This document shows positions 1 to 64,000 of a stretch of 64,000 nucleotides of DNA, piece by piece. Origin of the DNA: Armatimonadota bacterium (GTDB lineage Bacteria; Armatimonadota; Zipacnadia; Zipacnadales; JABUFB01); the NCBI GenBank assembly GCA_013314775.1, contig JABUFB010000011.1, positions 259,144-323,143 of the forward strand, written 5' to 3'. A program made the translations under genes and the position numbers. The notes beneath the pieces are model-generated. The model made no database searches and had not been told where the DNA came from. It worked only from the letters and a program-made list of their open reading frames with translations. Position 1 is the first letter of the stretch; each line of letters starts with the position of its first letter.

Positions 1-1345
1 GCACGGCCACGAACTTCGTCTTGCAGGAACCGTTCATGCCCGCGACGATGCGCTCTCCCATGGCCTTCGTCGCGCCCATGACGCTGGTCGGCTCGGTCGC
101 CTTGTCGGTGGAGATCAACACGAAGCGCTCTACGCCGTAGCGGCACGAGAGGTCGGCGATCGTCGCCGTCCCCAGGACATTGTTGTTGACTGCCTCGAGG
201 GGGTTGCATTCCATCAGGAAAACGTGCTTGTGTGCAGCTGCGTGGAAAACCACTTCGGGCTTCCAGCGTCGGAGAACGGCCTCGACTGCAATGGGGTCTG
301 TAACATTGCAGATGACGGGCTCGAAGGCGATTTCCGGGAAGCTGTCCACAAGCTCGTAATAGATGCGGTGAATGCGGTTCTCGCCGCGCCCCAGCAGGAT
401 AACTCGCCCCGGTTGATAGCGGCACAACTGTCGACAGATCTCGCTGCCGATGCTGCCGCCGGCGCCGGTCACCAGGACGGTGCGCCCGGCGATGTAGTCA
501 TTGGGCAGCGCGAGGCTGAAGCAACTTGGTTCTCGCCCGATGAGGTCGCCCACGTCGATGTCACGCACGCGCCCCGGCATCTGCCCCGGCGCGAGCTCCA
601 AGAGCCGTGGCATGATACTTACCCTGACACCAATGTGAGCACCTGCCCGCACAAGGCGCTCAACTTTCGCATCAGCCTCTTCCCCCCGGCTTCTCGCTAC
701 CAAGACCTCATCCAAGTCATAGCGGCTCGCGAGCTTCTCCAGGTCGTCGACCGTACCCAGGATGCGCAGTCCACCCGCGAGCATACCGGTCAGAGAAGGG
801 TCATCGTCAAGCAGCCCGATGATCTCGTAGGGGCTCGCCGGATCGCTTGCGGCTTCTCGGGCGAGATTGTTGCGGGCACGGCCGCTTCCGTACACCACAG
901 CCCGGCTCTTGCCCTCCGGCTTGCCGCTGCGGAACACGAACCGGGACCGCAGTACGCGCCAACCGAAGCGGCTTGCACCGATGAGCATCGTCGTGATGCC
1001 CCAGGAGATGATCAAGACGCTGATCGGATACAGGTCGTGGTGGATAAACAAAGTCAGACCGGCAACGGCCCCAAAGGTTAGCCCCACGCTCAGGATGATC
1101 GTGACGGCGGCGTCTATCGATGCGTACTCCCAAATGCGGTTGTACAGCCCCAGCGCGAAAGAGACCGCGAGCAGAAGCAGGGTCATCCAGGGGGCCGTCA
1201 TCTGCCACAAGGCCCAGTACGGCTCCGGTATCGAGCCGTCAAAACGCAAGACCAACGCGAGCATGACGCTGAGATTCAGGATGCACGCGTCCATCAGGGC
1301 CAGGACCACTCGCATGACCCTGGGCTTGAATCGGCCGTTCTTCAC
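1..1345 (-). CDS. FlaA1/CapD-like nucleotide-sugar 4,6-dehydratase, 3' end cut by window
   Basis: Membrane-anchored polysaccharide biosynthesis protein of the FlaA1/CapD/WbpM class, which converts UDP-GlcNAc-type sugars for capsule, O-antigen or protein glycosylation. The N-terminal third shows several hydrophobic segments. A first Rossmann-like CoA-binding-like domain follows, then an SDR domain with the nucleotide motif VTGAGGSIGSE (about nt 425-480) and the active-site stretch LISTDKA (about nt 105-125). The reading frame leaves the window just before the expected VRFGNVLGS block, so the C-terminus is missing. I chose the GTG at 1345 because GGGAG lies 10 nt upstream. An in-frame ATG at 1315 is the alternative. 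Family assignment is firm; the exact sugar is unknown. Confidence 0.85.
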   Translation of the reverse strand, partial: MKNGRFKPRVMRVVLALMDACILNLSVMLALVLRFDGSIPEPYWALWQMTAPWMTLLLLAVSFALGLYNRIWEYASIDAAVTIILSVGLTFGAVAGLTLFIHHDLYPISVLIISWGITTMLIGASRFGWRVLRSRFVFRSGKPEGKSRAVVYGSGRARNNLAREAASDPASPYEIIGLLDDDPSLTGMLAGGLRILGTVDDLEKLASRYDLDEVLVARSRGEEADAKVERLVRAGAHIGVRVSIMPRLLELAPGQMPGRVRDIDVGDLIGREPSCFSLALPNDYIAGRTVLVTGAGGSIGSEICRQLCRYQPGRVILLGRGENRIHRIYYELVDSFPEIAFEPVICNVTDPIAVEAVLRRWKPEVVFHAAAHKHVFLMECNPLEAVNNNVLGTATIADLSCRYGVERFVLISTDKATEPTSVMGATKAMGERIVAGMNGSCKTKFVAV

Positions 1346-1739
1346 GTCGTCAGGACTCCCTTTGCCTGGCCCCGGTGCCAAGACTGCGGCCTCCGGTGGC
1401 ACGCTGTCTGTTGGAGCAGGGCTTGACAACCTGGCGCCGTCACAGCAGGTCCTGTGGGATGCCCGTCATCGCTGTGCAAACTTCGCCCGCCGTGACCAGA
1501 CCCGATTGCTGCCGGCACTTGGTTCTGCGGTAAGACTTCGCCGTTCACTTAGACAAAAAAGACGGCCAACCGTACCGTCGGCATCAGCATTGCCCAAGGC
1601 AAGTTCGAGCACACGCCAAAACGGCCTCGCTGAAGTCTCGAGCACCGGCCTCGACCCGTCCTGTCTGGTCTGCCCGCCGGCCTGAACCCTCCTTGCAGTT
1701 TACCACAGGTCCGCGTTGCACCCAAGACCTACTTGGCAT
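1346..1739. other. intergenic gap, one terminator-like hairpin
   Basis: I see no credible gene in these 394 bases. The only recognisable element is the hairpin with a T run at 1555-1579, pointing in the minus direction. Short reading frames here have no ribosome binding site or family features. Confidence 0.5.
1555..1579 (-). terminator. probable Rho-independent terminator
   Basis: Read on the minus strand, GACGG pairs with CCGTC across a 9-nt loop and is followed directly by six T residues. It lies about 160 nt downstream of the stop codon of the YgjP-like gene, so it would end that transcript. The stem is only 5 bp, hence moderate confidence. Confidence 0.45.
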
Positions 1740-2672
1740 TCACAGGGCCAAGGTCAGCGAATGCTCTTTCAGCCATGTCCGATGTCTTCGGTATTCCGGC
1801 ATAATACCCGCCACCAGCGCCCAGTACTCCCTGGAGTGGTTCGGCTGCAGCAGGTGGCACAGCTCGTGCACGATCAGGTAGTCCATCACTTCGGGCGGCG
1901 CCATGACTAGTCGATAGCTGATACTTATATTGCCATTTCTTCCACAGCTTCCCCATCTTGTTTTCATATCCTTCACGGTAACCTTCGCCGGCGACACCCC
2001 CAGTCTGCGCGCGAACTCGGGCAGTCGCTGCCGAACGACCTTGAGCGCCTCATCGCCGAGCCATTGGCGCAGGAGGCCTCGCGCGGTCTGTCCAACCCTG
2101 TCCTCGCCCACGGTCTCGGGGACCGCGATAGTCATCTCCCCCTCGGCGACGCGGACAGTGCCCCGGCGCTGGGGTGTCCGGCAGATCACCAGGCGCACAG
2201 GCTCACCCAGTATGCGCAACTCCTGGCCTGTCTCCAGCGGACCGGCGGCGGGTGAGGTGTTCTGGACATGGCTCACCCGCGCGCGTACCCAGTCGGCATG
2301 CTGGAGCACGAAGCGGTCAATGTCCGCCAGGGGAACGCCATTGGGCGCCCGCACCTCTACTTCAGAGCGCGAGTTGACGTGCAGCGCCATCCTGCGTCTC
2401 CGCGGGTTCCTGCGAACGATGAATTCGATGGTGCCCAGTGGGTCCTGCACTCGCCGCCTTGGGGCCTCGCACGTCCGCGCTCCCGACAACTGCGCCCGCA
2501 GCCAGTCGGCTACCTGGGCCAGGAACTTTTCACAGTCTGCATCTGAGGCAACGGACGGGGCGCGCACCACCACGCGGCCGTCCAGATGAACTGCGACCTC
2601 GAAGCGTCTGCGCCGGGCGTTCCGGATGATCTCATACTCAATGGTATCCTGACCAAGACGATACTTTGGCAA
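1740..2672 (-). CDS. YgjP-like (DUF45) zinc metallopeptidase with duplicated N-terminal module
   Basis: Predicted zinc-dependent peptidase of the YgjP/DUF45 family, 310 residues against about 230-240 usual for the family. The family signature RWGSC is at residues 239-243, and the metal site HELCH at 269-273 is followed by NHS at 278-280, giving the expected HExxH plus downstream His. The extra length is an N-terminal duplication. Residues 11-61 and 82-132 share the pattern IEY/IEF, R-R-R-R, basic beta strand, EVRAP or VVRAP, then ADWLRA or ADWVRA. Cellular substrates of this family are poorly known. The gene stands alone, with its end marked by a terminator-like hairpin. Confidence 0.8.
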   Translation of the reverse strand: MPKYRLGQDTIEYEIIRNARRRRFEVAVHLDGRVVVRAPSVASDADCEKFLAQVADWLRAQLSGARTCEAPRRRVQDPLGTIEFIVRRNPRRRRMALHVNSRSEVEVRAPNGVPLADIDRFVLQHADWVRARVSHVQNTSPAAGPLETGQELRILGEPVRLVICRTPQRRGTVRVAEGEMTIAVPETVGEDRVGQTARGLLRQWLGDEALKVVRQRLPEFARRLGVSPAKVTVKDMKTRWGSCGRNGNISISYRLVMAPPEVMDYLIVHELCHLLQPNHSREYWALVAGIMPEYRRHRTWLKEHSLTLAL

Positions 2673-2715
2673 CTGGGCACTCCTTTTCCGATGGCCGGCG
2701 GTTCCGACTTGACTG

Positions 2716-4065
2716 CTACGTGCCGGCGGGGAGTCTGCCGCCGACTACGAACTCCAGTTCCACCAGCGCCGCTTGCACGCTGAGCCGGGCCAACAGGTGT
2801 TCCTTCAGCGCCCTGATGAGCGCCACCCGCTCTTTGAGAACGTCCACCATATTCAGCTGCATCTGGTTGTACCGCAAGGTCACATGATCCACGGCCCGCT
2901 GGTGAGCTGGAATGATCTCCGTGCGCAGCAGCCGCTCGTGTTCCATTGCCAGATTGAGTCGTGCGAGCGCAACTGCCACGTCTTCCCGGACCTGGGCTTC
3001 CAATGCGCTCAGGGAAGCCCGTGACCGGCGCAGTTCCGCACGGGCTTTCGCGCGCATGGCCCGGTTGTCGTCGGCCACCGGTAGCTCCACAGAGAGCGCC
3101 AGCCCGAAGAGCGACGAACTGTCGGGATCCCGCGTATATGCCGGCCCCAGGCTTACGGCGCTCCAGGTGCTGCGTCGCTCCAGCGCCAGGTCGGCTTCTG
3201 AGACCCGCACCCCGAGCCGTGCAGCCCGCAGGTCCGGGCGGTGTGCCAGAGCGTAACCGACAAGCTCCGCTCCGTCCAGGCGGGTATCGGGCAGGTCCGG
3301 CAGATCGCCCGCGATCTCCATGCCAACGTCCGGCCCGAGACCCAGTATCCGCCGCAGACCTGCCAGAGCCACCCGCACGGCAGCATCTGATTCAGCGAGA
3401 TCCATCGCAGCGCGGCTCACGTCAGCATCGGCATGAGACCGCTCCAACTCCGTGGTATAACCGTACTCATAGCGCGCGTATATCTGGTCGCGAAGCTCGC
3501 GAACCGCTGCCAGCAGCGTCTCCGACTGTTCTCGCGCCGCGCTGAGAATCACGCACTGGTCGTGGGCCCGCCGCGCATCAGACACCGTGTTGAGGATCGC
3601 GGACGATACCTGTGCCACAGTGCGCTCATACCCGACCCGTGACACGCCCTTGCGTGGCGGCACGAGCCAGAGATCCGCCAGGTTCCAGAGCGCCTCGATT
3701 TCGAGTTCGTTGCCGCGCTGGTGCTCGGGGAACTGCAGCGACAAATCCACAACCGGGTTGGAGTACAGCCGTGCCTGCGTCAGCTCTGCTTCCGCAATCC
3801 CCAGTTCCTGAAGCTGGGCGCGCAGTTCAGCATTGTTGAGCAGAGCGACCGTTACCGCTTCATACCGCGTGATTCCGTCGGCCAGCGCATCCGCCACCAG
3901 CCGCTCAGCGTCCGGCATCCGGACGAGTGCCTCCGGGTCATCGATGGCCTGCGCGGGCGAAGGAGCCTTCTCATCGGCCAGGGCAGACACGAGACACAGC
4001 CAGATGGCACAGGCGGCCAGGATCGCCCGGATTGCATTGCCACGAGCTGACTTGCGCCGCTCCAT
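2716..4065 (-). CDS. TolC-family outer membrane efflux channel
   Basis: Outer-membrane efflux protein (OEP/TolC family), about 449 residues. A Sec signal peptide with a hydrophobic core (AILAACAIWLCLVSALA) precedes the mature part, which is mostly long amphipathic helices with Ala-rich coiled-coil character in two related halves, as in CusC/TolC. The ATG at 4065 overlaps the stop of the upstream copper oxidase in a TGATG arrangement, so the two are translationally coupled. An in-frame GTG one codon earlier is the alternative start. The pairing suggests export of copper or another toxic metal. No RND pump or membrane-fusion gene is next to it, so its inner-membrane partner must be elsewhere. 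Confidence 0.88.
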   Translation of the reverse strand: MERRKSARGNAIRAILAACAIWLCLVSALADEKAPSPAQAIDDPEALVRMPDAERLVADALADGITRYEAVTVALLNNAELRAQLQELGIAEAELTQARLYSNPVVDLSLQFPEHQRGNELEIEALWNLADLWLVPPRKGVSRVGYERTVAQVSSAILNTVSDARRAHDQCVILSAAREQSETLLAAVRELRDQIYARYEYGYTTELERSHADADVSRAAMDLAESDAAVRVALAGLRRILGLGPDVGMEIAGDLPDLPDTRLDGAELVGYALAHRPDLRAARLGVRVSEADLALERRSTWSAVSLGPAYTRDPDSSSLFGLALSVELPVADDNRAMRAKARAELRRSRASLSALEAQVREDVAVALARLNLAMEHERLLRTEIIPAHQRAVDHVTLRYNQMQLNMVDVLKERVALIRALKEHLLARLSVQAALVELEFVVGGRLPAGT

Positions 4066-5321
4066 CACTCTCCACCCCTCTCACTGAAGTGTCTCCACGG
4101 CTCTTCGGGGTTTGTCGGCATCACGTTGATGATGGTGAACATCCCGCCGTGCCCCATGACTCCCATCGGGACGTCGGCGTGCGCGTTGACGATGTGGTGC
4201 AACTTGTGGCAGTGCAGGCGCCAGAGCCCCGGATTCCACGCCACGAACTCCACGTCTCGGGTGCTGCCGGGAGGCACGTCCACGGTGTTTCCAGGCCATT
4301 GCGCGGATTCCGGGATAGGCCCGCCCTCGGTGCCCACCACCTTCCACGTGTAGCCGTGGATGTGGATGGGGTGCGAGTCCATGCTCATGTTGCCGAAACG
4401 AATGCGGACGCGCTCGCCCTGTCGCAGGTCGATGCGCTGTATGTCCGGCGCAGCCATCCCGTTGAAGGTGAACCAGTTGAAGTCCATGGTTACCAGGTCC
4501 GGGTTGGGGTTGCCGGGGCGGAAAGCCCACTCCTGCATCATGATGCAGATCTGCCGGTCGGGCCGGTTTGTATACTCTCTCGGGTGCACCACGAGAAAGC
4601 CCGCAAGACCGTAGCTGTCCTGCTTCATCATATTGAAGCCGGAGTGATACAGGAAAGTCCCATTCTGGTACAGCGTGAACTCGTAGACCCGCATGCCGCC
4701 CGGCGGTGTAGGGGCTTCGGTCAGTCCTCCTGCGCCATCCATCGCGTTGGGCAACTCAATCCCGTGCCAATGGATCGACGTCGGCTCCGGGAGTTCATTA
4801 TGCAACATCACCCGGATGCGGTCGCCTTCGGTGCATTCGATGGTTGGTCCGGGCGAACTGCCGTTGTACCCCCAGACGCGCACACGGTGTCGGAAGTAGT
4901 GGCCATGGAGTTGCCCGGTGAATCGGTTGAACTCCCTGACGAGACTCATATCCATGGGGTTGCCTGACGTCATGTCGTACTCGATGGGCTGCGCGAAGAG
5001 GTGGAACACCTTCACATCGCCGTCCATCTCGTACCCGAGCGCCGGAACGTTCAGTGTCTCCACGACGCCCATCTGCATGCCGGTGTGTGGCGCGCGCGAG
5101 GGCACAAAGCCTTCACGCGCCCAGGTGGCGGCAGGCGGCATCTGCATGCTCGCGCCCTCGCCCATTTGCATGTCACCGTGGGGCATCTCCCCCGCTTGAC
5201 CCATCTCGTGCCCTTCGTGCCCCCCATGCCCTGCCATCTGTGCAGAGCCCGTCGCGGCAATCAGCGCAAGCGCGATCGCCACAACCCCGCAGGACGAACT
5301 CCGTCTCTGTCCATACAGCAT
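4065..5321 (-). CDS. periplasmic multicopper oxidase, copper-resistance type
   Basis: Secreted multicopper oxidase of 418 residues, likely oxidising Cu(I) in the periplasm. A signal peptide (about residues 1-27) is followed by a His/Met-rich segment (about 30-60) typical of copper-tolerance proteins. Cupredoxin copper motifs: HWH at 184-186, HPIHIH at 317-322 and HCHKLHH at 370-376. Two ligand positions are unusual. The second motif, normally HSH, reads HSG at 226-228. The position ten residues after Cys371, usually the Met/Leu axial ligand, is His381. AGGAGGT lies 9 nt before the ATG. It forms an operon with the following TolC gene. Confidence 0.88.
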   Translation of the reverse strand: MLYGQRRSSSCGVVAIALALIAATGSAQMAGHGGHEGHEMGQAGEMPHGDMQMGEGASMQMPPAATWAREGFVPSRAPHTGMQMGVVETLNVPALGYEMDGDVKVFHLFAQPIEYDMTSGNPMDMSLVREFNRFTGQLHGHYFRHRVRVWGYNGSSPGPTIECTEGDRIRVMLHNELPEPTSIHWHGIELPNAMDGAGGLTEAPTPPGGMRVYEFTLYQNGTFLYHSGFNMMKQDSYGLAGFLVVHPREYTNRPDRQICIMMQEWAFRPGNPNPDLVTMDFNWFTFNGMAAPDIQRIDLRQGERVRIRFGNMSMDSHPIHIHGYTWKVVGTEGGPIPESAQWPGNTVDVPPGSTRDVEFVAWNPGLWRLHCHKLHHIVNAHADVPMGVMGHGGMFTIINVMPTNPEEPWRHFSERGGE

Positions 5322-5391
5322 CTTTCCAGCACCTCCTCAGATGCAACCGCTGGACGCTGCTTTTGCCTGCCGGGGCCCTGCGCAGCGCCGG

Positions 5392-6429
5392 TCAGCCTGT
5401 CACGAACTCCGCCAGCAACTTCGCGCAGTTCTCCATCGCGCCCAGGTGTCCGATCTCGTACCCGTGGCTATTCTGGGTCGGGAACCCGATGCATCCCGCG
5501 CGGCCCACCAGCCCGTACTTGCTGGACACCGTGGCGTCGCTGCCGAAAGACCGCACCAGCATGGGCTGGTGCCCTCCGCAGCAGTTGTCCGCCAGCTTCG
5601 AAAGCTGGTCGGCCATCCCCTTGTGCAACACGAAGACTGCATCCTTGTAGAAAATCACCGGGTGGTCAGTCATCCGGATGTCGTACTCCGGCGCGATGGG
5701 CGCGATCTCCACGGCGATGTGGGTGTCCACCGGCAGGCTATGGCAAACGTACGCGCCGCCCATGATCCCGGTCTCCTCGGAGCCGGTGATGCCCAAATAA
5801 ACATCGCTCTTCGGCTTCTTGCGGCCCTGCCGGATGCGGTCGGCCGTGCGCAGGAGCACGGCGACGGACGCCTTGTCATCCAGCGCATACCCGGCCACGC
5901 AGTCGCCGATATACAGCGGCGTCTTGCGTGCCCGCGCAACGCACGCCCGGGTGCCGAGGCCCACTCCTTTCGCCGCAAGTTCCTTGCGGTCCAGTTTGCA
6001 GTCGAGGTAACACATCTCCCATGTGAGGGCCTTGGTCTTCGCATCGTTGATCAGCGGCGACAGATGACTGGAATGGGTGCTCCCCACGCAGAGAATCCCC
6101 GTGATCACCTCCTCGCCCAGCACATCGAAGGGCCCTTCGCCATAGGACCACGGTACGCAACCGCCAAGGGGATCCAGCCAAATCTTCCCGTCTTCATCGA
6201 TTTTCCGCACGATGGTGCCAATTTCATCCTTATGCGCGGTCAGGATCACCGCACCATCCGCGCTTTCGCCCTTGATCTTGCCGATGAGGTTCCCGTTGGC
6301 ATCCATCCAGGCTTCGTCACAGCGCTCCTCCAACAGGGGCAGGCACAGGCGATCCATCTCGCCCTCGTCGCCTGATGGCGAGTGGGTCACAAGGAGGGCG
6401 TCGAGCAGCGTCTTCAGCTTCGCGTGCAT
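5392..6429 (-). CDS. M42-family zinc aminopeptidase-like hydrolase
   Basis: Cytoplasmic metallo-aminopeptidase of the M42 family (FrvX/YsdC/PepA-like TET peptidases), 345 residues, the usual family length. The metal and catalytic residues are recognisable: AHKDEIG (His, Asp), ALDDKAS (bridging Asp), SEETG (catalytic Glu pair) and a late NSHGYEIGH segment supplying the final His. These enzymes remove N-terminal residues from peptides, usually as dodecamers. GAGG lies 8 nt before the ATG. The gene is co-directional with the Gfo/Idh/MocA gene upstream (40-nt gap) and with the copper oxidase gene behind it, but there is no functional link I can name. Confidence 0.88.
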   Translation of the reverse strand: MHAKLKTLLDALLVTHSPSGDEGEMDRLCLPLLEERCDEAWMDANGNLIGKIKGESADGAVILTAHKDEIGTIVRKIDEDGKIWLDPLGGCVPWSYGEGPFDVLGEEVITGILCVGSTHSSHLSPLINDAKTKALTWEMCYLDCKLDRKELAAKGVGLGTRACVARARKTPLYIGDCVAGYALDDKASVAVLLRTADRIRQGRKKPKSDVYLGITGSEETGIMGGAYVCHSLPVDTHIAVEIAPIAPEYDIRMTDHPVIFYKDAVFVLHKGMADQLSKLADNCCGGHQPMLVRSFGSDATVSSKYGLVGRAGCIGFPTQNSHGYEIGHLGAMENCAKLLAEFVTG

Positions 6430-6469
6430 GTCGCGAACCTCGCTATCGTTGGTACATATCGGCCGCCTG

Positions 6470-7501
6470 CTACAGGTTGACGGGCTGTCCGATCTCGGCC
6501 GATTCCACCATTGCCGCCAGGGCTTTCGTGATCATCAGCCCGTCGTGGCCGGTGATGAGCGGCTCTTCATCCCGCAAAAGGCAGTTGACAAAATGCACCA
6601 GCGCGTCGTACACGAACCCCCGCGGCTCACCCGCAACTTCTCCGGAAAGAAACCCCGGCGTCTTCATCTGTGCCGGCGTGGCCACCGTGTGCACTGGCAT
6701 GTTCGGGTCCACGTTCACATACCCTGCGGTGCAAATGAGTTGGAACTTGCTGTCTACGATGTTGGGCATCGACTCAGGTAGAATCCAGCACGACTCGAAA
6801 TTGCCCACGCAGCCGTTCTCGAACTCCACGGTGGCCTGGTAGAAGTCGGGCGTGTCGATCCCCATCCCCTTGAGTACCTGCGAACGGCAGACCGCGAACA
6901 CCCGCTTCGCCTCACTCCTGAAGTACCACCGGGCGATGTCATACCGGTGACAGATGAGCCAGAAAGGCAGGCGCGTTGAACCGGACCACGACAGCATCTT
7001 CGTGGGCACATAGAGGGTGTTGTTCAGGCGTGCATAGGCGTACAGCGGTTCGCCCAGTTCGCCGCGGTCCAGCATTTCCTTGGTGGACCAGAACAACGGC
7101 TGCCAGCGATTACTCCAGTTGATCATCAGCCGCTTGCCTGACGCCCGCCAGGCGTCCACCATGGCCTGCGCGTCCTCAACCGAAGTCGCCATGGGCTTCT
7201 CCAGCAGCACATGCTTGCCCGCCTGCAATGCGGCGACAGTGGATTCCCGGTGCAGGTGATCGGGCAGGGCGATGGAAACGGCGTCGATGGAGTCATCCTC
7301 CAGCAACGCACTCCAATCGGTGAGCGCGTGTCGGGCGCCGTACTTGAGGGCAGTGGCTCGCGCCCGGTTCTCGTCAACATCGCAGACGGAGACCAGCTCG
7401 GCATTGGGCAAGGATGCCACGATCTTCACGTGCGATTCGCCCTGAATGCCGCACCCGATGACCCCGTACCTGATCCTGCCTGGCGCAAATCCGCGTGACA
7501 T
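6470..7501 (-). CDS. Gfo/Idh/MocA-family NAD(P)-dependent oxidoreductase
   Basis: Sugar or inositol dehydrogenase-like enzyme, 343 residues from the ATG at 7501. The N-terminal Rossmann fold shows GVIGCGIQG and the conserved VCDVD; the family catalytic motif EKP is in LLEKPMA. The C-terminal half is the usual alpha/beta substrate domain. A longer frame runs to 7636, but AAAGGG stands about 9 nt before the ATG at 7501 and the protein then begins right at the Rossmann strand, so I chose this start. The substrate is unknown. Such genes are expanded in glycan-degrading bacteria. The gene diverges from miaB across a 168-nt region containing inverted repeats. Confidence 0.87.
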   Translation of the reverse strand: MSRGFAPGRIRYGVIGCGIQGESHVKIVASLPNAELVSVCDVDENRARATALKYGARHALTDWSALLEDDSIDAVSIALPDHLHRESTVAALQAGKHVLLEKPMATSVEDAQAMVDAWRASGKRLMINWSNRWQPLFWSTKEMLDRGELGEPLYAYARLNNTLYVPTKMLSWSGSTRLPFWLICHRYDIARWYFRSEAKRVFAVCRSQVLKGMGIDTPDFYQATVEFENGCVGNFESCWILPESMPNIVDSKFQLICTAGYVNVDPNMPVHTVATPAQMKTPGFLSGEVAGEPRGFVYDALVHFVNCLLRDEEPLITGHDGLMITKALAAMVESAEIGQPVNL

Positions 7502-7597
7502 GACGATCACCCTTTCGAAGAGAGACAGAGCCCTCGAGCCGCTGGCCCCGGCGCGGCCTACAGGCGCGGGCCCACGCGAGGCGCCACATGAGATAAG

Positions 7598-7654
7598 ACA
7601 GTTCCCTGGAGGCCCACCGGTTCCCTCCAGCGTCACAGGCAGTTAGGGAACTGT
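7598..7654. repeat. operator-like inverted repeats between divergent genes
   Basis: ACAGTTCCCT at 7598-7607 is matched by its perfect reverse complement AGGGAACTGT at 7645-7654. A third GTTCCCT copy lies at 7620-7626. Nested inside, CTGGAGG (7606-7612) pairs with CCTCCAG (7624-7630). The right arm abuts the miaB -10 box, so a bound regulator could block that promoter and perhaps also the divergent oxidoreductase promoter. Confidence 0.55.
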
Positions 7655-7656
7655 GT

Positions 7657-7662
7657 TATAAT
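7657..7662 (+). promoter_or_regulatory. miaB -10 box, probably giving a leaderless mRNA
   Basis: A consensus TATAAT ends only 7 nt before the miaB ATG at 7670. Transcription normally starts 6-8 nt after the -10 box, which would place the first transcribed base at or next to the ATG. No Shine-Dalgarno sequence lies at a usable distance. A -35 box is weak (GTCACA around 7632). Confidence 0.55.
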
Positions 7663-7669
7663 CGCGCCC

Positions 7670-8980
7670 ATGCAGAACACGTACTTCATCGAAACCATGG
7701 GCTGTCAGATGAACGAGCGCGATTCGGAGACCATCGCCGGCGTGCTCGAATCCCTGGGCTTGCACGCCGTGGATTCTCCGGCGGATGCCCGCGTCATCGT
7801 GCTGAACACCTGTGCGGTGCGGGAGAAGCCCGTCCACAAGGTCTTCTCGCGCCTTGGAGACCTCCGGCGGCAGAAACGCGAGAACCCGGGGACTATCATC
7901 GTGGTCGCCGGTTGCGTGGCGCAGACCTCGCAGAACGAACTCCGGACGCGTGCGCCTTTCGTTGATCTGATCCTCGGGCCAAGGAGCATCGCCGGGCTCG
8001 CGGAAGCCGTGCGCGAAGCCTCCGGCCAGCAACGGGTCCTGGCGGATGATGCGGAGATTATCCCCGAAGGTTTGCCTTTCACGCGCGCCGAAAGCGTGAA
8101 TGCCTTCGTGAATGTGGGCTACGGCTGTGATAATTTCTGCGCCTACTGCATCGTGCCGTTCGCCCGTGGCCGTGAGCAGAGTCGAGCGCCTGAGGACGTG
8201 GTTGCGGAGGTGGCCGACGCGGTGGGTTCCGGGCGGCCGGAGGTGACCCTCCTGGGGCAGAACGTGAATAGTTACCGGGGGTGCGCTGCGACCGGACAGA
8301 CCGTGAGTTTTCCCGAACTGCTGCGCCTCGTGGACGCGGTGGACGGCCTGCGCCGTCTGCGCTTCACGACCTCACATCCGAAGGACCTCTCCCCCGCCTT
8401 GCTCCAGGCGATGGCCGAACTACCCACCGTCTGCGAGCACCTGCACCTGCCCATCCAGTCCGGGGACGATGAGGTACTCGAGCGCATGGGAAGGGGATAC
8501 ACGCTAGCGCACTATCTCGAGATCGTGCACCAGGCGCGGGAGCTGATCCCCGGTATAGCGCTCACCACCGATGTGATGGTGGGCTTCCCGGGTGAGACCC
8601 CGGAGCAGTTCGAACGCACTCTGTCGGCCTTTGAAGAGATCCGCTACGATCAGGCCTTCATGTTCATGTACAACGATCGGCCCGGCACGCGCGCGGCCGG
8701 CTTCCCCGACAAGGTGGACGAGGGGGTGAAGCTGGAGCGACTGCAACGGCTGGTAGAACTGCAGAACGTGATCAGCCGAGCGAAGAACGAGCAAGAACTG
8801 GGGCGCATCGTCGAGGTGCTGGTGGAGGGACCAGACGACAAGTCACCCGGCTACCTTCGCGGGCGTACGCGGACCAACAAGCTCGTGATCTTCCCGTCGC
8901 CGGCAATTCCCGCCGGGAGCTTCGTCAACGTCCTGACCCGCGAGGCATTCCTCTGGGGTTTCAAGGGCGAGCCCGCCTGA
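7670..8980 (+). CDS. miaB: tRNA-2-methylthio-N6-dimethylallyladenosine synthase MiaB
   Basis: Radical-SAM methylthiotransferase that converts i6A37 to ms2i6A37 in tRNAs reading UNN codons. Length, 436 residues, is normal. The N-terminal UPF0004 domain carries the three auxiliary-cluster cysteines (in MGCQMN, NTCAVRE and AGCVAQ). The radical-SAM CxxxCxxC is in GCDNFCAYC, and a TRAM RNA-binding domain ends the protein. FIETMGCQMNERDSE near the start distinguishes MiaB from MtaB and RimO. The ATG at 7670 is needed for the first beta strand, although it has no ribosome binding site. The gene is convergent with the HD-GYP gene. Confidence 0.95.
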   Translation: MQNTYFIETMGCQMNERDSETIAGVLESLGLHAVDSPADARVIVLNTCAVREKPVHKVFSRLGDLRRQKRENPGTIIVVAGCVAQTSQNELRTRAPFVDLILGPRSIAGLAEAVREASGQQRVLADDAEIIPEGLPFTRAESVNAFVNVGYGCDNFCAYCIVPFARGREQSRAPEDVVAEVADAVGSGRPEVTLLGQNVNSYRGCAATGQTVSFPELLRLVDAVDGLRRLRFTTSHPKDLSPALLQAMAELPTVCEHLHLPIQSGDDEVLERMGRGYTLAHYLEIVHQARELIPGIALTTDVMVGFPGETPEQFERTLSAFEEIRYDQAFMFMYNDRPGTRAAGFPDKVDEGVKLERLQRLVELQNVISRAKNEQELGRIVEVLVEGPDDKSPGYLRGRTRTNKLVIFPSPAIPAGSFVNVLTREAFLWGFKGEPA

Positions 8981-8993
8981 GCGTAGGCAAAAC

Positions 8994-9014
8994 GCCAAGG
9001 GGAGCTGCCTTGGC
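8994..9014. terminator. hairpin between convergent genes
   Basis: GCCAAGG pairs with CCTTGGC across a 7-nt loop. It lies in the 43-nt gap between the stops of miaB and the HD-GYP gene. There is no T run, so it may be a bidirectional terminator of moderate strength. Confidence 0.45.
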
Positions 9015-9023
9015 CTCTCCCCG

Positions 9024-10511
9024 TCACACCCCCGCGGCGAGGCGGTCCACCAGTTGCTGCATGGCGTCCACAACAGCCGGCGAGAACTGGGTGCCCCGTC
9101 CCGTGTCCAGTTGGGACAGGGCCTCTTCCGTGCTCAGAGCCGCACGGTACGGCCGGTCTGAGGTCATGGCGTCGAAAGCATCGGCGGCCATGATGATATG
9201 GGTCAGGTCAGACAACTGGCTGCTCATCAGGCCCTCGGGATACCCCTTCCCATCGTACCGCTCGTGATGGTGAAGCACCAGGGGCAGTGCGTCCTGCAGG
9301 AAATGCGCCGGTGCGAGCACTTCCGCGCCGATGACCGGGTGCATGCGAATCGCCGACCACTCTTCGGGGGTGAGGCTGCCGGGCTTATGCAGCACGGCGT
9401 CGGGGATCGCAATCTTCCCTACATCATGCAGCCCCGCCGCCAGTTCCAGAGTCTCTGCGTCGCCGGGGGATAACCCGAGATGCTCGGCCACGTGTCTGCA
9501 GATGCCGGCCACTCGCTGCGAATGGCCGTGGGTATAGGGGTCCCGGGCCTCGAGGGTTCGCGCCATGGCCTTGACCGTGCCAAGATATGCGCGCTGCAGG
9601 CTCTCCACCAGGTTCGCATTGCGCAGCAGCAGTCCACACTGAGCGGAGAGCACGGAGAGAAGCTGAAAGTCGCCCCGAGCGAAGGGCTCGGCGTTCCCGA
9701 AACGCCCCACCGCAACCGCGCCGCAGTTCCGGTTCCCATCCCACAGCGGAAACGCCAGCGCTTCAGCCATGCCTGGCGCCGTGCGCACTTCGCGCAACGA
9801 GACCTGACGCACTGCCCCACTGAGAGGGTGGCGGGATCCCAGCGCTGTGTAAAGAATGGGCGCGTCGCTTTCGGCGGCCAGTCGCAGCAAGTGACCGTCG
9901 GACACTTCCGTATCCCCCGCCGCGTCCAGGGCCCCGTCGCCCACGGTGAAAGCCACCAACTTGCCGTCGCGCACAACCCCAAGATACGCGATATCGCTTC
10001 TTGTCTGGCACGCCGCCGTGGTAGTGGTGACCCTCAGCATTTCCCACGGGTCCTCCACCTGCCGCGCATCCTGGCTGAGGCGGAACAACTCGGACAGCTC
10101 CTGCTCCCGGGATCGCGCGCGCTCTTCATCCCGGCGTCGCAACGCAAAGTGGACCGCCTTGAGCAGGTCCTGTTCGGTGAAGGGCTTGGGCAGGTAGTCC
10201 ACCGCACCTGTCCTGGCTGCCCCTCGCGCCGTCTCCAACGAGGTATCGCCCGTGATCAGGATACAGCTTGTGGACGGAAACAGTTCGCGGACCGACTGAA
10301 CCAGATCGAGCCCGTTCATCCCCGGCATCTGGACATCTGTAACCAGCAATTCAGCGGGCTGGTCGCGCAGCACCGCAAGAACGCGTTCACCGGTGGAGGC
10401 CGGGACGACCCGGAAGCCGTTCCTTGCCAGAGCGTCGCCAATCAACTCGCGCATGGTCGGATCGTCATCGGCGACGATCGCACGCAACTCCGGTGCAACA
10501 TCCGAGAGCAT
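9024..10511 (-). CDS. response regulator with GAF-like and HD-GYP output domains
   Basis: Cytoplasmic signalling protein of about 495 residues, in three parts. The receiver domain has the acidic pair ADDD, phospho-acceptor TDVQMPG, ITGD and the KPF lysine, all intact. A GAF-like sensory region follows. The HD-GYP domain shows LHDVGK, MHPVIG, HHHERYDGKGYPEGL and DAFDAMTSDRPYR, so cyclic-di-GMP phosphodiesterase activity is expected. The open frame extends to 10745, but AGGAG lies 9 nt before the ATG at 10511 and the upstream stretch is low-complexity. No cognate histidine kinase is adjacent, so it is an orphan regulator. Confidence 0.88.
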   Translation of the reverse strand: MLSDVAPELRAIVADDDPTMRELIGDALARNGFRVVPASTGERVLAVLRDQPAELLVTDVQMPGMNGLDLVQSVRELFPSTSCILITGDTSLETARGAARTGAVDYLPKPFTEQDLLKAVHFALRRRDEERARSREQELSELFRLSQDARQVEDPWEMLRVTTTTAACQTRSDIAYLGVVRDGKLVAFTVGDGALDAAGDTEVSDGHLLRLAAESDAPILYTALGSRHPLSGAVRQVSLREVRTAPGMAEALAFPLWDGNRNCGAVAVGRFGNAEPFARGDFQLLSVLSAQCGLLLRNANLVESLQRAYLGTVKAMARTLEARDPYTHGHSQRVAGICRHVAEHLGLSPGDAETLELAAGLHDVGKIAIPDAVLHKPGSLTPEEWSAIRMHPVIGAEVLAPAHFLQDALPLVLHHHERYDGKGYPEGLMSSQLSDLTHIIMAADAFDAMTSDRPYRAALSTEEALSQLDTGRGTQFSPAVVDAMQQLVDRLAAGV

Positions 10512-10602
10512 CCCGGGAGACTCCTGTCGGGCATGGTCTAGCACGAAGTCTGCATCGGCAGCGGGTGAGGGAACTTGAGGAACGGGCGGGCAAGGCAAAT
10601 GC

Positions 10603-10621
10603 GCCGACCGGGACGGTCGGC
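10603..10621 (-). terminator. hairpin directly after the helicase gene
   Basis: A perfect 7-bp stem (GCCGACC with GGTCGGC) around a 5-nt loop begins right after the stop codon of the MrfA-like helicase. It lacks a long T run, so it may attenuate rather than fully end transcription into the HD-GYP gene. Confidence 0.4.
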
Positions 10622-12925
10622 CTACGCGGCATCGTTGGACGGAGGTGACGCCCCCGACAGCCTCCGGGCCAGGAGAATCGCTCCCGCCTTGCTCAGGGGT
10701 TGGTTGGCATTGCCGCAGTCGGGCGCCTGCACGCATGAGGGGCAACCATCCTCACACGGACACGCCGCGATAGTCTCCGCCGTCGCCGCCATCAGTTCGC
10801 CAAGCCGCTCGTACCCGGTCTCGCAGATACCCACGCCGCCGGGATAGCTGTCCCACATGAAGACAGTCGGATCGGCGACATCCGGGTGCCCCAGGTTCGA
10901 TGAACCGGCCACGTCGTGGGGATCGCACAAAGCCACCAGCGGGAGAAGCTGGATGATCGCGTGCTCAAGGGCATGAATCGTGCCCATCAGGTCGTAACCG
11001 GCGGACTGAATGGCCTCCACATCCGCCCGGCTGAGCGTAATCCACGCGCCCACGGTCTCATAGGAGGACGGCGGCAAGTCAAGGTCCTCGCGCCCCAGCT
11101 CCCGTTCCGTGATTTGCTCGCGCTTGGTGAATCCCAGCACGGCAGATTTCACCTGCAGACGCCCCAGTTTCGCCGTTGCCCCGCCGGGCAGGCTGCGCGC
11201 GTCTTCCTCCTCGTCGATTCGCACGTCACCAGCGGTCAGCGGGACCGTGTAGTAGCGCGCGTCCGTGGGAACTACGGTCGCCACCCGTTTCTCCAGGTCA
11301 AGCGTCTCCACGAGATACGTCTGCCCCGCGTGCAGATAGATCGCCCCCGGATGCACCAGACGGAAGGCCGATGCATCATCCATCGTGCCCAGCAGTATGT
11401 CCTCTTGCCCCGCGCGGCGCAGGACGATGTCGTACCCCGGCCCTCCTGCGCTGCGGATGTTGATCTCCCGTGCGGGATAGGTCGTCGGGTCGATCCAGTA
11501 CCACGAGCCGCGAAGTGTCACGTAACGGTGTTCGGCGAGAATCTCCAGGATCGCGTCCATTTCCGGCCCGAACAACTCGCGGTCCCGTTCACTAATCGCC
11601 AGTTCGTACGCCGCGCACAGCAGGTGCCCGCCCAGGATGAACCGGTTGAAGGGGTCGATGATCGCCCGCTCCGAGGTGTTCTCCAGGATGTACTCAGGAT
11701 GCCGCATGAGGTACTGGTGTATGCCGCCGGGCATACCGATGAGCACCGCCAGCGCATCCTGCTTGCCTCGTCCAGCGCGCCCGGCCTGCTGGCGAGTGGA
11801 AGCGACGCTGCCGGGGTATCCTGCGAGGATCGCCGCATCCAGGCCGCCGATGTCCACTCCGAGCTCCAGAGCGGTGGTGGACGTGACCGCCAGTAGGTCG
11901 CCGTCGAACAGGCGCTGCTCGATGGCGCGGCGCTCCGAGGGCAGATAGCCGCCACGGTAGGCCAGGATCTTATCGGCCAGCTCCGAGCCCTCGAGGCGCT
12001 GACGGACGTAGCGCAGGATCAACTCGGCCTGCACTCGGGCGAGAGTGAAGCAGATCGTGCGCACATCCCGCCGCATGAGACGGATCAGCAGATCCGCGGC
12101 CTCCAGGTTCGCGCTGCGGCGCCTCGCGGTCTTCCGGTCGAGCACCGGAGGGTTCCACAGGACGAAAGTGCGGTTGCCCTGAGGCGCCCCGTCGTCGTCT
12201 ACTAGCGAGAAATCCAGGCCCGTCAGAGCGTCACACAGGCCCTTGGGATTGGCGATGGTCGCCGAGCAGCACACGAACTGCGGGTCCGAGCCGTAGTGCC
12301 GAGCGATTCGCCTGAGGCGCCGAATCACATTGGCCGTGTGGCTGCCGAACACTCCCCGGTAGACGTGCACCTCATCCAGCACAACCAGACACAGGTGGCG
12401 GAAGAAGTCGGCCCAGGTGTGGTGGTAGGGCAGGATGCCCACATGGAGCATGTCCGGGTTCGTGAGAACCACGTGGCATTCTCGCTTGATCCGCCGGCGA
12501 ATTGAAGGTGGGGTGTCGCCATCGTAGGTCTCGGCGGTGAAAGTGCGGCCGGCACCGAACCCCTCCAGCTTGCGCAACTGGTCCTGCGCGAGTGCTTTCG
12601 TGGGGTATACCACCAGCGTCCGACTTGTGGCCGACTCACTCAGGCGCTGGGCCATGGGCACAGTGTAGCAGAGGGTCTTTCCGCTGGCCGTCGAGGAGAC
12701 CACAACGACATGCTCACCATCGAGGATTCGGTCTATTGCCTCCGCCTGATGAGACCAGAGTTGCTGGATGCCCAGTTCGCGGAGACAGTCGCGAACAGAC
12801 GGTTGCAACTCGTGGCGGAGTTCCCGGAAACGCGCAGGATGTCCCGGCAGATGCCGCACGTGCTCGATCTGCCCGGAGTACTCGGGGGACTGTGTGAGGT
12901 CGTGGATGAATGCGGCGAAGTCCAC
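10622..12925 (-). CDS. MrfA/YprA-like superfamily 2 DNA helicase with DUF1998 zinc domain
   Basis: DNA-repair helicase of the MrfA type, 767 residues. Helicase motifs: STASGKT (Walker A), LDEVHVY (DEVH box), CCSATIAN (motif III), and in the second RecA domain TTALELGVDIGG and QQAGRAGRG (motif VI). The C-terminal DUF1998 region carries the conserved zinc cysteines in CPCEDGCPSCVQAPDCGN. In Bacillus, MrfA acts in repair of mitomycin-type damage. The start is GTG at 12925, with AAGGAG 10 nt upstream. It follows pth with a 57-nt gap on the same strand. Confidence 0.9.
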   Translation of the reverse strand: MDFAAFIHDLTQSPEYSGQIEHVRHLPGHPARFRELRHELQPSVRDCLRELGIQQLWSHQAEAIDRILDGEHVVVVSSTASGKTLCYTVPMAQRLSESATSRTLVVYPTKALAQDQLRKLEGFGAGRTFTAETYDGDTPPSIRRRIKRECHVVLTNPDMLHVGILPYHHTWADFFRHLCLVVLDEVHVYRGVFGSHTANVIRRLRRIARHYGSDPQFVCCSATIANPKGLCDALTGLDFSLVDDDGAPQGNRTFVLWNPPVLDRKTARRRSANLEAADLLIRLMRRDVRTICFTLARVQAELILRYVRQRLEGSELADKILAYRGGYLPSERRAIEQRLFDGDLLAVTSTTALELGVDIGGLDAAILAGYPGSVASTRQQAGRAGRGKQDALAVLIGMPGGIHQYLMRHPEYILENTSERAIIDPFNRFILGGHLLCAAYELAISERDRELFGPEMDAILEILAEHRYVTLRGSWYWIDPTTYPAREINIRSAGGPGYDIVLRRAGQEDILLGTMDDASAFRLVHPGAIYLHAGQTYLVETLDLEKRVATVVPTDARYYTVPLTAGDVRIDEEEDARSLPGGATAKLGRLQVKSAVLGFTKREQITERELGREDLDLPPSSYETVGAWITLSRADVEAIQSAGYDLMGTIHALEHAIIQLLPLVALCDPHDVAGSSNLGHPDVADPTVFMWDSYPGGVGICETGYERLGELMAATAETIAACPCEDGCPSCVQAPDCGNANQPLSKAGAILLARRLSGASPPSNDAA

Positions 12926-12982
12926 GGAGCCCAGGCTCCTTGCCGCCGACTGTGGAATTGCGGAGATGAGGCGGGTCCGCGG

Positions 12983-13543
12983 CTACCCGTTGTAGATATT
13001 CATGGCCCGCTCGATGCCCTCCGAGACCCAGCACTCCAGGGCTTCGCAGGCGCGCTCGACCATGTCCTCGACGGTCTTGCGCTCAGTAGGCCGGAAGTCC
13101 GACAGGACCCAGTCCCTCGCGCTGATCCCGGCCGGCGGGAGCCCTATGCCCAAACGAACGCGCTGGATCTCGCTCGTACCGAGATGACTGACGATAGAGC
13201 GGATTCCCTTATGTCCGGCGTCGCTGCCACCACGGCGCAGCCGGATGATTCCCAGGTCCAGGGCGATATCATCGTACACGACAATGAGATCAGCATGTTC
13301 GATCTTGAAGAACTGAGCGATCCGCCGCACGGAATCGCCGCTGTCATTCATGTAAGTCTGCGGCTTGGCGATGATCGTGTCCGTCCCTTTGATGCTTCCA
13401 CGGCCGTAGATAGCGCGTAACCTGCGCCGGCCAAGGTCAATGCCATGCCGGGCGCCCAGCGCGTCGGCAACGAGAAACCCCGCATTGTGGCGGGTGTTCT
13501 GATAGCTCGGGCCTGGGTTACCCAGACAGGCGATAAGCTTCAT
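12983..13543 (-). CDS. pth: peptidyl-tRNA hydrolase
   Basis: Recycles peptidyl-tRNA released from stalled ribosomes by cleaving the ester bond. It has 186 residues, as usual. All signatures are present: LGNPGPSYQNTRHNAGF with the catalytic His, KPQTYMNDSG with the tRNA-binding Asn, and YDDIALDLGIIRLRRGGSDAGHKG with the essential Asp. It sits directly behind rplY, the common rplY-pth arrangement, with a strong hairpin in the 99-nt gap. Confidence 0.97.
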   Translation of the reverse strand: MKLIACLGNPGPSYQNTRHNAGFLVADALGARHGIDLGRRRLRAIYGRGSIKGTDTIIAKPQTYMNDSGDSVRRIAQFFKIEHADLIVVYDDIALDLGIIRLRRGGSDAGHKGIRSIVSHLGTSEIQRVRLGIGLPPAGISARDWVLSDFRPTERKTVEDMVERACEALECWVSEGIERAMNIYNG

Positions 13544-13587
13544 AGAGACGATGACTCCGCCGGAGCAGCAGACAGCAGGTACGAAAG

Positions 13588-13621
13588 GGGTGCGGCGCGG
13601 AGCCGGAGCCCGGCCGCACCC
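13588..13621 (-). terminator. strong hairpin between rplY and pth
   Basis: On the minus strand GGGTGCGGC and GCCGCACCC form a 9-bp GC-rich stem around a 16-nt GC-rich loop, followed by CTTTCG. It could be an intrinsic terminator or an mRNA processing site that reduces expression of pth and the helicase relative to rplY. Confidence 0.45.
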
Positions 13622-13642
13622 TCCGGGTAACGGTCTCGACGC

Positions 13643-14314
13643 CTACTCGGACCCTCCAGAGGCGCGGTCTTGCGCATCGTCCTCGACTTCCGCGATGCTC
13701 TCGATCTCGCCCTCGACAGCCTCCATTCCCTCGTCCTCGGACACCATCTTCGCCGGCGGTACACAGGTCGCCACGGGTGTGTCGGCATCGGCGAGGACCT
13801 CGACACCTTCAGGCACATCGAGCTGGGACACTGTGCGGGTCTCGTGTAGCTGCATTCCCTCAATGCTGAGCACCAGACTCTCCGGGATTCTCAGAGGCAT
13901 GCACGAGACCTCGACCTCATGCAGGATCTGGTCGATAACGGCTCCATCCGCCTGGGCCGGCGAGGATCCCTCGAGATGGATAGGGACTGAAACGTTGACC
14001 TTCTCGCGGAGAGAGATCCACTGGAAGTCCACGCTCTCGGGAATTCGCGTGAGGGGATGTCGCTGCATGCTCTTGATGAGTGCCGCGGTGCCTTGCGGGT
14101 CCGAATAGCCCTCGATCTGAAGGTCGAAGACCACATTGCCGCCCGCGTGCCTGGCGAGAATCCGTTCCAGTTTGTCCCGTGATACCGTGAGTTTCATCGC
14201 GTCGCGGCCCTGCCCGTAGGCGACTGCCGGGATGAAACCATCGCGCCGCAGTTGGCGGGCTGCGCCTTTGCCCTTTTCCTCGCGGAGGTGGGCGGCCAGA
14301 ACGATCTGCTCCAT
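13643..14314 (-). CDS. rplY: 50S ribosomal protein L25, long Ctc form
   Basis: 5S rRNA-binding ribosomal protein L25 of the Ctc/TL5 type, 223 residues. The N-terminal L25 domain (EKGKGAARQLRRDGFIPAVAYG) is followed by the TL5 beta domain and an acidic tail rich in Glu and Asp. The ATG at 14314 has a very good AGGAGG about 8 nt upstream. The gene lies between prs and pth, a conserved neighbourhood. The preceding 167-nt gap holds several hairpins that could regulate it. Confidence 0.95.
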   Translation of the reverse strand: MEQIVLAAHLREEKGKGAARQLRRDGFIPAVAYGQGRDAMKLTVSRDKLERILARHAGGNVVFDLQIEGYSDPQGTAALIKSMQRHPLTRIPESVDFQWISLREKVNVSVPIHLEGSSPAQADGAVIDQILHEVEVSCMPLRIPESLVLSIEGMQLHETRTVSQLDVPEGVEVLADADTPVATCVPPAKMVSEDEGMEAVEGEIESIAEVEDDAQDRASGGSE

Positions 14315-14336
14315 GCTTGCTCCTCCTAAGACATCC

Positions 14337-14404
14337 TGTCCGACGGTCGCGCCGGACAGAACATGCTCTGCCTGTTCAGCTTCGGCCCGCCACCGGGCCC
14401 GAAG
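14337..14404 (-). promoter_or_regulatory. hairpin cluster in the rplY leader
   Basis: Three inverted repeats follow each other: CTTCGG/CCGAAG with inner CCC/GGG (14380-14404), GAACA/TGTTC (around 14360-14377), and TGTCCG/CGGACA (14337-14358). They lie between the prs stop and the rplY ribosome binding site. They may be a prs attenuator or an L25 autoregulatory leader; sequence alone cannot decide. Confidence 0.4.
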
Positions 14405-14481
14405 ATTCCATCACTCCGACAATCACGACGCTGCCGCGAGCACCGATCGGGCTCAGGCAGCAGCGACGCTCAGGTCCCTTG

Positions 14482-15459
14482 TTAGAACAGCCGTTTCTGC
14501 GACGGCGCATTGTGGCCGATGGTCGCGCTCACAGACTGACTAAGGTGGATGCGCTCGATGGCCTCGGCCAGCAGCGGCGCCACACTGAGGACTATCATTT
14601 TATCGAGACGCCGCGCACCGTCCAGCGGTATGGTATCCGTGACCACGACCGTGTCGATCTCATCTCCGCTCAGGCGCTCAATCGCCGGTCCGGACAGCAC
14701 CGGGTGGGTCGCCGCCGCGTGCACTTCCACAGCACCCCGCGCCCGCAACTCGCGCGCGCCGTTCACCATGGTGCCGGCGGTGTCCATCATATCATCGAGC
14801 ATAATCGCCCGCTTGCCCTGGAGATTGCCGATGACCTCGATGATCTCGGACTCATTGGGCTCCGGGCGGCGCTTGGCGATAATCGCCAGCGAACTGTTCA
14901 GATCGTCAGCCATGGAACGCACGTCATCCACGCCGCCCACGTCCGGAGATACGATAACGGTATCTTCCCCGGTCAGCCCGGCATTACGGAAGTGTTCTGC
15001 CATGATCCTGCGCGCTGGAAGGTGGTCCACCGGAATGTCAAAGAAGCCCTGGATCTGGTCAGTGTGCAGGTCCACGGCGAGAACCCGGTCAGCGCCCGCA
15101 CTGGTAATCAGGTTCGCGACCAGCTTGGCCGTGATGGGCTCCCTGCCCCTGGCCTTGCGGTCCTGGCGCGAGTAGCCATAATACGGCAAGACGGCAACGA
15201 TCCGGGCAGCCGAGCCCCGCCGAAACGCGTCGAGCATGACCAGAAGCTCAACGAGATGTTCGTTCACCGGCGGACAGGTGGGCTGCACCAGGAAGACGTC
15301 GGCCCCGCGCACGCTGTCATTGATCTTGACCTGGACCTCGCCGTCCGAAAACCGGCCGACCTCCATATCACCCAAAGGCTGGCCAAGGATCTGGGCGATG
15401 CGGCGGCCTAGTTCGGGGCTGGCATTGCCCGAGAAGATTTTCAGCGGACCGTACTGCAC
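14482..15459 (-). CDS. prs: ribose-phosphate pyrophosphokinase (PRPP synthase)
   Basis: Makes PRPP from ribose-5-phosphate and ATP for nucleotide, His and Trp synthesis. It has 325 residues from the GTG at 15459, close to the family's 310-320. Signatures: FSGNASPELGRRIA near the N-terminus, the flexible-loop region YYGYSRQDRK, VDLHTDQIQGFF, and the PRPP-binding loop LDDMMDTAGTM. The open frame extends further upstream into the tRNA region, but AGGGG lies 9 nt before the GTG and the upstream residues do not resemble the family. Confidence 0.95.
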   Translation of the reverse strand: MQYGPLKIFSGNASPELGRRIAQILGQPLGDMEVGRFSDGEVQVKINDSVRGADVFLVQPTCPPVNEHLVELLVMLDAFRRGSAARIVAVLPYYGYSRQDRKARGREPITAKLVANLITSAGADRVLAVDLHTDQIQGFFDIPVDHLPARRIMAEHFRNAGLTGEDTVIVSPDVGGVDDVRSMADDLNSSLAIIAKRRPEPNESEIIEVIGNLQGKRAIMLDDMMDTAGTMVNGARELRARGAVEVHAAATHPVLSGPAIERLSGDEIDTVVVTDTIPLDGARRLDKMIVLSVAPLLAEAIERIHLSQSVSATIGHNAPSQKRLF

Positions 15460-15594
15460 GGATGGCCACCCCTGTGTCCTGTCATGAAGCTGCGCGCGCC
15501 GGACCGGCATGGGGCGCTGCCGGGCGTCCATGGCCTCGCGCGGCAAGTGCGGCAAGAGTTGTCGACGGCTGATCCCCCGCTGCAGATCAGTCAT

Positions 15595-15669
15595 TGGCTG
15601 GGGCGGCAGGATTCGAACCTGCGAGTGCGGGATCCAAAGTCCCGTGCCTTACCGCTTGGCGACGCCCCA
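15595..15669 (-). tRNA. tRNA-Gln (anticodon UUG)
   Basis: A 75-nt cloverleaf on the minus strand. Acceptor TGGGGCG pairs with CGCCCCA, followed by discriminator G and an encoded CCA. The anticodon stem CGGGA/TCCCG encloses the loop CTTTGGA with TTG at positions 34-36. The T arm reads CAGG-TTCGAAT-CCTG. It lies between the nucleotidyltransferase gene and prs on the same strand and may be co-transcribed with them. Confidence 0.96.
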
Positions 15670-15698
15670 GCGAGAGCGCCCCATGTCACCGTGGACTG

Positions 15699-16466
15699 TC
15701 AGCGCGTCGACCGGCTGATCAAGGCTTCCACAGTGGCGATGTGACTCGGTTTGTCCACATCGAACCCCACTTCAGGGTAGGGCGAGATCACCGCGGCCAC
15801 CTGAGCACCTAGAATAGTACCGGCGCGCGCCAGAATCTGCGCCATGGACAGCCGCCCAGCGATGAACCGGAAAACGAAGCCCCAGCCCAGGAGCGCTGAC
15901 AACGCCAGGGGGTTCTTGCGCATGGAGAACGCTCTTTCGAGCTGTTGCCCTTGCTCCTCCAGGAACTCCCGACGCATGACGGCGATGTTACCGCCCGTGA
16001 AAACGCCGTCGAGCAGCCGGAAGTACGTCCGCCTGCCACCGGGCAACATCCGCTCACAGTCGCGTTTGGCCACTACAGAATATACGATTGCGGCGTCCAA
16101 ATGCAAGACCTGCCCGAGGAAATGGTCGACCGATTCCGCGCTCAGCAGCGGCAGGTCGCCCGTCACAATCAACATGCGCTCAGGCCGGCCGAGAGCCTGA
16201 AGGCCGCAACGCAGGCTGTCCACGATTGTCTCGCCCCGGCACTCAACCGCCCGTTCGCCCACGTGTTGGATTAGCGGCGAGTTCTCGGCGCAGACCACAC
16301 AGACCTCACCGACGAGCCGCGCCCCATCCAGGCCTTCCAGTACCCGGTCGATAATTGGCCGCCCGCCCACCTCGATCAACCCCTTGGCTGACGCACCGGT
16401 GGCCTTCGCAAGCCCCGTCGACATATGACCTGCCGCCAGTACGACTACGGGTGTCTTCTCAGACAT
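15699..16466 (-). CDS. MobA/GlmU-like nucleotidyltransferase, stand-alone
   Basis: NTP-transferase-fold protein of about 255 residues. The N-terminal signature is LAAGHMSTGLAKATGASAKGLIEVGG (checked in two halves), a loose version of the LAAGxGTRM...PK motif. GDLPLLS provides the metal-binding Asp, as in MobA/GlmU. There is no left-handed beta-helix acetyltransferase domain, so it is not GlmU although it occupies the place glmU often has beside prs-rplY-pth. The longer frame to 16574 is rejected: GGAGG is 6 nt before the ATG at 16466, and this start overlaps the end of ispE by 8 nt. The substrate is unknown. Confidence 0.8.
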   Translation of the reverse strand: MSEKTPVVVLAAGHMSTGLAKATGASAKGLIEVGGRPIIDRVLEGLDGARLVGEVCVVCAENSPLIQHVGERAVECRGETIVDSLRCGLQALGRPERMLIVTGDLPLLSAESVDHFLGQVLHLDAAIVYSVVAKRDCERMLPGGRRTYFRLLDGVFTGGNIAVMRREFLEEQGQQLERAFSMRKNPLALSALLGWGFVFRFIAGRLSMAQILARAGTILGAQVAAVISPYPEVGFDVDKPSHIATVEALISRSTR

Positions 16467-17349
16467 GCGGACCCTCCATGAACTCGTAGCCGGCCGGAAC
16501 AGTGCGAGCCGCAACCGCCCAGTATCCCTGTTTTCGCAGGGATTCCGCAAGACGCCCCGCATGTACGTCGTCATCCGCCAGACCGAACACCGCCGAGCCC
16601 GAGCCCGTCATCAGTGCTCCGCACGCCCCGAATCCGGCCATGCAGTCGATCAGCCGCGGGATCGCCGGGCAACTCGCGCCCACGCTGCGGCTGAAACCGT
16701 TGATCAGCAGGGACGCCAATTCCCCGGGGGCAGCGCCTGCCTCGAGGGCCGCAAGCACCGCGTCCATGCCCGCGCCACTCGTGAAATCATCGGGGGTGAG
16801 GCCCGCGTAGGCATCTCTCGTCGAGACCGACTCCCCCGGCCGCGCGATGACCAGCGAGTAGCCGCGGGCCATCCTGCGCGTCTCCACACGTTCACCCCTG
16901 CCGGTACACAGTGCAAGCCCGCCGTAAAGAAAAAGCACCGTATCCGAGCCGAGTTCCGCAGCCATGCTCTCCAGCTCCTGCGCCGAGCCCAGCCCGGTGA
17001 GGCGCTGCAGGGCGACGAGAACCGCCACGGCGTCGGAACTTCCACCACCCAGACCGCTGCCCGCCGGGATACGCTTGTCCAGCCGTATCAGGATTCCCTG
17101 CGGCCCGCCCAGCGCTTCCCGGAACAGTTCCGCAGCCCGCCAACAGATATTGTCAGGCCCGTCCGGGGCCTCCCACTCACCGCAATTCTCAACTCTCAGC
17201 CCGTCCCCTGTGATCTCAACGGTGAGCAGGTCGCACAGCGAGACGGTCTGGGTCACGGTGCGCAGTTCGTGGAAGCCGTCCGGGCGCTTGCCCAATATCT
17301 CCAGTCCCCAGTTGATCTTCGCGTAGGCGCGCAGCGTGACGCGGGTCAC
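16459..17349 (-). CDS. ispE: 4-diphosphocytidyl-2-C-methyl-D-erythritol kinase
   Basis: GHMP kinase that phosphorylates CDP-ME in the MEP pathway for isoprenoids, 296 residues. Visible motifs: AYAKINWGLEILGKRPDGFHEL at the N-terminus (read in two pieces), the GHMP ATP loop IPAGSGLGGGSSDA, GSDTVLFL (usually GSDVPFFL) and the C-terminal MTGSGSAVFGL. Starting GTG overlaps the ksgA stop by 4 nt (GTGA), so coupling is likely. It could feed the polyprenyl diphosphate synthase found 30 kb away. Confidence 0.95.
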   Translation of the reverse strand: MTRVTLRAYAKINWGLEILGKRPDGFHELRTVTQTVSLCDLLTVEITGDGLRVENCGEWEAPDGPDNICWRAAELFREALGGPQGILIRLDKRIPAGSGLGGGSSDAVAVLVALQRLTGLGSAQELESMAAELGSDTVLFLYGGLALCTGRGERVETRRMARGYSLVIARPGESVSTRDAYAGLTPDDFTSGAGMDAVLAALEAGAAPGELASLLINGFSRSVGASCPAIPRLIDCMAGFGACGALMTGSGSAVFGLADDDVHAGRLAESLRKQGYWAVAARTVPAGYEFMEGPHV

Positions 17350-18254
17350 TGGCCGGCCTCCAGTCTGGCAAGGGCATTCCCCAGCGCCGCGAACTCGTCG
17401 AAATCCAGGGTCTCTCCCCGGCGCTGGCCGTCGATCTCCGCGGCAGCCAGTATCTCGTCAACACCGTCTCGATCAAGCCCGGGGATGCCCGCAGTCGCGA
17501 GGGCTTTGCGCAGGGTCTTGCGGCGGTAACCAAACCCCGCACGTACCACCCGGAAGAAGGCCCTGGCATCGCCAATGCTTTCAGGCGGCTCCTGTCTCGG
17601 CTGGAGCGCCAACGCCTCGGAATCCACCCCCGGACGAGGCATGAAAACTGACGGCGGCAGGGACGCGACGGTCTCGATACGCTCCACGAAGAACCGGCAG
17701 TAGACCGTGAGTGAGCTGTAATCGTCAGTCCCCGGCGCGGCGCGCAGACGGTCTGCTACCTCTTTCTGCACCGTAACTACGATCCCAATGAATGCCGGAC
17801 GCGTCTCCAGCAGGCGCTCCAGAATTGGCGTGGTGATGTAATACGGCAGGTTCCCCACTGCAACCGCGGGACGCCCGGTATCGATTGGCGCGTCGAGAAA
17901 GTCACCAATGTGCAGCGCGACATTGGGGTAAGAGGCCAGCAGTTCCCCCAGCGGCCCGGCCAGCTTCGGGTCCTTCTCCCACGCTTCGAGAGGCAGGCCT
18001 GATTCCGCAAGGGGAAGCGTGATCGCGCCCAGCCCCGGGCCGATCTCGAGAAGTGCCTCAGGCTCGAAAGCCAGGGCGGCGTTGGCGATCTTCCGGGCAA
18101 GGTTCTCGTCCAGCAAGAAGTTCTGCCCCAGCGACTTGACCGCGCGGAGACCATACCTGTGGCACAGGTCCTTTGTCCGGGCGGTCAGCGACGTCTGCTC
18201 GGTGGCTCCCAGCGGTTGGTCGTCATGAGCGCTCCGGGCCAATGTGATCCTCAC
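17346..18254 (-). CDS. rsmA: 16S rRNA (adenine(1518)-N6/adenine(1519)-N6)-dimethyltransferase
   Basis: KsgA/RsmA, which dimethylates two adenines in helix 45 of 16S rRNA during 30S maturation. SAM-binding motifs: SLGQNFLLD, EIGPGLGAIT, and the catalytic GNLPYYITTPI. FMPRPGVDSEAL marks the C-terminal RNA-binding part. Length is 302 residues from GTG 18254. A TTG at 18242, with GAGG 6 nt upstream, is a better-supported alternative that removes four residues. ispE overlaps the stop, as in many bacteria. Confidence 0.95.
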   Translation of the reverse strand: MRITLARSAHDDQPLGATEQTSLTARTKDLCHRYGLRAVKSLGQNFLLDENLARKIANAALAFEPEALLEIGPGLGAITLPLAESGLPLEAWEKDPKLAGPLGELLASYPNVALHIGDFLDAPIDTGRPAVAVGNLPYYITTPILERLLETRPAFIGIVVTVQKEVADRLRAAPGTDDYSSLTVYCRFFVERIETVASLPPSVFMPRPGVDSEALALQPRQEPPESIGDARAFFRVVRAGFGYRRKTLRKALATAGIPGLDRDGVDEILAAAEIDGQRRGETLDFDEFAALGNALARLEAGQ

Positions 18255-18283
18255 AGTCCCGGCGACAGAGTGCCGGTGCGTGC

Positions 18284-20035
18284 CTACGGTTCTGCGGGCC
18301 GAATGCTGAGACGTCCGGAAGCGGAAGCGACCGCCCCTGATGAGTAGGCGCGGATGATGTCACTTCGCCGTAGCACTCCCAACAGCCTGCGGGGGTTCTC
18401 CGGGTCCACAACCGGCAGCCGGCCGACTTCACCCGCCGCCGGCGCCGCCAGGGCCTCGCGAAGGCTCTGGTCCGGGTAGCAGACCATGACATCACGGGTG
18501 GCGGCCTCCCCGACCGTCTTCCGCTTCAGTCCCTGGCGGGCCGCGCGTTCGAGGTCGGACAGGGTGATGATCCCCGACAGGAGGCCGTCGCGATCCACTA
18601 CCGGGAATCCGTGATGCCCTGTGCGTTGGAACTCGTCCACCAGCCGCTCCAGGGGCATCGACTCGGGCACCGTATCGACCTCGACAGTCATCACCTGGCG
18701 CACAGTGACGGTCGCCATCGGGTCAATAGGGGTAGTGGCCTTGAGGTCGATCCCTCGGCGCAGCAGATTGATACTGTAGATGTCCTCGCGCATGAGGTAC
18801 TCGGAAACCATGGCGCTAACAACGATGGAGGCCATCAGGGGGATGATCACCCGATAGTCGGCAGTCATCTCAAACAAGATGAGCACAGAGCTTACGGGGG
18901 CGTGGGCGGCTCCGGTGAACACGGCACCCATGCCGGTGATGGCATACGGCCCCGGATTGATGTTCATCCCGGGGAGCACCAGCGAAGCGACCTGCCCGAT
19001 GAACGAACCCAGCACTGCCCCGATGTAGAGACAGGGCGCGAAGACCCCTCCTGAGCCGCCGGACCCGATTGTGATAGACGTCGCCACGCTCTTCAGGACG
19101 ACAAGGGCCGCGCAGGTCAGCAGGGGCAACTCGGTGCGCAGGACAGGCTCGATGGTCTCATACCCAACTCCAAAGATGCGGGGGAAGTAGACGCCCATGA
19201 CCCCAACCAGCAGACCACCCAGCGCCGGTCGGCTCCACGGCGGGATGCGAATGGCATCGAAGACATCCGTTGTGGCATATAGTAGACGTTTGAAACCGAC
19301 GCCAACCACTGCCGAGACGACCCCGAGGATCGCGAAGATCGGCAGTTCGGCCCAGCCTGTGGGGGCATGCGCCGGGACTCGGAAAGCGGGAAAGTCTCCA
19401 ATAGCGCTGCGCGAAAACGCGGTGGCAACCACAGCTGAAAGCACCACGAGCGAGAATGAGCGTACCCCGAAATCGCGCAAAATCACTTCTGAGGCGAACA
19501 GCGAGCCGCCGATGGGTGCGTTGAAGGTCGCCGCCACTCCGGCCGCCGACCCGCACGCGGCCAGCAGACGCACCCGTTCTCGCGGCATCCGGAGAGCCTG
19601 CCCGAGGGCGGAGGCCAGGGAGGCGCCGATCTGCACAATCGGCCCTTCACGGCCTGCTGACCCGCCCGAACCGATACAGATGGAAGACGCGAGGGCCTTG
19701 ACGACACTCACCCGCGCCCGGATCTTGCCGCCATACTGGGCGACGGCGAGCATCACATCGGGTATCCCGCTGCCCCTGGCTTCCTCGGCGATGTAGAAGA
19801 CCAGCAGGCCAACGAAGAGCCCGCCGATTGCGGGCAACGGAGCCACGCGCCACTCACCAAGAGCCGGCAGGAAGCTGTCTGCAGCCCCAAACAGCAGGTC
19901 GTGATTGACGCGGATCATCCAGCGAAAAACAACCGCGCCAGCCCCTGCCGCGAGGCCGACGATAACGGCCAGGGCAACGGAGGTCGGAGTGCGGGTTGCG
20001 AGACGCTGTCTGGAAGTGTCGCGGTTGGGGCTCAT
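18284..20035 (-). CDS. ClC-family chloride channel/transporter with two CBS domains
   Basis: Integral membrane chloride transport protein, 583 residues, with about 400 residues of ClC fold and a C-terminal pair of CBS domains that may bind adenine nucleotides. Selectivity motifs: GSGIP at 88-92, GREGP at 128-132 with the external gating Glu130, and GGVFAP later. The residue aligned with the internal proton glutamate of E. coli ClC (Glu203) is Val184, which is typical of channels or of bacterial homologues with other proton routes. It is co-directional with ksgA, with a 29-nt gap. Confidence 0.9.
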   Translation of the reverse strand: MSPNRDTSRQRLATRTPTSVALAVIVGLAAGAGAVVFRWMIRVNHDLLFGAADSFLPALGEWRVAPLPAIGGLFVGLLVFYIAEEARGSGIPDVMLAVAQYGGKIRARVSVVKALASSICIGSGGSAGREGPIVQIGASLASALGQALRMPRERVRLLAACGSAAGVAATFNAPIGGSLFASEVILRDFGVRSFSLVVLSAVVATAFSRSAIGDFPAFRVPAHAPTGWAELPIFAILGVVSAVVGVGFKRLLYATTDVFDAIRIPPWSRPALGGLLVGVMGVYFPRIFGVGYETIEPVLRTELPLLTCAALVVLKSVATSITIGSGGSGGVFAPCLYIGAVLGSFIGQVASLVLPGMNINPGPYAITGMGAVFTGAAHAPVSSVLILFEMTADYRVIIPLMASIVVSAMVSEYLMREDIYSINLLRRGIDLKATTPIDPMATVTVRQVMTVEVDTVPESMPLERLVDEFQRTGHHGFPVVDRDGLLSGIITLSDLERAARQGLKRKTVGEAATRDVMVCYPDQSLREALAAPAAGEVGRLPVVDPENPRRLLGVLRRSDIIRAYSSGAVASASGRLSIRPAEP

Positions 20036-20163
20036 GGCTGGTCACGCGGGTGCGTAAGCATGGTGAGACCGGTGAGAGGCCGGCCTGGGATGTGCTTACT
20101 CTACCCCGTGAGCGCCGATGAAGCAAGCGCCTGGGCCCTTTGTGAGGGCCGGCCCTGTGGCAC

Positions 20164-23100
20164 TCATGAACTGGAGCGTATTGCCTCGATCGCGGCTTCC
20201 ATGAGCTCAACCACCCATGGTTCCGGCTCCCGGGCCGCCGCCCTCCGAAGAGGCTCGAGAGCGCTCGGATGCGCATCCTGCCGCAGAACCTGGGCCGCAG
20301 CGGCGCGTGTCTCGGCTAACGGGTGCTGCAGCAGCAGGGCAATCTGCTCACGCAGACCGGAGTTCATTACGGACGCGAGCACCGAGCTCGCCACCATGCG
20401 CACGTTTGCATCCGGGTCCTCAAGCGCCTTTGCCAGACGCGGGCCATCGTCCTCGGTAGCCAGCCGCCTCATCGCGCCGATTGCACCCACGCGGATGCGA
20501 GGGTTATCGTCATCGAGGGCAGCCAGCACGGCGCTGCGTGCCCGCGGATCCCCGATGCGCCCCAGTGCGCGCAGGATGTCTGCCCGGGCTTCGGCGGATC
20601 CGCGTTGTAGCCCCGACAGCAGCGCGTCCACCGCGGGCGAACCGATCTGCGACAGCGCCCAGCACGCAGCATAGCGCGCATCGGCATCATCAGATATCGC
20701 CTGATTGGACAATCGGTCCAGAGCGGAATCCCCGAACACGATGAGCGAATCCGCTGCCGCCTGACAGACATCCTCGTGCTCGTCTTGCAGCAATCGCAGC
20801 AGCGCATCCAGCGCATCCGGATTGCCCGGGGCCTCGCGCAGAGCAGTGGCCACAGCCAGACGCACCGCCGCCTCCCTGTGCTGGGCGTACGTCAGCAGCA
20901 GGGGCACATCGGTTCCCGACAGCCCTTGGAGCGCTCTGGTTGCGGCGGCGCGTACCCGCTCATCGGGGTCGTCCACCTTGGATACCAGGGCGAGGGCTGT
21001 ATCACCGCCGATCCATCCCAGATAGTCCGCGGCTTCACCGCGTATCTCGTCGTCCTGGGACTGGAGCGCCTCGCGGAGCCGCTCCAGGCCGACGGCATGG
21101 CCCATATGCGCCAGAGCACCAGCTGCTGCCACGCCCAGGAGAGACCCCTGCTCCCTTTTCAGAATGCCCTCCAGGACCTCAACTGCTTCGGTGATCTCAG
21201 CCGAACCCAATGACCTGCAGATTGCGGCCTGAGTCCGGTGGTCGCGACTGGACTTGAGTTTCTGCAGGAGCACGTGAACGCCCTGATCACCCATGCCGGC
21301 CAGAACGTCGGCCGCGGCCTGGCGGACGTCCTTATCATCATCGTCCAGCAGAGCCGACAAAGGCCCTATGGCCTCCCCGCCGATCCTCCCCAGCGCCACC
21401 GCAGCAGCCCTCCGTACCGGAGCGTCCGGATCCCGTGCCTTGCGGACCAGAGACCTGAGCGACTGGCTGCTGCCCACATCGCCCAGGACAAGCGCAGCCG
21501 TGCGCCGCACCTGTTCATCGCTGTCGCTCAGCAACTCGTCCACAATGCCGGGGGCGCTGCGAGAGATGTCCGCGGCCACCGCAACCAGCTGCGCATCCGG
21601 CTCACCACGGGGGCGGGTCGCCATCCGCACGAGGATCGGAATCGCGTCCACGGCATGCCGAAGCAATCCGGCACGGATGGCTTCGGAAAGCTCGGGCTTG
21701 TCGGTGACGGATTCGCGAGCCAGTGCGGTGAGGGCGTCGTGGGTGCCGATGGCCGCCAGCGCTTCGGCTGCCGCGCGATTGATAGCCGGCGACGTGTCCT
21801 GCATGCGCTGCTGGAGGGTCGGGACCGCCTCGTTCCGACCGTATCGCCCGGCCATGCGCACGGCGGCCAGGCGCATCTCTTCGTCTCCGTCCCGCGCGTA
21901 CTGGGTGAGGGTATAGACCGGGTCAACCGTCATCGCGTGAAGCGTCCGCAGGATACCGTCGTCCACTCGTTCATCCTGCTCACGCATACGCAGGAGGGTG
22001 GGTGCCACGGCGGGCCCGCCGATCTTGCCCAGCGCTTCCGCAGCAGCCTGTCGGACCTCAGCTTCGCGGTCCCCAAGCCTGCCCACCAGCGGGTCGATGA
22101 CGCCGGATATGCCCAGGTCACCCATGACCCGCGCCGCTGCGGCGCGCATAGCAGTGTCTTCCGAACGCAGTTTGCGCTCCAAGGCCTGAAGCGCGCCCTT
22201 CTCAAGCATCACCAGGGCGCGGGCAGCGTGTTCTCGCACTGCTTCGTTCGGATCTGTGAGCATATCCGCCAATGATGGCGCGATGCTGGAACCGAACCGG
22301 GGCACCGCGTAACTCAGGGCATCGCGGATTTCGGGGCTGTCGGAACCTACGCAGCCGGCGATAGGGCGGATTCCCCGTGGGTCCTGAAGGTCGGCGAGGG
22401 CCCGAATCGCGGCACCGACCACGCCCGTGTCCGTGTCCTGGAGACGCTCAATGATGTCCGGGACCACGGACACATCGCCAATTCGTGCAAGACCGTTCAG
22501 GGCCAGGGTACGGACGTTGGGCTTTCGGTGGGTCAGTGACCTGCGCAGCGCGGCAGCAGCTACCATTCCCATCTGCCCGAGGATATCGGCCGCGACGCGC
22601 GTGATGCCCTCATCCGGGCTTTCCAGCAGAGCGACTACATCGGGCAAGGCGGCTTCGCGGAGCCTGGCGAGGGCCGTTGCGATACGGTCCACGGCAACAC
22701 GCCCGGGGGCCGCTTTCAGGCGTTCGACAAGCGCCCCAACAGCCGGTCGCCCCACGGCCTGGATACCACGCATCGCTTCGGTGCGCACTTCCGAGGCCTC
22801 GTCAAATAGCCCATCGACCAGCGGGCCCACTGCCTCGTCCCCACCAATGAGGGTCAGCACCCGCATCTGAGCAGCGCGCGCCACGGTCCCGCCAGTCTCC
22901 GCCAACTGCGCCAGGGGCTCGATGCAGGGGGTGCCGATTCCCACCAAGGCGTAGACCACGTCATCGCGAATGGCGCCGTCCGGGGTGATGAGGCGCTTGA
23001 GGAGGGCGTCTGCAGCAGGTGCGCCGATCCGGCCCAGCGCGTCGATGGCTGCGCGGGAAACGGCGGGATCCGGATCATCGATGGCGCTGAGCAGGTGTGG

Positions 23101-26100
23101 CGCGGCCGTTGCGGCATGAAGCAGCCCCAGCGCCCGGGCAGCTTCGGCCCGAACCGGAGCGTGCGAATCCCGGATGCGTCCCACCAGATGGGGGACCGCT
23201 TGCTCGTCGCCGATTCCTCCCAGCGCCCTGGCAGCTCCGGCCCTGGCATCCGGGCCACCCGCCCGCAGAACCTCGAGCAGCTCGGGGAGCAGTCCCGCCC
23301 CGGTAGCCGCGAGCACGTCGCCGGCGGCAAGGCAGCCTGGACCGTGGTCGCCCGAAAGCACTTCCAGGGCCGCAGCAGCAGCCCTCTCGCCCATGGCGCT
23401 GAGACTCTCGGCGGCCGCGCTCCTGACCTGGGCCTCCGGGTCGCTCAACAGCGGAACCAGGTCAGGGATGGCCGCACTGCCTGCGACCCGCGCCAGCCCC
23501 CGGACGGCTGCAGCGCGGGTCGTGGCGAACTGGGAGCCCAGACATTCACGCAGTACGGGCCCAGCGGCTTCCCCACTGGCCGAAAGCGCCGATAGAATGC
23601 GCTCGTCCACACTCCCGCTGTCGTCCACCAGGCGGGGCAGGAGGAGTTCGTATGCGACCTCCTGCATGTTGCCGAGAGCTTCGGTGGCTGCTGCTGTGAC
23701 CACCGGGTCGTTGAAGTACAGGGCGTCGATCAGCACTTCAGCGGCCTGCGGGGTTCCCATGAGACCCAGGGCTTCACACGCGGCGACGCGCACGGGCTCG
23801 CGCAGGTCGTCAAGAACCGAGGCGATATGTTCGACGTAGGCCAAGTGTCGAGAGCGCCCCAGCGTCTCAAGCACCCCGAGTACAACATTGAGGTCCTCGT
23901 AAGTCAACAGCGATGCAACGGTGTCGAGGACCTCCGTGCCATGCATCGCCAGAGCCTCGCACACCCGGGATCGGCGCAAGGGATCGGGTTCCCGCAGGCC
24001 GTCCATTAGCAGTTCGCCGGCAGAGGGGCCAATGAGAGCCAATGCCCGCGCCGCTTCGTACCGCACCTGCCGATCATCGTCTGTGACCGCACGCGCCAGG
24101 GCAGCGCAAGCGATGTCGTTCCGCATCGGCCCCAGGGCGCGCACCGCAACCAGCCGCGCCGCAACGGAGGTCCTGTCGAGCAACGCCGCCACCGGTTCGG
24201 CAGCCACATCGCGCAATTGCACGAGCAGGTCGGTCACAAATGCGGCCAGAGGGGCATCAGGTCCCGCGAGAGCCTCTACGAGCGTGGGAACCGCAGCTTC
24301 CCGGAAGCTGCAGATCGCCGCAGCCCGTGCTTCCCGCAATGCCTCGGTCTCATCCAGAATCCCATCGATCAGGCCTCGCAGTGCGGGCTCGTACCTGAAC
24401 TTCTGCACCGCGAGGACCGCCGCCGCGCGAACTTCCTCATTCTCATCGTGCAGGTATTCCGACGCCGACGGAGCTACCCGCGGGTCTCCGATGAGCACCA
24501 GAGTGCGCAGGCAGGCGGCGCGCACCTCGCCGCTGGTCTCGCTGAGTCCCTGGACCAGCCGGTCCACCGAAGCTGTACCGATAGCCACCAGCACGTCGGC
24601 GGCGGAATAGCGCAGGTCAGGATCATCGCCGGCGAGCACGTCGAATACGGCCGGAACCGCCTGCGCCCCGAACGCCACCAGACTCGCACTCGCGGCCGCC
24701 TGGACCGCGCGGTCCAGATCGCCGGCTGCCCTGGCAAGCATGGGAATGGCGCCTGGATCCGGAAGCAGGCCAAGGGCGGTAGCCGCCGCAGCCCGGATGG
24801 AGGGCACCGGACCTGCCAGCAGGGAGCGCACAGTCTCGAGCCCCGTCTCTCCGGCAGATCGCAGACCCTCCAGTGCCGGCTGATCCCCGCCCGAATCGGG
24901 CTCGACCCGGACCAACAGAGCCTCAATGCCTGGCTGCCCAATGGACGCCAGCGCAGTCGCGGCAGTGCAGGCCACAGCGCGGTCCCGGTCCCCCAGCATG
25001 CCGGTGAGGCGAGCTATGGCAACAGTGGGGCTGATCTCGGGCAGCAAGCGGCAGATACGGGCTCGAATGTCTGGCTCGGGATCATCCAGCAAGCCCGCAA
25101 GCGCCTCGGCGTCCCCGGCCCTGCCGGCCAGCGCCAGGACTTCCACGGCACCGAACCGCGTCTCGCCGACGGGGGACCCGAGTTGGTCTCGGACCAAGTC
25201 CAGTGCCGAGTCTCCCAACGCAACCAGGCATTCGGCAAGGCGCGGAAGGTGCGTCTCGTCGCGATAGGCAAGCCCCGGCAGCAGCGCCCGCGCGCCCTCC
25301 TCGCCCAGCGATCGGAGAACCCGGACCACCTCGGCGCGCACATCAGCGGATGCATCCACGGCCATCCGCGCGCAGACGTCCAGACGGTCCTCGCAGTCCA
25401 GCAGGTCCAGGATACGCAGGCCTCGCACCCGCTCAGTCTCGAGCTCAGCTTCGAGCAGATCCCGTGCAACCCTCTCCACGTCGCCCCCAAGAGCCCGGGC
25501 GATCGCCGCAACCCGGCTGTCTCGACGCCATTCGGCGAGCTGCAACGCATCCAGGACTGCGGGGACCGCGGGTGCACCGATGGTTGCAACGGCCTCGTGA
25601 CGCGCCGCGGCAGAAGCGGGCGTGTCCGCGTCCAGACCGTCCAGGAGAGCCGGCACGCTCTCCACACTGCCCAGCCGAGCCAGAGCGTTCGCCGCGGCCA
25701 CTCGCACGAGCTCCGTATCATCACTCAAACGCTCAGCGATGACGGGTGCGTCCGAGGCCTCGTCTTGCCCCGCCAGCAAATTCAGAGCCCGCAGGCGGAC
25801 CGCCGCGGATTCGTCCACCAGGGCCTCGCAGATCACGGCCCGTGATGCCGGGTAGAGATCGGCCAGCACGCGCGTTGCCCGGGCAATGCCCCTCTCACTG
25901 CCTGCCCGGAATGCAGATGCGGCCGGAGGTATCGCTCTCTCGCCGGCCGCCAGCAAGCAGTTCGCCGCCGCATCCGCGACGCTGTCTTCGGAGTCGTCCA
26001 TGGCCCGGGCCAGAAGGATCAGGTCGCCGTCCGTTCCGGCTAGCGCCAGCGCCCTGAGGCATCGCTCCCGGTGTACCGGAGAGTCGGCGCCGACGCCCCG

Positions 26101-29100
26101 GCGCAGCACATCCAGCGCTTCCTCCGCCGGCAGTCCGAACACCCGGGCAACTACCGGATCAAGCCGGCCCTGCTGATCGAGCAGCCGCTGGATCAGCGCG
26201 GGATGAGCGACAGGCCCCAGTTCGCGCAGGGCACCAGACGCGGCCTCGACCACGGGCTCCCAGGGGTCGGCCAGCAGATCAGCCAAGCGATGAGCCAGGG
26301 GCTCGTCCGGCCAGTTCAGGCTGGCGTGGATTGCCTCGACGCGCACATCGGGGTCCGGATCGCCCAGCGCACCGAGCACGGCGTCTCGGTCTTTGTCCCG
26401 GGCGATGATGTGCAGGAGTCGCAGTGTCTCGCGTCGCGCAACCGGGTCAGGATCGACCACCTTGGCCGCTGCCTGGTCGAGAGCGGTCTCGCTCTGCACA
26501 GCCAGTGCGGCCACCGCGTGTCGCCGCAGGGCCTCATCCGGCGAACTGAGATCAGCCAGTAGCGGACTTGCGTGTTCCGGCGGCAACTGGGCCAATGCCA
26601 GGGCCGCGGCAAGACGGACGCGCTCGTCGGTATCCGAGGTCCGCAGGTACAGTCCGTGGGCCGCGCGCTCAAGCCGCATGTCGTGCAGCGTGCGCGCGGC
26701 CAGGAGCCGGCGTTCGGGGGAAGGATCGTCCAGCAATGAGACAATGGCGTCCTCCACGACCTCGCCTAGACTCGCCAGGGCCGCCGCAAGCGCCGGGGAA
26801 CCGGCCCATGCCGGGTTCTCCATCTTCTCGATGAGCGTCGGCACGGCCACCTGCCCAAAGGAGCACAGCGCGGCGAGGCGGGCATCCCGCGCTGCTGGTG
26901 TATCGTCGTCGATACCCTCCAGCAGCACGGGGACGGCGTCGGCGTGCCCGATCTTCTGGATCGCCCGGGCCGCCGCTACCCGCACCGTCTCGGCCGTGTC
27001 GCGCACGCGCCGGGTGAGATGCTCCCCCAGTCCATCGGGCTGGATGTCCGCGAGCACCTCGATCGCCCGGCTGCGTGCCCAGGGGCTGGCATCGTCCCAA
27101 CCGGCCGCGGGCGCTGCATTGGCCACATCGATGAGCGCCTGAGCCGCAGGCAAGCCAATCTGCCGCAGGCAATCCGCGGCGGGTTCGTGCAGGTCGCTTC
27201 GGTCAGACACAAGCGCATCGACAAGCGGCTTGACCGCACTTCGGCCGGAAGCCACAAGCACCTCGCCTGCCGCCTGTCGGACGCGACTGTCGGGGTCGGC
27301 AAGCAAGCCGGTCACAATGGGCAGCGCGTGAGTGGAGCCCAGAGCTCCCAGACAGCGGATGGCCTTCGCCCGGCCATCCCCATCGGCCTGCATTAGCGCG
27401 CGCTCCAGATGCTCGTTGGCCAGTTCCCCGAATGCGCGCAGGACTTCGAGGAGCGCCGGGATGGGAGCTTTCTCCGGACTCGCCTGGGCAGCGACGAGCT
27501 CACTCAGCGCGGGTTCCCCCAGGGACACAAGCGCCTTGGTGACTCGCTCGCGCACCCCCGTATGCGGGTCGTCGATGGATCGCACCAGCGGCGCAACAGC
27601 TCCGAGCATCTCCAACCCCGACGCCGCCGCATAGCGCACTCGCGGGTCGTCGTCGGCCATTGCCAGCGCGAGGGGCTCCACTGCCGCCTGGGTCCCGATG
27701 CGAGCGACCGCGGAGGCCGAGGCGACTCGCGCCTGCACGCCGCCCTCCAGGAGCGTGACAGACAGTTGGCCCAGTGCGGGTCCGCCGATCTGCACCAGGA
27801 GCTCGCCACAACGGCCCCGCACCATCTCGGCGTCTGAATCCAGTCCTTCGCAGAGAAGCGGAATCGCTTGGCCAGTATGCTCCAGGAGCATCTCCGCCGC
27901 CGGCCCGGCAATCTTCGGGTCGTCCCCTAGACGGCTGACCAGGGCCGGCAGCACTTCGCTGGCGCCCATCCGCCGCACGACTTCCAGGGCGGCCGCAGCG
28001 CGCGCGGGTTCCGCCGCCCCAACCAGCTCCACAAGTGCAGGCCGCACCACGTCACCCAGTCGGCGCAGGGTCTCCGGTACCCGCAGCCGCATCAACTCAT
28101 TCGGGCTTTCGAGCTGGTCCAGCAGCGGCCCCACCGACGCCTGCCCGAAGGCAACAAGTGCCTCCACGGAAGCCCCCGCGAGCTCCTCGTCGACGTCGTC
28201 TAGCACTTCGACCAGCGGCTTGACCGCCTCCGGGTCCCGGATCTGCTCAAGCACCCGAACAAGTTGGGCTCGGCGAGGCTGCGCGGCATCTGATAGTGCA
28301 TCCAGCAGAACACCCACCGCTCCAGGTCCTACCGCCACCAGGCACCGGGACGCGATATCTCGCGCTGCAGGGTCCTCGCCCGTGAGCGCACCCAGCAAGT
28401 CCGGCGCGATCAGAGCGCCCAGAGTGCGGCAGCAGTCAACCAGGAGTTCCTGGACACGCGGGCTTGGGTCGGAGAGCAGCCCGGGTAGCAGTGACCCGAG
28501 CCTGTCCTGGTCGGCCGACCAGATCGCGCGCACCGCACCGGCCCGCAGAGCCGGGTCGTCGGAGGCCAGCAGCGTCTCGAACAGCTCAAGGGCAGGGCTG
28601 CCGGGGAGCTCGAAGACCTCGGGAAGCCAGGGCGGCACCGGAGCGGTATCCAGTTCGTGCCGGCGGATAGCCGCCCCGGCCGCATCAATTCCGAAGACAT
28701 CAAGTGCCCGGAACGCTGAGTGAGCCACAATCCGATCCGGGTCTGCGAAGGCATCCACTAGAGGTGCCAGTGCCTGCGGGTCGCCGATCTTCAGGAGCGC
28801 CGCCACGGCCTCGACCCTCAGCGCCCCCACCGGAGCGGAGAGCAGTTCGAGCAACGCCGGGAGCGCAGTGGGTTCGCCGATGTCTCCCAGGAGGCGTGCA
28901 GCCAGGGCGCGGGCTTTCTCCGGCCCTTCCATGCAGAGGGTCGCAAGCGGCTCCACTGACGGACCGCCGACCTCTGCAAGAACCTGGCATGCCGCCTCGC
29001 TGAATCCGGGCTGTTCCGACCCCACGCGCCTCACGAGCCCGCCCATGCAGTGCTCGTAGTGGGTGCGCGCGAAAGCCTGCGCTGCCTGGCCTGCGGGGGG

Positions 29101-32100
29101 ATCGGCCGCCAGGAGGTCCAGCACGCGCGGCGCGGACTTTTCGGGCCCGGTGGCAGAAAGAACCTGGATGAGAGCGGCCTGGTGCGCCGGTGTAGCGCCG
29201 GAGAGAGCTTCGATCAGGCCGTCCACGGCGACTTCGCCCATTTCTGTCAGAAGCTCGCGAGCGAAGCAACCTTCCGGCGACGCAGCCTCTGCCAGGGCGG
29301 CGGCCAATGCCGGAACCGCTTCTGGTCCGAACCCCAGCAGGGCCCGGGAGGCCGCCTGCTGGTCCGCGCCGTCACAGGTGGCCGCAACGCGCAGCAGCCC
29401 CGGAACGGCCCGAGGGTCGCCGACGTGCTCCAGACAGCGGACCACCGTAACGCGCACAGACTCGGCAGAATCTGTCAGCGCCGAGATCAGCGCATTCACA
29501 GCGTCGCTCGTGCCGATCCGCGCAAGACAGGTAGCCGCCGATTGCCGCACGCTGGGGTCGCTGGACCCCGCGAGCACATCCGCAACCGGCGCAACGGCAA
29601 CGTCTCCGAAGGCGCTGGCTGCCCACGCTCCGCACTTGCGGACGTCCCGGTTCTCGTCCCTCAGGAGCGCCACGACCTGCGGGAGCGAACTCGGCCCCAA
29701 TTCCACGAGCGCATCCAGGGCCCGGGTGCGCAGCGCTTCGCTTTCGTCCAGTAGCAGTTGGACCAGCGCGGGCACCGCGGCGTTACCTAGCCGGACCACA
29801 GCCGCGAGCGCATCCTGCGCGACAGCCTCATCAGGATCGGCCAAGAGCCTGCAGATACCGGGGATGCTGACGTCGTCCGGGATTGCGGCGAGCACACGAG
29901 CTGCTCTTGCGCGAACCGACGCGTCGGCAGCGGTCAGGAGGGACCGGAAGTCATCCAGCGATTCATCGCCCATCACCCGGATCACGTGGAGGAGGGCGAG
30001 CAAATCGCGATCGTCGTCGATGCGGCAGGTCTCCACCAACAGGCGCGCGGCGTCCTGTCCGAAGACCTGAATACTCTCGGCTGCCGCAACCACAACCGAC
30101 GGTTCGGGATCACGCGTGAGCGCCGCCATGGCCTCAAGCGCACGCGGATCAGCGATTGCCCCCAACGCAATCACCGCAGCAGTGCGCACTTGCACATCAA
30201 CGTCCGTGAGCGCGCCCAGCAGTCCGTCGACCGCTTCCGGTGGATGCAAGCGCCCCAGAATGTGCGCACCCCACATGCGGACGCGGGGATCATCGCTGCC
30301 CAGTGCGGCAATCGCCGGGGATACTGCGGCCGGGCCGGCCTCAACGGCAAGATCAGCCGCAATTGGCGCCAGCGTCTCATTGTCCAGTAGGCCGAAGAGC
30401 AGGGGCATCGCGGCGTCGCCGAAGGAGAGCAGCAAGTCAGCCGGCGCCCTGCCAAGTTCGGAGTCGGCGAGGAGCGCGGTCACGAAGGGCAGGCACTCGG
30501 GATCGCGCAGGCGGTCGAGCACCTGCAGGCCCGCCAATTTCCAGCCCCTGCCCGCAGTGGGCAGTGCGTCACAGATGCCAAGGGTGGCCTCCTGCCCCAG
30601 GGCCACGAGCGCGTCCGCAACTCCGGAAACCGGACTGCCGGCTGAATCCGTCAGTGCTGCGAGCAGCGGCGTCAGGGCTCGGGTGCCGAATGAACTGATG
30701 GCCTCAGAGGCCGCCGAAGTCACCTCGGGAACACTGTCGGAGAGGGATCCGACCAGCCAGGCCAGAGCGTCGTCGGAGCCGATGTTCCGCAGCGCCTGGA
30801 TGCTCGCGATCCGGACCGACGGATCCGGGTCGCCGAGAAGCCGCGCAAGATCCGGCGCGGCAGGTTCCCATTCCAGACTGCCCAGGGCCCAGGCAGCTTC
30901 CTCACGCACCCGTGCATCAGAAGCGGTCAACCGCGATATCAGGGCGGGGACGGCGGCCTCGCCAATAAGAACAAGGGTACCGGAGGCGAGCCTGCGCTCC
31001 CTGGCATCGCCTGCTCCCATGAGAGCCGCGACGGGTTCAACCGCTTCGGCAGCAAAGTCCGCAAGCGCCGACTGAGCCGCTTGCCACACTCTCTCGTCCT
31101 CATCCGCGAGCAGAGACAGCAGCGGCTCGACTGCCTGGTCAGCTGGGAAGGCACACAGTCCGCGGATCGCACCGATCCGGCAGGAAGGCTCCTGCGAAAC
31201 GGTGGCGTCCAGCAGCGCCGCAAGTGCCGGTGCGCCGAAGGACGCCAGGGCACCCGCGATAGCCTGAGCGCCGCGGCAGTCGGGGTCACACAGGCGCCCA
31301 ACGAGGGTTGGGATCGCGCGTTCGTCACCCAGCGAGGACAGACACGCACTTGCGGCGGCACGGACTGCCTCGCTCTCGTCCGAAAGCGCTGTGGCCACGG
31401 CCGGAAGCGCTTCAACGTAAGCCAGCTCGGCCAAAGTCGCGATGGCATCCGCGCGGACTTCCGGGCTCTGGTGTTCCACCAGCGGCAGTACCGAAGCCCC
31501 TGCTTCGGGCATCGCCAGTTTGCGCAGGGCGTCGAGACAGACGGCGATCAGTTCGGTGTCCGCTGCCCCGAGCAGCGGCGTAAGGGCTTCGAGAGAAGCA
31601 GAAACTGGAATGCGTGAGAGCACCGCGATCGCACGGAAACGCAGGGCATCCTGATCCGAGCCTAGCAGACGGGACACCGGCTTCACCGCAGCCTCGCCCA
31701 GGGAGGCCAGAGCATCCTGAGACGCGGCGACCAGCGCGGGGTCGTCCTCCTCCATCACTTCAATGAGCGGGCCGCATGCCGACGCTCCGGCTGTCTCCAC
31801 GAGCAGGGGCGCGGCTGCGGCGCGGTGCACCGCGTCCACCGGGTACTCGCCGCGCCACATTGCCGATGCCAGCGCCGCGGCCTGCCGGCGGAACACAGCA
31901 AATTGCGGATCACCCGAGCCGGCCACTGCGTCGCTAAGGGCCTCGATCGCCTTCTCGCCGTCGCCCCCCGCTGCGAACCCAAGGCCGGAAGCGATCAGCG
32001 CTTGCAATCGGCGACGCGCGACCACGGTGTCCGGGTCGGAATCATCAAGCGCAGCCCGCGTGGCCTGGCGACGCAGTTCGAGCCACTCGAAGCGTAAGTG

Positions 32101-33141
32101 AGGCACGCGTCCGCGCACTTCGAGGCCCAGGAGTGGAACCGTTGCTTTCAAGTCGGCCAGCAACTCTTCGAACTGCTCCTCCGTGCGTACTGCCTCCTGC
32201 ACCCGAAGACGCCACAGGAGAGAATCCAGGGGAATGAACCCGGCGGCGGGCCAGTCCACGATTGCAGCCAGTAGAGCGCGCCTTTCCGCGGACGCCCCCA
32301 CGCTGATCTCTTCAGACATACTCCCACTGGCGAGGGCTTCCCACTGCAACGGCTCGATCCGCTCGATGCCCGCTGCGCTTGCCCGGGCCGAGATACTGCG
32401 CATGGCGGCCACGAGACGGTGCAGGTTTCCGCGAGCGCGGGCCGAGGCCATCGGGACGACCGAGGGCGCGAAAGGAGTCAGGCCTCGAGCGGCAGAGGCC
32501 AGCACGCGCTCCACCACCGCGTCTGCCGGTTCGCTCATAGGGAAGTAGACAAGTCCGGCATGTGACACAGCATCGAGGGACGGATCCAGGTGTTGGGGCC
32601 TCAGTTCGACGATGAGAAGCGTGTGGCGCCAGTTCCGCTGCGCCGCGTGCACCAGTGCGATCGCCGCGTCGACAAGCGTGCTGTCCGGGGCTCCGTCCAC
32701 ACAGGCTTCCAGGCCTGACAGGCCGAGCACGAAGCCACGCTCTGTCGAAGCCACGGTAGCGTCGGCGACGCTGAATAGCTCAAGGAGTGCGTCGATCCCC
32801 GACGTCGCAGGTACCGGAATTGCTCGAAGGTCCGGGTTCAGCTCAAAGAGCCGATCCGTGCCGTGGCTTACCAGCGCGTGGAGTGAGAAGTAACGGTCGA
32901 GGTGCAGATGCAGACCCGGGTCACCCCCGAGTCTCGCCGCCTGGATCAGTGACCCCAGCAGCCACGTCTTGCCACGCCCTGCATCGGCAACCAGAGCCAT
33001 GGGCGTGCAGAAGCCGCCCCGAGCACGGGCCAGCGCCTGGTCAAAATGCCCGCACTCCACCGGCCAGAGCAACTCAGCCACGTCACGGCTGAGCTGTCCG
33101 GCGGCCTCGCCCGGGTTGCGGTACTCCCTGTCTGCCGACAT
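20164..33141 (-). CDS. giant NACHT/STAND-like NTPase with about 120 HEAT repeats
   Basis: A single uninterrupted frame of 4,325 residues. N-terminal part: Walker A ADAGRGKT at residues 52-59. A Walker-B-like strand FVLGLSGLEA at 137-146 recalls the NACHT pattern hhhhDGhDE but has Ser where the Asp is expected. TLLIVELRP at 174-182 matches the NACHT sensor-1 'TSRP' pattern. Residues about 280-365 look like a winged helix. From about residue 445 to the end it is HEAT/PBS-lyase-type repeats of about 31 residues (D-x-VR-x-A-x-AL-G-x-IG-x-AVPxL). No membrane segment, signal peptide or enzymatic effector domain is visible. STAND proteins are oligomerising sensors or switches; function here is inferred. 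ATG at 33141 has only a weak GGGG upstream. Confidence 0.82.
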   Translation of the reverse strand: MSADREYRNPGEAAGQLSRDVAELLWPVECGHFDQALARARGGFCTPMALVADAGRGKTWLLGSLIQAARLGGDPGLHLHLDRYFSLHALVSHGTDRLFELNPDLRAIPVPATSGIDALLELFSVADATVASTERGFVLGLSGLEACVDGAPDSTLVDAAIALVHAAQRNWRHTLLIVELRPQHLDPSLDAVSHAGLVYFPMSEPADAVVERVLASAARGLTPFAPSVVPMASARARGNLHRLVAAMRSISARASAAGIERIEPLQWEALASGSMSEEISVGASAERRALLAAIVDWPAAGFIPLDSLLWRLRVQEAVRTEEQFEELLADLKATVPLLGLEVRGRVPHLRFEWLELRRQATRAALDDSDPDTVVARRRLQALIASGLGFAAGGDGEKAIEALSDAVAGSGDPQFAVFRRQAAALASAMWRGEYPVDAVHRAAAAPLLVETAGASACGPLIEVMEEDDPALVAASQDALASLGEAAVKPVSRLLGSDQDALRFRAIAVLSRIPVSASLEALTPLLGAADTELIAVCLDALRKLAMPEAGASVLPLVEHQSPEVRADAIATLAELAYVEALPAVATALSDESEAVRAAASACLSSLGDERAIPTLVGRLCDPDCRGAQAIAGALASFGAPALAALLDATVSQEPSCRIGAIRGLCAFPADQAVEPLLSLLADEDERVWQAAQSALADFAAEAVEPVAALMGAGDARERRLASGTLVLIGEAAVPALISRLTASDARVREEAAWALGSLEWEPAAPDLARLLGDPDPSVRIASIQALRNIGSDDALAWLVGSLSDSVPEVTSAASEAISSFGTRALTPLLAALTDSAGSPVSGVADALVALGQEATLGICDALPTAGRGWKLAGLQVLDRLRDPECLPFVTALLADSELGRAPADLLLSFGDAAMPLLFGLLDNETLAPIAADLAVEAGPAAVSPAIAALGSDDPRVRMWGAHILGRLHPPEAVDGLLGALTDVDVQVRTAAVIALGAIADPRALEAMAALTRDPEPSVVVAAAESIQVFGQDAARLLVETCRIDDDRDLLALLHVIRVMGDESLDDFRSLLTAADASVRARAARVLAAIPDDVSIPGICRLLADPDEAVAQDALAAVVRLGNAAVPALVQLLLDESEALRTRALDALVELGPSSLPQVVALLRDENRDVRKCGAWAASAFGDVAVAPVADVLAGSSDPSVRQSAATCLARIGTSDAVNALISALTDSAESVRVTVVRCLEHVGDPRAVPGLLRVAATCDGADQQAASRALLGFGPEAVPALAAALAEAASPEGCFARELLTEMGEVAVDGLIEALSGATPAHQAALIQVLSATGPEKSAPRVLDLLAADPPAGQAAQAFARTHYEHCMGGLVRRVGSEQPGFSEAACQVLAEVGGPSVEPLATLCMEGPEKARALAARLLGDIGEPTALPALLELLSAPVGALRVEAVAALLKIGDPQALAPLVDAFADPDRIVAHSAFRALDVFGIDAAGAAIRRHELDTAPVPPWLPEVFELPGSPALELFETLLASDDPALRAGAVRAIWSADQDRLGSLLPGLLSDPSPRVQELLVDCCRTLGALIAPDLLGALTGEDPAARDIASRCLVAVGPGAVGVLLDALSDAAQPRRAQLVRVLEQIRDPEAVKPLVEVLDDVDEELAGASVEALVAFGQASVGPLLDQLESPNELMRLRVPETLRRLGDVVRPALVELVGAAEPARAAAALEVVRRMGASEVLPALVSRLGDDPKIAGPAAEMLLEHTGQAIPLLCEGLDSDAEMVRGRCGELLVQIGGPALGQLSVTLLEGGVQARVASASAVARIGTQAAVEPLALAMADDDPRVRYAAASGLEMLGAVAPLVRSIDDPHTGVRERVTKALVSLGEPALSELVAAQASPEKAPIPALLEVLRAFGELANEHLERALMQADGDGRAKAIRCLGALGSTHALPIVTGLLADPDSRVRQAAGEVLVASGRSAVKPLVDALVSDRSDLHEPAADCLRQIGLPAAQALIDVANAAPAAGWDDASPWARSRAIEVLADIQPDGLGEHLTRRVRDTAETVRVAAARAIQKIGHADAVPVLLEGIDDDTPAARDARLAALCSFGQVAVPTLIEKMENPAWAGSPALAAALASLGEVVEDAIVSLLDDPSPERRLLAARTLHDMRLERAAHGLYLRTSDTDERVRLAAALALAQLPPEHASPLLADLSSPDEALRRHAVAALAVQSETALDQAAAKVVDPDPVARRETLRLLHIIARDKDRDAVLGALGDPDPDVRVEAIHASLNWPDEPLAHRLADLLADPWEPVVEAASGALRELGPVAHPALIQRLLDQQGRLDPVVARVFGLPAEEALDVLRRGVGADSPVHRERCLRALALAGTDGDLILLARAMDDSEDSVADAAANCLLAAGERAIPPAASAFRAGSERGIARATRVLADLYPASRAVICEALVDESAAVRLRALNLLAGQDEASDAPVIAERLSDDTELVRVAAANALARLGSVESVPALLDGLDADTPASAAARHEAVATIGAPAVPAVLDALQLAEWRRDSRVAAIARALGGDVERVARDLLEAELETERVRGLRILDLLDCEDRLDVCARMAVDASADVRAEVVRVLRSLGEEGARALLPGLAYRDETHLPRLAECLVALGDSALDLVRDQLGSPVGETRFGAVEVLALAGRAGDAEALAGLLDDPEPDIRARICRLLPEISPTVAIARLTGMLGDRDRAVACTAATALASIGQPGIEALLVRVEPDSGGDQPALEGLRSAGETGLETVRSLLAGPVPSIRAAAATALGLLPDPGAIPMLARAAGDLDRAVQAAASASLVAFGAQAVPAVFDVLAGDDPDLRYSAADVLVAIGTASVDRLVQGLSETSGEVRAACLRTLVLIGDPRVAPSASEYLHDENEEVRAAAVLAVQKFRYEPALRGLIDGILDETEALREARAAAICSFREAAVPTLVEALAGPDAPLAAFVTDLLVQLRDVAAEPVAALLDRTSVAARLVAVRALGPMRNDIACAALARAVTDDDRQVRYEAARALALIGPSAGELLMDGLREPDPLRRSRVCEALAMHGTEVLDTVASLLTYEDLNVVLGVLETLGRSRHLAYVEHIASVLDDLREPVRVAACEALGLMGTPQAAEVLIDALYFNDPVVTAAATEALGNMQEVAYELLLPRLVDDSGSVDERILSALSASGEAAGPVLRECLGSQFATTRAAAVRGLARVAGSAAIPDLVPLLSDPEAQVRSAAAESLSAMGERAAAAALEVLSGDHGPGCLAAGDVLAATGAGLLPELLEVLRAGGPDARAGAARALGGIGDEQAVPHLVGRIRDSHAPVRAEAARALGLLHAATAAPHLLSAIDDPDPAVSRAAIDALGRIGAPAADALLKRLITPDGAIRDDVVYALVGIGTPCIEPLAQLAETGGTVARAAQMRVLTLIGGDEAVGPLVDGLFDEASEVRTEAMRGIQAVGRPAVGALVERLKAAPGRVAVDRIATALARLREAALPDVVALLESPDEGITRVAADILGQMGMVAAAALRRSLTHRKPNVRTLALNGLARIGDVSVVPDIIERLQDTDTGVVGAAIRALADLQDPRGIRPIAGCVGSDSPEIRDALSYAVPRFGSSIAPSLADMLTDPNEAVREHAARALVMLEKGALQALERKLRSEDTAMRAAAARVMGDLGISGVIDPLVGRLGDREAEVRQAAAEALGKIGGPAVAPTLLRMREQDERVDDGILRTLHAMTVDPVYTLTQYARDGDEEMRLAAVRMAGRYGRNEAVPTLQQRMQDTSPAINRAAAEALAAIGTHDALTALARESVTDKPELSEAIRAGLLRHAVDAIPILVRMATRPRGEPDAQLVAVAADISRSAPGIVDELLSDSDEQVRRTAALVLGDVGSSQSLRSLVRKARDPDAPVRRAAAVALGRIGGEAIGPLSALLDDDDKDVRQAAADVLAGMGDQGVHVLLQKLKSSRDHRTQAAICRSLGSAEITEAVEVLEGILKREQGSLLGVAAAGALAHMGHAVGLERLREALQSQDDEIRGEAADYLGWIGGDTALALVSKVDDPDERVRAAATRALQGLSGTDVPLLLTYAQHREAAVRLAVATALREAPGNPDALDALLRLLQDEHEDVCQAAADSLIVFGDSALDRLSNQAISDDADARYAACWALSQIGSPAVDALLSGLQRGSAEARADILRALGRIGDPRARSAVLAALDDDNPRIRVGAIGAMRRLATEDDGPRLAKALEDPDANVRMVASSVLASVMNSGLREQIALLLQHPLAETRAAAAQVLRQDAHPSALEPLRRAAAREPEPWVVELMEAAIEAIRSSS

Positions 33142-33273
33142 GTGATCTTGCCCCGAAGGTCATCGACGGAATGGCCTGCCCGGCGCGAACGTCCCCCTAG
33201 TTGCCTGGAAGGCCCAGCCATGAGTGCGAATCGGGCGGTGGGTGGAAATAGACTCACTCGGCCACCCAATGAC

Positions 33274-33289
33274 ATTGAGACTAGTCAAT
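33274..33289. repeat. operator-like dyad at the predicted start of the giant transcript
   Basis: ATTGA and TCAAT form perfect arms around a 6-nt centre, with a nested GACTAGTC palindrome. The dyad lies immediately downstream of the predicted -10 box of the giant gene, where a repressor would cover the transcription start. Confidence 0.45.
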
Positions 33290-33319
33290 ATTTTATCAAG
33301 AAATGCTCAAGTTGCGCAA
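33290..33319 (-). promoter_or_regulatory. candidate promoter of the giant HEAT-repeat gene
   Basis: On the minus strand, TTGCGC (33314-33319) and TAAAAT (33290-33295) are separated by 18 bp. The predicted start near 33283 gives a leader of about 140 nt. The -35 is part of the palindrome TTGCGCAA. Confidence 0.45.
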
Positions 33320-33448
33320 CATCTGTAGTGCAAAACATACCGGCTAAGGTGGCGGGCGTCAGAAACTCTATGGAGGACTGCCGCGCACCACGAGAGAAAG
33401 GACACCTCTCAGTGGACAGCTGGACGCCCCCGTCGGTTGCGCCGGGAG

Positions 33449-35101
33449 ATGGTGATTTTGCGACAATTCATCACCGTTGTCATCTTGCTGGTTCTTGCAT
33501 CCTGCCTCGGCGCACAGTCAGTGGACTTTGCGCCCGACCTCAACTCTCTGGATGCCTGGGAGGTCTCCGGTGGCCAATGGACGGCGACTGACGGTCTGCT
33601 GAAGCAGAGCTCCTGGTGGTACTCGGAGTCCGACTGGGCTTCAACCGCACACGCATTCCTGAAGGAGCCGGTGCTTGCGGACTTTGATGTGAGCTTCGAG
33701 TTCCGGGTTGAGCCCGGCGGTGGCGGAGTGGGTGCCGCCCAGTTTCTTTTCCGTTCCAGTAGCAACAGAGCATACTACCTCATCCAGTTCAGTAGCAAGG
33801 CCGGAGGAGTATATCTGGTCCGGAATGATCCCGGCGTCCATTGGCGCAATATCCGCAGAGCGTCCATGGTGCAGATGCCCAGGGGGGAATGGCACCGGAT
33901 CCGGGTCAAGGCAGAGGGGCCCGGGATCACCATCTGGGTAAATGGGGCCGAAGCTCTTCAGGCGGAAGATGACGCTGCCTTGAGCGGCCGCATCGGGTTC
34001 GGTACCAGCCAGGCCGTCGCCGGCTTCCGGAACATCACTATCAAGGGCACCCGGGGCGAACTTGACACGCCCTGGCAGAACACGGGAGGGAAGCACATGC
34101 CACCTAGTTTCAGGGTCATCTGTGAGGACGCCGGGGCCGGCGGTTACGAGGCATTCCCGGACATCTGCCGATGCGCAAACGGTGACCTGTTGTGCGTCTT
34201 CTATGCCGGGTACGACCACGTTTCGTTTCCCCGAGACGACCTGCCAAAGGGCGCGAGGGTCAGTGCGGTCCGATCCACCGACGAGGGCGAGACCTGGAGT
34301 CCAGCCTTCGTGGTTGCGGACACTCCCTGGGACGACCGCGACCCCCACATCGCCTGCCTGAAAGACGGGACGCTGATCTGCAACTGGTTCACCTACTACG
34401 GGAACTGGCAGCCGCCTGACTCGGACAAGCCGGGCCACTACAAGGAACTCTGGACCTGCTTCTCCACCGACAACGGCCTCACGTGGAGCGAGCCGCATCT
34501 CGTCCCGAACACCGCCGGGCAGTACTGGGGTTGCTCGGCGCCAGTGCGGGAACTGTCCGACGGCACCCTCATCTGGCCCATCTACCGCGAATACCAGCAG
34601 CCTTTGCGCAACTGGACCGCGGTGATGCATTCCAGCGACGGTGGCAAGACCTGGACCGATCCTGTGTGGGTAGACGAGACCAATGACGACAATGACGAGC
34701 CGGATATCTGCGAAATGCCCGATGGCCGTCTCCTGTGCGTCATGCGGGCAAACCCCGGCGACAGCATGTGGTACTCGTGGTCTGAGGACAAGGGCAGGAC
34801 GTGGACACGCTCCGAGAAAATCGGGTTTCCGGGGCATGCGCCGTACCTGTTTCTCACCAGCAAGGACATACTGCTCCTCGGGCATCGCCTGCCCAATACG
34901 GCCCTCAACTACAGTCTGGACTACGGCAGAACCTGGAGTCCGTCCATGCAGGTGGATGCCACCATTGGCTCTTACCCGAGCATGGTGGAGTTGAAAGACG
35001 GGACGATCCTCTTCGTCTACTACGAGGAGGGACCGGGCTCATCCATCCGGGCCCAGAAACTCTGGGCCACAAAGGACGGCGTCGAGCAGCTGGAGTGGTG
35101 A
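33449..35101 (+). CDS. secreted LamG-like plus sialidase-like (Asp-box) protein
   Basis: Exported protein of about 550 residues. After a signal peptide (ILLVLASCLGAQ), about 170 residues form a concanavalin-like jelly roll resembling the DUF1080/LamG class. The C-terminal part is a BNR/sialidase-like six-bladed propeller with five Asp boxes: STDEGETW, STDNGLTW, SSDGGKTW, SEDKGRTW and SLDYGRTW. A role in carbohydrate binding or hydrolysis outside the cytoplasm is likely, but the sialidase Arg triad cannot be confirmed by eye. Start is uncertain: ATG 33449 is immediately after GGGAG, which fits a TTG at 33458 better. The frame also opens at 33437. Confidence 0.8.
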   Translation: MVILRQFITVVILLVLASCLGAQSVDFAPDLNSLDAWEVSGGQWTATDGLLKQSSWWYSESDWASTAHAFLKEPVLADFDVSFEFRVEPGGGGVGAAQFLFRSSSNRAYYLIQFSSKAGGVYLVRNDPGVHWRNIRRASMVQMPRGEWHRIRVKAEGPGITIWVNGAEALQAEDDAALSGRIGFGTSQAVAGFRNITIKGTRGELDTPWQNTGGKHMPPSFRVICEDAGAGGYEAFPDICRCANGDLLCVFYAGYDHVSFPRDDLPKGARVSAVRSTDEGETWSPAFVVADTPWDDRDPHIACLKDGTLICNWFTYYGNWQPPDSDKPGHYKELWTCFSTDNGLTWSEPHLVPNTAGQYWGCSAPVRELSDGTLIWPIYREYQQPLRNWTAVMHSSDGGKTWTDPVWVDETNDDNDEPDICEMPDGRLLCVMRANPGDSMWYSWSEDKGRTWTRSEKIGFPGHAPYLFLTSKDILLLGHRLPNTALNYSLDYGRTWSPSMQVDATIGSYPSMVELKDGTILFVYYEEGPGSSIRAQKLWATKDGVEQLEW

Positions 35102-35220
35102 GTGGGGACAAAAACCCCTGAATCGTGAAAGGAGTGCGGCGACGGGCGCCGAATCACTAACTGGCGCGGGAACTCCGCGATGCGATTCCGAAAGCATAAA
35201 GAGCAGGGGGCGTTCACATT

Positions 35221-36321
35221 ATGCGCAGGAACAGGCTCTTGTCCTTTGCTGTCGTCATCGCCGTGGTCCTTGGCATCATCGCACCGGAAGCCTTGGCCCA
35301 GCCCGAGCGGAGGCCCAGACTCAGGGCCGTGAAGGGGGTCGTGCTCGTAGGCGAGCTCGACGACCACAACCTGGCACAGGTGAAGCGGGCGCTGGCAAGC
35401 ATCAAACTCGCCTTCGCCTTGAAGGGAAGCGCCGGTCCGGGCTGGGGTATGAACCTGGTACTTCGGCAGTGCGCCGATGAGGAAATTCCCGAACTGGTGA
35501 AGCAGTACAACACACGTGACGTGGCTTTCGTGCTGCCCATCACCCAGCGCACCATCGAGGCCCTGCAATCAAGGAATCCCCGTGAGGCCGGTTTTATGGT
35601 GCAGGTGCCGAAGCAACACATGTCGGCTCTTCAGAAGATCGCTGCAAAGGCCCCGCCCGGCGAGAAGATTCAGACGATTGACCTTACCAAAGAGGATTGG
35701 CAACCCTTGGTGGCTCCGCCGGAAGTCGGCTGGACGCTGCCTGGCGGGGGCGTCATCCAGTTCGCCGCAGACCGCGCCGGAGCGTCCTCTGATTTCGCTT
35801 CGAGCCTGCCCATCGGTTTCACCGACAACCCCTATGCCACATTCATCAACCCCGGTACGGGGCAGAAGATCCCGGGGGCCATCGGCCCATTCCTGCCCAT
35901 GGCCTCGGTATCGGGGATCATTGCCGGGCTTATGACTATCGTTGAGAACACGAGTTGGGAGGAGTTCTCCACAGGCATGAGTGACCTGTGGGACGCTATT
36001 GTCGGCGAAGAGGGACAGGATCGCTCGTGGGACGAGATCCTGTGCGATGTCATCGGGGCCCTGGTCAATATGGGCGGCAATATGTGGGACAGCGACGGCA
36101 AGTTCGATGACTATGCCACCATGATCACTGAGGGCTGGAACGATTTCGTCGACTTCTTCAACAACGATGTCCTGCCGTTCTTCGGGACCTGGTTCCAGGA
36201 CGACTTCAGCAATCCCGACCTCTTCGGCTTCAGGCCGGACGAGGAGTTCGACCTCTTCGATCAGGGCCGCATTTTTGACTTCCTGATAAGGCCCAAGCCA
36301 TGGGAAGTAGCTCTGGAGTGA
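35221..36321 (+). CDS. secreted protein of unknown function
   Basis: I do not recognise this 366-residue protein. It starts with a clear signal peptide (LLSFAVVIAVVLGIIAPEALA) cleaved before QPERRP. The middle has mixed alpha/beta character (KGVVLVGELDDHN, DVAFVLPITQ). The C-terminal third is acidic and rich in Trp and Phe, with WDEILCDVIGALVNMGG, DDYATMITEGWNDFVDFFNND and similar patches that may form amphipathic helices. It is a likely periplasmic or extracellular factor. AGGGGG lies 10 nt before the ATG, and a 12-bp hairpin follows the stop, so it is probably a monocistronic unit. Confidence 0.72.
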   Translation: MRRNRLLSFAVVIAVVLGIIAPEALAQPERRPRLRAVKGVVLVGELDDHNLAQVKRALASIKLAFALKGSAGPGWGMNLVLRQCADEEIPELVKQYNTRDVAFVLPITQRTIEALQSRNPREAGFMVQVPKQHMSALQKIAAKAPPGEKIQTIDLTKEDWQPLVAPPEVGWTLPGGGVIQFAADRAGASSDFASSLPIGFTDNPYATFINPGTGQKIPGAIGPFLPMASVSGIIAGLMTIVENTSWEEFSTGMSDLWDAIVGEEGQDRSWDEILCDVIGALVNMGGNMWDSDGKFDDYATMITEGWNDFVDFFNNDVLPFFGTWFQDDFSNPDLFGFRPDEEFDLFDQGRIFDFLIRPKPWEVALE

Positions 36322-36342
36322 CGGCAGGGCGAGGTGAGCGCG

Positions 36343-36373
36343 GAAGCTCGGGCCGGGACCAGGCCCGAGCTTC
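36343..36373 (+). terminator. 12-bp hairpin terminator
   Basis: GAAGCTCGGGCC and GGCCCGAGCTTC form a perfect 12-bp stem with a 7-nt loop, 21 nt after the stop of the secreted orphan. The T run is short (TTCTTC), but stem strength and position support a terminator. Confidence 0.75.
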
Positions 36374-36554
36374 TTCATGACTCCGGGACGTCCTTCGGGT
36401 CACTCCGGCAAGATCGCCACTGCCCTCGCCGCGACCACGTTCAGCGCCAAATCCCATCCACGCGCCGATGAGTCTCAGACCGACCTGTCAGCAGGGATTC
36501 GCCCCTGTGGCGTCGAAACACCCGCCATTCAGTTGAGCATGGGAAAGGCGCCAC

Positions 36555-37451
36555 ATGGTACCAGGCACGTTCACGCTGACAGTCCTCAACATACCGGACA
36601 TCGACCGCGGTGTGGGGTTGGCGATCATCCTCCAGACCCCCTGCGGCCGCACTGTCCTCTACGACACGGGGACAGGATACCCCCAGGGCGACGGCTGGCA
36701 GGGCGACTGCAATACCGGTCGGGACCAGATCGCCCCCTTCCTGGCAGCGCGGGGCATCGAGGCCCTCGACGCAGTGATCATCAGCCACGCTCACTACGAT
36801 CATTTCGGCGGGCTGCTCTGGTTGGCGGACCGGGTGCCCATCAACCTGCTGATCGATTCAGGCTACGATTTCACGGGCCCGCGCGACACTCACTACAACC
36901 GGGAGCTTGCCGACTACACGGACCTGCGCGAAGGATTTCGGCAACGCCCGGGCGCGTACCGTGCAGTGCTCGCGGGCGATAGGCTGGAACTGGATGATGA
37001 GCTTCAGATTGAGGTCATCGCGCCACCGGCGGGGTACTTCCACGAGTCCCATCCCGAGACACGGCCGGCGCAGAACCCGCCAGCTCATTACATGCTCAAC
37101 AGCAATTCGCTCATGTTGCGCATCCGTCACGGGGACCTGATATTCCTCCTGCCGGGCGACATCGAGAAAGACGATCAGGCGCGGTTCTTGATCCCTTCCG
37201 TCCCGCCGGGCACGCTGGCGTGCGACCTGCTGGTCGCCCCCGGACATGGGCTGCACACCGCGCCGGAGTTCGTGGAAGCCACCCGACCGAAAGTCACCAT
37301 AGTCAGCCTCTTCCGGCGCTGGATCGGCAGCTGCACCGCGCTCGATGGCTTCCGCAGAGTGGGTTCCCAGGTGTTCGTCACCGGCCTGAATGGCACGGTG
37401 AACGTGATCTCAGACGGGCAATCAATGCGGGTGGAGACGGAGACCAGGTGA
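36555..37451 (+). CDS. metallo-beta-lactamase-fold hydrolase, ComEC-like
   Basis: Metal-dependent hydrolase of 298 residues resembling the C-terminal beta-lactamase domain of ComEC/Rec2 and related stand-alone proteins. The metal motif is SHAHYDHFGG (HxHxDH), followed by LLPGDIEKDD and LVAPGHGLHT, which supply the downstream Asp and His ligands. No signal peptide or transmembrane segments are evident, so it is a soluble enzyme. AAAGG lies 6 nt before the ATG. It precedes the tandem nitrilase by 41 nt, and the two may be co-transcribed. The substrate is unknown. Confidence 0.83.
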   Translation: MVPGTFTLTVLNIPDIDRGVGLAIILQTPCGRTVLYDTGTGYPQGDGWQGDCNTGRDQIAPFLAARGIEALDAVIISHAHYDHFGGLLWLADRVPINLLIDSGYDFTGPRDTHYNRELADYTDLREGFRQRPGAYRAVLAGDRLELDDELQIEVIAPPAGYFHESHPETRPAQNPPAHYMLNSNSLMLRIRHGDLIFLLPGDIEKDDQARFLIPSVPPGTLACDLLVAPGHGLHTAPEFVEATRPKVTIVSLFRRWIGSCTALDGFRRVGSQVFVTGLNGTVNVISDGQSMRVETETR

Positions 37452-37492
37452 TTAATGCACCAACACAGCGTGTCCCCGAAGGGAGGCACACC

Positions 37493-39745
37493 ATGCGTTT
37501 GGCGGCGCTCCTCCTCGTCCTGACTTGCGCCACGCTTTTCGCTGAGGACCTCACGCGGGTAGACTTCGAGACCGCGCCTGAGACCGATCTGTTCACTCAC
37601 ACCTGGGGCGACAAGCCGGTGGAGGTTCTCCACAACGGCCGGATCGCCGATGGCGGCTTGGACGGCCCAGCGGCGAACCTCAAGCTGCAGTTCGGACCGG
37701 AAACACCCAATAAGCTGTCCTACTGGAACGTGGACCTACCGGATGCAGTCCCGATTTTCGAAGGCCTCCGCGAGATCTCCTTCCGGGTGCGCACCAATGT
37801 CCCGGTGAGCATCAAGATCCCCATCAGCCCTTTCGGGTTCATCTACCACGGTCCCGGCGTACAGCCATCCGAAGAGTGGCAGACAGTAGGGCTGACCGGC
37901 GTCTACGACCAACTCATGGCCTGGTGCGCCCGCGGCAATAAGGACGGCAATCAGGGCTTCGTGCCCGCAGTGATCGTGGCCATCAGCACCGCGCCGGACG
38001 TGCTCGCCGATGTGACCGTGGACGACGTCACGGTCTCGGGTGTCGACGGCACGCGAGAGCGAATGGGCGCGGAACTCAAAGCGCGGCGGTTCCGCAGGGT
38101 GCGCGCAAGCGTAGTCACCCTCCCGTGGAGCGACCAGGGCCGCAGCCTTGAGACCGTCCTCGACCGTCTCGATGAAGCGGCGCTGGCGGGGTCCGACATC
38201 GTCTGCCTGCCCATGGAGTGCGTAAAGACTGAGGGTGAGCCAATCCCGGGGCCGATTACCGATGCCATCGCGGCGAAAGCCCGCGAGCATTCCATGTACG
38301 TCATCGGGAACATCCGGGAGCGCGAAGAAGACCGCGTGTATGTAACCAGCTTCCTGTGCGACCGTAAGGGCGAGATTATCGGCAAGTACCGCAAGAGTCA
38401 CAAGATGCCCGACGAGGATATGGACCTGGGCGATGACCTTCCGGTGTTCGACACCGACATCGGGAAGGTGGCCATGCGCGTCGGCAGCGACCGCTACTTC
38501 GCTGACATCGACCACGTCTATACGGTCAAAGGCGCTCGCATGATCTTCTGGAGCCAGATGCCCGAACCCGTAGAAGACGAGTACCTGCAGGACTTCCCCA
38601 GCCAGGGCCGAGCGCAGGACTACAATGTTTTCATCGCCTGTGCGCGATACTCGCGGGATGAACCCGGCTGGATCACCAACTTCTTCCCGCCGTACCGTGG
38701 CTGTCCCATTGGGCGCTCGTATATCATCAACCGCGAGGGCCAGCGCATCGCCAGCACTACCCGCAAGGGCACTGTGGCGACCGCTGTGATCCCGGCCGGC
38801 GAACTTCAGGGCGCCGGGCGCGGCCGGAATACGAACCCGGCCTTCAGCGTTCTCACCGAACCCGTCCAGATGCCGGAACCCCGCGAGTGGGCAAAGCGGA
38901 AAATCCGCGTGACCTGTATCGAGAACCACGTGGGCTTCGAAGACCTGCTCAACAAGCTGGACCAGGCCGGCGCGATGGGCAGCGACCTCGTCTGCACGTA
39001 TGAGTTCGTCTGGGTGCCCGTGCATGGCGACGCCCCCACGCCGGAGCGGATCGCGGAACTCGAAGCGACAGCCCGTGAACGCTGCCGGAAAGTGGCCGAG
39101 AAAGCCGACCAGTGGAACATGTACGTGCTGCTGTGCGGCGTCGTCGAGAAGCGCGAGATCAACGAGGGTATCCTCTACGGTCGCGACGGCCGGGAAGTCG
39201 GGCGATACCGCAAGATCGCGACCACCTATCCCGAGCAGGTTCCGGGTACCGAGACGCCCATCCTGGAGACGGATTTCGGCCGCATCGGAGTGCGCATCTG
39301 CGCGGACAACTACATGGTCGAACTCGACCGCTCCTACGGGGTAAAGGGCGCGGACATCATGGTCTTCAGCACCCAGGACTGGGGGCCTGACGCCATCCAC
39401 CGGAACCTGAGGGAAATCTCGCGCTGCATGGACGCCCAGATGTTCCACGTACAGGCCACCCACTCGACGTCGGAGGTCGCACACCGCAGCATGATCGTGG
39501 ACCCATCCGGGAACATCGTGGCCGGCAACCGGTATATGGCCCCCGGACTGGTCTCCGCGGAGATCGACCTGGACAATGATCGCCCGCGCCGATATGTGCG
39601 CAACTGGACGGAACACAAGCCCGGCGGCTACCTGCCCGAGTACCAGTCCACCGAAGTGCCCGAAGTGCGCAATGACCTGAAAGAGACGATCCTGCGGCAG
39701 CGGCGGCCCGAACTGTACCAGGCGCTCAGAGCGCCGTCCGAATGA
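37493..39745 (+). CDS. secreted tandem nitrilase-superfamily protein, first domain degenerate
   Basis: Exported 750-residue protein: signal peptide (1-17), a jelly-roll-like domain (about 20-185), then two carbon-nitrogen hydrolase domains (about 203-450 and 470-720). The second keeps the Glu-Lys-Cys set (Glu504, Lys574, Cys603 in RICADN). The first has Glu242 and a lysine near 301, but Gly331 stands where the catalytic Cys is expected (RVGSDR), so it is probably inactive or structural. The frame is open from 37220, but GGGAGG lies 6 nt before ATG 37493 and the signal peptide begins there. It likely hydrolyses an amide or nitrile outside the cytoplasm. Confidence 0.85.
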   Translation: MRLAALLLVLTCATLFAEDLTRVDFETAPETDLFTHTWGDKPVEVLHNGRIADGGLDGPAANLKLQFGPETPNKLSYWNVDLPDAVPIFEGLREISFRVRTNVPVSIKIPISPFGFIYHGPGVQPSEEWQTVGLTGVYDQLMAWCARGNKDGNQGFVPAVIVAISTAPDVLADVTVDDVTVSGVDGTRERMGAELKARRFRRVRASVVTLPWSDQGRSLETVLDRLDEAALAGSDIVCLPMECVKTEGEPIPGPITDAIAAKAREHSMYVIGNIREREEDRVYVTSFLCDRKGEIIGKYRKSHKMPDEDMDLGDDLPVFDTDIGKVAMRVGSDRYFADIDHVYTVKGARMIFWSQMPEPVEDEYLQDFPSQGRAQDYNVFIACARYSRDEPGWITNFFPPYRGCPIGRSYIINREGQRIASTTRKGTVATAVIPAGELQGAGRGRNTNPAFSVLTEPVQMPEPREWAKRKIRVTCIENHVGFEDLLNKLDQAGAMGSDLVCTYEFVWVPVHGDAPTPERIAELEATARERCRKVAEKADQWNMYVLLCGVVEKREINEGILYGRDGREVGRYRKIATTYPEQVPGTETPILETDFGRIGVRICADNYMVELDRSYGVKGADIMVFSTQDWGPDAIHRNLREISRCMDAQMFHVQATHSTSEVAHRSMIVDPSGNIVAGNRYMAPGLVSAEIDLDNDRPRRYVRNWTEHKPGGYLPEYQSTEVPEVRNDLKETILRQRRPELYQALRAPSE

Positions 39746-39773
39746 TACGCCGGGGAGACGGCGAGGTGAACCG

Positions 39774-40721
39774 ATGAGCGACCTGATACTGCGCGATACC
39801 CCGGAACTCAGGAGCCCGGTGATGATCCTCGGCTTCACGGGTTGGATGAACGGGGGGAACGTCTCCATCGGCACGGTGGATCATCTCGTGCGTCAGACAA
39901 GGGCTCGCAGACTGGCGGAAATCGACCCGCTGGAGTTTTACGTGCTCAACTTCCCGGTGGCAACTCTCCCGACGGTGGGCCAGAGCCCTGAGCAGAGTGG
40001 CTTGTCGGGAATGGAGATCGCCGCGATCTTCCGCCCGCATACGGAGATCGAGGACGGCGTGGTCAAGCGCTTTGTGCCCGAGACCAACGTGTTCCGCTAC
40101 TCCACCGAACCCGAACTCATCCTGTTCTACGGCGAGGAGCCCCACATCCGCTGGCGCAGTTACTCAGATTGCGTGATGGAGGTAGCACGGCGCTTCAATG
40201 TGCGGGAGATCTTCTTTGTTGGCAGCGTTGCAGGGCCAGTCCCACACACCCGCGAACCCCGGGTGCGCTGCTCCACCGCACGTGAAGAGTACAAGGAGCG
40301 ATTCGCAGGCCAGGACGTGAGCTTCACCGACTACTCCGGCCCTGCAAGCCTGGTGACCTACCTCACCATTCGTGCGGACGAGATGGGCATCCCCCTGCGC
40401 AGCATCGTGGTGGATGTGCCCATGTACCCAACGGTGCAGATGAACATCTATCCCCGCAGCATCCTGCGCGTCGTGAGGCTCCTGTCCGATCTGTTGAACC
40501 TGCGTATCGACGCCTCCAGCCTGGAACAAGCGGTGGACAGTGTGCGAGAGCAGATCGACAAGGTGGTCGCAGGAGACCCGGAACTTCGGCAACTCGTGGA
40601 CAGGATGGAGACGGTCTACGATACTGAGGTCGGGGGTGATGATGAGGATCTGCTGCGGCGGCTCCTGGAGGGCATGGGGCCGGACGGGAGCCCGGATGAG
40701 CAACCGCCCGAAGAGGGGTAA
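39774..40721 (+). CDS. PAC2-family protein
   Basis: Member of the PAC2 (proteasome assembly chaperone 2-like) family, 315 residues. It begins with the family-typical strand RSPVMILGFTGWMNGGNVS and contains FFVGSVAGPVPHTREPRV, TYLTIRADEMGIP and VPMYPTVQ segments. Bacterial and archaeal PAC2 proteins are trimeric or multimeric with unknown biochemical role. The C-terminal 60 residues are charged and probably disordered. GAGGTG stands about 7 nt before the ATG. It follows the nitrilase by 28 nt on the same strand. No proteasome gene is in the window. Confidence 0.82.
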   Translation: MSDLILRDTPELRSPVMILGFTGWMNGGNVSIGTVDHLVRQTRARRLAEIDPLEFYVLNFPVATLPTVGQSPEQSGLSGMEIAAIFRPHTEIEDGVVKRFVPETNVFRYSTEPELILFYGEEPHIRWRSYSDCVMEVARRFNVREIFFVGSVAGPVPHTREPRVRCSTAREEYKERFAGQDVSFTDYSGPASLVTYLTIRADEMGIPLRSIVVDVPMYPTVQMNIYPRSILRVVRLLSDLLNLRIDASSLEQAVDSVREQIDKVVAGDPELRQLVDRMETVYDTEVGGDDEDLLRRLLEGMGPDGSPDEQPPEEG

Positions 40722-40738
40722 CAGGGATCCTCGGGCAA

Positions 40739-42430
40739 TCAGCGAGCCGGAGCCAGCAGGTAGACCCTCATATGCGCGGTAGGAGGGAACCAGAAGTCCG
40801 GCGAGTAGCCGAAAGGCGGCGCGAAGGTCTCCACCACCCGGTAACCCATCCTCCCGTCCAGCAGCGCCCGTACGTACCGTACCCCCTCGGGGAAGGGCAC
40901 CTGGCCGGTCTCGATGGCGGTCAGGCTGTCGGTGTCGATGACGATCCAGTCGGGACGGCGCTCCGCAAGGGCTTCGGGGGTCAGCCTCCGCGCGGCACGT
41001 TGAGCCTCCTGCCGTAACTCCGCCAGCACTCTGCGATGCTGGCCCATCCACTCTTCCCAGTCGTGCTTGACCTGCCTGTGATACCAGTTGAACAAAGGCG
41101 CGACCGGGGTTTCGGTGGGATGCACCAGGTGCGGCTGCCCGGCCATGGGGATCCTGCAGGCAAGCAGGCCGGCCGGAACCTTGATGCCAACGGGAGAGTA
41201 GTATTCGACCACCTGCCCCTGCGCTCCGTGCTGCTCCAGCCATTGTTCCATTCGATTTCGCGGGTCCAGATCGAACAGGCGTACCGAGATCACCGAGAAA
41301 GCCCCGAGGTGCATTAGCGAGGCCAAGACGAGCACCGCAAGAGCAACCTTCGGCCAGGAGCGTTTTGAGGAGGCCATCGCGCCGCAGACTGCCGTCGCTC
41401 CGAAAGCGGACAAGACCGCACCCGCCGTCAGAGAGTTGCGTACGTCCCCGGTCGGGCTTACCGTAAAGTACACGATCACGAGCAACGCCCACGGCACCAC
41501 AGCGAGTGCAAGACGCTTCAGGAGCGGCCTTCGGGCACGCAAGCACGCGATCGCCCCGGCACCCCCCAGCACCGCCCAAGGCCAGCCACCCCACGAGCGT
41601 GCCCAGCGGTCGGGGGTCATCCACCACTGGTAGTCTGGAATCGCGTGCACGGCCCGCTTGGCTGCGGTGGGGTTCGTGAGGTTCTGCCTCCAGTACGTGC
41701 GAGCGTCCGTCACTATCTCCGGGCAACCCACCAGCACACCGGCCACGAAAGCGCCGGCTCCCAGGGCCCAGCACCTCAGTAACCCACTCCAGCCGGGACG
41801 CTCCGGGAACATCACCAGCGGCGTGATGCCCAGGGCCAACACCAGCAACCCCGCCACCGGTTTCGTCGTCGCCGCGAGGCCCGCGAGAAACGCCGCCGCC
41901 GCATACCAGCGCAGGTTGCCCTGTCGCACCGACAGATACAACGCGCCAACGCTGAGGACGGACCAGAAGAACAGGGGGGAATCAATCGTGGCGAAGTGCG
42001 ATGTGACGATGCGCACCGGCAGGGCAACCAGAACCAGTGCCGCAAGGCATGCAGCCGCCAAGCCTGCCGCGTCGGCGAAAACCAGAAAAAGGACCACGAC
42101 CGCCAGACCGCTCTGCACCGCGCTGAGCGTCCGCAGGCGCAGAACCATTCCCGCGTGGACCTCCGGCCGAGTAGACACCCCGCCCAGGTCGGCGTCGTCC
42201 GAACCCGCATGGGCGCGCAGGTAGGGCGTCACAAGGGCCCCGGCCAACCTGCGGTGATGGGTGCCGTAGTGGTAATTCCGCCCGCCTTCAGTTTCGAGCA
42301 GCAGATCCCCCGGCCGCGTCAGTTCGTCCGGGTTCCACCGCAGCGGCAGACCCCAGTCGATCCCCAGAAAACTTATACCAACACTGCAAGCGAGGATCAG
42401 CACACTGATCCCCGCAAGGGTCCACTTCAT
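40739..42430 (-). CDS. GT39/ArnT-like membrane glycosyltransferase
   Basis: Integral membrane glycosyltransferase of the GT-C class (PMT/ArnT-like), 563 residues with about ten hydrophobic segments in the first 370 and a soluble C-terminal domain. The acidic motif after the first membrane helix (LRWNPDELTRP) and FATIDSPLFF on the second loop match the polyprenyl-phosphate-sugar-dependent family. GGGGGA lies 6 nt before the ATG. It would transfer a sugar from a lipid carrier to lipid or protein on the outer face of the inner membrane. The acceptor is unknown. It lies just downstream of the Kelch gene on the same strand. Confidence 0.8.
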   Translation of the reverse strand: MKWTLAGISVLILACSVGISFLGIDWGLPLRWNPDELTRPGDLLLETEGGRNYHYGTHHRRLAGALVTPYLRAHAGSDDADLGGVSTRPEVHAGMVLRLRTLSAVQSGLAVVVLFLVFADAAGLAAACLAALVLVALPVRIVTSHFATIDSPLFFWSVLSVGALYLSVRQGNLRWYAAAAFLAGLAATTKPVAGLLVLALGITPLVMFPERPGWSGLLRCWALGAGAFVAGVLVGCPEIVTDARTYWRQNLTNPTAAKRAVHAIPDYQWWMTPDRWARSWGGWPWAVLGGAGAIACLRARRPLLKRLALAVVPWALLVIVYFTVSPTGDVRNSLTAGAVLSAFGATAVCGAMASSKRSWPKVALAVLVLASLMHLGAFSVISVRLFDLDPRNRMEQWLEQHGAQGQVVEYYSPVGIKVPAGLLACRIPMAGQPHLVHPTETPVAPLFNWYHRQVKHDWEEWMGQHRRVLAELRQEAQRAARRLTPEALAERRPDWIVIDTDSLTAIETGQVPFPEGVRYVRALLDGRMGYRVVETFAPPFGYSPDFWFPPTAHMRVYLLAPAR

Positions 42431-42476
42431 TCACTGTCCCCCGGCAAGATTCTCTGCACCAGCACTCTGGTCAGCG

Positions 42477-43484
42477 TCAACCCACGATCTTCCCGATGCC
42501 CACCAGGTCCGTCCGGTGCTTCTGGATATCCTCGCCTCCGCTGATGATGAAACGGCCGTCGGGCATGCGTCGGATGTTCATACCCACCACCGGGATCGGC
42601 AATTCGCCGGCGTCGGCATAGACGCCGGTCGTCTGGTCGAACCGCAGGATCCGGTCGGTGAACCCCTCGGGGCGCATGGACGCCGCCGGCCAGGTGACGA
42701 ACCCGCCCAGGATATACACCTGTCCCCCGCAGCCGATGGCCTCCCAGCCCCGCGCCGCACAGGGAGCATCGGGGAGGCGCTGCCAGCGGTCTTTCACGGT
42801 GTCGTAGACCAGCGCATCGTCGGAGTTCGCCATTCCTTCGGGCATCTGCCGGTAGCCGCCGAACACGTAGATGAAATCACCAACCGCAGCCGCCGCGCAG
42901 AGGGTCCGGCCGGAACCCGGCATGGGCCGCGATGTCCTCCAGCCCTGTTCGGGGTGCTCAGTGTCCAGGATGAGGATGTCATTGTGGACCTTGCCCTTGA
43001 ACCCACTGTCCGCTGCCCCGCCGATGACATACAGCTTGCTGCCGATGGCCACGCTGGCGGGATAGATACGGGGTTCGGGCACCGACGGTCCCCATACCCA
43101 GTGGTATTGTTTGCCCACCTTCCGGCAGACCATGGTGTAATCATAGTCCTTCTGCCCGTCGCTCCCCGAGACCACGTACAACCGGTCGTTGATGGCCAGT
43201 CCGCCGCCATACGAGACCGCAAAGGGCATCGCAGGGCCCGCCGACCAGCTATCCTCTCGCGGATCGTAGATGTCGAGGTGATCCGTCCAGATCTTCTTCT
43301 CACCGTCAACCCAGTAGGTGCCCCCGGCGGAGAGCAACTTGCCATGAACGAAGCCCGTCACCTGCCCGCCCTTGCCGATGGGCATTTTCGCGGCGGGCTC
43401 CCAGACGAACCTCGGAGCACCCCAGACCGTGACCGCAAGCGGCAACAGGAAGGCCGAGGAAACCAGGACTCTCGTGGCTCGCAT
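42477..43484 (-). CDS. exported Kelch-repeat beta-propeller protein
   Basis: Protein of 335 residues with a signal peptide (LVSSAFLLPLAVTVWGA) and six Kelch-type blades with repeated GG-Y-WV, LYVVSGSD, LYVIGGA, IYVFGGY, VYILGGF and FIISGGED signatures. Similar exported Kelch proteins include N-acetylneuraminate epimerase (NanM), and a sialidase-like protein is encoded 8 kb away, but NanM-specific residues were not established. GGAGGT lies 6 nt before the ATG. It sits between the GT39-like gene and the large membrane protein, all on the minus strand. Confidence 0.85.
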   Translation of the reverse strand: MRATRVLVSSAFLLPLAVTVWGAPRFVWEPAAKMPIGKGGQVTGFVHGKLLSAGGTYWVDGEKKIWTDHLDIYDPREDSWSAGPAMPFAVSYGGGLAINDRLYVVSGSDGQKDYDYTMVCRKVGKQYHWVWGPSVPEPRIYPASVAIGSKLYVIGGAADSGFKGKVHNDILILDTEHPEQGWRTSRPMPGSGRTLCAAAAVGDFIYVFGGYRQMPEGMANSDDALVYDTVKDRWQRLPDAPCAARGWEAIGCGGQVYILGGFVTWPAASMRPEGFTDRILRFDQTTGVYADAGELPIPVVGMNIRRMPDGRFIISGGEDIQKHRTDLVGIGKIVG

Positions 43485-43558
43485 GCCAATACCTCCGAAC
43501 TAAGTGTGCCGGCCGATGCAGGTCTGCTCGGCGCGGTCGGTAATGCCGCCACTCTGCG

Positions 43559-45556
43559 CTACCCGAACCATACGCCGTAACGCAGGAAGATTCCTCCAAG
43601 TGCCGCGCCCAGCGAGCCCCACAGTGCGCCGGCAACCAGGAAATGTCCCAGCGCGAAGCCCAGGAACCCGGGGAGCGCCGCGAGATACGCCTGGTGCCCG
43701 CCATAGCGCAGAAGGATGGACTTGATCACCCAGACGATGAAGAAAGGCCCCCAGATTAGCTGCCCGTAGGAACACGACATCGCGTAGCCCAGGGGGTGGA
43801 AGGGCCAGCCGAAGAACCGCACCCGCATGATGCTCAAGAATGCGATGAGCGCGCCGCCACCCACTGTGGCCACAATGCGCGGTGTATCCGGCGGCGTGGG
43901 CAACTGGATTGCTCGCCAAAGGCCGGCGTATTCGGCCTGGGCCGTCGTGGCTCCCCAGATCCCGCCGCGCAAGCCCACCGCCCCTTCCTCGTAGTATGGA
44001 ACGAAATGGAAGTAGAACGACGACAGCGCTCCCACCGCCACCGCGCCCATCAGTAGCCAGAACGTGCTGGACTTTCGGACTCCGCCACCCTCGCCCAGTG
44101 TCAGGCTCTCGATTCCGTAGCCCGAAATGCTGGGGAAGTATCCGCGTGACAGCAGTATCAACAACGTGAATACCGTGGGAGAGCGAAAGTTCGGGCCGAT
44201 GCCCACCCAGGAACGGGAGTTCACGAAATACCGGATCGCCTTGTGCGCGAGCCCGTAGGGGAATGCCCACACCAGCGGGACGCCGGTTTCAGCCCGCAGG
44301 CGGCCGTACACCACCGACACTATCACCAGGACTGTGAAGTACACGAGGGTGAGTACGACGTTCATCCCCGCTGCCGTCCCGAAAATGATGAGCCCGATGA
44401 AGCCTGCCACTGCCCCAACCAGTGCCCATTTGTAGGTGTTCAGCGGCCGTCCGTGCTTGTCTGGGGTTGGGTCGAACCACGCGCGCCAGGCAAGCGCGAA
44501 AGAATGCCGGGCCTTCCAGAAAAGAATAACACCTAGCACCAGGTAAGCGCCGATCCCTTGCTCCTGGCTGAAGGGCGCACCCGGCAGGCGATATCCCGAC
44601 GCCGACATGATCACGCCCTGAATCTTGTTGAACAGGTGGAAGAACCAGATTGAAAAAGACAGTTCCGTAGAAATCAGGTAGCCCAGGCCGATGAGCTCCG
44701 GGCGCAGGTCGGCGGTGAAAGGACGCAGGGCATTCCAAGGCGCACCTGTGAGCGCAGTTCCCAGGTCCACCCGCAGTCCACCGCTGGGGCCGCCGAAGAA
44801 CACACCCCGCACGATATTCACCGCGTTCAGCACGAACGCAAGTCCTATGCCGATCCAGGTGGCCTTCGACCGAAAGAACGGGACATCACTGTATTCCGGG
44901 TCCACGATCTGCAGCGGAAGACGCACCAGGGGGAACACCAGGCGCTCCTCCTCCACCCACGGCTCGCTGAACAGGATCATCAGGCTGAAAAGCGTGCCCC
45001 CGAATATGAGAAAAAACGCGGTCCAGGCGATCATCGGGATACGCCAGGCATCCCACGGGACGTGGCCTGTTGGCGAGCTTTCATACAGCCACTTGTGGAC
45101 CTGCGGGTCATCCGGCGCCAGCCAGGATGGGATGAATTGGGCCAACTCCTCCAGGGGCGCGGCGGGGCTCGTGTAATAGAACGGCGCGCTAACGCAACCG
45201 ATGAGGAATCGGCCAATGCCGCAGCCCATCATGGTGGTGGCCACGGTCACAAAGAGGAAGATGGTGATCAGTTCAGGGATGCTCAGAGCCCGGATGCGCC
45301 GCGTCCTGTTCAAGACCCCATTGACGATGAGTAGGAGAACCAGCGCTCCTACTCCCGGGATGGATGGGACCGCTTCGGTCCCCTGACACGCGAGGGCGAT
45401 GATTTCGGACTGCCGTACCCAGTATCCGCTTAGCCAGGTGAGGACAAGGGCGATTGCGACGGCTCGGAAGGTGATCCCAGTGCGGACCGGCGCGCTCGCG
45501 GCTTCAAAGCTCCCCTCGAAGTGCGGCCGGTCTGCTGCGATGTCGTGTGTTTTCAA
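43559..45556 (-). CDS. OPT-like multi-pass membrane protein (DUF6785/DUF6784 type)
   Basis: Integral membrane protein of about 665 residues with roughly 14 hydrophobic segments. The pattern of a long N-terminal membrane block, a conserved SIPELITIFLFV, EEERLVFPLVRLP after an amphipathic hairpin, and a C-terminal half with FGWPFHPLGYA recalls the DUF6785 plus DUF6784 architecture, which I associate with the oligopeptide-transporter superfamily in Armatimonadota and planctomycetes. It is probably a transporter; substrate unknown. The start is unsure: the frame opens with TTG at 45556 without a good ribosome binding site. It diverges from the metallophosphatase gene. Confidence 0.75.
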   Translation of the reverse strand: MKTHDIAADRPHFEGSFEAASAPVRTGITFRAVAIALVLTWLSGYWVRQSEIIALACQGTEAVPSIPGVGALVLLLIVNGVLNRTRRIRALSIPELITIFLFVTVATTMMGCGIGRFLIGCVSAPFYYTSPAAPLEELAQFIPSWLAPDDPQVHKWLYESSPTGHVPWDAWRIPMIAWTAFFLIFGGTLFSLMILFSEPWVEEERLVFPLVRLPLQIVDPEYSDVPFFRSKATWIGIGLAFVLNAVNIVRGVFFGGPSGGLRVDLGTALTGAPWNALRPFTADLRPELIGLGYLISTELSFSIWFFHLFNKIQGVIMSASGYRLPGAPFSQEQGIGAYLVLGVILFWKARHSFALAWRAWFDPTPDKHGRPLNTYKWALVGAVAGFIGLIIFGTAAGMNVVLTLVYFTVLVIVSVVYGRLRAETGVPLVWAFPYGLAHKAIRYFVNSRSWVGIGPNFRSPTVFTLLILLSRGYFPSISGYGIESLTLGEGGGVRKSSTFWLLMGAVAVGALSSFYFHFVPYYEEGAVGLRGGIWGATTAQAEYAGLWRAIQLPTPPDTPRIVATVGGGALIAFLSIMRVRFFGWPFHPLGYAMSCSYGQLIWGPFFIVWVIKSILLRYGGHQAYLAALPGFLGFALGHFLVAGALWGSLGAALGGIFLRYGVWFG

Positions 45557-45619
45557 GTCTCGATACCGGCTCCTGTTCTCGACGGCCGGGCCGTCTGGCG
45601 TGAACGCGCAAGAATACGC

Positions 45620-45643
45620 GCCCTTCTGAACGTGCAGAAGGGC
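45620..45643. repeat. perfect 8-bp inverted repeat in a divergent promoter region
   Basis: GCCCTTCT and AGAAGGGC flank an 8-nt spacer in the gap between the OPT-like gene (minus) and the metallophosphatase gene (plus). It could be an operator, a leader hairpin for the membrane protein, or a transcription barrier. Confidence 0.4.
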
Positions 45644-45772
45644 CCGCAGGTGAAGCGACGTGCAGCATTGTTCGCCGTGAGTATCCCAGGCACCTTCACG
45701 CTTGAAGGGAACCCAAACGACACCTTACCACGGCATGAAGGCCACAACCCGGCCGGTGAGGAAATGGATTGC

Positions 45773-46702
45773 ATGCGTATCTGTGCTGCAGCGGACATCC
45801 ACTACCCGCGCTTCGGGACCGACTGGGCCCGGGCATTGGCGCGCCGTATGTGCGAAGCCGAACCGGATGTGATCATCCTGGCCGGTGACGTTTCCGCCGG
45901 GCCGGACTACCGTTATCGCCAGATCCTCAGTTTCTTCGAGACCTGCGCCTGCCCGAAGCTATTCGTCCCCGGCAACCACGACTTGTGGAGCGACGCCGAG
46001 GAGCCCGACACTCCCTGGCGCTACTCCGACGGCCTGCGCGTACTGGTGGAGGACTGTGGCTTCCATTACCTGCCCGGCGCGCCCTTCGTGCTGGGAAATG
46101 TGGGTTTCGCCGGGACCATCGGTTGGTGGGACTACGCCTACCGACAGATCGCGCCGCCATATGACGGCTTGCGCGTCACGCCGCTCGCCGCTCGGGTCGA
46201 AGAGGAAGCCACGAAGCTGGTGCCTATACCCGGGCGAGGCCTCGTCCCCTGGGAGGAACTCACCGAGACCGACTACGACGGTAAGGCCCTGGTGTGGCAG
46301 GACCGTGACGGCGCGCAACAGAGCATCATCTGGAACGACGTGGTCCACGTGGGCTGGGGCATACCGGATACGGATGTCGCCCGGCGATGCGCGAACGAAC
46401 TGGCTGCCGACCTTGCGGCTCTGGGTCCCGATGTCAGGACCCTGGTGGGCGTCACGCATTTCGTGCCCTTCGCGGACCTCCTGATTGAGCACCAGTCGGA
46501 CGTGCAAGCCGCATTCTGTCGCGCATTCATGGGATCACCATTGCTGGGCGAGACGCTTGAGCGCGACCCGCGCACCCGCCTGGTGCTCTGTGGCCACCAA
46601 CATCGCCAGGATGTAACCTCCCGCGGCAGAATGGTTCTGGCCGACTGCGGCGTAGCGCGGGATGATGACGGCCCCCTGCTCATCACCCTCACCGAGGTAT
46701 AG
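45773..46702 (+). CDS. calcineurin-like metallophosphoesterase
   Basis: Cytoplasmic metallophosphoesterase of 309 residues with a complete dimetal site: ADIHYP (DxH), LAGDVSAG (GD), VPGNHDLW (GNHD), VTHFVPF (H) and CGHQHRQD (GHxH). The open frame begins at 45521, but the protein fold starts at MRICAAADIH. The ATG at 45773 has GAGG about 11 nt upstream; another ATG at 45764 is too close to it. The stop is 5 nt before the UroD-like gene, so the two form an operon. Substrate is unknown. Confidence 0.85.
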   Translation: MRICAAADIHYPRFGTDWARALARRMCEAEPDVIILAGDVSAGPDYRYRQILSFFETCACPKLFVPGNHDLWSDAEEPDTPWRYSDGLRVLVEDCGFHYLPGAPFVLGNVGFAGTIGWWDYAYRQIAPPYDGLRVTPLAARVEEEATKLVPIPGRGLVPWEELTETDYDGKALVWQDRDGAQQSIIWNDVVHVGWGIPDTDVARRCANELAADLAALGPDVRTLVGVTHFVPFADLLIEHQSDVQAAFCRAFMGSPLLGETLERDPRTRLVLCGHQHRQDVTSRGRMVLADCGVARDDDGPLLITLTEV

Positions 46703-46707
46703 TCGAG

Positions 46708-47868
46708 ATGACCGGTCGACAGCGCGTTCTGGCGGCACTCAACCACACGGAGCCCGACCGTACTCCGATCTTCGAGAAGCTCATCAAGTCCCCCATCGCC
46801 GACGAAATCCTGGGCAGGCCCTGCGCCGCCACCAATTTCGCGCATCAGATGGAGCGTCTCGCGGATGGCGACTGGGAGGGCCTCCAGCGCCAGAGCGCGG
46901 CGGATCTCGTCGACCTTGCGCAGATACTGGGCTTCGACATGGTGCGGCTGTACCCCAATTCCCTGCCGCCTGCACCGGAACACCGCCCGCGCCGGATTGC
47001 CCCGGATACGTGGCAGTTCGGCTCCACCATCACCGAGATCCTGCCGAGCGGCTGGCTGCGGTCGTATCCGGTCAATCCCGCCCCGCCGGTACCCGAGGAC
47101 GAGCAAGAGCGCCAACTGGAAATGTCCATCGAAGCGGAACCGGTCGAGCCCGCCTACGAGGACCGCCACTTCCTACTCTTCCGGCATGCCAAGCAAATCA
47201 TGCGGGAGCGCGGCCTGGACCTGGCAATCTTCACCCAGGTCTACGGGATATACGTCTCCTCCCTCCCAGTTCCCGTCTTGCGATGGTTTCCGGAGCACCC
47301 CGAGCGGGTCCACCGCTTCTATCGACAGCGACACATTCCCGCGCTGGCCGCCTGCCGCCGGCTCATCGCCGAAGGCGCCGACATCATCGGCCTGGGCGGA
47401 GACCTGGCAAGCGATCTCGGACCCATGGTCTCCCCTGCTCATTACCGCGAGTTCATCATGCCGCTCATCCGCGAGCAGGCCGATCTATGCCACTCCCTGG
47501 GCGCTTTCTGCAGCAATGCCTCGGACGGAGACCTGTGGGCCATCGCCGATGACTTCCTGCTCGGGACCAACGTAGACGGTTTTGAGGAGATCGACTTCGC
47601 GGCGGGGATGAACCTGCGGCGCCTCAAGGAGCGTTACGGACACCGCATCACGATGATCGGGAACATCGATATCCGACACACGCTGACATCCGGCACCCCC
47701 GAGCAGGTTCGCCGGCACACCCGCGATTGCCTCGATGCCGGCCTTGGCAACGGCGGCCACGTGATCATGAGCAGCAACTGCATCCACGAGGGCTGCAAAC
47801 TGAACCTGTTCCTGGAGCACATCCGCGCCTATCGCGAATACTGGGGGCTGGAAAACCTGGAGCTGTAA
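46708..47868 (+). CDS. uroporphyrinogen decarboxylase-family protein, not HemE
   Basis: TIM-barrel protein of the URO-D superfamily, 386 residues. MTGRQRVLAALNHTEPDRTP at the N-terminus is the typical opening of the large group of URO-D-like enzymes found in environmental bacteria, many related to corrinoid methyltransferases. The C-terminal NIDIRHTLTSGTPEQV and GGHVIMSSNCIHEG segments fit the family. HemE arginine motifs for porphyrin binding are not apparent, so haem synthesis is unlikely. It starts 5 nt after the metallophosphatase stop. Confidence 0.83.
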   Translation: MTGRQRVLAALNHTEPDRTPIFEKLIKSPIADEILGRPCAATNFAHQMERLADGDWEGLQRQSAADLVDLAQILGFDMVRLYPNSLPPAPEHRPRRIAPDTWQFGSTITEILPSGWLRSYPVNPAPPVPEDEQERQLEMSIEAEPVEPAYEDRHFLLFRHAKQIMRERGLDLAIFTQVYGIYVSSLPVPVLRWFPEHPERVHRFYRQRHIPALAACRRLIAEGADIIGLGGDLASDLGPMVSPAHYREFIMPLIREQADLCHSLGAFCSNASDGDLWAIADDFLLGTNVDGFEEIDFAAGMNLRRLKERYGHRITMIGNIDIRHTLTSGTPEQVRRHTRDCLDAGLGNGGHVIMSSNCIHEGCKLNLFLEHIRAYREYWGLENLEL

Positions 47869-47880
47869 AGCGGAGCGGCT

Positions 47881-48906
47881 TTACCGATCGCGCGAAGCGA
47901 CCAGAGCCGCGATCTCGCGCAGGGCGTTGAGGGCCTGGGCGTCACCCTCGATCCCGGCCAGGGCAGCCCGCGAGCGTTCCACATGCTCCCAGGCAATTTC
48001 CTGCGCACGCGCCTTGCCCCCCGCTGTCTCTACGGCATCCGCGAGGGCTGCCAGGGCCGATTGCAGTTCGTCTTCCATCAATTCGCGTGACCCAATGTCT
48101 TCAATGATCCGGCGCACATCGTGCCCATTCGAGCTGCTCAGCGCCGCAACGATGGGCAGGCTGAACTGTCCGGTGAGTACGTCGCGTCCTGCGTCCTTGC
48201 CGATCTCTCGCGCCTGCCCGAAAACGTCCAGCAGGTCGTCGGCAATTTGGAACGCGAGCCCGAGGTTGATGCCATACTCGCGCATTTTCAGGCAGTCCGG
48301 CTCGGGTGCACCGACGCTCATGGCCCCCAGCTGACACGCTGCCCCGAACAGTCCCGCCGTCTTCCCCCGGGCGATGTCCAGACAGTCTGCCTCGGTCAGT
48401 TGGAAGGGGTCAACACGCGCAAATGCGGCCTCAGAACTGGCCATGTCATCGACAACATGGGCCATAATATCGACGTAAGCCCAGTCGCGAATGTTGGTGA
48501 GCTTGCGGTATGCGCGGGCCGCCAGGTAATCGCCGACAAGGACAGCGATGCGGTTCCCAAAGAGCTGCCTGACTGCCGGCTTTCCGCGGCGAAGGTCGGC
48601 CTCATCCACCACGTCATCGTGCATGAGGCTAGCAAGATGCAGCACTTCGAGACCCACCGCTACGTCCAGAGAAGCCGCGTTCGGTTCGCCGAAAACCTTC
48701 GCACTGAGCAGCGTGACAAGCGGGCGCAGGCGCTTGCCCCCGGCCTCAACCGCAGACAGCGCTGCGCGGGAGATTTGGTCGCACCCGTCGCCACAGATGT
48801 CGCGGAGCGCGGCTTCGACCTGGTCGGCGTGGGAGGCAACCAGAGTCCGGTATTCGCCGAAGGGATCTACGGGCGAGATGCCGACTCCGGAAATTGGCTG
48901 GTCCAT
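47881..48906 (-). CDS. polyprenyl diphosphate synthase, long-chain type
   Basis: All-trans prenyltransferase of 341 residues that probably makes the side chain of the respiratory quinone. The first Asp-rich motif is in LMHDDVVDEADLRRGKP and the second in QIADDLLDVFG. AGGKRLRP binds IPP. A small residue pattern before the first motif (LEVLHLASLMHDD) is that of long-chain synthases. The ATG directly follows the rex stop (TGAATG), which couples it to rex and the nuo operon. Confidence 0.92.
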   Translation of the reverse strand: MDQPISGVGISPVDPFGEYRTLVASHADQVEAALRDICGDGCDQISRAALSAVEAGGKRLRPLVTLLSAKVFGEPNAASLDVAVGLEVLHLASLMHDDVVDEADLRRGKPAVRQLFGNRIAVLVGDYLAARAYRKLTNIRDWAYVDIMAHVVDDMASSEAAFARVDPFQLTEADCLDIARGKTAGLFGAACQLGAMSVGAPEPDCLKMREYGINLGLAFQIADDLLDVFGQAREIGKDAGRDVLTGQFSLPIVAALSSSNGHDVRRIIEDIGSRELMEDELQSALAALADAVETAGGKARAQEIAWEHVERSRAALAGIEGDAQALNALREIAALVASRDR

Positions 48907-49566
48907 TCAGGGCGTCCGTTCCGGCTCAGAATCGCTTGCGATATGCGACAGGCAGAACGAGAGGATCTCCAGCTGGCTCGTCATGTCGAAGCTGCGCACG
49001 ACGATGCCGGGGGGCAACGACACCTGCACTGGCGCGAGATTCAGCACGCAGCGGACCCCGGCGGCCACCACTGCGTCCACCACTTCCTGCGCCGCGGCAC
49101 CCGGAACGGCCACAATCGCGATGTCAACCCCCAATTCCGGGACCAGTTCGGGCAACCGCGACATGGGCAGGATCGGCTGGTCATTGAGCATCTGGCCGAC
49201 CTTGTCGGGGCTGGCATCGAACACCCCCACCACCCGAAAGCCCCGGGGCTCGAATCCCGGGTAGCCCACCAGCGCTGACCCGAGGTTCCCGGCTCCCACC
49301 ACGATGACGCGCCGATCCCTCAGAAGCCCCAGAATCCGAGTAAGTTCCTCGTGCAATTGCGGCACCCGATAGCCAAGTCCGCGCCGACCGAAGTCGCCGA
49401 AATATGACAGGTCCTTGCGGACCTGCGCGGCATTCACGTTAGCGATGGCCGCGATCTCCCAGGAGGAAACGGTCGGCCTGCCCTCGCGCTCCAGCCGGCG
49501 CAGAATTGCTCGGTAGGTGGAGAGCCGCTGTACGGTGGCCTCGGGGATGTCGAATTGCCAGGGCAT
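48907..49566 (-). CDS. rex: redox-sensing transcriptional repressor Rex
   Basis: NADH/NAD+-responsive repressor, 219 residues. The N-terminal winged helix (TVQRLSTYRAILRRLE, SSWEIAAIANVNAAQVRKDLSYFGDFG) is followed by the Rossmann domain with VVGAGNLGSALVGY and VFDASPDKVG. It lies immediately downstream of nuoN and upstream of the prenyl synthase on the same strand, so it may control this respiratory cluster. I searched the nuo promoter region and the rex upstream gap for TTGTGA-type Rex operators and saw none that were convincing. Confidence 0.95.
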   Translation of the reverse strand: MPWQFDIPEATVQRLSTYRAILRRLEREGRPTVSSWEIAAIANVNAAQVRKDLSYFGDFGRRGLGYRVPQLHEELTRILGLLRDRRVIVVGAGNLGSALVGYPGFEPRGFRVVGVFDASPDKVGQMLNDQPILPMSRLPELVPELGVDIAIVAVPGAAAQEVVDAVVAAGVRCVLNLAPVQVSLPPGIVVRSFDMTSQLEILSFCLSHIASDSEPERTP

Positions 49567-49600
49567 GTGTTCAACCCGCGGTTCCGATTGTTGTGGGAAC

Positions 49601-51049
49601 TCAGCGGACCATGAGCACGGTGCGCGCGGCTTCGATCAACATTTCCGGGAACAGGAAGAGCAGGAGTGTTCCTGCGGCCATGAAGACGATCACCGGCAAG
49701 ACGCCGACAGGAGCAGTACCCGGTCGTTCGCCCGGACGCTGGTCGAAATACATCAGCCGCGCGATATTCATGTAATAGTACAGCGAGATCACACTGTTTA
49801 CGATGCCAACCACCGCAAGCCAGGCCCACTGCCGCGACTTGATGGCTGCGGCGAATATGTAGAGCTTGCCCAGGAACCCGGCAGTAGGCGGGATGCCGGT
49901 CAACGAAAGCAGGAAGATAAAGGTCAGGATCGCCAGCGCAGGCGCGGTCTTGGCCAAGCCGGCGAAGCTCTCGATCGCAGCGTTACCCGTGTGCCGCTCC
50001 AGGGCAATCGCGACCGCAAACAGCCCGAGGTTCATGAACAGATAAGCAGCCAGATAGATAAGCAGGCCGGGCATTCCCCACAGCTCATCCGGGCCCACGA
50101 CCACCGCGATCAGCATGTACCCCGCATGGGCGATGCTGGAGTAAGCCAGCATGCGCTTGATGTCGGTCTGGCGGATTGCGAGAAGATTGCCCACAAACAT
50201 CGTCAGGCAGGCGAGCACCGCGATGATCATCTGCCAAGGCAACTCGAAGCCCGGAGAGAGGGTAAACAACACTCGCGTGAGCACAGCGAGACCCCCGGCC
50301 TTCGGCGCCACCGAGAACAGCGCGGTCACCGGTGTGGGAGAGCCCTCGTAGACATCTGGCGCCCAGGCGTGGAAGGGAACCATGCTGACCTTGTAGCCAA
50401 ATCCCACCAGCATGAGCACCAGGCCAAGCGCCGCGGGTAACGCAAGCCCGGCGCCCGGAACGGGCTTCATCATGCTGCCGGCCGCCACGAGCAGGTTCGT
50501 GGAACCTCCCGCCGCATACACGAGCGTCATCCCGTACAGCATGACCCCACTGGCCGCCGCGCCATAGATGAAATACTTCATCCCCGCTTCATTGGACTTC
50601 GGGTCCTTCTTATTCCAGGCGGCGAGCAGGTATGATGTCAGACTGACCAACTCGAAGCTCAGGTAGATCAGAACCAGGTCGGTGGCACCGGCAAGCAGAC
50701 TCACTCCCAACACCAGGAACACGACCAGGGAGAAGAACTCGCCATACGCCGGGCTTCGGCGGAAGAAGTCCACCGACAGGACGATGATGATCGCCCCGGC
50801 GAGCATCGCGAAGGCCTTGATGAAAAGGGACAGGCCATCAATGGCGAAGCTGCCGTGGAACTCGGTGGACGGCGCGCCTCCCCACAGGTCGAGCACGGGC
50901 TTCAGGCAGACCAGAAGACCCACCGCTGCCAGGACCGGCACCGCGGCGCGGCGTCTTGCCGGCAGAATCAGGTCCGCGCACAAGACGAGTATGCCCAGTA
51001 CGCAGAGCCAGATTTCCGGCGCGAAGGATTGGAGGTTAGTGTATGGCAT
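49601..51049 (-). CDS. nuoN: NADH-quinone oxidoreductase subunit N
   Basis: Antiporter-like proton-pumping subunit of complex I, 482 residues, about 14 transmembrane helices. The conserved proton-channel region VGFGYKVSMVPFHAWAPDVYEGSPTP and RQTDIKRMLAYSSIAHAGYM (each read in parts) identify it. It starts 24 nt after nuoM. The C-terminal helix ends at MVR, and rex begins 34 nt beyond. Confidence 0.96.
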   Translation of the reverse strand: MPYTNLQSFAPEIWLCVLGILVLCADLILPARRRAAVPVLAAVGLLVCLKPVLDLWGGAPSTEFHGSFAIDGLSLFIKAFAMLAGAIIIVLSVDFFRRSPAYGEFFSLVVFLVLGVSLLAGATDLVLIYLSFELVSLTSYLLAAWNKKDPKSNEAGMKYFIYGAAASGVMLYGMTLVYAAGGSTNLLVAAGSMMKPVPGAGLALPAALGLVLMLVGFGYKVSMVPFHAWAPDVYEGSPTPVTALFSVAPKAGGLAVLTRVLFTLSPGFELPWQMIIAVLACLTMFVGNLLAIRQTDIKRMLAYSSIAHAGYMLIAVVVGPDELWGMPGLLIYLAAYLFMNLGLFAVAIALERHTGNAAIESFAGLAKTAPALAILTFIFLLSLTGIPPTAGFLGKLYIFAAAIKSRQWAWLAVVGIVNSVISLYYYMNIARLMYFDQRPGERPGTAPVGVLPVIVFMAAGTLLLFLFPEMLIEAARTVLMVR

Positions 51050-51073
51050 AGTCCGCCTGACGAAGCGGCGCGC

Positions 51074-52624
<1,551 letters not shown>

Positions 52625-52694
52625 GAGGCACGGCCTCCGGATTGGCTCTCAACGGATTGCGCGGTGACCACAAAGCGCGAAACCGGCGGCCTGG

Positions 52695-54956
52695 TCAGCC
52701 TCCCAGCGCGCGCCGAATCAGATCCATAATCACTTCATTGTGCAGAACGAACAGGGCCAGGAACAGCACAGCCGCGATCCCCCAGGCGAACAGCACGAAC
52801 CCCGACACGTACTCCTGCACCCGGCCCACCTGCAGGCGGCTACCGAACTCTCCGACCCACCGGCTCATGTACCCTGCAAGGTTCACCAGGCCATCGACAA
52901 TAACCACGTCAAAGAACCACGAGCCCATGCTGAACACCCAGCGCGTCAGCCAGCCGACGGCATTCACAGCGCCGTCCACCACGTATGTATCCACGAGGCG
53001 GCATCCCCGGGCGAGAGCGAAAGTCAGGCCCACGGGCACTGCAGCGTAGATCTCGTCAAAGTAGAACTTGTTCGCGACCAACTGGTACCAGGGGTGCAGG
53101 GGACGGCGCAGCGTGTCTGGAATCACCACCTCAAGCTGGTAGCGACTTTCCAGGATCCGCGCCCGAAGGCAATCCAGTGCCGGCGCCACGCCGGGCAGAT
53201 TGCCCAGACCGCAGGGGATCTCGGGCAGCCAGACCGTCTTGCCTTGGCGGTACTCCTCGAAGCTAGGCCAGCGCGGCCATGTGATGGCCTCCAGCGGAAT
53301 CAGCTTCCAAAGGTAAATCACGGCCGCGAGAAACAGGCCGCCCACCGCCATGAGGGTGGATATCCCGATGACGGCCCAGTTCGTCCCGCCCTCATGCATG
53401 CCACCTGCGTCGGCCCCGTGAGCGGACAGGTGCGCCGCCTCGTGCGGGACGAAATGCACGAATTGGTGGAACAGGTTGCCGGCCACCCAGGGCGTACCCA
53501 CCCATCCGAGAAGCAGCGCGAAGACGGCCAGGATCACCAGCGGGACGGTCATCAACTTCGGGCTCTCATGGGCGTGCTCCGCAGCCTCGCGGGGCCGGCC
53601 GCTGAATGTCATAAAGCACAGGCGGCCCATATAAAACGCGGTCAGCAGCGCACCCAACTCGAGCCCCCAGAAGAAGACCCAGGTCCCGCCCTCACCCGCG
53701 GAGTTCCACGCCGCCAGCATAATCTCGTCCTTCGAGAAGAAGCCGGCGAACAGCGGGAAACCAGCAAGCGCCAGCGTTCCAACCCAGAACGTGAAGTAGG
53801 TTACCGGCATTTTCCGGGCCAATCCGCCCATTTTCCGCATGTCTTGTTCGTCGTGACAGCCGTGGATGACGCTGCCGGAACCCAGGAAGAGCAGGGACTT
53901 GAAAAACGCGTGGGTAATGAGATGGAACACGCCCGCAGTGAATCCCGCCACACCCAGACCCAGCGCGACCATCATGTACCCAAGCTGGGAGATGGTGGAG
54001 TACGCCAGCACGCGCTTAATGTCATTCTGAACCACGCCCATGGTTGCGGCCATGAGCGCAGTAATCAGGCCGATGACGGAAACGATGGTGAGCGCCGGTG
54101 CCCCGAACAGGACCGGCTCAGTAAGCGACGAGTAGAAGAGCGGGAACAGACGGGCGACCATGAACACGCCGGCCGCAACCATCGTGGCGGCGTGAATCAG
54201 GGCACTCACCGGAGTGGGGCCCTCCATGGCGTCCGGGAGCCACACGTGCAGCGGGAACTGGGCGCTCTTGCCAACTGCGCCGCAGAACAGGAACAGGGCC
54301 GCAACTCCCGCAAGCCAGGCGGGGATCGCTCCGGCGTTCACCTGCTCGAAGGTCTCAGCGAAGAGCAGACTGGGCACGTGGAAGAAGAGAATCAGAATGC
54401 CGATAGCGAAGCCCACGTCACCGATGCGGGTGGTGATGAAGGCCTTGTTCGCAGCGTCTGATGCACTCTTCCGCTCAAACCAGAACCCGATGAGCAGGTA
54501 CGAGCACAGCCCCACCAGCTCCCAGCCGGCGTAGAGCATCAGGAAATTGTTGGCGATGCAGATCAGGAACATCGATCCGCAGAAGAGACACAGGTACGCG
54601 AAGAAGCGGCTGAACCGTGGGTCGCCGTGCATGTAGCCGATACTGTAAATCTGGATGCAGGTGGCCACGATGCTGACCATCACCAGCATCACGGCGCTCA
54701 GCGGATCCACCATGTATCCGACATGGATGGCGAACTTCCCCACCTGCGCCCATTCCACGGCCCGATCGATGGGGGCCCCCCCCAGGATCAGGTCCGTCAG
54801 GCAGCCCAGCGAGAAGGGGATCGTGGCGGCAATGCCCGTAACCCCGACCCAGCCCACCTTCTCGCCGATGCGACGGGTCAGGGCGCTGCCGAAGAACATC
54901 AGCACCGCACAGGCCACGAATGGGATTATGGGTATCAGCCAGGCAAGTTCAAGCAT
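52695..54956 (-). CDS. nuoL: NADH-quinone oxidoreductase subunit L
   Basis: Largest antiporter-like subunit, about 753 residues, with the long amphipathic lateral helix at the C-terminus. Motifs: ELVGLCSYLLIGFWFERKSA, KSAQFPLHVWLPDAMEGPTPVSALIHAATMV (in parts), and KRVLAYSTISQLGYM. The frame opens with TTG at 54980, but ATG 54956 begins at the expected LELAWLIPIIPF. Neither has a strong ribosome binding site; nuoK ends 37 nt upstream. Confidence 0.96.
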   Translation of the reverse strand: MLELAWLIPIIPFVACAVLMFFGSALTRRIGEKVGWVGVTGIAATIPFSLGCLTDLILGGAPIDRAVEWAQVGKFAIHVGYMVDPLSAVMLVMVSIVATCIQIYSIGYMHGDPRFSRFFAYLCLFCGSMFLICIANNFLMLYAGWELVGLCSYLLIGFWFERKSASDAANKAFITTRIGDVGFAIGILILFFHVPSLLFAETFEQVNAGAIPAWLAGVAALFLFCGAVGKSAQFPLHVWLPDAMEGPTPVSALIHAATMVAAGVFMVARLFPLFYSSLTEPVLFGAPALTIVSVIGLITALMAATMGVVQNDIKRVLAYSTISQLGYMMVALGLGVAGFTAGVFHLITHAFFKSLLFLGSGSVIHGCHDEQDMRKMGGLARKMPVTYFTFWVGTLALAGFPLFAGFFSKDEIMLAAWNSAGEGGTWVFFWGLELGALLTAFYMGRLCFMTFSGRPREAAEHAHESPKLMTVPLVILAVFALLLGWVGTPWVAGNLFHQFVHFVPHEAAHLSAHGADAGGMHEGGTNWAVIGISTLMAVGGLFLAAVIYLWKLIPLEAITWPRWPSFEEYRQGKTVWLPEIPCGLGNLPGVAPALDCLRARILESRYQLEVVIPDTLRRPLHPWYQLVANKFYFDEIYAAVPVGLTFALARGCRLVDTYVVDGAVNAVGWLTRWVFSMGSWFFDVVIVDGLVNLAGYMSRWVGEFGSRLQVGRVQEYVSGFVLFAWGIAAVLFLALFVLHNEVIMDLIRRALGG

Positions 54957-54993
54957 AGCGCTCTGGTTTGCGGGCGGCAATGAGCCGCCGGGA

Positions 54994-55323
54994 TTACCAC
55001 TTCATGTCCGAGGCCTGGTCCGGGTTGGTGATTCCCCGATTGCGGTACAGACAGATGATGATCGCCAGCCCCACGGCGACTTCGCAGGCCGCGAGGGTCA
55101 TGACGATCAGCGCGAACACCTGGCCGCCAAAGGCCGGACCTGACACAGGCGCCAGGAACCGCCCAATCGCCACCAGATTGATATTCGCAGCGTTCAGCAT
55201 CAACTCGACCCCGAGCAGCACCGCGACGGCATGGCGCCGGACCATGACGGCGAACAGGCCCATGCAGAATAGCAGGGACGCGAATACCAGGTAGTGCGTG
55301 AGGCCGACGTCGGGCAATGTCAC
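54994..55323 (-). CDS. nuoK: NADH-quinone oxidoreductase subunit K
   Basis: Small three-helix subunit of 109 residues with LLGVELMLNAANINLVA (membrane Glu) and LTLAACEVAVGLAI-type second Glu segment (here VMTLAACEVAVGLAI). Starting GTG overlaps the nuoJ stop by 4 nt, showing coupling. Confidence 0.96.
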   Translation of the reverse strand: MTLPDVGLTHYLVFASLLFCMGLFAVMVRRHAVAVLLGVELMLNAANINLVAIGRFLAPVSGPAFGGQVFALIVMTLAACEVAVGLAIIICLYRNRGITNPDQASDMKW

Positions 55324-55964
55324 TCGCCCTCGCCCCCCTCAACCGGGTCGCTGCGCTTCTCGTCATCCGGATCGCGGCGAGCAATCACAACAGACCCGAT
55401 CAACGCCACCAGCAGCACCACCGACGCCACCTCGAAAGGCAGCAGGTAGGCGTCCAGAAACATCTCGCCGATGCGCTGGACGTCGGTGCCTAACCCTCGC
55501 CCGGGCAGCTCAGGCCGCAGGGGCTTCCACTGGTGGAACCACGCGGCTTCGGCAAGAGCGGCGACGGTGACCACGAATAACCCACCTGCGGCGAGTACTC
55601 CGGCGATCACGTGCTGCATCCCGCTGTAGTAGTACAGGACCACGTTGGTCTGCGGCTCGTACTTCACCGGCAGGCGTTTGGATATCCACCGCGGTAGACG
55701 GTCGCGTGCCGCCGTGTCTTCCATGAGCATGACGCCGAACAGGATCAGCACCGCGATGGCCCCGGCGTAGACCAGGATCTGCAGCGCGAACAGCACGTGA
55801 GCGCCCATGAGCGCGAAAGCCCCGGCAACACCGAACAGCGTGGGCAGCAGCCACAAGGCGGCATGCATCACCCTTCGGGCCAGGATCACACCCAGCGCGC
55901 AGCCCAGCGTGAACAGGGCCACCAGCAGGAACCCCAATTGTTCGAGCCAGTCGTTTGCGGTCAT
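55320..55964 (-). CDS. nuoJ: NADH-quinone oxidoreductase subunit J
   Basis: Membrane subunit of 214 residues with about five helices. The pi-bulge helix region ALQILVYAGAIAVLILFGVMLM is characteristic. The loop between helices 3 and 4 is about 60 residues and longer than in E. coli. Its ATG overlaps the nuoI stop (ATGA). The C-terminal tail is charged (RRDPDDEKRSDPVEGGEGE). Confidence 0.95.
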   Translation of the reverse strand: MTANDWLEQLGFLLVALFTLGCALGVILARRVMHAALWLLPTLFGVAGAFALMGAHVLFALQILVYAGAIAVLILFGVMLMEDTAARDRLPRWISKRLPVKYEPQTNVVLYYYSGMQHVIAGVLAAGGLFVVTVAALAEAAWFHQWKPLRPELPGRGLGTDVQRIGEMFLDAYLLPFEVASVVLLVALIGSVVIARRDPDDEKRSDPVEGGEGE

Positions 55965-56515
55965 TGCGGCTCCGTCCCGGCTTCAGATCCGGCGATCTCC
56001 GGCCGGCACACAGTCTGCACGCGCTGCACGTCCTCGAACTCAAGGCCGCGCGCGGTCAAGGTGTCCAGGTCGCGGATCAGCGCGCGCGGGTCGTACTCGG
56101 ACTGCTCATAGTCGGTGGTCATCGTGATGGCGTCGAAGGGACACGCCTCTACGCACAGGTGACAGAACATGCACAGGCCGATGTCGATGTAGAACTCGGT
56201 CGGCTTGCGCTCCTTGCCCTTGCCCTCGCCCACGATGTGGATGCACTTGTCCGGACAGACGCGCACGCAACTCATGCAGGCGGTGCACCGTAGCTGGCCG
56301 GTTTCGCGGTCGGTGATCAGCGCGAAATCCCCGCGATACCCGGGCCGCGGCTTGTAGTCCTCCGCCGGGTTCCGGTGCGGGTACTGAACGGTAACCTTGG
56401 GCCGCCAGAAGGTGATCAGCGTCACCCACAGGCCCTTGAGGATGCTCAGGGCCGTGCCGGCGATCTCAGCGGCCAGTCCGATCCGCGCAGGTTGTGAGTT
56501 CTCAGGTCGCGTCAT
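55961..56515 (-). CDS. nuoI: NADH-quinone oxidoreductase subunit I
   Basis: Ferredoxin-like subunit with clusters N6a and N6b, 184 residues. The two motifs CTACMSCVRVCP and CMFCHLCVEACP each give CxxCxxCxxxCP. YRGDFALITDRETG precedes the first motif as usual. Electrons for this subunit normally come from NuoG, which is absent from this operon. It follows the hicA gene by 57 nt rather than nuoH. Confidence 0.97.
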   Translation of the reverse strand: MTRPENSQPARIGLAAEIAGTALSILKGLWVTLITFWRPKVTVQYPHRNPAEDYKPRPGYRGDFALITDRETGQLRCTACMSCVRVCPDKCIHIVGEGKGKERKPTEFYIDIGLCMFCHLCVEACPFDAITMTTDYEQSEYDPRALIRDLDTLTARGLEFEDVQRVQTVCRPEIAGSEAGTEPQ

Positions 56516-56572
56516 GGGTTTGTCCGTTTTCCGGTGTCACGTCTTGGTCAAATGCCGCTGCGGCGCGAGAGT

Positions 56573-56803
56573 TCAGTTCAGCAACTCGCAGAACTGTTCA
56601 ACGGTCAGACCGGACTGCCGGATGATACTGCGCAAGGTGCCCGGCTTCAGGTCTTTGCCGCCGTGTACCGGGACGGGCACCACTCTGCCATTCTCCGGGT
56701 GCTGCATGATTCTGTGCTCGCCCGTCTGCCGTCGTACGACGTAGCCGGGCCGCAAAAGCGCCTTCACCGTGTCCTCCCCCGAGACTACCGGCAGCTTAGG
56801 CAA
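56573..56803 (-). CDS. hicA: HicA-family mRNA interferase toxin
   Basis: Small dsRBD-like toxin of 76 residues. The N-terminus MPKLPVVSGEDTVKALLRPGYVVRRQ and the catalytic His in TGEHRIM match HicA; VPVHGGKDLKPGTLRSIIRQSGLTVEQF is the family C-terminus (read in parts). I place the start at TTG 56803, which overlaps the hicB stop by 8 nt and has GAGG 9 nt upstream. Longer frames lose the family N-terminus. It is encoded inside the complex I operon, between nuoH and nuoI, behind its antitoxin. Confidence 0.9.
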   Translation of the reverse strand: MPKLPVVSGEDTVKALLRPGYVVRRQTGEHRIMQHPENGRVVPVPVHGGKDLKPGTLRSIIRQSGLTVEQFCELLN

Positions 56804-57065
56804 CCGCCTTCGCCTCGGTGACCGTGCCCTTGCGGACAATTGCCTGCAACACGCCCGCAACATCGATGGTGAAGGACTCGGCGTCCGGCGGGATGGGCTT
56901 CCCATCCTCCTGCAGCAGAGCGAGAAATCCTTCGATCATGTCACGCGCCATGTACAGGGCTTCCTCGACGTCGTCGCCCTGGGTGGTTGCGTCCAGAGCC
57001 GGGACGTAGACGGAGAAGCCGCCGTCCTCCTCACGCAGCAGAACCACTGTATAGGTGCGCTCCAT
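56796..57065 (-). CDS. hicB: HicB-family antitoxin
   Basis: Antitoxin of 89 residues with the partially degraded RNase H fold typical of HicB: YTVVLLREEDGGFSVYVPALDATTQGDDVEEALYMARDMIEGFL (in parts). There is no obvious C-terminal DNA-binding domain, so autoregulation would need another route. AGGAGG lies 8 nt before the ATG at 57065; an ATG at 57071 is the alternative. It starts 41 nt after nuoH ends, and overlaps hicA. Confidence 0.9.
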   Translation of the reverse strand: MERTYTVVLLREEDGGFSVYVPALDATTQGDDVEEALYMARDMIEGFLALLQEDGKPIPPDAESFTIDVAGVLQAIVRKGTVTEAKAVA

Positions 57066-57106
57066 CCTCATGGCCTCCTCGACACCGGCACTCGGGCTCG
57101 CCGATC

Positions 57107-58198
57107 TTACGCCCCCGGGATCAGGGCCACGCAGGCGGTGGTGATCGCAAGCGCCACGAACCCCGCGGGCACCATGAACTTCCACGACAGCGACATCATC
57201 TGGTCAGGGCGCATACGCGGCAGTGTCCAGCGCACCCACAGCACGAAGAAGATGAGCAGAGCGGCCTTCGCAAACAGCCAGACGATGCCCGGGATGATGG
57301 TGTCCGCCGGGCCGAAGGGCGAGAGCCAGCCGCCCAGGAACACCACGGCCACGACCACCGAGATCAGCAGGATATTGGCGTACTCGCCCAGGAAAAACAG
57401 GGCGAACTTCATGCCCGAATATTCCGTATGGTAGCCTGCCACAAGCTCGCTCTCGGCTTCGGGCAGGTCGAAAGGCTGCCTGGCCACTTCCGCGAACATG
57501 GCGATGATGAAAAGGAGCGCCGGCAGCCACAGCCACGGCCGGAAGATATTCCAGGCGATGATCCCGGCGCTCTGGCGATTCACGATCTCTCCGAAACTCA
57601 GAGACTCCGACACCAGCACCACGCACAGCAGCGACAGCAGTAGCGGGATCTCGTAACTGAGCATCTGCGCGCCCGCACGGACCGCGCCGATGAGCGACCA
57701 CTTGTTGTTCGAACCCCACCCGCCCATGAGCATAGCGATGACCGTGATGCCGCTGACGCCCAGCAGGTACAGGACACCCACGTTCTGGTCCAGCACCGCT
57801 GCCACGACCACGTCCTTGTCCCACGGAATGACCGCCCATGCCATGAGCGAGACGGTGAAGAACAGCACCGGCGCGATGGCGTGGAGGATCTTGTCCGCCC
57901 CGATGGGCACGATGTCCTCTTTCAGCAGGAGCTTGATCGCGTCCATGGGCGTCTGGAACAGGCCGATCGGGCCGACGCGGGTGGGCCCCACGCGCGCCTG
58001 AATGTACCCGGCCACCTTGCGTTCGAGATACACCAGCACCAGGGCAGCGAACATCATGACGGCGATAGCGAAGACGGCTCCGGCGCACCAGGCCAGAATC
58101 TCAACCAGCAGGCGCGCCCAGTCCTCGGGCATGCCCCACGAGGTGAGCAGACCGTTGAGCCACTCGTTGATTGCGGTCAGGATTGATCGGAGCATCAT
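57107..58198 (-). CDS. nuoH: NADH-quinone oxidoreductase subunit H
   Basis: Quinone-site membrane subunit of 363 residues. Motifs YLERKVAGYIQARVGPTRVGP, GLFQTPMDAIKLLLKED, EIPLLLSLLCVV and RQPFDLPEAESELVAGYHTEYSG (in parts) are all conserved. It is flanked on both sides by genes that are not complex I subunits: the HEPN/BolA-like pair upstream and hicBA downstream. Confidence 0.97.
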   Translation of the reverse strand: MMLRSILTAINEWLNGLLTSWGMPEDWARLLVEILAWCAGAVFAIAVMMFAALVLVYLERKVAGYIQARVGPTRVGPIGLFQTPMDAIKLLLKEDIVPIGADKILHAIAPVLFFTVSLMAWAVIPWDKDVVVAAVLDQNVGVLYLLGVSGITVIAMLMGGWGSNNKWSLIGAVRAGAQMLSYEIPLLLSLLCVVLVSESLSFGEIVNRQSAGIIAWNIFRPWLWLPALLFIIAMFAEVARQPFDLPEAESELVAGYHTEYSGMKFALFFLGEYANILLISVVVAVVFLGGWLSPFGPADTIIPGIVWLFAKAALLIFFVLWVRWTLPRMRPDQMMSLSWKFMVPAGFVALAITTACVALIPGA

Positions 58199-58241
58199 GG
58201 TCCTACCTGGTGCTGGATCCGTCGGTTGTTGGCACTACCCG

Positions 58242-58505
58242 TTAGGGGAGTTCATCTGTGCCAAACGCAAGTACGAAAGCGACGTCCTGAGCGTCCGTCC
58301 CAAGCCCGTCGCGCAGCAGTTTCCACACCATTTCCTGTTTCTCGCGCTCGGAAAGACCGTTGAACTGTTTCGAGACGATCTTCACATGCGCCCTTCCCAT
58401 GTAGCCTTCCGACACATCGATAGTGTCAGTCGGGAAACTCGCCCTGAGTACGCTCTCGACACGCGGGCCCAAGCCTGCGAAGTCGACCTTCCTGCCCCCT
58501 GCCAT
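58242..58505 (-). CDS. small BolA-like protein next to a HEPN gene
   Basis: Protein of 87 residues. By eye the core resembles the BolA/IbaG fold: RVESVLRASFPTDTIDVSE, then AHVKIVSKQFNGLSEREKQEMVW, then a late VAFVLAFGTDELP that parallels the BolA HALSLKTLTPEE ending. GAGGTG lies about 6 nt before the ATG. It follows the HEPN gene by 32 nt. It may be the antitoxin or partner of the HEPN protein; no nucleotidyltransferase (MNT) motif is present. Assignment to BolA is tentative. Confidence 0.6.
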   Translation of the reverse strand: MAGGRKVDFAGLGPRVESVLRASFPTDTIDVSEGYMGRAHVKIVSKQFNGLSEREKQEMVWKLLRDGLGTDAQDVAFVLAFGTDELP

Positions 58506-58537
58506 GTGATTCACCTCTTCTCGCCGTGCACTGCGAT

Positions 58538-59041
58538 TCACGTGCAGCGTTGGGTCTTCAGCCACTCATAGACCGTCTCAATGGCGTCAACGGTGTCAGT
58601 AGCGTAACCGTGGTCGGTGATGGGGTCCGGTCGATAGCGCAAGGATGGGCGCCATCGCTTCACGCACTTACCCCATGCCGCACGAAGGTCCAGATCATTC
58701 TGCATCCGATGTGGCAGGTCACATGCCCGGAGGAGCAGTTCGAGATCGTGGGATCGAGCACCCGAGAGGTCCGGTCCCTTGCCGCTCTTCTTGCGATACT
58801 CGAGCACCTGTGACCAAGTCTGAGTCTTTGTCTTGCGCACCGCGTCGGTTCGATCGATGATGTACGCTTTCAGCAGACACTCTACGGCGTAGCCAGCCAG
58901 GTAGACGGCCGCCACCAAGTGCCGGTAGTTGGCGTCGGAGCGGTTCGGCTCCCAAGCCGGTTGCTCCAGCAGTTCACGCGCATCCGACAATCTGCGGGGC
59001 GCTGCCTTGATCAACTCGGAGATGCCGTCATACTCGAGCAT
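58538..59041 (-). CDS. HEPN-domain protein, possible toxin
   Basis: Helical protein of 167 residues. YRHLVAAVYLAGYAVECLLKAYI is the hallmark HEPN helix. Possible Rx4-6H patterns occur (RSDANYRH and RACDLPH), but neither is clearly in the catalytic position, so RNase activity is uncertain. AGGAG lies 10 nt before the ATG at 59041; the frame continues upstream over nuoD without support. It begins 22 nt after nuoD and precedes the BolA-like gene. HEPN proteins often act in toxin-antitoxin or defence modules. Confidence 0.78.
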   Translation of the reverse strand: MLEYDGISELIKAAPRRLSDARELLEQPAWEPNRSDANYRHLVAAVYLAGYAVECLLKAYIIDRTDAVRKTKTQTWSQVLEYRKKSGKGPDLSGARSHDLELLLRACDLPHRMQNDLDLRAAWGKCVKRWRPSLRYRPDPITDHGYATDTVDAIETVYEWLKTQRCT

Positions 59042-59063
59042 ACGCCTGACTCTCCTGAGCCAT

Positions 59064-60197
59064 CTACTTGTCAATATCCCCCAGCATGATGTCCAGGCTG
59101 GCGATGGCAACCACGGTGTCGGCGATGTATCCGCCGCGCATGAGCACCGGCAGCGGTTGCAGGTTGAAGTACGAAGGCGGCCGCCAGCGAACGCGCACCG
59201 GCTTCTCCGAACCGTCCGACACCAGGTAGCAGCCCACCTCGCCCCGCGGGCCCTCGATGCGCTCGTACACATGGCCCGGCTCGGGCTTGATAGCCCGCGG
59301 CACGCTCACATTGACCTCGCCCGCCGGCAACTTCGCGATGGCCTGCTCCAGGATCCGAAGGCTCTGGCGCATCTCCTCGCACCGCACGAGATGCCGGGCC
59401 ATGGCGTCGCCGCCCTGGAACACCGGCACATCGAAGTCGAACTCGGGGTACACACTGTAGCCCAGGACCTTGCGCAGGTCATGGCTGACACCGCAAGCCC
59501 GCAGACAGGGCCCGGACATACCCATGCGGATTGCCTCGGCGGCGCTGATCGACGCCACCTTCTCCATGCGCGCCCGGAAAATGCGGTTGCGCGTGAGCAG
59601 ATTGTCATACTCCTGCAGACGCGCCGGGAAGTACTGGATGAAACTCCGCAGGCCGTCCACGAAGTCGCACGCCAGGTCGTTGCGCAGACCGCCGATCCGG
59701 AAGTAGTGATACAACAGGCGCTGGCCGGTGGTGTTCTCGAGAAGGTCGATGAGCAACTCGCGATCCCGGAAACAGTGCAGGTAGACCGTGGTGGCACCCA
59801 CGTCCAGCCCCATGGCCGTAAAGTACATGAGGTGGCTGGCGATGCGCTGCACCTCGGCCATGATGACGCGGATGTACTCGCAGCGCTCCGTCACCTGAAT
59901 GCCCAGAAGCTTCTCCACCGCCCGCACGAAAGCAAACTCATTGTTGATAGCGCTCAGGTAATCGTAGCGGTCGGTGTAGGGCACATACTGGCGCCACGTG
60001 AGGGCTTCGCCGATCTTCTCCAGCGAGCTGTGCAGATAACCGACATCTGGGTCCGCGTCAACGACCAGTTCGCCGTCAACCGTCAGCACCACGCGCAGCA
60101 CCCCGTGGGTGCTGGGATGCTGTGGCCCCATGTTGATGACCAGTTCTTCGGTTTGCCCTGCGGGTCGGTCTGCCATAGTTCGGTGGGCCGTCGGCAT
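59064..60197 (-). CDS. nuoD: NADH-quinone oxidoreductase subunit D
   Basis: 49-kDa-type subunit forming the quinone cavity, 377 residues. NMGPQHPSTHGVLRV with the quinone-site His, GYLHSSLEKIGE, and the C-terminal RWRPPSYFNLQPLP...IASLDIMLGDIDK are typical. It is separate from nuoC, and its ATG overlaps the nuoC stop (TGATG). It ends with the canonical DIDK rather than the common ...GEVDR. Confidence 0.97.
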   Translation of the reverse strand: MPTAHRTMADRPAGQTEELVINMGPQHPSTHGVLRVVLTVDGELVVDADPDVGYLHSSLEKIGEALTWRQYVPYTDRYDYLSAINNEFAFVRAVEKLLGIQVTERCEYIRVIMAEVQRIASHLMYFTAMGLDVGATTVYLHCFRDRELLIDLLENTTGQRLLYHYFRIGGLRNDLACDFVDGLRSFIQYFPARLQEYDNLLTRNRIFRARMEKVASISAAEAIRMGMSGPCLRACGVSHDLRKVLGYSVYPEFDFDVPVFQGGDAMARHLVRCEEMRQSLRILEQAIAKLPAGEVNVSVPRAIKPEPGHVYERIEGPRGEVGCYLVSDGSEKPVRVRWRPPSYFNLQPLPVLMRGGYIADTVVAIASLDIMLGDIDK

Positions 60198-60709
60198 CAG
60201 GCCCGCTCGTCACCCTTCTTGTTGAGAATGACGGCGGGCTCTTCATGCAACGGATCCCGGCTCAGCCACGGATGATCCTGCGGGTACTCGTAATCCTTAC
60301 GCAGCGGAAAGCCCTTCCAGCCTTCGGGCAGGAGCAGATGGCGCGGGTCCGGATGCCCTTCCACGCCGATCCCGTACATCTCCAGCATCTCGCGCTCCGG
60401 CCACGACGCTCCCGGCCAAATGTCCGTCACCGTCTGCACCGATGCCCCGCGCCGGGGAAGCTTCGCACTCACCCGGACGATCATCGGCGAACCGATCATC
60501 GACAAGTGATAGACGACCTCAAGGTCATCGCCGTGGTCAACACCGAACAGGTCGATCAGATACTCCAGCGGCTCGGGACGCTCAAGGCCCAGGTACTCAA
60601 GGGCCCCGCGCAGGTCTTCCGGCGCAAGCGTGATTTCCACCGCGCCGTCAGGCCCAATGGCCGCGGCGTCGGCGAAACGCTCGGAGATGTCCCGGGGCAG
60701 CTCAGTCAT
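60197..60709 (-). CDS. nuoC: NADH-quinone oxidoreductase subunit C
   Basis: 30-kDa-type peripheral subunit, 170 residues. VTDIWPGASWPEREMLEMYGI and GHPDPRHLLLPEGWKGFPLRKDY (in parts) are the family signatures. It follows the FMN-binding protein gene, not nuoB, by 14 nt. Confidence 0.96.
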   Translation of the reverse strand: MTELPRDISERFADAAAIGPDGAVEITLAPEDLRGALEYLGLERPEPLEYLIDLFGVDHGDDLEVVYHLSMIGSPMIVRVSAKLPRRGASVQTVTDIWPGASWPEREMLEMYGIGVEGHPDPRHLLLPEGWKGFPLRKDYEYPQDHPWLSRDPLHEEPAVILNKKGDERA

Positions 60710-60723
60710 GCACGATTCCTCGT

Positions 60724-61197
60724 TCAGCAGTGGGCCTTCTTACCGGTCATGCGCGCGATATCCACGCGAACCACGGTCACGCCATCTAGCGCTGGGTCGG
60801 GCACCGGCGCCATCCCCTGCACATACTGCGCAACGAGGATGTCCAGTGCGCGCTGCTTCTCCGCGCGATCCGTCACGAACTCAGCCGTGCCGAAAACCAG
60901 TGCGCTGCGGTATCGGAACCCAATCCCGCAGGGGTTTTCGGACGGCAGCAGTTCAACGTTCGCTTCGAACTCCACGCACACTCGTGGGTCGTGCTTCAGG
61001 GCCTCAAGCTTCCGGCCTTCCCCCGCGCTGTGCAGATAGAGACAACCGTCACCGAGACCGAAGGACATGGGCACGATGTAGGGCCCATCCTCGCAACACA
61101 TGCCAACCCGACAGACCTGGCTCGCCCGGATGATCTCCAGGATCTCGTCCGGGTCGATGATTTCCCGGTCGGCTCGGCGCATCTTCGGGTCAATCAC
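60724..61197 (-). CDS. NimA-like FMN-binding pyridoxamine oxidase-fold protein inside the nuo operon
   Basis: Split-barrel flavoprotein of 157 residues in the PNPOx/NimA group. Signatures: [63 protein letters not shown] (in parts) and a C-terminal [12 protein letters not shown]. The GTG at 61197 overlaps the nuoB stop by 8 nt and has AAGGG 7 nt upstream, so it is translated with nuoB. It probably binds FMN and reduces small molecules. Its place between nuoB and nuoC is not standard. Confidence 0.87.
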
Positions 61198-61765
61198 CCG
61201 GATACCCTTCCATCCCCGGCCGGATGCCGTGACGCACCGGTTCGTCGGCGATGGACTCCCCTCGGATCTTGTCGTGCAGCTTCAAAAGGCCTTCAATCAG
61301 CGACTCCGGCCGCGGCGGGCAACCCGGCACATAGATGTCCACCGGGATGATCCGATCAACGCCCTTGACCACGCTGTAGGCTTCCTGGTAGAACCGGCCG
61401 CCACTCACCGCACAGTTGCCCAGTGCCATAACCCATTTCGGCTCGGGCATCTGGTGATACAGTCGCTCGATAACAGGCGCCATTTTCACCGTGACCGTTC
61501 CGGCGACGATCATGCAGTCGGCCTGCCTTGGCGTGGGGCGCATGATGATCCCGAACCGGTCCAGATCATATCGTGGTGCAGCAGTGGCGATCATCTCAAT
61601 GGCGCAGCAAGCAAGCCCGAACTGCAGCGGCCAGAGCGAACACGCCTTGCCGGTGTTCAGCACCTTGTCCACGATACTGATGAACTTGATGGATAGCGGG
61701 CCCTCCTTGTGATCACGGGCGCCTCTGCGCAGGGGCTCTTCGGTAATGGCCTTGATTATGTCCAC
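61190..61765 (-). CDS. nuoB: NADH-quinone oxidoreductase subunit B
   Basis: Cluster N2 subunit, 191 residues from GTG 61765. [23 protein letters not shown] carries the CC pair; [22 protein letters not shown] and [14 protein letters not shown] supply the remaining Cys ligands. The open frame extends to 62002, but GGGGGA is 6 nt before the GTG and upstream residues overlap nuoA out of frame. The nuoA stop overlaps its first codons. Confidence 0.96.
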
Positions 61766-62130
61766 CGCAGATCCCCCTTCTTCCAGACATAGGCCAGCCC
61801 CACCAGCAGAATGGCCACGAAGATACCCATCTCCCCGGCAGGCAGAGCGCCCAGCATGTCGGGCTTGCTGAGTGCCTTGAACACGGTGGCCCAGGGAAAC
61901 AGGAAGATAGTCTCGATCTCGAAGATCACGAAGACGATGGCGATGACGTAATAGCGGACGAAAAACCGGCTCCACGCGGGCCCGATGGGCGGGATGCCGC
62001 ACTCGTACACCATCCGCTTCTCGTCATACTGATCCGCGGGGCGCAGGATCATAGCGAAAACGAGAGTGATCGCCGCGAAGACGAATCCCGCCACGAGGAA
62101 GACGGCTACAGGGCCGTAGATGAGTGCCAT
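61756..62130 (-). CDS. nuoA: NADH-quinone oxidoreductase subunit A
   Basis: Small three-helix membrane subunit, 124 residues from ATG 62130. The signature [40 protein letters not shown] (in parts) includes the ND3 Cys loop. The frame opens at 62205, but those residues are unlike the family. It is the first gene of the complex I operon, about 120 nt after the predicted start of transcription. Confidence 0.95.
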
Positions 62131-62465
62131 AGGGACGCTTCGGAAGCCGTGTCGTGATAGATGCAAGCCGGGAAGGCTCGGGCAGGGCTGCGAACAGGAG
62201 AGCACAAGAAAAACGTCGCGGCGCCGGGGGGCAACCGCAACGGGCCTGCCTTACTGAGTATAGCCTTCAGCGAAGCGCCAAGTCAAGGAAAGGCGTTGGG
62301 GGCCCAAGCGATTTGAGGCGGGCCGAGTTCACAGGTCCCGTTTCACCCCGCTCCAAACCACCCGCAGCTGCAGGCTGCCGCCCGATTCGTGGGCTCTGGG
62401 GCAAATCGGCCACCAGCAAAATGCGGTCGGGCCGGCGGTCAGATCACGCGCGAGTGACTACAGGA
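62131..62465. other. upstream region of the nuo operon, no gene
   Basis: This 335-base gap contains the nuo promoter (62257-62286) and its leader. The remainder, up to the pyruvyltransferase-like gene, shows no convincing reading frame. Short frames here lack a ribosome binding site and family features. Confidence 0.6.
62257..62286 (-). promoter_or_regulatory. sigma-70-type promoter of the nuo operon
   Basis: On the minus strand TTGACT (62281-62286) and TATACT (62257-62262) are 18 bp apart, each one base from consensus. The predicted start is near 62250, giving a leader of about 120 nt to nuoA. It is the best housekeeping promoter in the window. Confidence 0.75.
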
Positions 62466-63755
62466 CTAGAAGGCACCCTGTGGCGCCTGGCTCGCCGCTT
62501 CTCCCACCACGCGCATCGTCTCCTCCTGGCGCTGTCGGACGAAACCCATGGCAGCCGCCAAGTACTCGAGAGACTCATCCCGGTCGGTCGCGAAAGCCAC
62601 CAGTGGACGCGCGATATCCTCCCCGGTGGCGTCATCGATCTCGAATATCCAGTCGCTCAGGCCCACATCGCGCCACATCTGGCCCTTGCAGGTGTCTGTA
62701 GGCTGGCGCAGGTGGATTGCCGGCGTTCCATTGGCCGCAGCCATGATCGGCGAGTGCATCTCGAAACTCACAACGCCCAATGCCCGGGCGTAGACCGAAG
62801 TCGCCTCGTCCGGCAGCCAATAGTCTTCTCGCCAGACAACTCGCGTCTTCACGTCCTCCGGGAGCGGGTCCACGAGCGACTCCTTGGCAACCCGCATCTC
62901 GTGGATCATCTCCGGACATGCCAGCACCTTCAGCCCGGTCTCCCGAACGAAGAGAATCAGCGCCTCCCGCAGCCTGGCATGGTCGGCTTCTTGGAACTCC
63001 GCGGAGATAGCCGCCTTTCGCAGATCCTCCTGCGTCGGCTCCCGGTGGTGAATCTGGTAGTAGGGGGTGTATCTCAGTCGCGGGATCGCGGCCACAAACC
63101 GGCCCTCTTCGAGGCCGCTGGCAGCGAGATATGCCGCAGCCCGATCCTCATCCCGCAGGTGGAAGCCAAAGGCACCATCAGGCGCGAACTCCAGCACCGG
63201 GGGCGTTGCACCGGATTTGCGCACCGTCTCCAGCGATATGGTATCCCGGCAGTACACGAACCGCGCGCAGCTCAACAGGTCCCGCAGTTCGTCGTTCACG
63301 CCGCTCACAGTCACCCCGTAGATGCCGTATGGCTTTCCGGTGAGCTTGCGCCATCCTTCCAGATCCTTAGCACAAACAACACTGGGACCGGAGCCGTGCA
63401 GCAGCAGTGTCGCCCGGTCGAATGCGGCGCGCAGTTCCGGCGTCGAGGGCTCACCGGCCTTGTCAAGGGTCCCTTTCACGATCTGCACTCGAGGGAAGCC
63501 CGCGCGCAGCATGGGCTCCACGCCGCGGTCGATATTGCAGGGCCAGAGCATCACCTGTGCATGCGGCAGGTGCTTCTCAAGGAGCCGCAGCACACCCGGA
63601 GAATGGGCGATGTCGCCGATGTTCACAGTCTGCCACGAGGACCGCAGCAGAATGCAGGGGCCGTCCGCCGCCTGAATCATATCGCCTGTCACCGCCGTAA
63701 GCGCGCAGCCAGCCCCGACCGCGGCCAGATTCCGCATGAGTTCCCGCCTTGTCAT
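62466..63755 (-). CDS. Tat-exported polysaccharide pyruvyltransferase-like protein
   Basis: Protein of 429 residues with a twin-arginine signal (MTRRELMRNLAAVGAGCALTAVTG, read in two parts) followed by a polysaccharide pyruvyltransferase (WcaK/CsaB, PF04230-type) fold: SSWQTVNIGDIAHSPGVL, LLLHGSGPSVVC, YGIYGVTVSGV, FEMHSPIMAAANGTPAIHLR. Normal family members act in the cytoplasm on lipid-linked glycans. Export by Tat would be unusual and could mean a periplasmic function or a remodelled role. GGAAG lies shortly before the ATG. Confidence 0.8.
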   Translation of the reverse strand: MTRRELMRNLAAVGAGCALTAVTGDMIQAADGPCILLRSSWQTVNIGDIAHSPGVLRLLEKHLPHAQVMLWPCNIDRGVEPMLRAGFPRVQIVKGTLDKAGEPSTPELRAAFDRATLLLHGSGPSVVCAKDLEGWRKLTGKPYGIYGVTVSGVNDELRDLLSCARFVYCRDTISLETVRKSGATPPVLEFAPDGAFGFHLRDEDRAAAYLAASGLEEGRFVAAIPRLRYTPYYQIHHREPTQEDLRKAAISAEFQEADHARLREALILFVRETGLKVLACPEMIHEMRVAKESLVDPLPEDVKTRVVWREDYWLPDEATSVYARALGVVSFEMHSPIMAAANGTPAIHLRQPTDTCKGQMWRDVGLSDWIFEIDDATGEDIARPLVAFATDRDESLEYLAAAMGFVRQRQEETMRVVGEAASQAPQGAF

Positions 63756-63794
63756 GCTCTTCCATCCAAGGTGTGCGCCGGCACCCCTGCATGC

Positions 63795-64000
63795 CTACAA
63801 CATGCCCTTTGTCGAGGGGACGTCGGTCTTGCGAGGGTCTAGCCCCTTCGCCTCATCCAGTGCCCTGGCGAAGGACTTGAAGGCGCCCTCCAGAATGTGA
63901 TGCCCATTGCGCCCTGACTGCTGGATCAAGTGCAGTGACATGCCAGCGTTGGCGGTGAGCGCTACGAAGAACTCGCGCACCAACTCGGTGTCGAAATCCC
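63795..64000 (-). CDS. hisB: imidazoleglycerol-phosphate dehydratase, C-terminal part
   Basis: Only the last 67 or so codons are in the window. GFDTELVREFFVALTANAGMSLHLIQQSGRNGHHILEGAFKSFARAL and the terminal DVPSTKGML (read in parts) are diagnostic of HisB, including the HH metal-binding pair. It dehydrates IGP in histidine synthesis. The 5' end lies beyond 64000. Confidence 0.95.
   Translation of the reverse strand, partial: DFDTELVREFFVALTANAGMSLHLIQQSGRNGHHILEGAFKSFARALDEAKGLDPRKTDVPSTKGML

Follow-up and report, generated by a model that had tools for sequence, protein, structure and literature searches.

The miaB locus and its upstream DNA

The window, which is the whole stretch of 64,000 nucleotides that was analysed, comes from a genome of 6.1 Mb in 37 contigs that belongs to the phylum Armatimonadota and its class Zipacnadia, a class described in PMC10290634. 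A forward-strand open reading frame at positions 7670–8980 starts with the ATG at 7670 and encodes 436 amino acids. It is identified as miaB, the gene for tRNA (N6-isopentenyladenosine(37)-C2)-methylthiotransferase, by its match to the NCBIfam model TIGR01574 (478 bits against a cut-off of 355), and the N-terminus of the product aligns with the orthologues. The intergenic region upstream of miaB is common to a divergent gene on the minus strand (6470–7501), a Gfo/Idh-type oxidoreductase gene that encodes 343 amino acids from an ATG at 7501 with AAAGGG ahead of it. Profile models of the Gfo/Idh type match this gene, all of them below their own cut-offs. Gfo/Idh is the divergent neighbour of miaB at 12 loci of the order: the window, the loci of a relative from the same genus (genome G001, locus L005) and of one from the same family (G002, L088), and nine more. 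The divergent pair spans 6470–8980 in the window and is conserved at these 12 loci.

The TATAAT that the initial annotation had placed 7 nt ahead of the miaB start is read directly from the sequence, at 7657–7662 against an ATG at 7670. TG precedes the hexamer, and the element is therefore of the TGnTATAAT type, an extended −10 element, TGTTATAAT, at 7654–7662 of the forward strand. The discriminator CGCGCCC (7663–7669) lies between this element and the ATG. In leaderless genes the −10 element ends about 5–9 nt before the start codon, and miaB in the window, with 7 nt, fits this geometry; a transcription start at or beside A7670 is predicted. No Shine-Dalgarno-like motif was found before this ATG. 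A promoter scan of the DNA upstream of miaB in the window gave no full sigma-70 match, and the best −35 candidate is GTCACA, which matches at 4/6 positions with a spacer of 19. An ECF-type −35 (GGAAC) was weighed by eye and set aside, as no second element to go with it was found.

The same DNA contains a perfect 10-bp inverted repeat, ACAGTTCCCT (7598–7607) and AGGGAACTGT (7645–7654), with 37 nt between the arms. The repeat finder extends the arms to 15 nt each (forward-strand positions 7593–7607 and 7645–7659), with 93% complementarity and 14/15 positions paired, and the right arm then overlaps the −10 element. The left arm has the core AGTTCCC at 7600–7606 and the right arm has the core GGGAACT at 7646–7652. 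A third GTTCCCT is found at 7620–7626 as a direct copy, 19 bp past the first copy, and the repeat finder also reports a nested pair at 7606–7630, CTGGAGG (7606–7612) and CCTCCAG (7624–7630). The 10-bp repeat, the third copy and the nested pair had all been described before this analysis, and each of them is present where it had been placed.

The inverted and direct half-sites before miaB exceed chance. When the 90 nt that precede the miaB ATG were shuffled, 10 perfect pairs were obtained in 0/600 trials and 14/15 pairs also in 0/600; with the whole intergenic region of 165 nt, the counts were 6/600 and 0/600. A sample of 178 noncoding upstream regions of 90 nt from the same genome, miaB's among them, gave three with 10 perfect pairs and one, that of miaB, with 14/15, where the number of regions is approximate because the gene caller was a crude script of our own. 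The heptamer GTTCCCT is unenriched in the window (7 copies observed, 5.6 expected). The signal is the clustering, with three of the seven copies inside 51 bp.

The miaB start across the order

The order is represented by 41 genomes, and the DNA upstream of miaB could be read in 32 of them. Those left out are G003, which has no orthologue but only a 37% paralogue, G004, where the gene is cut by a contig edge, and G021, G023, G025, G028, G030, G035 and G037, which are without a full-length orthologue. Also left out were locus L087, which equals the window, and L001–L004, which duplicate L088, L106, L107 and L112. The same was done with L299 (G038:C79:18650–19400), a second full-length miaB of G038 with 61% identity to the miaB of the window and with TGATATACT 13 nt before its ATG.

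A TATAMT hexamer (TATAAT or TATACT) is found upstream of miaB in 31/32 order genomes, and it is preceded by TG in 29. In 26 of the 32, the −10 element is followed after 6–12 nt by an in-frame miaB start (ATG or GTG), where gaps of 10–12 nt would give a leader of a few nucleotides. L103 belongs to this group on the condition that translation begins at its upstream GTG, as the gap to its ATG is 24 nt. A Shine-Dalgarno-like motif before the start was found in none of the 25 genomes that were scanned among these 26. Five order genomes have a longer gap of 18–33 nt, and in this group a Shine-Dalgarno-like motif is found in L092, L108 and L109 and none in L113 and L114. In the remaining locus, L102, there is no such −10 element within the 54 nt available upstream of miaB.

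The −35 region was also compared. TTG is found at −35, with a spacer of 16–19 nt, in 24 of the 31 miaB promoters of the order, where 1.46 would be expected from shuffling, and this marks them as real promoters. The promoters that lack this TTG include those of the window, L005 and L088, all members of family f1. Four order genomes outside this family (L091, L110, L112 and L116) are also without the −35 TTG and without the repeat.

The leaderless layout does not seem to be a general habit of the genomes of this order, as far as a crude census goes. The census took in 464 kb of the window's genome plus 400 kb from relatives, and TATANT lies 5–12 nt before a candidate start in 3/430 non-miaB genes with noncoding upstream DNA, again an approximate count from the same gene caller. 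Two other genes were followed through the order as comparators, and the leaderless-type layout was found at RelA/SpoT in 5/30 order genomes and at Pth in 0/30. Pth, often part of an operon, is a weak comparator. RelA/SpoT was chosen because the sample of the own genome had two leaderless-type genes besides miaB and it was one of them. In that RelA/SpoT-type gene (L175:2067–4226; G000:C1:22067–24226), which is transcribed away from an mnmA-like frame, 6 nt separate TATACT from the ATG. Across the order the RelA/SpoT signal is intermittent, unlike that at miaB. Outside the order, a −10-like hexamer lies 6–12 nt before the miaB start in 2/19 other Armatimonadota genomes (L225 and L234; the count took in G041–G050 and G052–G060 and left out G051). 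With a looser motif, 10/69 miaB loci, mostly from other phyla, were positive, and 6 of the 75 loci in that set were skipped.

The cross-genome comparison supports the suggestion of the initial annotation that the miaB mRNA probably begins at its start codon. The TGnTATAMT element at 6–12 nt in 26/32 genomes, together with the missing Shine-Dalgarno-like motif in the 25 scanned, makes it well supported that the promoter is leaderless and that the predicted mRNA is leaderless or nearly so. The spacing between TATAAT and ATG in the window is accounted for by a leaderless promoter, and no special device is required. The leaderless miaB start would appear to be an old and widespread trait of the order, and it is the more interesting half of the finding.

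Candidate half-sites of the genus and their possible role

The repeat has a different distribution. Between the window and its same-genus relative (L005), the cores AGTTCCC, GTTCCCT and GGGAACT are identical at 21/21 bases and 8/9 bases of the extended −10 are kept, while the rest of a 72-nt stretch, less the extended −10, matches at 26/42 (Fisher p = 0.0006 against the cores); this test is one pair of same-genus genomes, and the blocks were picked after the repeat had been seen. The spacings between the half-sites, 19 and 26 bp, are unchanged in the alignment, and the third GTTCCCT is the same at the same spacing in L005, inside GGTTCCCTCCAGC. In both arms the outer 5–8 bp, for example 7593–7599 on the left, differ in L005, and the nested CTGGAGG/CCTCCAG stem is missing one base pair there. 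It is these unconserved outer stretches that give the repeat its long look in the window. No such repeat was seen in G002, of the same family, or in the other order genomes when the printed upstream sequences were inspected by eye. A palindrome at the matching place of the G002 promoter (L001/L088) was considered and set aside, as it was within chance (374/1000 shuffles).

A check of the arms in relatives, proposed earlier, has a mixed outcome. The 7-bp cores and their spacing are kept in L005, but the outer arms have diverged and the repeat is absent beyond the genus. The same is true of the operator-like character that had been given to the repeats: the core sites behave as if selected between two species of one genus, but they are not general to miaB and are absent outside the genus. 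The inverted repeat appears to be a young, genus-level addition, and half-sites for a putative DNA-binding protein are the best reading of its three conserved cores. An operator before miaB is plausible, local and unproven.

The explanation that we favour, with moderate confidence, is a leaderless extended −10 promoter of order ancestry to which the genus has added half-sites for a putative regulator that would replace the −35 contact or block the promoter. A housekeeping sigma-70-type polymerase would transcribe miaB from the extended −10 element, the transcript would start at or within about 1 nt of the ATG, and the leaderless mRNA would be translated without a Shine-Dalgarno sequence, an arrangement probably inherited from the order ancestor. 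The −35 TTG would have been lost in the window's family. Three RGTTCCC half-sites (two direct and one inverted, with 19 and 26 bp spacing) would have arisen in the genus between −70 and −18, and they appear to occupy the place where the −35 contact is missing. The proximal half-site lies in the promoter spacer and abuts the extended −10 element on its upstream side. A putative protein bound at the half-sites could either take the place of the −35 contact or block the promoter, and it may control the divergent Gfo/Idh gene too. The regulation may go in either direction, as the proximal half-site points to repression and the missing −35 to activation, and the sequence is compatible with both. 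Points against this explanation are the divergence of the outer arms, the lack of a second full arrangement among the genomic places inspected, the RNA folds predicted in both species, and the four order genomes outside the family that lack the −35 TTG yet have no repeat.

One alternative, which we consider unlikely, is that only the leaderless promoter matters: no regulator would be involved, and the inverted repeat would have arisen by chance or be in decay. Outside the genus the promoter is found without the repeat, the outer arms have diverged between the window and L005, and a regulon search gave none. Against it, the cores are identical and their spacing unchanged where the other bases have diverged (21/21 against 26/42), and the repeat is beyond what shuffling gives and, at 14/15 pairs, beyond the 177 other upstream regions.

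The search for a regulon, in which GTTCCCT pairs were to be sought through the genome, was run with several patterns. GTTCCC N10-45 GGGAAC has 28 forward places in the own genome against 11 for the reversed control, with two at miaB. Fifteen of the 26 non-miaB places were inspected as loci, and none resembles another promoter of the miaB type; at each of the 15 there is an overlapping stop-to-stop frame of 100 codons or more. GGGAAC N2-8 TATAMT has five places against two in the control, one of them miaB, and GTTCCC N13 GTTCCC has three places, one at miaB. A DNA similarity search with the repeat region gave no second copy (best other E value 0.13), and the GTTCCC/GGGAAC pair pattern is also matched in G001, G002 and G003. 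No regulon emerged, with the full arrangement at no second locus among the places inspected, and the case for a known type of regulator is weaker for it.

Two other places in the own genome have features of their own. L135:1501–1516 (G000:C15:25892–25907), one of the four non-miaB places of the GGGAAC N2-8 TATAMT pattern, has a single GGGAAC followed after 4 nt by TATACT and then by an SD-like GGGG; it is possibly another promoter, with one half-site of the miaB type, and no second half-site was found in the 200 nt examined. At L120:1440–1640 (G000:C2 near 179876) the minus strand has a frame that by eye resembles mreB and that seems to have a long leader, in which 36 nt separate GTTCCC from GGGAACTG. 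There GGGAACTG overlaps the region just before the mreB-like ATG, and a promoter-like pair, TTGACG/TACAAT, lies upstream.

It could also be proposed that the half-sites belong to the Gfo/Idh gene, with one arm beside each of two divergent promoters and miaB affected by proximity only. The intergenic region is common to both genes, and the half-sites may therefore serve Gfo/Idh; the region is shared in this way at the 12 order loci with this divergent neighbour. The left arm is followed on the minus strand by AT-rich sequence in both species, and AATACT there is a 5/6 match in L005. In the window, however, the left arm has no minus-strand −10 matching at 4/6 or better, so that a divergent promoter there would be weak, and the repeat is absent from most loci with the same Gfo/Idh–miaB pair. 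We find this assignment doubtful. An RNA element, in which a longer transcript from upstream would give miaB a leader where the arms pair into a stem-loop, is most improbable in spite of strong predicted folds (window z −3.5, 0/200 shuffles as good; L005 z −2.6, 1/200), since the right (3′) arm overlaps the order-wide extended −10 and the main transcript would start downstream of it, the scan found no promoter upstream of the arms, Rfam has no match for the repeat region, the inner RNA structure differs between the window and L005, and conservation extends to the third GTTCCC copy, which the hairpin can do without.

The initial annotation had named a DNA-looping or dual-site repressor, and neither form is supported. 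The arms are 37 nt apart, about 45 bp from centre to centre, and known repressor loops are as a rule longer than this, which makes looping unlikely. A dual-site arrangement of full arms of 10–15 bp is not supported either, as only 7 bp per arm are kept in L005 and each core amounts to one 7-bp half-site.

Relation to known leaderless genes and operators

What might keep one gene leaderless? A very tentative suggestion is that selection keeps miaB leaderless across an otherwise leadered Armatimonadota order, with this Fe-S enzyme made through a separate initiation route, and that the genus has added a dedicated regulator. If true, MiaB could be made, for instance, during a shortage of initiation factors or of free 30S subunits. 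Should the 5′ ends be confirmed, miaB would be a natural case for studying why a gene stays leaderless, with the relatives that have gaps of 18–33 nt as a built-in comparison, and the GTTCCC sites would offer a case in which the takeover of a promoter by a regulator, after the loss of its −35, can be tested.

Dyad operators that overlap sigma-70 promoters are a general class. Like them, the miaB half-sites are repeated, overlap the core promoter and keep their spacing between two species. Unlike compact dyad operators, the miaB arms are 37 nt apart, there is a third direct copy, and no regulon was found. Control of miaB expression has a precedent in Staphylococcus aureus, where miaB is controlled by the small RNA IsrR (PMC11448259); there the regulation is post-transcriptional, whereas the candidate in the window consists of promoter sites.

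The leaderless start can be compared with two described systems. Zheng et al. (2011; PMC3160421) reported bacterial leaderless genes in which a TANNNT (−10) signal precedes the start by about 12 bp, and miaB has the same geometry, with a −10 element, here with TG, directly before the start and no Shine-Dalgarno motif. The phyla named in the relevant passages of PMC3160421 do not include Armatimonadota. In the full-text literature searched, on leaderless genes in Armatimonadetes and on leaderless mRNA with miaB tRNA modification, no report of an order-wide leaderless miaB was found. Leaderless genes are usually seen as a genome-wide habit of certain phyla, and this geometry is such a phylum-wide habit in the systems of PMC3160421 and PMC12340547; here the trait is centred on one housekeeping gene in an uncultured order, where it spans at least six families and shows little trace at other genes of the sampled DNA. 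In Deinococcus-Thermus, leaderless expression is driven by a −10 motif adjoining open reading frames and is stronger with a −35 element, and the motif is found at about 30% of open reading frames on average (PMC12340547). The miaB promoters share this −10 next to the reading frame, and those relatives that carry the −35 TTG would fit the strengthening described for that system. The difference is one of frequency, as a layout found at about 30% of open reading frames there (PMC12340547) is found at 3/430 non-miaB genes here.

Follow-up and report, generated by a model that had tools for sequence, protein, structure and literature searches.

A Class 2 HicBA module, most likely a passenger, in the nuoH–nuoI spacer of an Armatimonadota nuo operon

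A HicBA toxin–antitoxin (TA) pair was found between nuoH and nuoI, inside the nuo (complex I) operon of the window, the whole 64-kb stretch of DNA analysed here. Judged from its sequence, the pair is an ordinary, intact Class 2 HicBA module in an unusual place. It is read here, with good confidence, as a passenger cassette that sits in the nuoH–nuoI spacer, is most likely transcribed with nuo and is no dedicated respiratory regulator. The reading is bounded by an insertion known from two genomes only and by purifying selection on hicB that is not significant when this gene is taken alone.

The nuo operon lies on the minus strand and runs from nuoA (near position 62130) to nuoN (at 49601), followed directly by a rex-like gene (PF06971, PF02629) and then by a polyprenyl synthase-like gene. 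No nuoE, nuoF or nuoG was seen within the 64-kb window. Positions 60724–61197, between nuoB and nuoC, hold a gene for a pyridoxamine 5'-phosphate oxidase-like protein (PF12900, E 2e-26), which is also present in the sister species described below. In the open reading frames of the window nuoH, hicB, hicA and nuoI are co-directional, with spacers of 35 nt between nuoH and hicB and of 57 nt between hicA and nuoI (Table 1). The original prediction of a HicBA pair at this junction was thus borne out by the reading frames and by the family matches of both proteins. So was the 8-nt overlap of the two genes: in the sequence of the junction, hicB ends in GTT GCC TAA and hicA begins with TTG CCT AAG, and the same overlap is found in 11 other hicBA modules across the phylum, the sister species included. 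The hicB gene as such was also confirmed, with one correction of its extent: instead of a start at 57065, the ATG 6 bases upstream, at 57071 and behind GAGGAGG, is the likelier one. The order hicB–hicA with overlapping genes is the layout of Class 2 HicBA, a type with a small HicB, no DNA-binding domain and a compact arrangement that, in the part of the survey by Gerdes (2024, PMC10865869) drawn on here, is the commonest bicistronic context of HicA.

Table 1. Coordinates of the hicBA module, its neighbours and the second cassette of the nuo operon (positions in the window).
Feature	Position	Strand	Description
nuoI	55961..56515	(-)	neighbour downstream of hicA; Fer4 ferredoxin-type domains and operon position
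hicA	56573..56803	(-)	76-aa HicA toxin, TTG start, His retained
hicB/hicA overlap	56796..56803	(-)	8 nt (TTGCCTAA); shared by 11 other modules in the phylum
hicB	56796..57071	(-)	91-aa HicB antitoxin without DNA-binding domain
nuoH	57107..58198	(-)	neighbour upstream of hicB; PF00146, E 2e-113
BolA-like small protein	58242..58505	(-)	second gene of HEPN cassette; profile matches BolA-family structures only
HEPN-like protein	58538..59041	(-)	first gene of second TA-like cassette, nuoD–nuoH gap; PF05168 weak, E 0.0015

HicA was matched to the Pfam family HicA_toxin (PF07927) with an E value of 2.2e-21 and 76 bits (cut-off, 27 bits) and to the Thermus structure 1whz with an E value of 5.5e-11; further PDB matches were 6g26 and 4c26. 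The length of the protein falls within the 60–85 aa expected of Class 2, and its TTG-PKLP start is conserved in the alignment with relatives. HicA had been described as full-length with its catalytic histidine, and this holds: the histidine is aligned with that of the GSH motif of relatives and of the GGH motif of 1whz. The motif, usually GSH, reads GEH in the source genome (G000) and GGH in the sister species. Close relatives were checked for a mutated HicA active site, which would have spoken against the original prediction, and none was found.

HicB alone scored 23.4 bits against PF15919, below the 27-bit Pfam cut-off, and this family was matched by 13/13 members of the HicB alignment (best, 3.6e-15). 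The profile built from the alignment was matched to solved HicB antitoxins (6g1c, E 1e-8; also 6g1n, 6u0i and 6hpb). As to the partial RNase H fold expected of a Class 2 HicB, the single-sequence model was too poor to be of use (pLDDT 65), and its top fold match, which was non-significant, was a HicB. The match of the protein is confined to the N-terminal part of HicB_lk, with no DNA-binding domain, as in Class 2, and classical autoregulation by HicB is unlikely for that reason. Absence of this domain is the normal state of HicB in Class 2 modules, for which the mode of transcription is left open (PMC11594946, and PMC10865869 in the part used here). The nuo-resident HicB proteins have lost one residue of the PALxGCxTxG motif; together with the GEH motif of HicA, this loss could mean an altered or weakened activity.

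The coordinates of HicA and of the nuo genes were compared in 61 genomes up to the level of the phylum, among them one other species of the same genus (G001) and two genomes, G002 and G003, that represent the family's further genera in the set. G001, too, has an intact hicBA with the same 8-nt overlap at the nuoH–nuoI junction; between the two species NuoH is 98% identical, HicB 94% and HicA 85%. The junction is free of hicBA in G002 and G003, with nuoH–nuoI gaps of 61 and 50 nt, respectively, and no relative of this HicA was found anywhere in these two genomes. G000 and G001 are the only ones of the 61 genomes in which nuo genes flank HicA on both sides. One genome of the same class (G045) has a hicBA that is oriented divergently from nuoA, at a distance of about 600 nt from its start. 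The closest named organisms by NuoH, candidate division WS1 and Candidatus Zipacnadum, are 57–58% identical. Because hicBA is found at nuo in one genus and the gap is short in the other two, the distribution is most simply explained by an ancestral empty junction and a recent insertion. Flanking direct or inverted repeats that would mark the insertion were searched for, and short matches only were found.

Substitutions were compared between G000 and G001. For hicA, dN/dS was 0.30 and purifying selection was significant (p 0.006); for hicB, dN/dS was 0.42, from 9 changes only, and was not significant (p 0.24). The dN of HicA (0.069) exceeded that of the neighbouring Nuo proteins (0.006 and 0.030). 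Synonymous divergence was lower in hicB (4/70 sites) than in nuoH (52/282 sites; p 0.01), which could reflect recombination or overlapping constraint. From the dN/dS values, the kept histidine and the changed motif residues, the nuo-resident HicBA is probably functional and changing slowly.

No sigma-70-like site was found between positions 55900 and 59200, with a search pattern that may differ from the phylum's own promoters. Two terminator-like sites were detected in this region, both within nuoH and in a number not above chance, and none between hicB and nuoI. No hairpin or terminator after hicA, and no fold of either spacer, was better than in shuffled sequences. Upstream of hicB, the part visibly shared by G000 and G001 is the ribosome-binding region only. 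Co-transcription of hicBA with complex I had been predicted from the co-directional genes, and it is plausible. It is the simplest reading, since hicBA is co-directional with nuo, its spacers are short, no promoter or terminator is visible and little is shared upstream; a HicB without a DNA-binding domain also fits expression from outside. An internal promoter may nevertheless lie within the 3' end of nuoH, as the phylum's own promoters may differ from the sigma-70 pattern.

In the reading preferred here, an intact Class 2 HicBA would have entered the short nuoH–nuoI spacer in an ancestor of the genus and would be transcribed, most likely, from the nuo promoter(s). Translation would begin with hicB and pass to hicA by coupling at the 8-nt overlap, and it is proposed that the antitoxin is in this way made ahead of the toxin. 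The predicted activity of HicA is that of an RNase that cleaves mRNA, with HicB keeping it inactive, and the cassette may persist as a passenger through addiction, phage defence or both. That the pair could make loss of the operon costly, as the original prediction also suggested, is possible.

Two other readings were weighed. The pair could serve as a dedicated switch, as the original prediction suggested in tying growth arrest to respiratory state: a fall in nuo transcription would starve the cell of HicB, free HicA and arrest growth. Such a switch would be compatible with hicBA lying co-directionally within the operon, where no separating signals are visible, and with the gene directly downstream of nuoN, whose domains are those of the redox regulator Rex. 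However, the insertion is restricted to one genus among the genomes compared, being absent from both other genera of the family, and related cassettes adjoin many unrelated housekeeping genes (see below). Moreover, matches to a Rex-type operator (TTGTG-N8-CACAA, two mismatches or fewer) were fewer in the window than in shuffled sequences, and none lay upstream of nuoA. Finally, with toxin and antitoxin on one mRNA, the synthesis of both would fall together. The link to respiration is thus unsupported, and the switch is considered very unlikely. Decay, in which HicBA would no longer be functional and would be drifting, is somewhat less improbable and still doubtful. It would account for the faster evolution of HicA relative to the neighbouring Nuo proteins, the changed residue before the histidine and the lost HicB motif residue, and the toxin genes of three neighbouring nuoD–nuoH cassettes are broken. 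Against it, neither species has a broken frame in hicB or hicA, the overlap and the starts are kept, and hicA is under purifying selection with its histidine retained.

The nuoD–nuoH junction holds the HEPN-like and BolA-like genes in G000, an MNT/HepT pair in G001, both sets in G002 and nothing in G003. HepT is broken by an in-frame TAG stop in G001; in G002 only about 21 aa of it are left, and the HEPN reading frame is broken as well; in all, the toxin gene is broken in 3 of the 4 cassettes examined at this junction, and the partner genes (MNT, BolA-like) stay open where it is. A broken HEPN frame beside an open BolA-like gene in G002 is as expected if the HEPN-like protein is the toxin. The predicted model of the BolA-like protein matches BolA folds, and at about ten other loci a BolA-like gene accompanies a homologue of the HEPN-like gene. 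The pair, of which no description was found in the literature, may be an undescribed TA type. Its distribution is patchy (eight loci of relatives, and G002), with one example between purH and glyA; in PADLOC the HEPN-like protein gave a weak match only (PDC-M28A, E 0.0004). Other genes were seen in nuo gaps elsewhere: a DUF433 and DUF5615 (PIN-like) pair between nuoI and nuoJ in G037, a DUF2442 gene between nuoH and nuoI in an Ignavibacteriae contig, and 23S rRNA intervening-sequence-type proteins between nuoD and nuoH in two loci. Only a few TA genes were counted per genome (families HicA, MNT, PIN and ParE), and a rough estimate makes it unlikely that a single operon would receive three separate insertions by chance; the estimate is suggestive only, since the window was chosen for one insertion and the count covers these four families.

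TA cassettes beside or between housekeeping genes are common in the phylum, and the nuo location looks like one of several passenger sites within such operons of the lineage. Two tandem hicBA copies are flanked by recA and a LigT/2'-5' RNA ligase gene, and further modules lie between the GTP cyclohydrolase II and lumazine synthase (ribH) genes, upstream of dnaX and downstream of the gene for an aspartyl-type tRNA synthetase (aspS), most with the same 8-nt overlap; in G000 itself an MNT/HepT pair has argG on one side and the gene of a PALP-family enzyme on the other. The upstream neighbour of the cassettes was co-directional in 27/30 cases, not clearly above the base rate of 21/27 in the window outside nuo, and no orientation bias is claimed. 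Location in an operon gives by itself no ground for reading a functional link to that operon. A wider proposal, that Class 2 HicBA without a DNA-binding domain and HEPN/BolA-like pairs are transcribed inside host housekeeping operons, with the nuo operon of this family as a repeated landing site, is put forward tentatively, the balance tipping somewhat against it.

No direct precedent for TA pairs within nuo or housekeeping operons was found in the literature. The module shares with Class 2 HicBA, in the part of Gerdes (2024, PMC10865869) used here, the order hicB before hicA, a HicB of 63–103 codons without a DNA-binding domain, a HicA of 60–85 aa and overlapping genes; it differs in its place between nuoH and nuoI, cassettes in housekeeping operons being undiscussed in that part. 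There, the HicB of the most common hicBA operons lacks this domain, and how they are transcribed is left open. A passenger cassette on host operon promoters would be a testable answer to how such modules are transcribed, and an intact insertion in an operon that is well understood, and of which relatives have the empty site, offers a simple test case for borrowed host promoters. Thermus HicA (1whz) and the HicB-like TTHA1756 (2yzt) share the HicA family, the GGH motif and a small HicB-like partner family; they are from another phylum and were compared by protein. In mazEF-rsbUVW-sigB of Staphylococcus aureus, transcriptional read-through links a type II TA pair to a chromosomal operon (PMC4885055). 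The arrangement is alike in this transcriptional coupling, which for hicBA we infer from sequence; in contrast, mazEF comes first and has its own promoter, whereas hicBA is internal with no promoter visible.
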